This document shows positions 1-14,573 of a stretch of 14,573 nucleotides of DNA, in pieces. A model generated the notes under the pieces. That model did no database searches. It was not told where the DNA came from and saw nothing but the letters and a program-made list of their open reading frames with translations. Each line of letters starts with the position of its first letter. The first letter of the stretch is position 1. Source of the DNA: Pseudomonadota bacterium (GTDB lineage Bacteria > Desulfobacterota > Syntrophia > Syntrophales > JADFWA01); contig JAUWQS010000009.1 of NCBI GenBank assembly GCA_030610915.1, positions 1 to 14,573 of the forward strand, read 5' to 3'. The position numbers and the translations under genes were made by a program.

Positions 1-227
1 TTTTGCTTTTTCCCGAACTGGAAGAGGCTAAATTCGATAATGTAGCTTTGGTTGATATCCTTCACTACCTGATGGGTCTTGCCGAGGCAGGAGAAAACCT
101 GGTCCCGTGGTTAAACCAGTTCAAGCCTATTATCCCGAATATCCGGGCCTCATTCGAATACCTGCGGGACAGGAATCCAACATTCCAGGAACCTATCAAT
201 AAAGTGCTTGGCATAATTGAGGTTTGA
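1..227 (+). CDS. C-terminal fragment, possibly DUF1156-type DNA methylase
   Basis: The reading frame is open from the window edge (first full codon at position 3) to a TGA at 225-227, so this is the last 74 codons of a gene starting upstream. The TTG at position 3 is not a credible start. The tail is largely helical, with the stretch ALVDILHYLMGLAEAGENL. From memory, this resembles the 'LvDvLHr...LweeG' segment near the C-terminus of DUF1156 proteins, which are large adenine-specific DNA methylases found in defence islands. That match is a recollection, not a search, and no catalytic motif lies in the window. The next gene begins 1 bp after the stop, so this gene is probably the upstream member of the same operon. 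If it is a methylase it could mark self DNA for the cassette. Function otherwise unknown. Confidence 0.6.
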   Translation, partial: LLFPELEEAKFDNVALVDILHYLMGLAEAGENLVPWLNQFKPIIPNIRASFEYLRDRNPTFQEPINKVLGIIEV

Positions 228-228
228 G

Positions 229-657
229 ATGAGTGGATACGAAATCTTCGAACAACGATACCTGAATCTTTATAAAGAAGAGGGCATTGTGCCTTACGAT
301 ATCAAAATCGGGTTTCTCGATTTCCTCCGCGAGTTGAGTGCGGGAGCTGAAGGGATACCCAGACTTTCATCTTTTATGGTGGTAGGCATAGATGATGTTC
401 TTTATCTGGCAAAGCCGGATGAGAGACGCAATATTTCCCTTGCTATTCATAAAACCCTTCAATCCGCAGCAAATGACCTGGAGCGAAAGAGGATTGAGGT
501 TCAGATCGTCTGCAAGGGAAGACTTTTCAAAGCGGAATCTTTCTGGCTGGAGTATCGAGATGAAAAGCTCCCCGTTGATTTTGTCTTTGGCACACCTATC
601 AGGCGTGAAATTAGAGGGTTTCCTGTTTATACAACCAGTTTCAATTTGTCGAGTTGA
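229..657 (+). CDS. Unknown 142-aa protein in defence operon
   Basis: I do not recognise this family. ATG 229 is chosen over the upstream in-frame TTG at 217 because it follows the previous stop by 1 bp and has a GAGG about 6-9 bases upstream. The product is small and soluble-looking, with no signal peptide or membrane segment. A helical N-terminal half (YEIFEQRYLNLYKEEGIVPYD) is followed by mixed strand/helix and a basic, strand-rich C-terminus (VDFVFGTPIRREIRGFPVY). Its position between the possible methylase tail and the SIR2 gene suggests an accessory, adaptor or inhibitory role in the same system, but this is inference from context only. The 44-bp gap before the next gene is the widest in the operon apart from the one ahead of the helicase. 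Confidence 0.72.
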   Translation: MSGYEIFEQRYLNLYKEEGIVPYDIKIGFLDFLRELSAGAEGIPRLSSFMVVGIDDVLYLAKPDERRNISLAIHKTLQSAANDLERKRIEVQIVCKGRLFKAESFWLEYRDEKLPVDFVFGTPIRREIRGFPVYTTSFNLSS

Positions 658-670
658 TTGGCATAGCAAA

Positions 671-699
671 TTGACATCTAAGAATTGTGTAAGATCAAT
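671..699 (+). promoter_or_regulatory. Possible internal promoter before SIR2
   Basis: A perfect TTGACA (671-676) lies in the gap before the SIR2 gene. With a 17-bp spacer the -10 hexamer would be ATCAAT (694-699), a poor match to TATAAT, and transcription would start almost at the gene's ATG, giving a near-leaderless mRNA. It may allow separate expression of SIR2 onward. Weak candidate. Confidence 0.2.
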
Positions 700-701
700 T
701 T

Positions 702-1754
702 ATGGGATATTATATGGACAAAGATTCCATATATAAAATCTTTCAGGAAATATGCAGACAGGTGCCTGTTATCATTTTAGGTTCTGGACCATCATGTGCC
801 GCAGGAATTCCTGGTATGAGATCGCTTGCAGAACACTTGTTGGACAAATTTAGGAATGATATCAGTGATGACTGGAGAAAGATCGGTGATGACCTACGGA
901 AGAATATCGATTTAGAAACATCATTTAGCAGAACTCAGCCGGATGAGAAATTAAGTAAAGAGATTATTAAAACTGTGGGAGGCTATATTTCTGAAAAAGA
1001 TAGAGAGGTAAGGAACAGCTACTTCAATGGACAGATGACAATCCCTGTTGGACGGTTAATTAATTATTATCGATCGGAGATCTTGACTATTATAACGCCC
1101 AATTATGACTGTCTTGTTGAATATTGTTGTGACGAATTAAAAATGCATTGCAATACAGGTTTTGTTGGCTATTTCAGAAAGTCTCTCGATTTTGAAAAGG
1201 CGGAAAGAGAGGCGAAATATGTTGACAAGTCTGTTATTGTAAGAGGAAGACGAAGAGGAATTGAAAAAATCACGCCTCATGTAAAACTATTTAAGGTTCA
1301 TGGTTCTATTGATTGGTATGATTTTAATAATAGCACGGTTTCTGATATCTTCTTGATAGAGAGCGAAAAATACGAAGATAAAAGGCTAATTATTCTTCCT
1401 GGTGATAGAAAACATTCTAAGGCATTCCATGAGCCATATAGAGAACTAATACAAAAAGCTGATAATTCGCTCCGGTCTGGCAGGTCCTTTTTAATGATTG
1501 GATATGGTTTTAATGATGATCACCTCCAGGAAATATTAGTCAAAAGGCTCGTAGAGGATGAAACGCCTGGAATTATTATAACTAAGGAACTTTCGGAGAA
1601 AGCAAAGGAATTATTATCAAAATGTCCGAATTTGTGGGGTATCAGTCGGAAAAACAGTTCAACAGTTATTTGTAACAGAAAAAATGAATATGAGATACCA
1701 GATATTGAACTATGGAAAATAGATGAATTTATCAGGGTAATATTGGGAGGATAA
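702..1754 (+). CDS. SIR2-like NAD-binding defence protein
   Basis: This is a SIR2-family protein of the anti-phage kind, expected to bind and probably hydrolyse NAD+ when infection is sensed. Visible motifs: the nucleotide-binding loop GSGPSCAAGIP (residues 27-37); TPNYD (132-136), where N and D match the sirtuin active-site segment; VHGSIDW with the likely catalytic His200; and GYGFNDDH (267-274), typical of the SIR2_2-like C-terminal Rossmann half. There is no zinc-ribbon CxxC pair as in protein deacetylases, which fits an NADase better than a deacetylase. The gene is followed after 1 bp by a HerA ATPase gene, the arrangement of the known SIR2-HerA (Nezha-type) system, where HerA hexamers carry SIR2 subunits. 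Start is uncertain: ATG 702 has no Shine-Dalgarno, while ATG 714 has a GGGA about 6 bases upstream. The gene is visibly more AT-rich than its neighbours (for example 16 G/C in the 60 bases 1681-1740). Confidence 0.9.
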   Translation: MGYYMDKDSIYKIFQEICRQVPVIILGSGPSCAAGIPGMRSLAEHLLDKFRNDISDDWRKIGDDLRKNIDLETSFSRTQPDEKLSKEIIKTVGGYISEKDREVRNSYFNGQMTIPVGRLINYYRSEILTIITPNYDCLVEYCCDELKMHCNTGFVGYFRKSLDFEKAEREAKYVDKSVIVRGRRRGIEKITPHVKLFKVHGSIDWYDFNNSTVSDIFLIESEKYEDKRLIILPGDRKHSKAFHEPYRELIQKADNSLRSGRSFLMIGYGFNDDHLQEILVKRLVEDETPGIIITKELSEKAKELLSKCPNLWGISRKNSSTVICNRKNEYEIPDIELWKIDEFIRVILGG

Positions 1755-1755
1755 G

Positions 1756-3468
1756 ATGAGTATTTTTAATTTCAAAGAAGAAGATAACCTTGGCAATGTT
1801 ATTCAGGTTGATACAACCCGTGTATTTATCAGGGTTCCCTCTTCGGATAAACTTACTGAAGCAAAGTTGGGAAGATTGACAGCACTCAAGGGGCGGCCAG
1901 GCGAGTGGCTGATCGCTATGGTGGAAAGGGTGATACGGAAATTTTTTGAAGAAAAGCCAGCTGAAGAGGAGGAAAAAGATTCTGACGTGGTTGAGACCGA
2001 GGAAAATGTAGTCCACCTCATTTTGGTCGGCACATTGAGGGAAAAGGAGGGGGAAAGAAAAAACGTATTCACCCGATCGGTACTGTCTTTTCCCAATATC
2101 GATGCTCCATGTTATCCAATTGAAGGGAAAGAGTTAGAAGCTTTTATGGGTGTAATTTCATCTGTAGCCATACATGAGAATGCCTTAAATATCGGGACCT
2201 ATACACTGGATGAGAAAGCTGAAACATATCTGGATGGAAATAAATTTTTTCAGCGACATGCTGCCCTGCTCGGTAGCACCGGTTCAGGAAAATCATGGGC
2301 AGTCGCTTCTATTTTAGAGAAGGCTTCTAAACTGCCGTCTGCGAATATCATTCTCTTTGACCTTCATGGGGAATATTCCACTCTGGAATACGCAAAGCAT
2401 ATAAGAATAGCTGGCCCAAATGACCTTGAAAGCACAGGTGATGATATTTTGTTTTTGCCTTACTGGTTATTGAACTTTGAAGAGATGCAGGAGATGTTTA
2501 TTGATCGTAGTGAATTCAGCGCCCATAATCAGGTAATGGTATTTCAGGATGCGGTTTCAGGAGCCAAAAAACGTTCTTTAGAAAAAGAGGATAAAACAGA
2601 AATTTTAAAGTCCTTTACAATAGACAGCCCCATTCCCTTTTCTCTGAATGAAGTCATTCAGACAATAAAAGATTTAAATGAAGAAATGGAACAGGGCCAG
2701 CGTGCTTTGAAGCAAGGGAAATTCTTCGGACAGTTCAGCAGGCTTCTTGTAAGGTTGAATAGCAGAATCACCGACAAGAGATATGGCTTTATTTTCCAGG
2801 CACATGAAAAATATCATGCATATGAGGCCCTTCATGCTATTGCTAAAAATTTATTGGGCTTTGAAGATGTGGAAAAAGGAATCAAAGTGATAGATTTTTC
2901 AGAAGTCCCATCAGATATTCTGCCGGTTATTGTCGGGCTAGTTGCCAGGATTATCTATCAAACTCAATTCTGGATGGCTGCTGAAAAGAGGCAGCCAATC
3001 GCATTTGTCTGTGATGAGGCTCACAGGTACCTCCCACGGGATCAGAATGTTAATCCCTTTGAAAGAAGGGCATTGATAAATTTCGAAAGGATTGCCAAAG
3101 AAGGACGTAAATATGGTGTTGCTTTACTGATTGTCAGCCAGCGTCCGTCAGAAGTCAGCACTACTATTTTAACCCAGTGCAATAACTTCATAGCACTCAG
3201 GTTAACAAATTCCGAAGACCAGGGAGTTGTTAAGCGACTTATGCCTGACAGTATGGGCGCACTGATGGATATTTTACCAATGCTGGATGTTGGCGAAGCT
3301 GTGGTAGTAGGCGATGCAGTGCTGCTTCCAACAAGGGTGAAGTTACATGAGCCTACATATAAACCGACAAGCGCAACCATTGATTTCTGGGATGAATGGA
3401 ATAAAAAAGATGCTCAAAGTGAAATTGTAAAGGCTGTAGAAAATATGAGAAGGCAAAGCAGGAACTAA
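1756..3468 (+). CDS. herA: HerA/FtsK-type hexameric ATPase
   Basis: This is a HerA-family P-loop ATPase, a ring-forming DNA translocase. The N-terminal ~100 residues (LGNVIQVDTTRVFIRVP...) look like a HAS-barrel. Walker A is GSTGSGKS (173-180), Walker B is FVCDEAH (417-423), and the following FERIAKEGRKYGVALLIVSQRPSEV and the 'GEAVVVGDAV' C-terminal strand are signatures of HerA. The 570-aa length is normal. A strong GGGAGG just before ATG 1756 supports the start, and the SIR2 stop is 1 bp upstream. In SIR2-HerA systems HerA assembles with SIR2 and is needed for its NADase activity; in other contexts HerA pairs with the NurA nuclease, which is absent here. The partner by context is therefore SIR2, and possibly the ATPase that follows after 3 bp. 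The family is clear; the role in this enlarged operon is inferred. Confidence 0.93.
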   Translation: MSIFNFKEEDNLGNVIQVDTTRVFIRVPSSDKLTEAKLGRLTALKGRPGEWLIAMVERVIRKFFEEKPAEEEEKDSDVVETEENVVHLILVGTLREKEGERKNVFTRSVLSFPNIDAPCYPIEGKELEAFMGVISSVAIHENALNIGTYTLDEKAETYLDGNKFFQRHAALLGSTGSGKSWAVASILEKASKLPSANIILFDLHGEYSTLEYAKHIRIAGPNDLESTGDDILFLPYWLLNFEEMQEMFIDRSEFSAHNQVMVFQDAVSGAKKRSLEKEDKTEILKSFTIDSPIPFSLNEVIQTIKDLNEEMEQGQRALKQGKFFGQFSRLLVRLNSRITDKRYGFIFQAHEKYHAYEALHAIAKNLLGFEDVEKGIKVIDFSEVPSDILPVIVGLVARIIYQTQFWMAAEKRQPIAFVCDEAHRYLPRDQNVNPFERRALINFERIAKEGRKYGVALLIVSQRPSEVSTTILTQCNNFIALRLTNSEDQGVVKRLMPDSMGALMDILPMLDVGEAVVVGDAVLLPTRVKLHEPTYKPTSATIDFWDEWNKKDAQSEIVKAVENMRRQSRN

Positions 3469-3471
3469 AAA

Positions 3472-5310
3472 ATGCAAGTCAATAAAAGGGGAATGACAAT
3501 AGATCTGGGCTATCCGCTTTCAGAAACAGAAATGGAAGATATGTTTGTTGATTTGTTTCCAGAGCTTAGAGGCAGGTGTCTGGAATGGCTTAAAGATGAA
3601 AAGAACATACTGCCAATGATGCTTGCGGGTCAGATCGGCACCGGAAAAACAACATTGATCAATCAGTTATTCCTGGAATCGGGAATTGAGCCAGACCTTC
3701 GACTATCTTTTGACAAAGATGATTTCGATATCAGTATTGGTGGATTCTTAGGTTATGTTTTCTTCCAAACCTTAAAGGCACTTCAAAATTTAAAGGTCGA
3801 TGTTCGGAAATGGGGCGATGATTTTTCAAAGGCCACAGGCATGTCGTTAGACAAAACCATTACCGTTTTTTTCTTCCAAGAACCTGACGCCCAAGCCAGC
3901 ATCATGCGCAAAATCGTTCTGAATCTTTTTGAAGACCAAGAAGATAATTACAAGGTTCAATTAGCTGAAATGCTCGAAATATTGTCCGATACGCTTGGAC
4001 GGCCTCCCCTGATTTTTTGTGAAGGAATAGATAAATATCAATTCTCAGGTGTAAAGATTCGTTTGTTGTCACCAATCCTTTCCGTTCTTTCTAAATCACC
4101 AGGGAAATTGATGTGTGAGCTTAACTTGGTTTGTACCATAAATCTTGATTTCGAATGGCAAAGACAAGACTCCTTAATTGCGATCCTTACATCTTCAGAT
4201 GAGACTGAAATAAGAGAATTGCTTCAAAGAAGGACGGGTATATATTCAAATTACAGGGAGTCAATATTTCCAATTTTGGCAAAACTTTCCGGTGGAAACC
4301 CAAGGCAGGCAGTAAGGTTACAGGCTGAATTTGAATATGCTTATGAAAAACTCAAGAAACCAAAAGATGAAGCTATCAGCTATGCATGTGATAGAGTAAG
4401 GAATGATTTTCTAAGGAGCGGTGAGGTTGCTTTTTCATTGGAGCATTTGAAAACAGTGAAGAGAGATGGCTTTTTGATTCCGTCTGAGGAATCGGAAACA
4501 CCGTTACACTGGAATTGGATTTTAGCTACTGCCGAACCCTCGATTGGGAGAATACCAGTAAAGATTAACCCGCTACTGCTCCCTGCGCTTGAATCATTTG
4601 AGGGTCTAATCCCTGAAGACCCAGAGGTTGAAAAGTTAAAACTCTGGGCACAGGAACATGATACCAGTCCTTTTGGATTGACAATTCCGCAGGACATGAA
4701 AATTGAAGGTTTTATTGATGAGATGAATAAATCTGGATTGATGGAGCCAGCACTATCCCTTGAAAAAATATTTAACGAGCTTGCCTCATTTTTCTTGAGT
4801 CAACGATTTAATTCCCTTTATCTCATCCTTTACCAGGACCTGGAAGTTGCCCGGCTTGCCTCGGATTATATCTGCGGAAAGGCAGGCGTTCTGGCGGAGA
4901 AATGGTTTTTTGATGGAATTATTGACAAAAATGTTGAAAGTTTCAACCAGTTTTTTAAGTTTTTGGAAAAGCATGACGGCCTGTCTTTATTTTATGATGA
5001 ATCGCTTAAACCAAAAGATGTGGAATGGTGTGAAACCAAAAGAGATCAGCTCATTGAAAAAAGAATCATTTTTTGGGCAAAAAAAGACAAAGGGCTTTCT
5101 TATTTAAATGTGTGGCCCCATTTAAGGCAGTTTCTTAGGATTCTTGAGCTTGAAAAAGAGATATGGAGAGATATTTCACAGGAAGATATTGAAGAAGATT
5201 TGAAATTGTTAGAAGAGGCAACCATTCCCGATGAAAATAAGAAAGAAGTTAAGGAAAAATTAGAAAAGGTTCTGCTTTCGCTTAAGAAGGGGTTGGAAAA
5301 CAATGCGTGA
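3472..5310 (+). CDS. AAA/STAND-like P-loop ATPase, defence-associated
   Basis: A 612-aa protein with an N-terminal P-loop ATPase domain (about residues 40-300) and a ~300-residue C-terminal region I cannot assign. Walker A is GQIGTGKTT (53-61). The Walker B region reads LIFCEGIDK (180-188), so Glu184 replaces the usual Asp of 'hhhDGLDK'. The segment LSGGNPRQAVRL (GGNPRQ at 274-279) resembles the sensor-2/GxPR motif of Orc1/Cdc6- and STAND-type ATPases, which bind DNA or act as switch-like sensors. The C-terminus is charged and probably coiled (DIEEDLKLLEEAT...). ATG 3472 follows the HerA stop by 3 bp with an AGCAGG upstream; ATG 3493 is a less likely alternative. The next gene overlaps its end by 8 bp, so the two are probably translationally coupled. 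A phage-sensing or complex-remodelling role is inference. Confidence 0.82.
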   Translation: MQVNKRGMTIDLGYPLSETEMEDMFVDLFPELRGRCLEWLKDEKNILPMMLAGQIGTGKTTLINQLFLESGIEPDLRLSFDKDDFDISIGGFLGYVFFQTLKALQNLKVDVRKWGDDFSKATGMSLDKTITVFFFQEPDAQASIMRKIVLNLFEDQEDNYKVQLAEMLEILSDTLGRPPLIFCEGIDKYQFSGVKIRLLSPILSVLSKSPGKLMCELNLVCTINLDFEWQRQDSLIAILTSSDETEIRELLQRRTGIYSNYRESIFPILAKLSGGNPRQAVRLQAEFEYAYEKLKKPKDEAISYACDRVRNDFLRSGEVAFSLEHLKTVKRDGFLIPSEESETPLHWNWILATAEPSIGRIPVKINPLLLPALESFEGLIPEDPEVEKLKLWAQEHDTSPFGLTIPQDMKIEGFIDEMNKSGLMEPALSLEKIFNELASFFLSQRFNSLYLILYQDLEVARLASDYICGKAGVLAEKWFFDGIIDKNVESFNQFFKFLEKHDGLSLFYDESLKPKDVEWCETKRDQLIEKRIIFWAKKDKGLSYLNVWPHLRQFLRILELEKEIWRDISQEDIEEDLKLLEEATIPDENKKEVKEKLEKVLLSLKKGLENNA

Positions 5311-5965
5311 TTTATGGAACTGGGTCGAGGCTAAAGCATTTAATCCAAGAACCACAAAAGATAAATTGACATGGTTGCGTTGCTTTCATCAATTTGTTCA
5401 GAAAATATGGGGAACAGAACGTGATTGGAGTAAACCAATAAAATCCGGGAAGCTTTGGTGTTCAGATAAAATACACGATGGGCAAGAATTCAAATTGGAA
5501 ACCCTCTCTTTGAAACCATTAAAAGATAGTGAGATCGGATTTTTTTACTGCATTGACAGAGTGGACAATGAATTTTCTGTGCGGTTGTTCTATAAAAGAG
5601 GTTGCTTCCAAATAGACTATACTGAGGATTATCTCTATGAATTTACGAATGATCCCAGTCCTGATATTGATGTTGATGAAATTACAAGCGATGATTTAAA
5701 GGAGGTTATAAAGAAAAGGATATATCATCCGGCATTACATACCCATCTCAAAAAAGAAGATGGGGGAGATTACTATCATCATCTGCGATTCGGATTTGCA
5801 ACAAACAACCCATTTGTCATTCTCTACCAAGTAGCTTTTCAGATAATTGACTATCGAAATACAGAAAGCGGAATGAGGGAAAATGAAATATTGCGATTAA
5901 CAGAAATATTACACTCAAACAAGGATAAATCTGAAATAAGTGCGGGCATTTTATTCCCCAACTAA
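5303..5965 (+). CDS. Unknown 220-aa protein coupled to the ATPase
   Basis: I do not recognise this family. The ATG at 5303 lies inside the last codons of the preceding ATPase gene (8-bp overlap), which argues for coupled translation and a physical partnership with it. The protein is soluble and aromatic-rich (MRDLWNWVEAKAF, DKLTWLRCFHQFVQKIW), with an acidic loop in the middle (NDPSPDIDVDEITSDD, about residues 113-128) and a His/Tyr cluster HPALHTHL...DYYHHLRFGFA that could bind metal or nucleic acid, though no known catalytic pattern is evident. No signal peptide or membrane helix is seen. It could be a specificity or adaptor subunit for the ATPase or helicase; that is guesswork from position. 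The 68-bp gap that follows has no clear Shine-Dalgarno or promoter. Confidence 0.72.
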   Translation: MRDLWNWVEAKAFNPRTTKDKLTWLRCFHQFVQKIWGTERDWSKPIKSGKLWCSDKIHDGQEFKLETLSLKPLKDSEIGFFYCIDRVDNEFSVRLFYKRGCFQIDYTEDYLYEFTNDPSPDIDVDEITSDDLKEVIKKRIYHPALHTHLKKEDGGDYYHHLRFGFATNNPFVILYQVAFQIIDYRNTESGMRENEILRLTEILHSNKDKSEISAGILFPN

Positions 5966-6033
5966 ACCTATTCATCTCAAGAACATTATGATTTCAGATT
6001 CCTTTCATAATATCGATACATGCTACGTATAGA

Positions 6034-8826
6034 ATGGAAATTAAAAAAGATACAAAAGTAAAGGTTCCATATCGCCCTGAACTTGGTACTGGCAAGGTGC
6101 TCCAGGTGGCGGAAGCTCCGGAAGGCGAATACCAGGTTGATGTGGTTTTTGAAAAAGATGGCAAGAGGTTTTTGGAAACCTTTCCCCAGAGTCGCCTTGA
6201 GGCGGTCGCTGATATTTTTCAGCGGTATCAAAACGGTGAGTCTGATCATCCAACAGACTTTTTCCTAAGACAATTAGCCTATCAACTGCCCCTTGAAAAT
6301 TTAGGGGGCGAACTTACCAATAGCAGAACAGATCTTCTTCCCCACCAGATTCTCTTAACCCATCAGATTGTCAGCGCCCGCAGGCGAAGATTTTTGATTG
6401 CTGATGAGGTTGGTCTGGGAAAGACTATTGAAGTGGGAATGATGATCAAAGAGCTGATTTCACGAGGAGAAGCTAAAAGAATATTAATTATTTGTCCTGC
6501 AGGCCTCACGGTAAACTGGCAGAACGAAATGAAAGATTGCTTCCGGGTGTTTTTTGATATCCTGGGCCGTGACTTTTCCGATGCCAATCCTCATGTATGG
6601 GAGCGACATAGTCTAATAATTGCTTCCATAGATACGATCAAAAAGCCCAAGCGCCTGGAAAAAATAATGGCTGGGCCGGATTGGGACTTGATTGTTTTTG
6701 ATGAAGCTCACCACCTGAGCAGGAAGAGATATGGCAAAAAGATCGATTCCACCCAGAATTACCGATTGGGTGAGAAGGCAAAGGGGAAAACCCGGGATTT
6801 TCTGTTCCTTACCGCTACCCCTCATCAAGGGAATGCCTATCAATTCTGGTCTTTGATTCAGCTCTTAGACGATCAGCTTTTTGAAGAACCGGAGGCAATG
6901 CTGGATCATAGAGGTCTCCTTGGAAGAGTCATGTTCCGGCGCACAAAAAAGGAAGTTACAGATGCGCATGGTAATCCGATTTTTATGCGGCGTCAGGTAC
7001 ACACTCAAAAATTCCAACTCTCCGTGCGGGAACAGAGGTTCTACGACAGGCTGACTGAATATCTGAAAGAAGGATATAATGCTGCCGGCGTTGGGCAGGA
7101 CAAAACTACCAGGCAGCAGCGGGCTGTTGGTTTTGTCATGGCCACATTTCAAAAGATAATGTCATCGAGTCCAAGAGCCATTAAACAGGCCCTCAGACGT
7201 CGATTGATCGCTCTTTACGCCCGGAAACAAATGGCCATGGAAAGTGGCATCCACGGGGCCATAACAAGGCCGGAAATCTCATCCAGGATCATGAATTATC
7301 AGGAACAAATGCGAAGCGTAGTTTCTGACTTACTATCCTATGGCAAGGATAAAATTGACTATACGGAAGCAGATTCATACATTGTTAGCCTCAAACAACG
7401 GTTAAAGAAAAGACCTCACTTTGAGGAAGAAGTAACTCACTGGGCATTGGATGTCATGGAATCCGGCAACGAGGTTATTGAAGCCGAAGCTAATATCCCG
7501 AATGAGGAAGAAAAGATAAAAGAATTGATAAACCTGGTAGATGACAGCCCAGACCGCAAGTTTGATACCTTGATTCGTGCCATTGAACAGATCAGAAGAG
7601 AAAACAGGAATGAGAAGATGATCATCTTTACTCAATACCTGGAAACCCTGTATTTTCTGCAAGATGAAATAGGCAAATATTATGATCCCAAGAAGATAGC
7701 AATCGTCAAAGGAGGGCCATTAGAAGATAAAATCGCATCTTGCGAATCATTCTGGGAGGAAAACGGCGCCCAGTTTCTCATTTCCACCTCCGCGGGCGGA
7801 GAAGGGATTAACCTTCAGGTTTGTCGGATTCTGTTCAACTACGATCTGCCGTGGAATCCCATGGCTGTGGAGCAGCGCATTGGCAGAATTCATAGATATG
7901 GCCAGACCGAAACCGTTCAAATTTATCATTTGGTGGCCGAGGAAACGATAGAAGAAAAAGTTTACGCAATGCTTGAAAGAAAGCTCCTTGAAATAGCCAT
8001 GACTATCGGCAAGGTGGACCAGGTGACAGGTGAGGTAAGTGAAGATTTCCGGTCAGAAGTGCTTGGGTATTTGGGTTCGGGCACAAATTACACCTCTCTC
8101 TACAGGGAGGCTCTCCTCAATCGAAACTACGAAAGAACGGAACAGGAAATTGCCGAGGCCATAGAGAACGCTAAGGATGCAAGTGAGGCGTTGCGTCAAC
8201 TAACACAGGATCTTTCGACATTTAATCTGGAATATTACAGAGAGCTCGAAGGGAAATTTACACTGGAAGACTTGAGATGTTTTACAGAAAAAGGGATTCT
8301 TCGCCTGGGTGGAAGTTTTATTCCATCTGGTGATCTTGTCGATATCACGGTGCCCCCTGTGCTGAAGAAATATCCGAATGTAGCATCTCGTTATGAAAAC
8401 GTCACCTTTTCCCGGAAAACAGCTACCCGGAAGAAAAACGTCGATTTACTGGGGATAGGTCATCCGCTCATAGATGCGTTAATAAGCTATTATAAGAGCG
8501 AATTCGTATCTGGCGAGCTATTAAACGTAAAATGTGATGACAGCCCATCCTGTCTGACGGCTCGATGTCTTTTTACAATTGAATTTGATGATGGAACCAG
8601 GCGTGAACTTTATGAAAATTTTCTAATTGATGGAGAAGAAGTATTGGGGGATTTGGATTTTCTGTGCCGCAATGACTTTAAAGAAATGGAATCGGCAAAA
8701 CCTGCATCTTTTATGACAGATAAATTGAAGATGTTCACCCAAAATCAGGAAGCGAAGATCCGTTCAAATTACGATGGGGTTATCAACATCCGACAGAGGT
8801 GTGTTGGTATTCAGGGTGTGCATTGA
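6034..8826 (+). CDS. SNF2/RapA-type helicase, DrmD-like
   Basis: A 930-aa superfamily 2 SNF2-type ATPase that should translocate on double-stranded DNA. The N-terminus (residues ~1-60, TKVKVPYRPELGTGKVLQV...) looks like the Tudor/SH3-like fold of RapA. Motifs in order: I DEVGLGKT (124-131), II DEAHH (223-227), III LTATPHQG (around 260-263), then the C-terminal helicase lobe with IIFTQYLETLYFLQ, AGGEGINLQ (587-595) and QRIGRIHRYGQ (614-624). Residues ~320-480 form a helical insertion and ~660-930 a C-terminal region without a domain I recognise. This layout resembles DrmD, the SNF2-like helicase of class 1 DISARM, and RapA itself, but no DrmA, DrmB or DrmC gene is in the window. ATG 6034 lacks a good Shine-Dalgarno; no better in-frame start lies just upstream. 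It is the last gene of the operon and probably powers DNA sensing, loading or strand remodelling. Confidence 0.88.
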   Translation: MEIKKDTKVKVPYRPELGTGKVLQVAEAPEGEYQVDVVFEKDGKRFLETFPQSRLEAVADIFQRYQNGESDHPTDFFLRQLAYQLPLENLGGELTNSRTDLLPHQILLTHQIVSARRRRFLIADEVGLGKTIEVGMMIKELISRGEAKRILIICPAGLTVNWQNEMKDCFRVFFDILGRDFSDANPHVWERHSLIIASIDTIKKPKRLEKIMAGPDWDLIVFDEAHHLSRKRYGKKIDSTQNYRLGEKAKGKTRDFLFLTATPHQGNAYQFWSLIQLLDDQLFEEPEAMLDHRGLLGRVMFRRTKKEVTDAHGNPIFMRRQVHTQKFQLSVREQRFYDRLTEYLKEGYNAAGVGQDKTTRQQRAVGFVMATFQKIMSSSPRAIKQALRRRLIALYARKQMAMESGIHGAITRPEISSRIMNYQEQMRSVVSDLLSYGKDKIDYTEADSYIVSLKQRLKKRPHFEEEVTHWALDVMESGNEVIEAEANIPNEEEKIKELINLVDDSPDRKFDTLIRAIEQIRRENRNEKMIIFTQYLETLYFLQDEIGKYYDPKKIAIVKGGPLEDKIASCESFWEENGAQFLISTSAGGEGINLQVCRILFNYDLPWNPMAVEQRIGRIHRYGQTETVQIYHLVAEETIEEKVYAMLERKLLEIAMTIGKVDQVTGEVSEDFRSEVLGYLGSGTNYTSLYREALLNRNYERTEQEIAEAIENAKDASEALRQLTQDLSTFNLEYYRELEGKFTLEDLRCFTEKGILRLGGSFIPSGDLVDITVPPVLKKYPNVASRYENVTFSRKTATRKKNVDLLGIGHPLIDALISYYKSEFVSGELLNVKCDDSPSCLTARCLFTIEFDDGTRRELYENFLIDGEEVLGDLDFLCRNDFKEMESAKPASFMTDKLKMFTQNQEAKIRSNYDGVINIRQRCVGIQGVH

Positions 8827-8875
8827 AAATACTAAAACAAAATAAGAAAATAACTCAATCCCGCCTTGAGACACG

Positions 8876-8894
8876 CCCTTGAAAAAATCAAGGG
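8876..8894 (+). terminator. Hairpin after helicase, weak terminator candidate
   Basis: CCCTTGA (8876-8882) pairs perfectly with TCAAGGG (8888-8894) across a 5-A loop, 50 bp after the helicase stop. No T-tract follows, so intrinsic termination is doubtful; it could instead stabilise the 3' end of the mRNA. Confidence 0.3.
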
Positions 8895-8941
8895 AGATGA
8901 TTCGGAATGCGGTAACACTTTAGCCCTTTGAAAAGAAATCT

Positions 8942-9077
8942 GACAGGATAACAGGATAAACAAGATTTTGTTTCAAGTGAACAAACAATATTAAGCCTCA
9001 CTTTATCTGCCCAGTAAATCATAAAAAATCATAATGAGTTTTGATGTTTTAATCCTGAACATCCTGTTAATCCTGTC
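8942..9077. repeat. GACAGGAT imperfect inverted-repeat pair
   Basis: The left arm begins GACAGGATAACAGGATAAAC (8942-8961), and the reverse complement of 9054-9077 begins GACAGGATTAACAGGATGTT. Each arm carries an internal duplicated ACAGGAT unit. About 90 bp of AT-rich DNA without an ORF lies between them. It looks like a small non-coding, MITE-like or REP-like repeat. Confidence 0.55.
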
Positions 9078-9103
9078 AAAAAAGTCTCTTTGAAAGACCT
9101 AAG

Positions 9104-9287
9104 GTAACTACTTACGTAGTTAGGCTGAAGGTATTTAGGCTGAAGGCTGAAGGTACTCGAAAAACACGATTGCCGCACTTTGGCAGAGAAACAGCAGATT
9201 TTTGCATCAAACATGGCTTCAAAGTGTGCCGTATTCCCGCTTTTACTAACAGTTTTCAGCCTTCAGTCTATCTACCTGAGTAGTTAC
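9104..9287. repeat. ~184-bp hairpin element next to cobB (MITE-like)
   Basis: The outer arms GTAACTACT (9104-9112) and AGTAGTTAC (9279-9287) are exact reverse complements. Similarity continues inward as GTAG-TTAGGCTGAAGG against the complement of the right side. An inner arm CTGAAGGCTGAA (9140-9151) pairs perfectly with TTCAGCCTTCAG (9255-9266), and CACTTTG (9176-9182) pairs with CAAAGTG (9220-9226). The left side carries TTAGGCTGAAGG twice (9120-9131 and 9135-9146). Nothing in it codes for a plausible protein, so it is probably a non-autonomous palindromic element, and its RNA could act as a bidirectional terminator. The right arm includes the cobB stop codon (9284-9286). Confidence 0.65.
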
Positions 9288-10696
9288 TTTTTCCCCAGCG
9301 TTGCACAACTTATTTCATAACAGGCCCTAACAAAATTTTCAGCAACCTGTGGGTTGCTGCCGAAGTGAAGGTGAACGTAGCTTCCAAGGACATTCTTTTT
9401 CATATACCCCTCTTCCCGAATTTTTAATCCTGGTCTGTCACTAAGCTTATAAGCAAGGGTTACACCGTTGTGATCCACGACGGGGGCAATCTTTCCGGGT
9501 AGTTCCTTAATTTCTGAATAGTGGAATTCATGTCCTCTTATTTGCTCACCAGGTTTTCCGAGAAGATTGGATCTCTTCAGGGTAACCTCCCTATAGCCGA
9601 GTGCTTTCAATCGACCAAGCATCATAATCCTTACAGGAAATATTCCCGCCATTGGATAGAAGTGGAGTAATGTATCCTCGACACCTTCGGTTAAATACAT
9701 AAAACCTCCGCATTCGGCATAGACGGGGAAACCGCTGTTACCCAGTTGTTTAATCTCTTCCATGAGACTCTTATTCCTTGAGAGTTTTTCCGCAAAGAGT
9801 TCCGGATATCCTCCTCCAAGATAGAGACCATCAATATCCGGTGGTAGAGAGCGATCGTGCAGGGGTGAAAAAAAGACTAACTCCGCCCCATATTCTTCAA
9901 GAAAATCAAGGTTGTCCTGATAGTAGAAGCAGAATGCTTCGTCTTTTGCAACACCGATCCTGATGGAGGTTTTTTGATGGAGTTCCTGTTTCTGAGGAAA
10001 TTTCGGAATATCAAGCTCAGGAAGGTTGTCTATCAACATGTCCAAATTCAATGAACCTTCGATCGAGTCGGCCAGGTGGTCAATGTAGTCCGGTCCCAGA
10101 GGATTCTCATCCTGAGTAACAAGACCGAGGTGCCTCTCCGGTAAATTCAGACTGCTCTCCCTTTTAATACCGCCAAGTAGTGAGATATTCACGTGACCTT
10201 CAAGGGCTTCACGGATAAATTGAAGATGAACATCACTTCCAAGGCGATTTAATACAACTCCCGCCCATTTCAATTCACTGTCGAAGTTTTCAAAACCCTG
10301 TATCAGGGCTGCAGCGCTTCGAGCCATACTCCTGGCATCCACAATCAGGAAAACGGGGAGCGACAGCCACTTGGCCATTTCTGCCGTGGAGCCGGCTTCC
10401 GATCTGCCGTCGTATCCGTCAAAGAGACCCATTACACCCTCTACAATAGCCACATCGCAGGAATGACTGCCTTTGAAAAAGACTCTCCTGTTGTATTCTT
10501 TTGAGAGCATCCAGCCATCGAGATTTCGAGATGGACAATCACAGATCTGTTTATGGAATCCGGGGTCGATGAAGTCCGGTCCCACCTTAAATGGGGCAAC
10601 CTTCATTCCCCGTCTCTTGAGGGCGGCCATGAGTCCTAGAGCTATCGTGGTTTTACCACAGCCACTGTGTGTGCCCGCAACGACCAGTCCTTTCAT
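9284..10696 (-). CDS. cbiA: Cobyrinate a,c-diamide synthase
   Basis: Catalyses ATP- and glutamine-dependent amidation of the a and c carboxylates of the corrin ring (cobyrinate in the anaerobic pathway, hydrogenobyrinate in the aerobic one; also called CobB). It is a cytoplasmic fusion of a dethiobiotin-synthetase-like ATPase and a class I glutamine amidotransferase. Visible: P-loop GTHSGCGKTT (8-17), KVGPDFIDPGFH, EGVMGLFDG, the linker DGLYLGGGYPELFA, the nucleophile Cys329 in YAECGGFMYL, RGHEFHYS around 388-395, and the catalytic-type His442 in GSYVHLHF. The 470-aa length is normal. ATG at 10696 overlaps the cobQ stop as ATGA, so the two are translationally coupled with cobQ upstream. The stop codon lies inside the terminal repeat of the 9104-9287 element, so the last residues (LGKK) may be element-derived. 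Confidence 0.96.
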   Translation of the reverse strand: MKGLVVAGTHSGCGKTTIALGLMAALKRRGMKVAPFKVGPDFIDPGFHKQICDCPSRNLDGWMLSKEYNRRVFFKGSHSCDVAIVEGVMGLFDGYDGRSEAGSTAEMAKWLSLPVFLIVDARSMARSAAALIQGFENFDSELKWAGVVLNRLGSDVHLQFIREALEGHVNISLLGGIKRESSLNLPERHLGLVTQDENPLGPDYIDHLADSIEGSLNLDMLIDNLPELDIPKFPQKQELHQKTSIRIGVAKDEAFCFYYQDNLDFLEEYGAELVFFSPLHDRSLPPDIDGLYLGGGYPELFAEKLSRNKSLMEEIKQLGNSGFPVYAECGGFMYLTEGVEDTLLHFYPMAGIFPVRIMMLGRLKALGYREVTLKRSNLLGKPGEQIRGHEFHYSEIKELPGKIAPVVDHNGVTLAYKLSDRPGLKIREEGYMKKNVLGSYVHLHFGSNPQVAENFVRACYEISCATLGKK

Positions 10697-12216
10697 CTCA
10701 GCCCCGCGATCCTGTAAAAAAATTCCATATCGATATTTCTTCTGACAAGCTCTGCGAGACTGTCATATTGTGTCTCTTTAAATTCCTGAAAGCTGAAAGA
10801 TGGATATGTCTCCGAAGATACAGACATGCCTTTTATCAGCTTTACTTGCCTGATGAAATCCTGACGGAAACCGTCATTGTCGAAAATGCCATGGATATAT
10901 GTACCCCAGACCCTTCCATCTTCGGATATGAATCCATCGGGAGTGGAAGTTTGTTCTTCTTCTCTTTGATTAATTTCAAACATATATTTTTCGTCCTGTA
11001 ATTCTGTTCTTCCCATGTGTATTTCATAACCCTTCAGTTCACCTGTATTTTTGAAAATCCGGTTCGATGGATGGATCTTTGCGCTGACCTGACACGTCAC
11101 TTTTTCTTTTTCTATAAGTGTTCTTATTGGTAAAAGGCCGATGCCGTTTATATTCTCGACAGAGGTTTCAATATGGTAAGGATCTGCGATATGTTCCCCA
11201 AGCATCTGATAACCTCCACAAATTCCAATAACCGATCCGCCGTTCCTGTGATGTTCTAATATCTCCCGGACACGGCCGCTATTATGCAGATAATTAAGGT
11301 CATCAATGGTGTTTTTGCTCCCCGGTATGATAACAACATCTGCATCGTCGATTTTCTCACCATAATTCACATACCTGAGGTTAATATCGGGTTCTCTGTC
11401 AAAGGGATCAAAATCCGTAAAATTGGAGATATGAGGAAGATAAATAACGGAAATATCAACCTTTCCATCCCCCCCAGAAGGCATGTTTCTCTCCAGAGAT
11501 ACGCTGTCTTCCTCCGGAATATAAATATCCTTAAAATAAGGTATGGTTCCCATTACGGGGATTCCCGTCTTTTCCTCAAGAAAATCGAGTCCCGGTTTTA
11601 ATAGTGAGATATCACCGCGAAACTTGTTGATGATGAAACCCTTGATTCTCTGCCTTTCATCTTTTGTAAGCAGCTCGATAGTGCCGACAAGCGAGGCAAA
11701 CACCCCGCCCCTGTCTATGTCTCCTGCCAGTATAACCGGGCAATCTGCAATTTCGGCCATACCCATGTTGACGATGTCATTTTCCCGCAGATTTATCTCC
11801 GCGGGAGATCCTGCCCCCTCTATCACTATAAAATCATATTTTTGGGAGAGCCTTTGGAAACTCTGTCTGACAAACACGATAGCCTTCCTTTTAAATTCAT
11901 GATACAGGTTCGCAGACATGTTTTGATAAACCCTGCCATGAATTATAATCTGGGCTCCAACGTCGGTATTTGGTTTTATCAGTACAGGATTCATATCCCA
12001 ATGTGGCTCCAGGTCAGCCGCCTCCGCCTGCACGACCTGAGCCCTTCCCATCTCTCCGCCGTCCCTTGTGATGAAAGAGTTGAGTGCCATATTCTGTGCC
12101 TTGAAAGGCGCAACGTTATAGCCATCCTGTCTGAGTATCCGGCAGAAAGCGGCAACTAAAATACTCTTTCCCACATGTGATGCTGTTCCCTGAACCATCA
12201 AAGATCTACACTTCAT
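10693..12216 (-). CDS. cobQ: Cobyric acid synthase
   Basis: Amidates the b, d, e and g carboxylates of adenosylcobyrinate a,c-diamide to give adenosylcobyric acid, using glutamine and ATP (CbiP in the anaerobic pathway). The 507-aa length is usual. Motifs: P-loop VQGTASHVGKS (8-18), FKAQNMALNS, the ATPase-domain EGAGSPAEINL and GDIDRGGVFA, VIIPGSKNTIDDL at the amidotransferase boundary, nucleophile Cys333 in GICGGYQMLG, and His442 in WGTYIHGIFDNDGF. I chose ATG 12216 because AAGAGG lies 6 bases upstream and MKCRSLMVQGTASHVGKS is the normal family N-terminus. The frame stays open to an ATG at 12288, but those extra 24 residues are unlike the family. It is the first gene of a cobQ-cobB operon; no cobalt chelation, adenosylation or nucleotide-loop gene lies in the window. 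Confidence 0.96.
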   Translation of the reverse strand: MKCRSLMVQGTASHVGKSILVAAFCRILRQDGYNVAPFKAQNMALNSFITRDGGEMGRAQVVQAEAADLEPHWDMNPVLIKPNTDVGAQIIIHGRVYQNMSANLYHEFKRKAIVFVRQSFQRLSQKYDFIVIEGAGSPAEINLRENDIVNMGMAEIADCPVILAGDIDRGGVFASLVGTIELLTKDERQRIKGFIINKFRGDISLLKPGLDFLEEKTGIPVMGTIPYFKDIYIPEEDSVSLERNMPSGGDGKVDISVIYLPHISNFTDFDPFDREPDINLRYVNYGEKIDDADVVIIPGSKNTIDDLNYLHNSGRVREILEHHRNGGSVIGICGGYQMLGEHIADPYHIETSVENINGIGLLPIRTLIEKEKVTCQVSAKIHPSNRIFKNTGELKGYEIHMGRTELQDEKYMFEINQREEEQTSTPDGFISEDGRVWGTYIHGIFDNDGFRQDFIRQVKLIKGMSVSSETYPSFSFQEFKETQYDSLAELVRRNIDMEFFYRIAGLR

Positions 12217-12222
12217 AAAAAA

Positions 12223-12228
12223 CCTCTT
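12223..12228 (-). promoter_or_regulatory. Ribosome binding site of cobQ
   Basis: On the minus strand AAGAGG is followed by six bases and then ATG 12216. It decides the start against the longer frame from 12288. Confidence 0.6.
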
Positions 12229-12278
12229 GGGTGAAAAAACGTAATAGTTCAATAAATAGGGGAAATCCAGACACGTAG

Positions 12279-12301
12279 CCGCCTCCATCTTCTGGAAGCG
12301 G
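12279..12301 (-). promoter_or_regulatory. Hairpin in the cobQ leader
   Basis: A 9-bp stem with one mismatch (CCGCCTCCA at 12279-12287 with TGGAAGCGG at 12293-12301) closes a 5-base loop, 63 bp upstream of the cobQ start. No T-run follows. It may be a leader-RNA structure, but I see no cobalamin-riboswitch B12 box (GCCACTG) near it. Function unknown. Confidence 0.3.
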
Positions 12302-12336
12302 GGTTTGAACGTAGAGGTTACGCCTTTGAGTTTTGT

Positions 12337-12356
12337 ATATCACAAAGGTGTGATAT
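12337..12356. promoter_or_regulatory. Perfect palindrome, possible operator upstream of cobQ
   Basis: ATATCACA (12337-12344) and TGTGATAT (12349-12356) are exact reverse complements around AAGG, 120 bp upstream of cobQ and 25 bp from the RAYT element edge. The symmetry is typical of a dimeric-regulator site. It is not a CRP site, since the TGTGA halves face outward, and I cannot name a regulator. Confidence 0.35.
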
Positions 12357-12380
12357 TTTCCATAAGGAGGAGGAAGGAAG

Positions 12381-12405
12381 GGGGTCGGTCGTTGACTGTT
12401 GACTA
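12381..12405 (+). repeat. Left terminal inverted repeat of RAYT element
   Basis: A 25-bp REP-like end containing the near-direct tandem TTGACTGTTGACT. It mismatches the reverse complement of the right end at two positions. It lies 28 bp before the transposase start and may carry promoter or transposase-binding function. Confidence 0.75.
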
Positions 12406-12433
12406 AAGGTTGTGAGCATGGTATCAGTATTTC

Positions 12434-13450
12434 ATGGCACGCCCCATTCGCATAGAATACCCCGGCGCCTGGTATCATGTCACCTGCCGGGGGAATGAAC
12501 GGAAAGCCATCTTTCGCGATGACCGCGACCGGTATGCCTTTCTTGATATCCTCGCCACAAGCCTGAAAACCTTCAAAGTATCCCTTCATGGCTACGTACT
12601 CATGGACAATCACTTTCACCTCATCATCGAGACCCATGAGGCCAATCTCGGCAAACTGATGCAACGATTCAATACGGCCTATACTGTGTACTATAACCAT
12701 CGGCATAGTCGAGACGGCCACCTTTACCAGGGGCGCTACAAAGCCATTCTCATCGATGCCGACGAATATCTTGTGGAACTGAGTCGATACGTTCACCTCA
12801 ACCCGGTTCGAATTAAGAGATACTCAGGCGTTTCAATCAAAGAAAAGGAAGCGATGATGGAAGCCTACCGGTGGAGCAGCTACCGCGGCTACATACGTCT
12901 TCGTGAGCGACAGCCCTTCGTGGTCTATGATACGATCCTCACAATGGCAGGAGGCCGTGACCCGCTGAAAGCCCCTCGATACTACAAACGATTCGTTCTA
13001 TCCGGCATTACTGACGACATGAGCGAGACCTATTGGGGCGATATCAAATGGCAGTTCCTGAAAGGAACGGAAGCTTTTGCCGGGCAGATCTACGGAACAT
13101 TCATGAACAGTCAGGGAACGACACCATCGCCATCGGGCACGGCATACCCCCCACACCGAGCAATCACCATAAACGAGATCGCGGGACATGTTGCAACAGT
13201 CTGCAATGTTGAGAAAGATGAGCTCTATCGCAAGCGAAGTAGCTCAGCGGCAGCGCGATCCCTCTTTATGGAGTTCTGCTGTCAGTATATGAACTCGCAG
13301 ATGAGTTTAACAGACATAGGTCGGACACTTGGAGATGTGAGCGTTGCCGCACTGAGCCATAATAGACGACGCTTGAGTGATCGGAAGGGGGAAAACAAGG
13401 CAGTGCAGCAATTGTATGAAGAAATCAAGAAAAGATTAGAGCAGGCTTAG
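12434..13450 (+). CDS. REP-associated tyrosine (Y1) transposase with DnaA-C-like tail
   Basis: A single-strand HUH transposase of the IS200-related RAYT family, expected to nick and rejoin REP sequences. The N-terminus MARPIRIEYPGAWYHVTCRGN is the family hallmark and fixes the start. The metal-binding HUH motif is HFH (60-62) in MDNHFHLII, and the probable nucleophile is Tyr119 in SRYVHLNPVR; YNHRHSRDGHLYQGRYKA (87-104) is also typical. Residues ~244-335 form an extra domain with SLTDIGRTLGDVSVAALSHN (291-310), resembling the helix-turn-helix of the DnaA C-terminal domain, known in some longer RAYTs and probably DNA-binding. The frame appears intact with all catalytic residues. Its TAG stop (13448-13450) lies inside the right terminal repeat. 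Confidence 0.93.
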   Translation: MARPIRIEYPGAWYHVTCRGNERKAIFRDDRDRYAFLDILATSLKTFKVSLHGYVLMDNHFHLIIETHEANLGKLMQRFNTAYTVYYNHRHSRDGHLYQGRYKAILIDADEYLVELSRYVHLNPVRIKRYSGVSIKEKEAMMEAYRWSSYRGYIRLRERQPFVVYDTILTMAGGRDPLKAPRYYKRFVLSGITDDMSETYWGDIKWQFLKGTEAFAGQIYGTFMNSQGTTPSPSGTAYPPHRAITINEIAGHVATVCNVEKDELYRKRSSSAAARSLFMEFCCQYMNSQMSLTDIGRTLGDVSVAALSHNRRRLSDRKGENKAVQQLYEEIKKRLEQA

Positions 13451-13472
13451 TCAATAGTCAACGACTGACCCC
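13448..13472 (-). repeat. Right terminal inverted repeat of RAYT element
   Basis: A 25-bp end, inverse of 12381-12405. Its first three bases are the transposase stop codon, and its outer edge is 9 bp from the recQ ATG. Confidence 0.75.
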
Positions 13473-13481
13473 ATTTACATT

Positions 13482-14573
13482 ATGATAGACAAGGCAAAGA
13501 CTATTCTCGGGGATGTGTTCGGATATAGTGAATTCAGGCCTCATCAGCTAAAAATCATAGAAAATGTTCTCAAGAAAAGAGACACGCTGGTTATCATGCC
13601 TACCGGCGGGGGAAAATCGCTCTGTTATCAAATTCCCGCCCTTATTTTTAAGGGTTTGACCGTTGTTGTTTCACCTCTGATTTCGCTGATGAAGGATCAG
13701 GTAGAGCAATTAACTGAACTTGCTGTCCCGGCTGTGTTCCTGAACAGCTCATTGTCCAACGAAGAATATAACAGTAATGTGGAGCGTCTGAAAAAAAACA
13801 GGGTCAAACTGCTTTACCTCGCCCCGGAGGCCCTTCTGACACCGAGGATACTATCGCTGCTTTCCTCGCTTCAGGTTGATTGTGTGGCAATAGATGAGGC
13901 ACATTGTATATCGGAGTGGGGACACGATTTCCGGCCGGAATACAGGCAGATTGTTGAAGTCAGATCTCATTTCCCCTCAGCCACATATATCGCCCTTACG
14001 GCGACGGCAACGCCGAGGGTTCAGGAAGATATAAAACGCAATCTTAAATTTGACGTCTCAAACGAATTTATTGCCGGCTTTAACAGGGAAAACCTGTTCA
14101 TTCAGGTCATTCCAAAAAACAATCCGGTCTCACAGATCATAGAATTTTTAGAGAAATATCCGGACCAGTCGGGTATCATTTACTGCTTTTCCCGCAGGCA
14201 GGTGGACGATCTTTATGAGATATTGAAAAGCAGGGGGTATTCCATCAGGCCCTATCATGCCGGGTTATCGGATGCAGAGCGAACACGAAACCAGGAATTG
14301 TTTATCAGAGATGATGTGCAGATTATTGTAGCCACAATCGCCTTCGGAATGGGAATCAACAAACCCAATGTCCGCTTCGTTATCCATTTTGATCTTCCTA
14401 AGAATATTGAGACCTACTATCAGGAAATTGGTCGGGCCGGACGCGATGGCCTGAGTGCCCATTGTTTGTTATTGTTCGGCTACGGAGATATTCGGAAAAT
14501 CAGATATTTCATAGATCAGAAAGACGAAAATGAACAGCGAATTGCCAATATCCATCTCAATGCCCTGTTGCAA
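13482..14573 (+). CDS. recQ: ATP-dependent DNA helicase RecQ (3' end outside window)
   Basis: The first 364 codons of a RecQ-family 3'-5' DNA helicase used in recombinational repair and replication restart; the gene is cut by the window end. Motifs: FGYSEFRPHQ (13-22, motif 0), I TGGGKS (41-46), Ia SPLISLMKDQ, II DEAH (138-141) followed by CISEWGHDFRPEY (the RecQ aromatic-rich loop), III LTATATPRV, IV IIYCFSRRQVDDL, V ATIAFGMGINKPNVR and VI QEIGRAGRDGLSAHC. The RQC zinc-binding and HRDC regions would lie beyond the window. ATG 13482 gives the usual short lead before motif 0, but there is no Shine-Dalgarno: the 9 bases upstream are ATTTACATT, and before them is the RAYT end. Transcription may read through from the transposase gene, or the insertion may have weakened expression. 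Confidence 0.93.
   Translation, partial: MIDKAKTILGDVFGYSEFRPHQLKIIENVLKKRDTLVIMPTGGGKSLCYQIPALIFKGLTVVVSPLISLMKDQVEQLTELAVPAVFLNSSLSNEEYNSNVERLKKNRVKLLYLAPEALLTPRILSLLSSLQVDCVAIDEAHCISEWGHDFRPEYRQIVEVRSHFPSATYIALTATATPRVQEDIKRNLKFDVSNEFIAGFNRENLFIQVIPKNNPVSQIIEFLEKYPDQSGIIYCFSRRQVDDLYEILKSRGYSIRPYHAGLSDAERTRNQELFIRDDVQIIVATIAFGMGINKPNVRFVIHFDLPKNIETYYQEIGRAGRDGLSAHCLLLFGYGDIRKIRYFIDQKDENEQRIANIHLNALLQ

Follow-up and report, generated by a model that had tools for sequence, protein, structure and literature searches.

At the start of the window, that is the whole stretch of 14,573 nucleotides that was analysed, lie seven open reading frames that are all co-oriented, in the order claimed by the initial annotation. 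With the intergenic borders, they are as follows.

3..227, + strand: 3' end of a DUF1156-type methylase gene, truncated at the window edge (tblastn)
229..657, + strand: DUF8076 (PF26277) protein of 142 aa from its ATG, outer core (PF26277)
658..701, no strand: 5' border of the cargo slot and leader (alignment against shuffles)
702..1754, + strand: SIR2-like predicted NADase, 350 aa (PADLOC, PDB, motifs)
1756..3468, + strand: HerA-type translocase, 570 aa (PADLOC, PDB, Walker A and B)
3472..5310, + strand: ATP4, AAA-type ATPase, 612 aa, member of the four-gene cargo (motifs, recurrence behind HerA)
5303..5965, + strand: P5, 220 aa, member of the four-gene cargo (recurrence behind ATP4)
5966..6033, no strand: 68-bp border on the 3' side of the cargo slot (spacing)
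6034..8826, + strand: SNF2 helicase, 930 aa, outer system (Pfam, gene order of relatives)

The spacing of these genes shows a seam between two modules, tight inside and wider at the borders. The genes from SIR2 to P5 are separated by 1, 3 and -8 bp, whereas 44 bp separate DUF8076 from SIR2 and 68 bp separate P5 from SNF2. The tight packing initially described for the whole set therefore holds within SIR2-HerA-ATP4-P5 and between the methylase and DUF8076 (1 bp in the window, as in most relatives) but not at the borders. GC3 ranges from 0.32 to 0.39 in the cargo genes and from 0.43 to 0.52 in the three core genes, a contrast of a kind that can also arise from variation within single operons. 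A search for a promoter proper to the cargo yielded 20 sites where chance alone predicts 19.7; nor do promoter- and terminator-like sites in the window exceed chance. A promoter common to both modules could tie them together in practice, as the co-oriented genes and small gaps would allow.

The identities of SIR2 and HerA, proposed from the start, are secure as judged from profiles, structures and motifs. SIR2 matches the PADLOC SIR2 model (297 bits), Pfam SIR2_2 and the PDB entry 8yhx (E 5e-15). Its catalytic positions, aligned with PDB SIR2 chains, are occupied by N134 in TPNYD and H200 in KVHGSIDW, whose counterparts in the V. cholerae SIR2 are N168 and H227 (PMC11559045). The adjacent HerA, 1 bp away, matches PADLOC HerA (787 bits), Pfam DUF87 and the PDB entry 9c1m (E 3e-81), and carries Walker A and B motifs.

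ATP4 had been called a second P-loop ATPase, and this agrees with its Walker A motif (GQIGTGKT, plus a GGNPR motif) and with weak AAA matches in Pfam, under the curated cut-offs; in PADLOC it gives weak P-loop matches only. From its motifs one may guess at an ATPase of the ORC/Cdc6 type; searches of the PDB with ATP4 and P5 returned only P-loop-level or chance matches. Kinship of ATP4 with the ATPase of the outer core was considered and rejected, profile comparison giving no match. P5 has an HPxxHxH motif that is invariant in four sequences; none of these four members matches Pfam, and P5 has no match in PADLOC. Since the PADLOC copy used has no model for ATP4 or P5, such tools would probably report SIR2-HerA alone.

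The genes flanking this module belong to an outer core that is better seen in relatives. The C-terminal 74 residues encoded by the first gene match at 68-89% in 13 of the 15 first-fetched DUF8076 loci (tblastn), and a full-length relative (locus L005) matches DUF1156 and N6_N4_Mtase, as well as HmaB (139.6 bits) and PglXI (110.3 bits). This similarity identifies the gene as the 3' part of one for a DUF1156 methylase, as had been suspected. PF26277 was found on every one of the 120 listed of 211 DUF8076 homologues; the place and size of the protein make it a candidate iSTAND protein. No DUF8076 was found in plasmids, viral contigs or phages. Six weak DUF8076 places (L047, L048, L049, L051, L052 and L053) were left aside. 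The SNF2 protein, which follows DUF8076 in relatives with 54-86% identity in the main segments, is securely identified by Pfam, which shows SNF2 and Helicase_C domains with no nuclease domain. Its description as DrmD-like was not upheld: in PADLOC it scores best with HmaA (356.5 bits), BrxHI (340.5 bits) likewise outscores DrmD (307.3 bits), several DrmD models match below HmaA, and its 351.7 against the NCBIfam DrmD model does not reach the cut-off of 610.

Upstream of the methylase, beyond the window's reach, relatives carry a short, standalone PglZ-like gene; the absence of pglZ noted initially applies to the window. The similarity to PglZ is weak or short: the L005 protein matches PADLOC PglZ at E 2e-5 and has no Pfam match, hhalign to PglZ gives 94.7% and E 6e-8 over only 40 columns, and the L012 protein reaches PF08665 at E 0.007, under the cut-off. 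Position and motifs suggest a PglZ-like identity, with D95, T130, D231, H232 and H307 invariant, which we take to be ligand positions. The core ATPase of L005 weakly matches PADLOC DUF499 (48.7 bits) and HmaC (32.5 bits), and a Klebsiella protein annotated DUF499 shares 23% identity with the core ATPase (E 7e-21). Four proteins of the core show 23-39% BLAST identity to a Klebsiella operon annotated DUF499/DUF1156/SNF2.

In relatives, DUF8076 is either directly beside SNF2 or separated from it by different genes. Of the 24 loci, 12 have more than 300 bp at this junction and the other 12 at most 99 bp; L005 was measured up to its intact SNF2, L015 and L059, whose SNF2 is degenerate, are included (one empty, one filled), and L056 and L060, without SNF2, and L003, which ends inside the slot, are not counted for these reasons. 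Elsewhere in the core, distances above 300 bp occur at 1/20 methylase-DUF8076, 0/9 ATPase-PglZ-like and 5/10 PglZ-like-methylase junctions. A helicase clade of eight rows has 100/100 support, and seven of its members share 80-86% identity with the SNF2 of the window; beside these helicases lie six kinds of cargo and, in one case, an empty slot. The 5' border and leader (658-701) is similar in some loci despite different cargo: compared with shuffles, it gave 0/500 for L003, 0/500 for L056 and 21/500 for L013, and 59/500 and 379/500 for the weaker loci L004 and L002. None of the 15 first-fetched DUF8076 loci has SIR2, HerA, ATP4 or P5 at E 1e-3.

The inner module also recurs by itself. Five genomes, all from one taxonomic order, carry the pair HerA-ATP4, preceded by SIR2 in L069, L085, L086 and L087, and P5 follows ATP4 in L085, L087 and L091, the three whose contigs continue. 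No outer-core gene matched near these five loci at E 1e-3, over 4-16 kb each. Their ATP4 proteins are 24-29% identical to that of the window, and their P5 proteins 23-25%. In L088-L090, whose HerA is about 47% identical, neither ATP4 nor P5 was seen. Among close HerA clusters, 8 of 30 have a longest contig of the same size as that of an ATP4 cluster, against 0 of 90 distant ones, and one HerA/ATP4 pair has consecutive tags (ES703_42948 and 42949). A single DUF8076 cluster (10,664 bp contig) of the 120 listed coincides in this way with ATP4, and no such coincidence was seen with close HerA. ATP4 was found neither in plasmids and viral contigs nor in genomes (0/15, and 0/395 in another search), searches that relatives of 24-29% identity could escape; such distant relatives were reached only via HerA. 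Five matches in the 395 genomes, of 19-22 bits in the P-loop region, were not accepted as kin. The exact arrangement of the window was not found in any other fetched locus.

The proposal that SIR2-HerA is part of a larger defence operon is thus borne out, while that of a single seven-gene unit is not: the 15 first-fetched DUF8076 loci lack the cargo, and SIR2-HerA-ATP4, with or without P5, occurs elsewhere with no outer-core match over the 4-16 kb covered. This is the outcome, a lack of co-occurrence of the flanking genes, that the initial annotation had named as refuting the single unit. We consider, with a probability of about 0.85, that the locus consists of two nested systems, a Type-3-BR-like outer operon and a SIR2-HerA-ATP4-P5 module lodged in an exchangeable slot. 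Gene order, the presence of each module in places that lack the other and the exchange of cargo are direct observations; the activities and the division of labour that follow are those that we infer. The outer operon would comprise a DUF499-like ATPase, a standalone PglZ-like protein, the DUF1156 methylase, DUF8076 and SNF2; the window contains its final parts. By analogy with the published family, its most likely role is to mark the cell's own DNA by methylation and to restrict DNA without the mark, PglZ being the putative nuclease and the SNF2 protein the putative motor. The complex formed by SIR2 and HerA is most likely the known one, in which NAD+ is hydrolysed upon infection, ATP4 probably gating it as a sensor or loader and P5 being an accessory partner, perhaps metal-binding. 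Together, restriction would act first and an NAD-depleting abortive response would serve as a second line.

A more specific form of this reading, which we hold only tentatively, is that SIR2-HerA-ATP4-P5 is a distinct four-component NADase system with ATP4 as sensor and P5 as a new family, and that its embedding is functional, giving the restriction system an interchangeable suicide back-up to be triggered once restriction is blocked.

It is rather unlikely that HerA instead captures the DNA of invaders and draws it to a nuclease, ATP4 being its ORC/Cdc6-type partner and SIR2 incidental. The coupling of HerA with ORC/Cdc6-type ATPases is a theme described in PMC10853773, and in L091 the gene ahead of HerA-ATP4-P5, where SIR2 would stand, encodes a PDC-S02 protein that also matches a PD-(D/E)XK model. 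However, SIR2 lies 1 or 2 bp ahead of HerA in the window and in the four other SIR2-containing loci, the SIR2 of the window retains both catalytic residues, and the ORC/Cdc6 type of ATP4 is itself a guess.

Slightly less probable still is one integrated composite, in which the sensing or marking of DNA by the BR core would directly license the SIR2-HerA NADase, the genes working as a single machine. The common orientation would fit, with no gap longer than 68 bp, as would a second SIR2-HerA within a related BR-like operon on plasmids of the Klebsiella group. Yet each module occurs without the other, the nearest relatives of the helicase have different cargo or none, and the Klebsiella case is a two-gene SIR2-HerA in a different slot. 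Grouping its HerA with that of the window was rejected (p-AU 0.0004), in a test affected by long branches, named only after the first tree had been seen, and run on a tree without three wrong-frame rows and two near-duplicates (P0230, P0258). The Klebsiella SIR2-HerA was thus probably acquired independently. The methylase of the Klebsiella operon was not found in E. coli genomes.

Passive cargo, retained by chance in a defence hotspot and with no current role, is very improbable: SNF2 is degenerate in L015 and L059, a short leftover SNF2 start persists in L005 and 2 of the 12 filled slots (L007, L010) hold a transposase gene, but every ORF of the module is intact in the window with its catalytic motifs, and most of the close relatives listed for HerA and ATP4 have their full length.

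With two nested systems, a presumed seven-gene system becomes a testable case of modular immunity, the slot becomes a place to seek more undescribed defence genes, and a four-gene form of SIR2-HerA is now defined.

Compared with known systems, DISARM is not supported, in line with the initial annotation, which had seen no drmA, drmB or drmC: drmB and drmC are not among the PADLOC matches listed for six window proteins (the best 25 of 57 for SNF2, the best 25 of 28 for SIR2, complete for the others), and SNF2 is under the NCBIfam DrmD cut-off, although it does hit a DrmA-labelled model (214.5 bits), below HmaA. A BREX set has BrxC, a full-length PglZ and BrxA/BrxB; the PglZ-like gene of the relatives is short and standalone. 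BREX-Related Capture (BRC) and HerA/FtsK-ORC capture systems share with the window a HerA beside an AAA-type ATPase and BREX-like genes, but the putative effector here is SIR2; Pfam scans of six window proteins gave no match to GNAT, TGT or DUF4007. SIR2-HerA (Nezha) has the same adjacent genes, with a predicted NADase carrying the expected Asn and His and with the same PADLOC matches, but it has two genes, to which the window adds ATP4 and P5. The other refuting outcome named by the initial annotation, a match of the full set to a named system, applies to half of it: the outer part resembles Type-3 BR, the DUF499-centred, Hma-like BREX-Related family (PMC12839542). As in that family, there is an N6 methylase of the BrxXI/HmaB kind (recognized here from the last 74 residues and the L005 relative) and an SNF2 helicase without nuclease fusion. 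The DUF499 AAA+ ATPase and the standalone active PglZ of the family have candidate counterparts in the weakly matching core ATPase and PglZ-like protein of the relatives, which also have a fifth, small gene; 82% of the family's members have an iSTAND protein (PMC12839542). Only the 3' part of the outer operon lies in the window, with a four-gene SIR2 module inside, and the main text of PMC12839542 mentions neither SIR2 nor NADase. Nesting of one system amid the genes of another has precedents, namely guilt-by-embedding, Hma-embedded candidates, and TgvAB and DarTG2 in type I RM, as given in PMC11411939, PMC12255303 and PMC12988326, which cite a Payne 2024 preprint; here, the host is Type-3-BR-like, the slot lies between DUF8076 and SNF2 and the cargo is a predicted NADase module. 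Both parents and the principle of embedding are thus already known, and what is new is the four-gene SIR2-HerA variant and the DUF8076-SNF2 slot.

The initial annotation had treated positions 1..8826 as a single seven-gene cassette. Its placement of the ORFs, which are intact, agrees with ours, the identities of SIR2, HerA and SNF2 are secure, and the cut first gene, in which it had suspected a DUF1156 methylase, is indeed of this type: 13 of the 15 first-fetched loci contain a match (68-89%) to its C-terminal 74 residues, and the complete relative in the Desulfobacteraceae locus L005 matches DUF1156 and N6_N4_Mtase. The 142-aa gene is DUF8076 (PF26277). Spacing shows a seam inside the cassette, with borders of 44 bp before SIR2 and 68 bp before SNF2. 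Between them lie SIR2, HerA, ATP4 (a 612-aa AAA-type ATPase) and P5 (a 220-aa protein), separated by 1, 3 and -8 bp; the methylase and DUF8076 are 1 bp apart. GC3 follows the same seam, with values of 0.52 for the methylase end, 0.43 for DUF8076 and 0.45 for SNF2, against 0.32, 0.39, 0.38 and 0.34 for SIR2, HerA, ATP4 and P5. The following genes lie 3' of the operon:

9284-12288, minus strand: two adjoining CbiA/CobQ-type cobalamin synthesis genes, behind the defence operon
12434-13450, plus strand: Y1 transposase whose C-terminus weakly matches a DnaA-like helix-turn-helix
13482-14573, plus strand: start of a RecQ-like helicase gene that runs off the window end

The outer genes recur without the inner ones. 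The 15 first-fetched loci were located by a DUF8076 alignment search of species-representative genomes; DUF8076 was matched in all of them (partially in L015) and SNF2 in 14 of the 15 (L003 stops before SNF2 and L015 holds fragments only), while SIR2, HerA, ATP4 and P5 were found in none at E 1e-3. The core order, namely ATPase (~886 aa), PglZ-like protein (~326 aa), methylase, DUF8076 and SNF2, is complete in L005, L007, L010 (ATPase in two ORFs), L011, L012 and L013. In L005, the ATPase weakly matches DUF499 and HmaC, the methylase matches HmaB and PglXI, and the PglZ-like protein matches PglZ models at E 2e-5 and nothing in Pfam. Against a PglZ profile, the PglZ-like protein reaches E 6e-8 across 40 columns. 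DUF8076 was also matched in one phylum sample (9 of 395 genomes) and in one order sample (14 of 389); both counts overlap with the genomes analysed above, and some of the matches are weak fragments.

The inner genes also occur away from the outer operon. HerA was found at E 1e-60 or better in 15 of 379 genomes sampled from the order of the L005 genome, and the best 8 of these 15 neighbourhoods by E-value were examined. Five of them (L069, L085, L086, L087 and L091; HerA 53-59% identical to that of the window) all have ATP4 behind HerA (24-29% identity), followed by P5 (23-25%) in L085, L087 and L091, the three whose contigs continue. In the 4-16 kb examined of each, no outer-core gene was found at E 1e-3. 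The three others (L088-L090, HerA ~47% identical) have SIR2-HerA alone. Furthermore, the longest contig of eight of 30 HerA clusters (at least 70% identity) has exactly the size of that of one of 30 ATP4 clusters; among the matches listed, this holds for none of 90 more distant HerA clusters. Given this recurrence without the outer core and this cluster linkage, the best reading of SIR2-HerA-ATP4-P5 is that of a separate module with four genes. SIR2 directly precedes HerA in four of the five ATP4-bearing loci; L091 (1452-7116) instead has a PDC-S02 gene at this place, whose product also matches a PD-(D/E)XK model, which suggests that the effector of the module may be exchangeable.

In the window, this module occupies the junction between DUF8076 and SNF2. 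Among the 24 loci showing both genes, the window included, this junction exceeds 300 bp in 12 and measures at most 99 bp in 12 (in L005 it was measured to the intact SNF2 rather than to a remnant at 13 bp, and SNF2 is degenerate in L015 and L059). Junctions above 300 bp were found in 1 of 20 loci between methylase and DUF8076 (L014), in 0 of 9 between ATPase and PglZ-like gene, and in 5 of 10 between PglZ-like gene and methylase. The latter is a second slot, with Fic in L010, a gene of the same cluster in L007, and DUF3800 in L011. Cargo is exchanged at the DUF8076-SNF2 slot as follows:

Window: SIR2-HerA-ATP4-P5 module
L013: Lamassu-like three-gene set and PIN toxin
L005: CI-like repressor and type IIG RM
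L004: DUF4365 protein and DUF433/DUF5615 pair
L009: DUF433/DUF5615 pair alone (assigned by cluster)
L001, L002, L057: TumE-type pair (L001 by cluster, L057 by likeness to L002)
L007, L010: Y1 transposase (L007 by cluster)
L054: AAA_21 and sub-threshold DUF4276
L059: unclassified

In L003, a GmrSD-N protein in the slot runs to the contig end. The SNF2 tree places the window inside an eight-row clade (support 100/100; branching within it partly weak) that displays seven slot states: window module, type IIG RM, TumE pair (twice), empty, DUF433/DUF5615, DUF4365 plus pair, and Lamassu-like. The leader of ~50 bp located 3' of DUF8076 in the window resembles those of L003 and L056 (0 of 500 shuffles each) and, more weakly, that of L013 (21/500); its likeness to those of L004 (59/500) and L002 (379/500) is not clear. 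In L005 (10443-10538), ~25 residues of the SNF2 start are duplicated between DUF8076 and the type IIG RM cargo, behind which SNF2 stands whole; this duplicate is possibly the scar of a single insertion.

The Y1 transposase cargo of L007 (10424-11534) and L010 (10424-11203) is surrounded by tandem GC-rich repeats reminiscent of REP elements. L015 and L059 are decaying operon copies in which DUF8076 adjoins a degenerate SNF2. The operon of L001 lies on a 3-kb contig labelled Methanococcoides, by archaeal transfer or binning error. L033 (7891-12748) is a sister architecture, in which a distant DUF8076-like gene is flanked by a DUF1156-like methylase and by a different 531-aa helicase-like ORF.

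A second embedding is found on plasmids. The annotated order in Klebsiella plasmid pKP0155-2 is HTH, DUF499, 339-aa protein, SIR2, HerA, DUF1156, 166-aa protein and SNF2; a two-gene SIR2-HerA thus occupies the slot between PglZ-like gene and methylase. Between this operon and the window-type core, the ATPase, the PglZ-like protein, the methylase and SNF2 are 23-39% identical; the 166-aa protein has no significant match to DUF8076. A methylase at least 99% identical occurs in 34 plasmid records; 10 of the 11 listed are also among the 30 HerA rows listed, and in every one of these ten, 25 bp separate the HerA and methylase matches. In a related Candidatus Tenderia plasmid (methylase 62.8%), both slots are closed, judging by the position of mostly unnamed genes. 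A tree test rejects grouping the window and Klebsiella HerA (p-AU 0.0004); the caveats are long branches and the choice of this grouping for testing once a first tree was available. On a Halorubrum plasmid (L095, 4626-12100), DUF499, a hypothetical gene, a DNA methyltransferase, a 133-aa hypothetical gene and a DNA adenine methylase follow each other, with no SNF2 listed; this is perhaps another outer-operon variant.

ATP4 carries a Walker A motif, an IFCEGIDK stretch and GGNPR, and some of nine family members weakly match AAA_16 or ATPase_2. Six residues of P5 (H142, P143, H146, H148, H159 and R162) are invariant in four sequences. P5 has no match in Pfam or PADLOC-DB 2.0 and ATP4 only weak ones in the latter, across the P-loop, although this database includes PDC and HEC models, candidates discovered by embedding (PMC12988326). 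No account of ATP4 or P5 with SIR2-HerA, or of the DUF8076-SNF2 slot, was found by title or abstract start in a search of journal papers, preprints and most subscription titles excepted.

SIR2-HerA depletes NAD+ and requires both the SIR2 active-site residues and HerA (PMC11559045), and the pairing of HerA with an ORC/Cdc6-type ATPase is a known theme (PMC10853773). ATP4 would gate or load the SIR2-HerA complex, P5 may be a helper of SIR2-HerA-ATP4, and the module could act as a second line after restriction. Embedding of one defence system in another is already known, with TgvAB within a type I RM (PMC11411939), DarTG2 between hsdS and hsdR (PMC12255303), and the Hma-embedded candidates of Payne 2024 (as cited in PMC11411939, PMC12255303 and PMC12988326). 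Concerning the outer operon, Type-3 BR, a DUF499-centred BREX-Related system, comprises, according to Rakesh and Krishnan (2026, PMC12839542), a DUF499 ATPase, a methylase, a nuclease-free SNF2 helicase and a standalone PglZ, with iSTAND present in 82%. With weak PglZ and DUF499 matches and a candidate iSTAND, the outer core agrees in outline with Type-3 BR.
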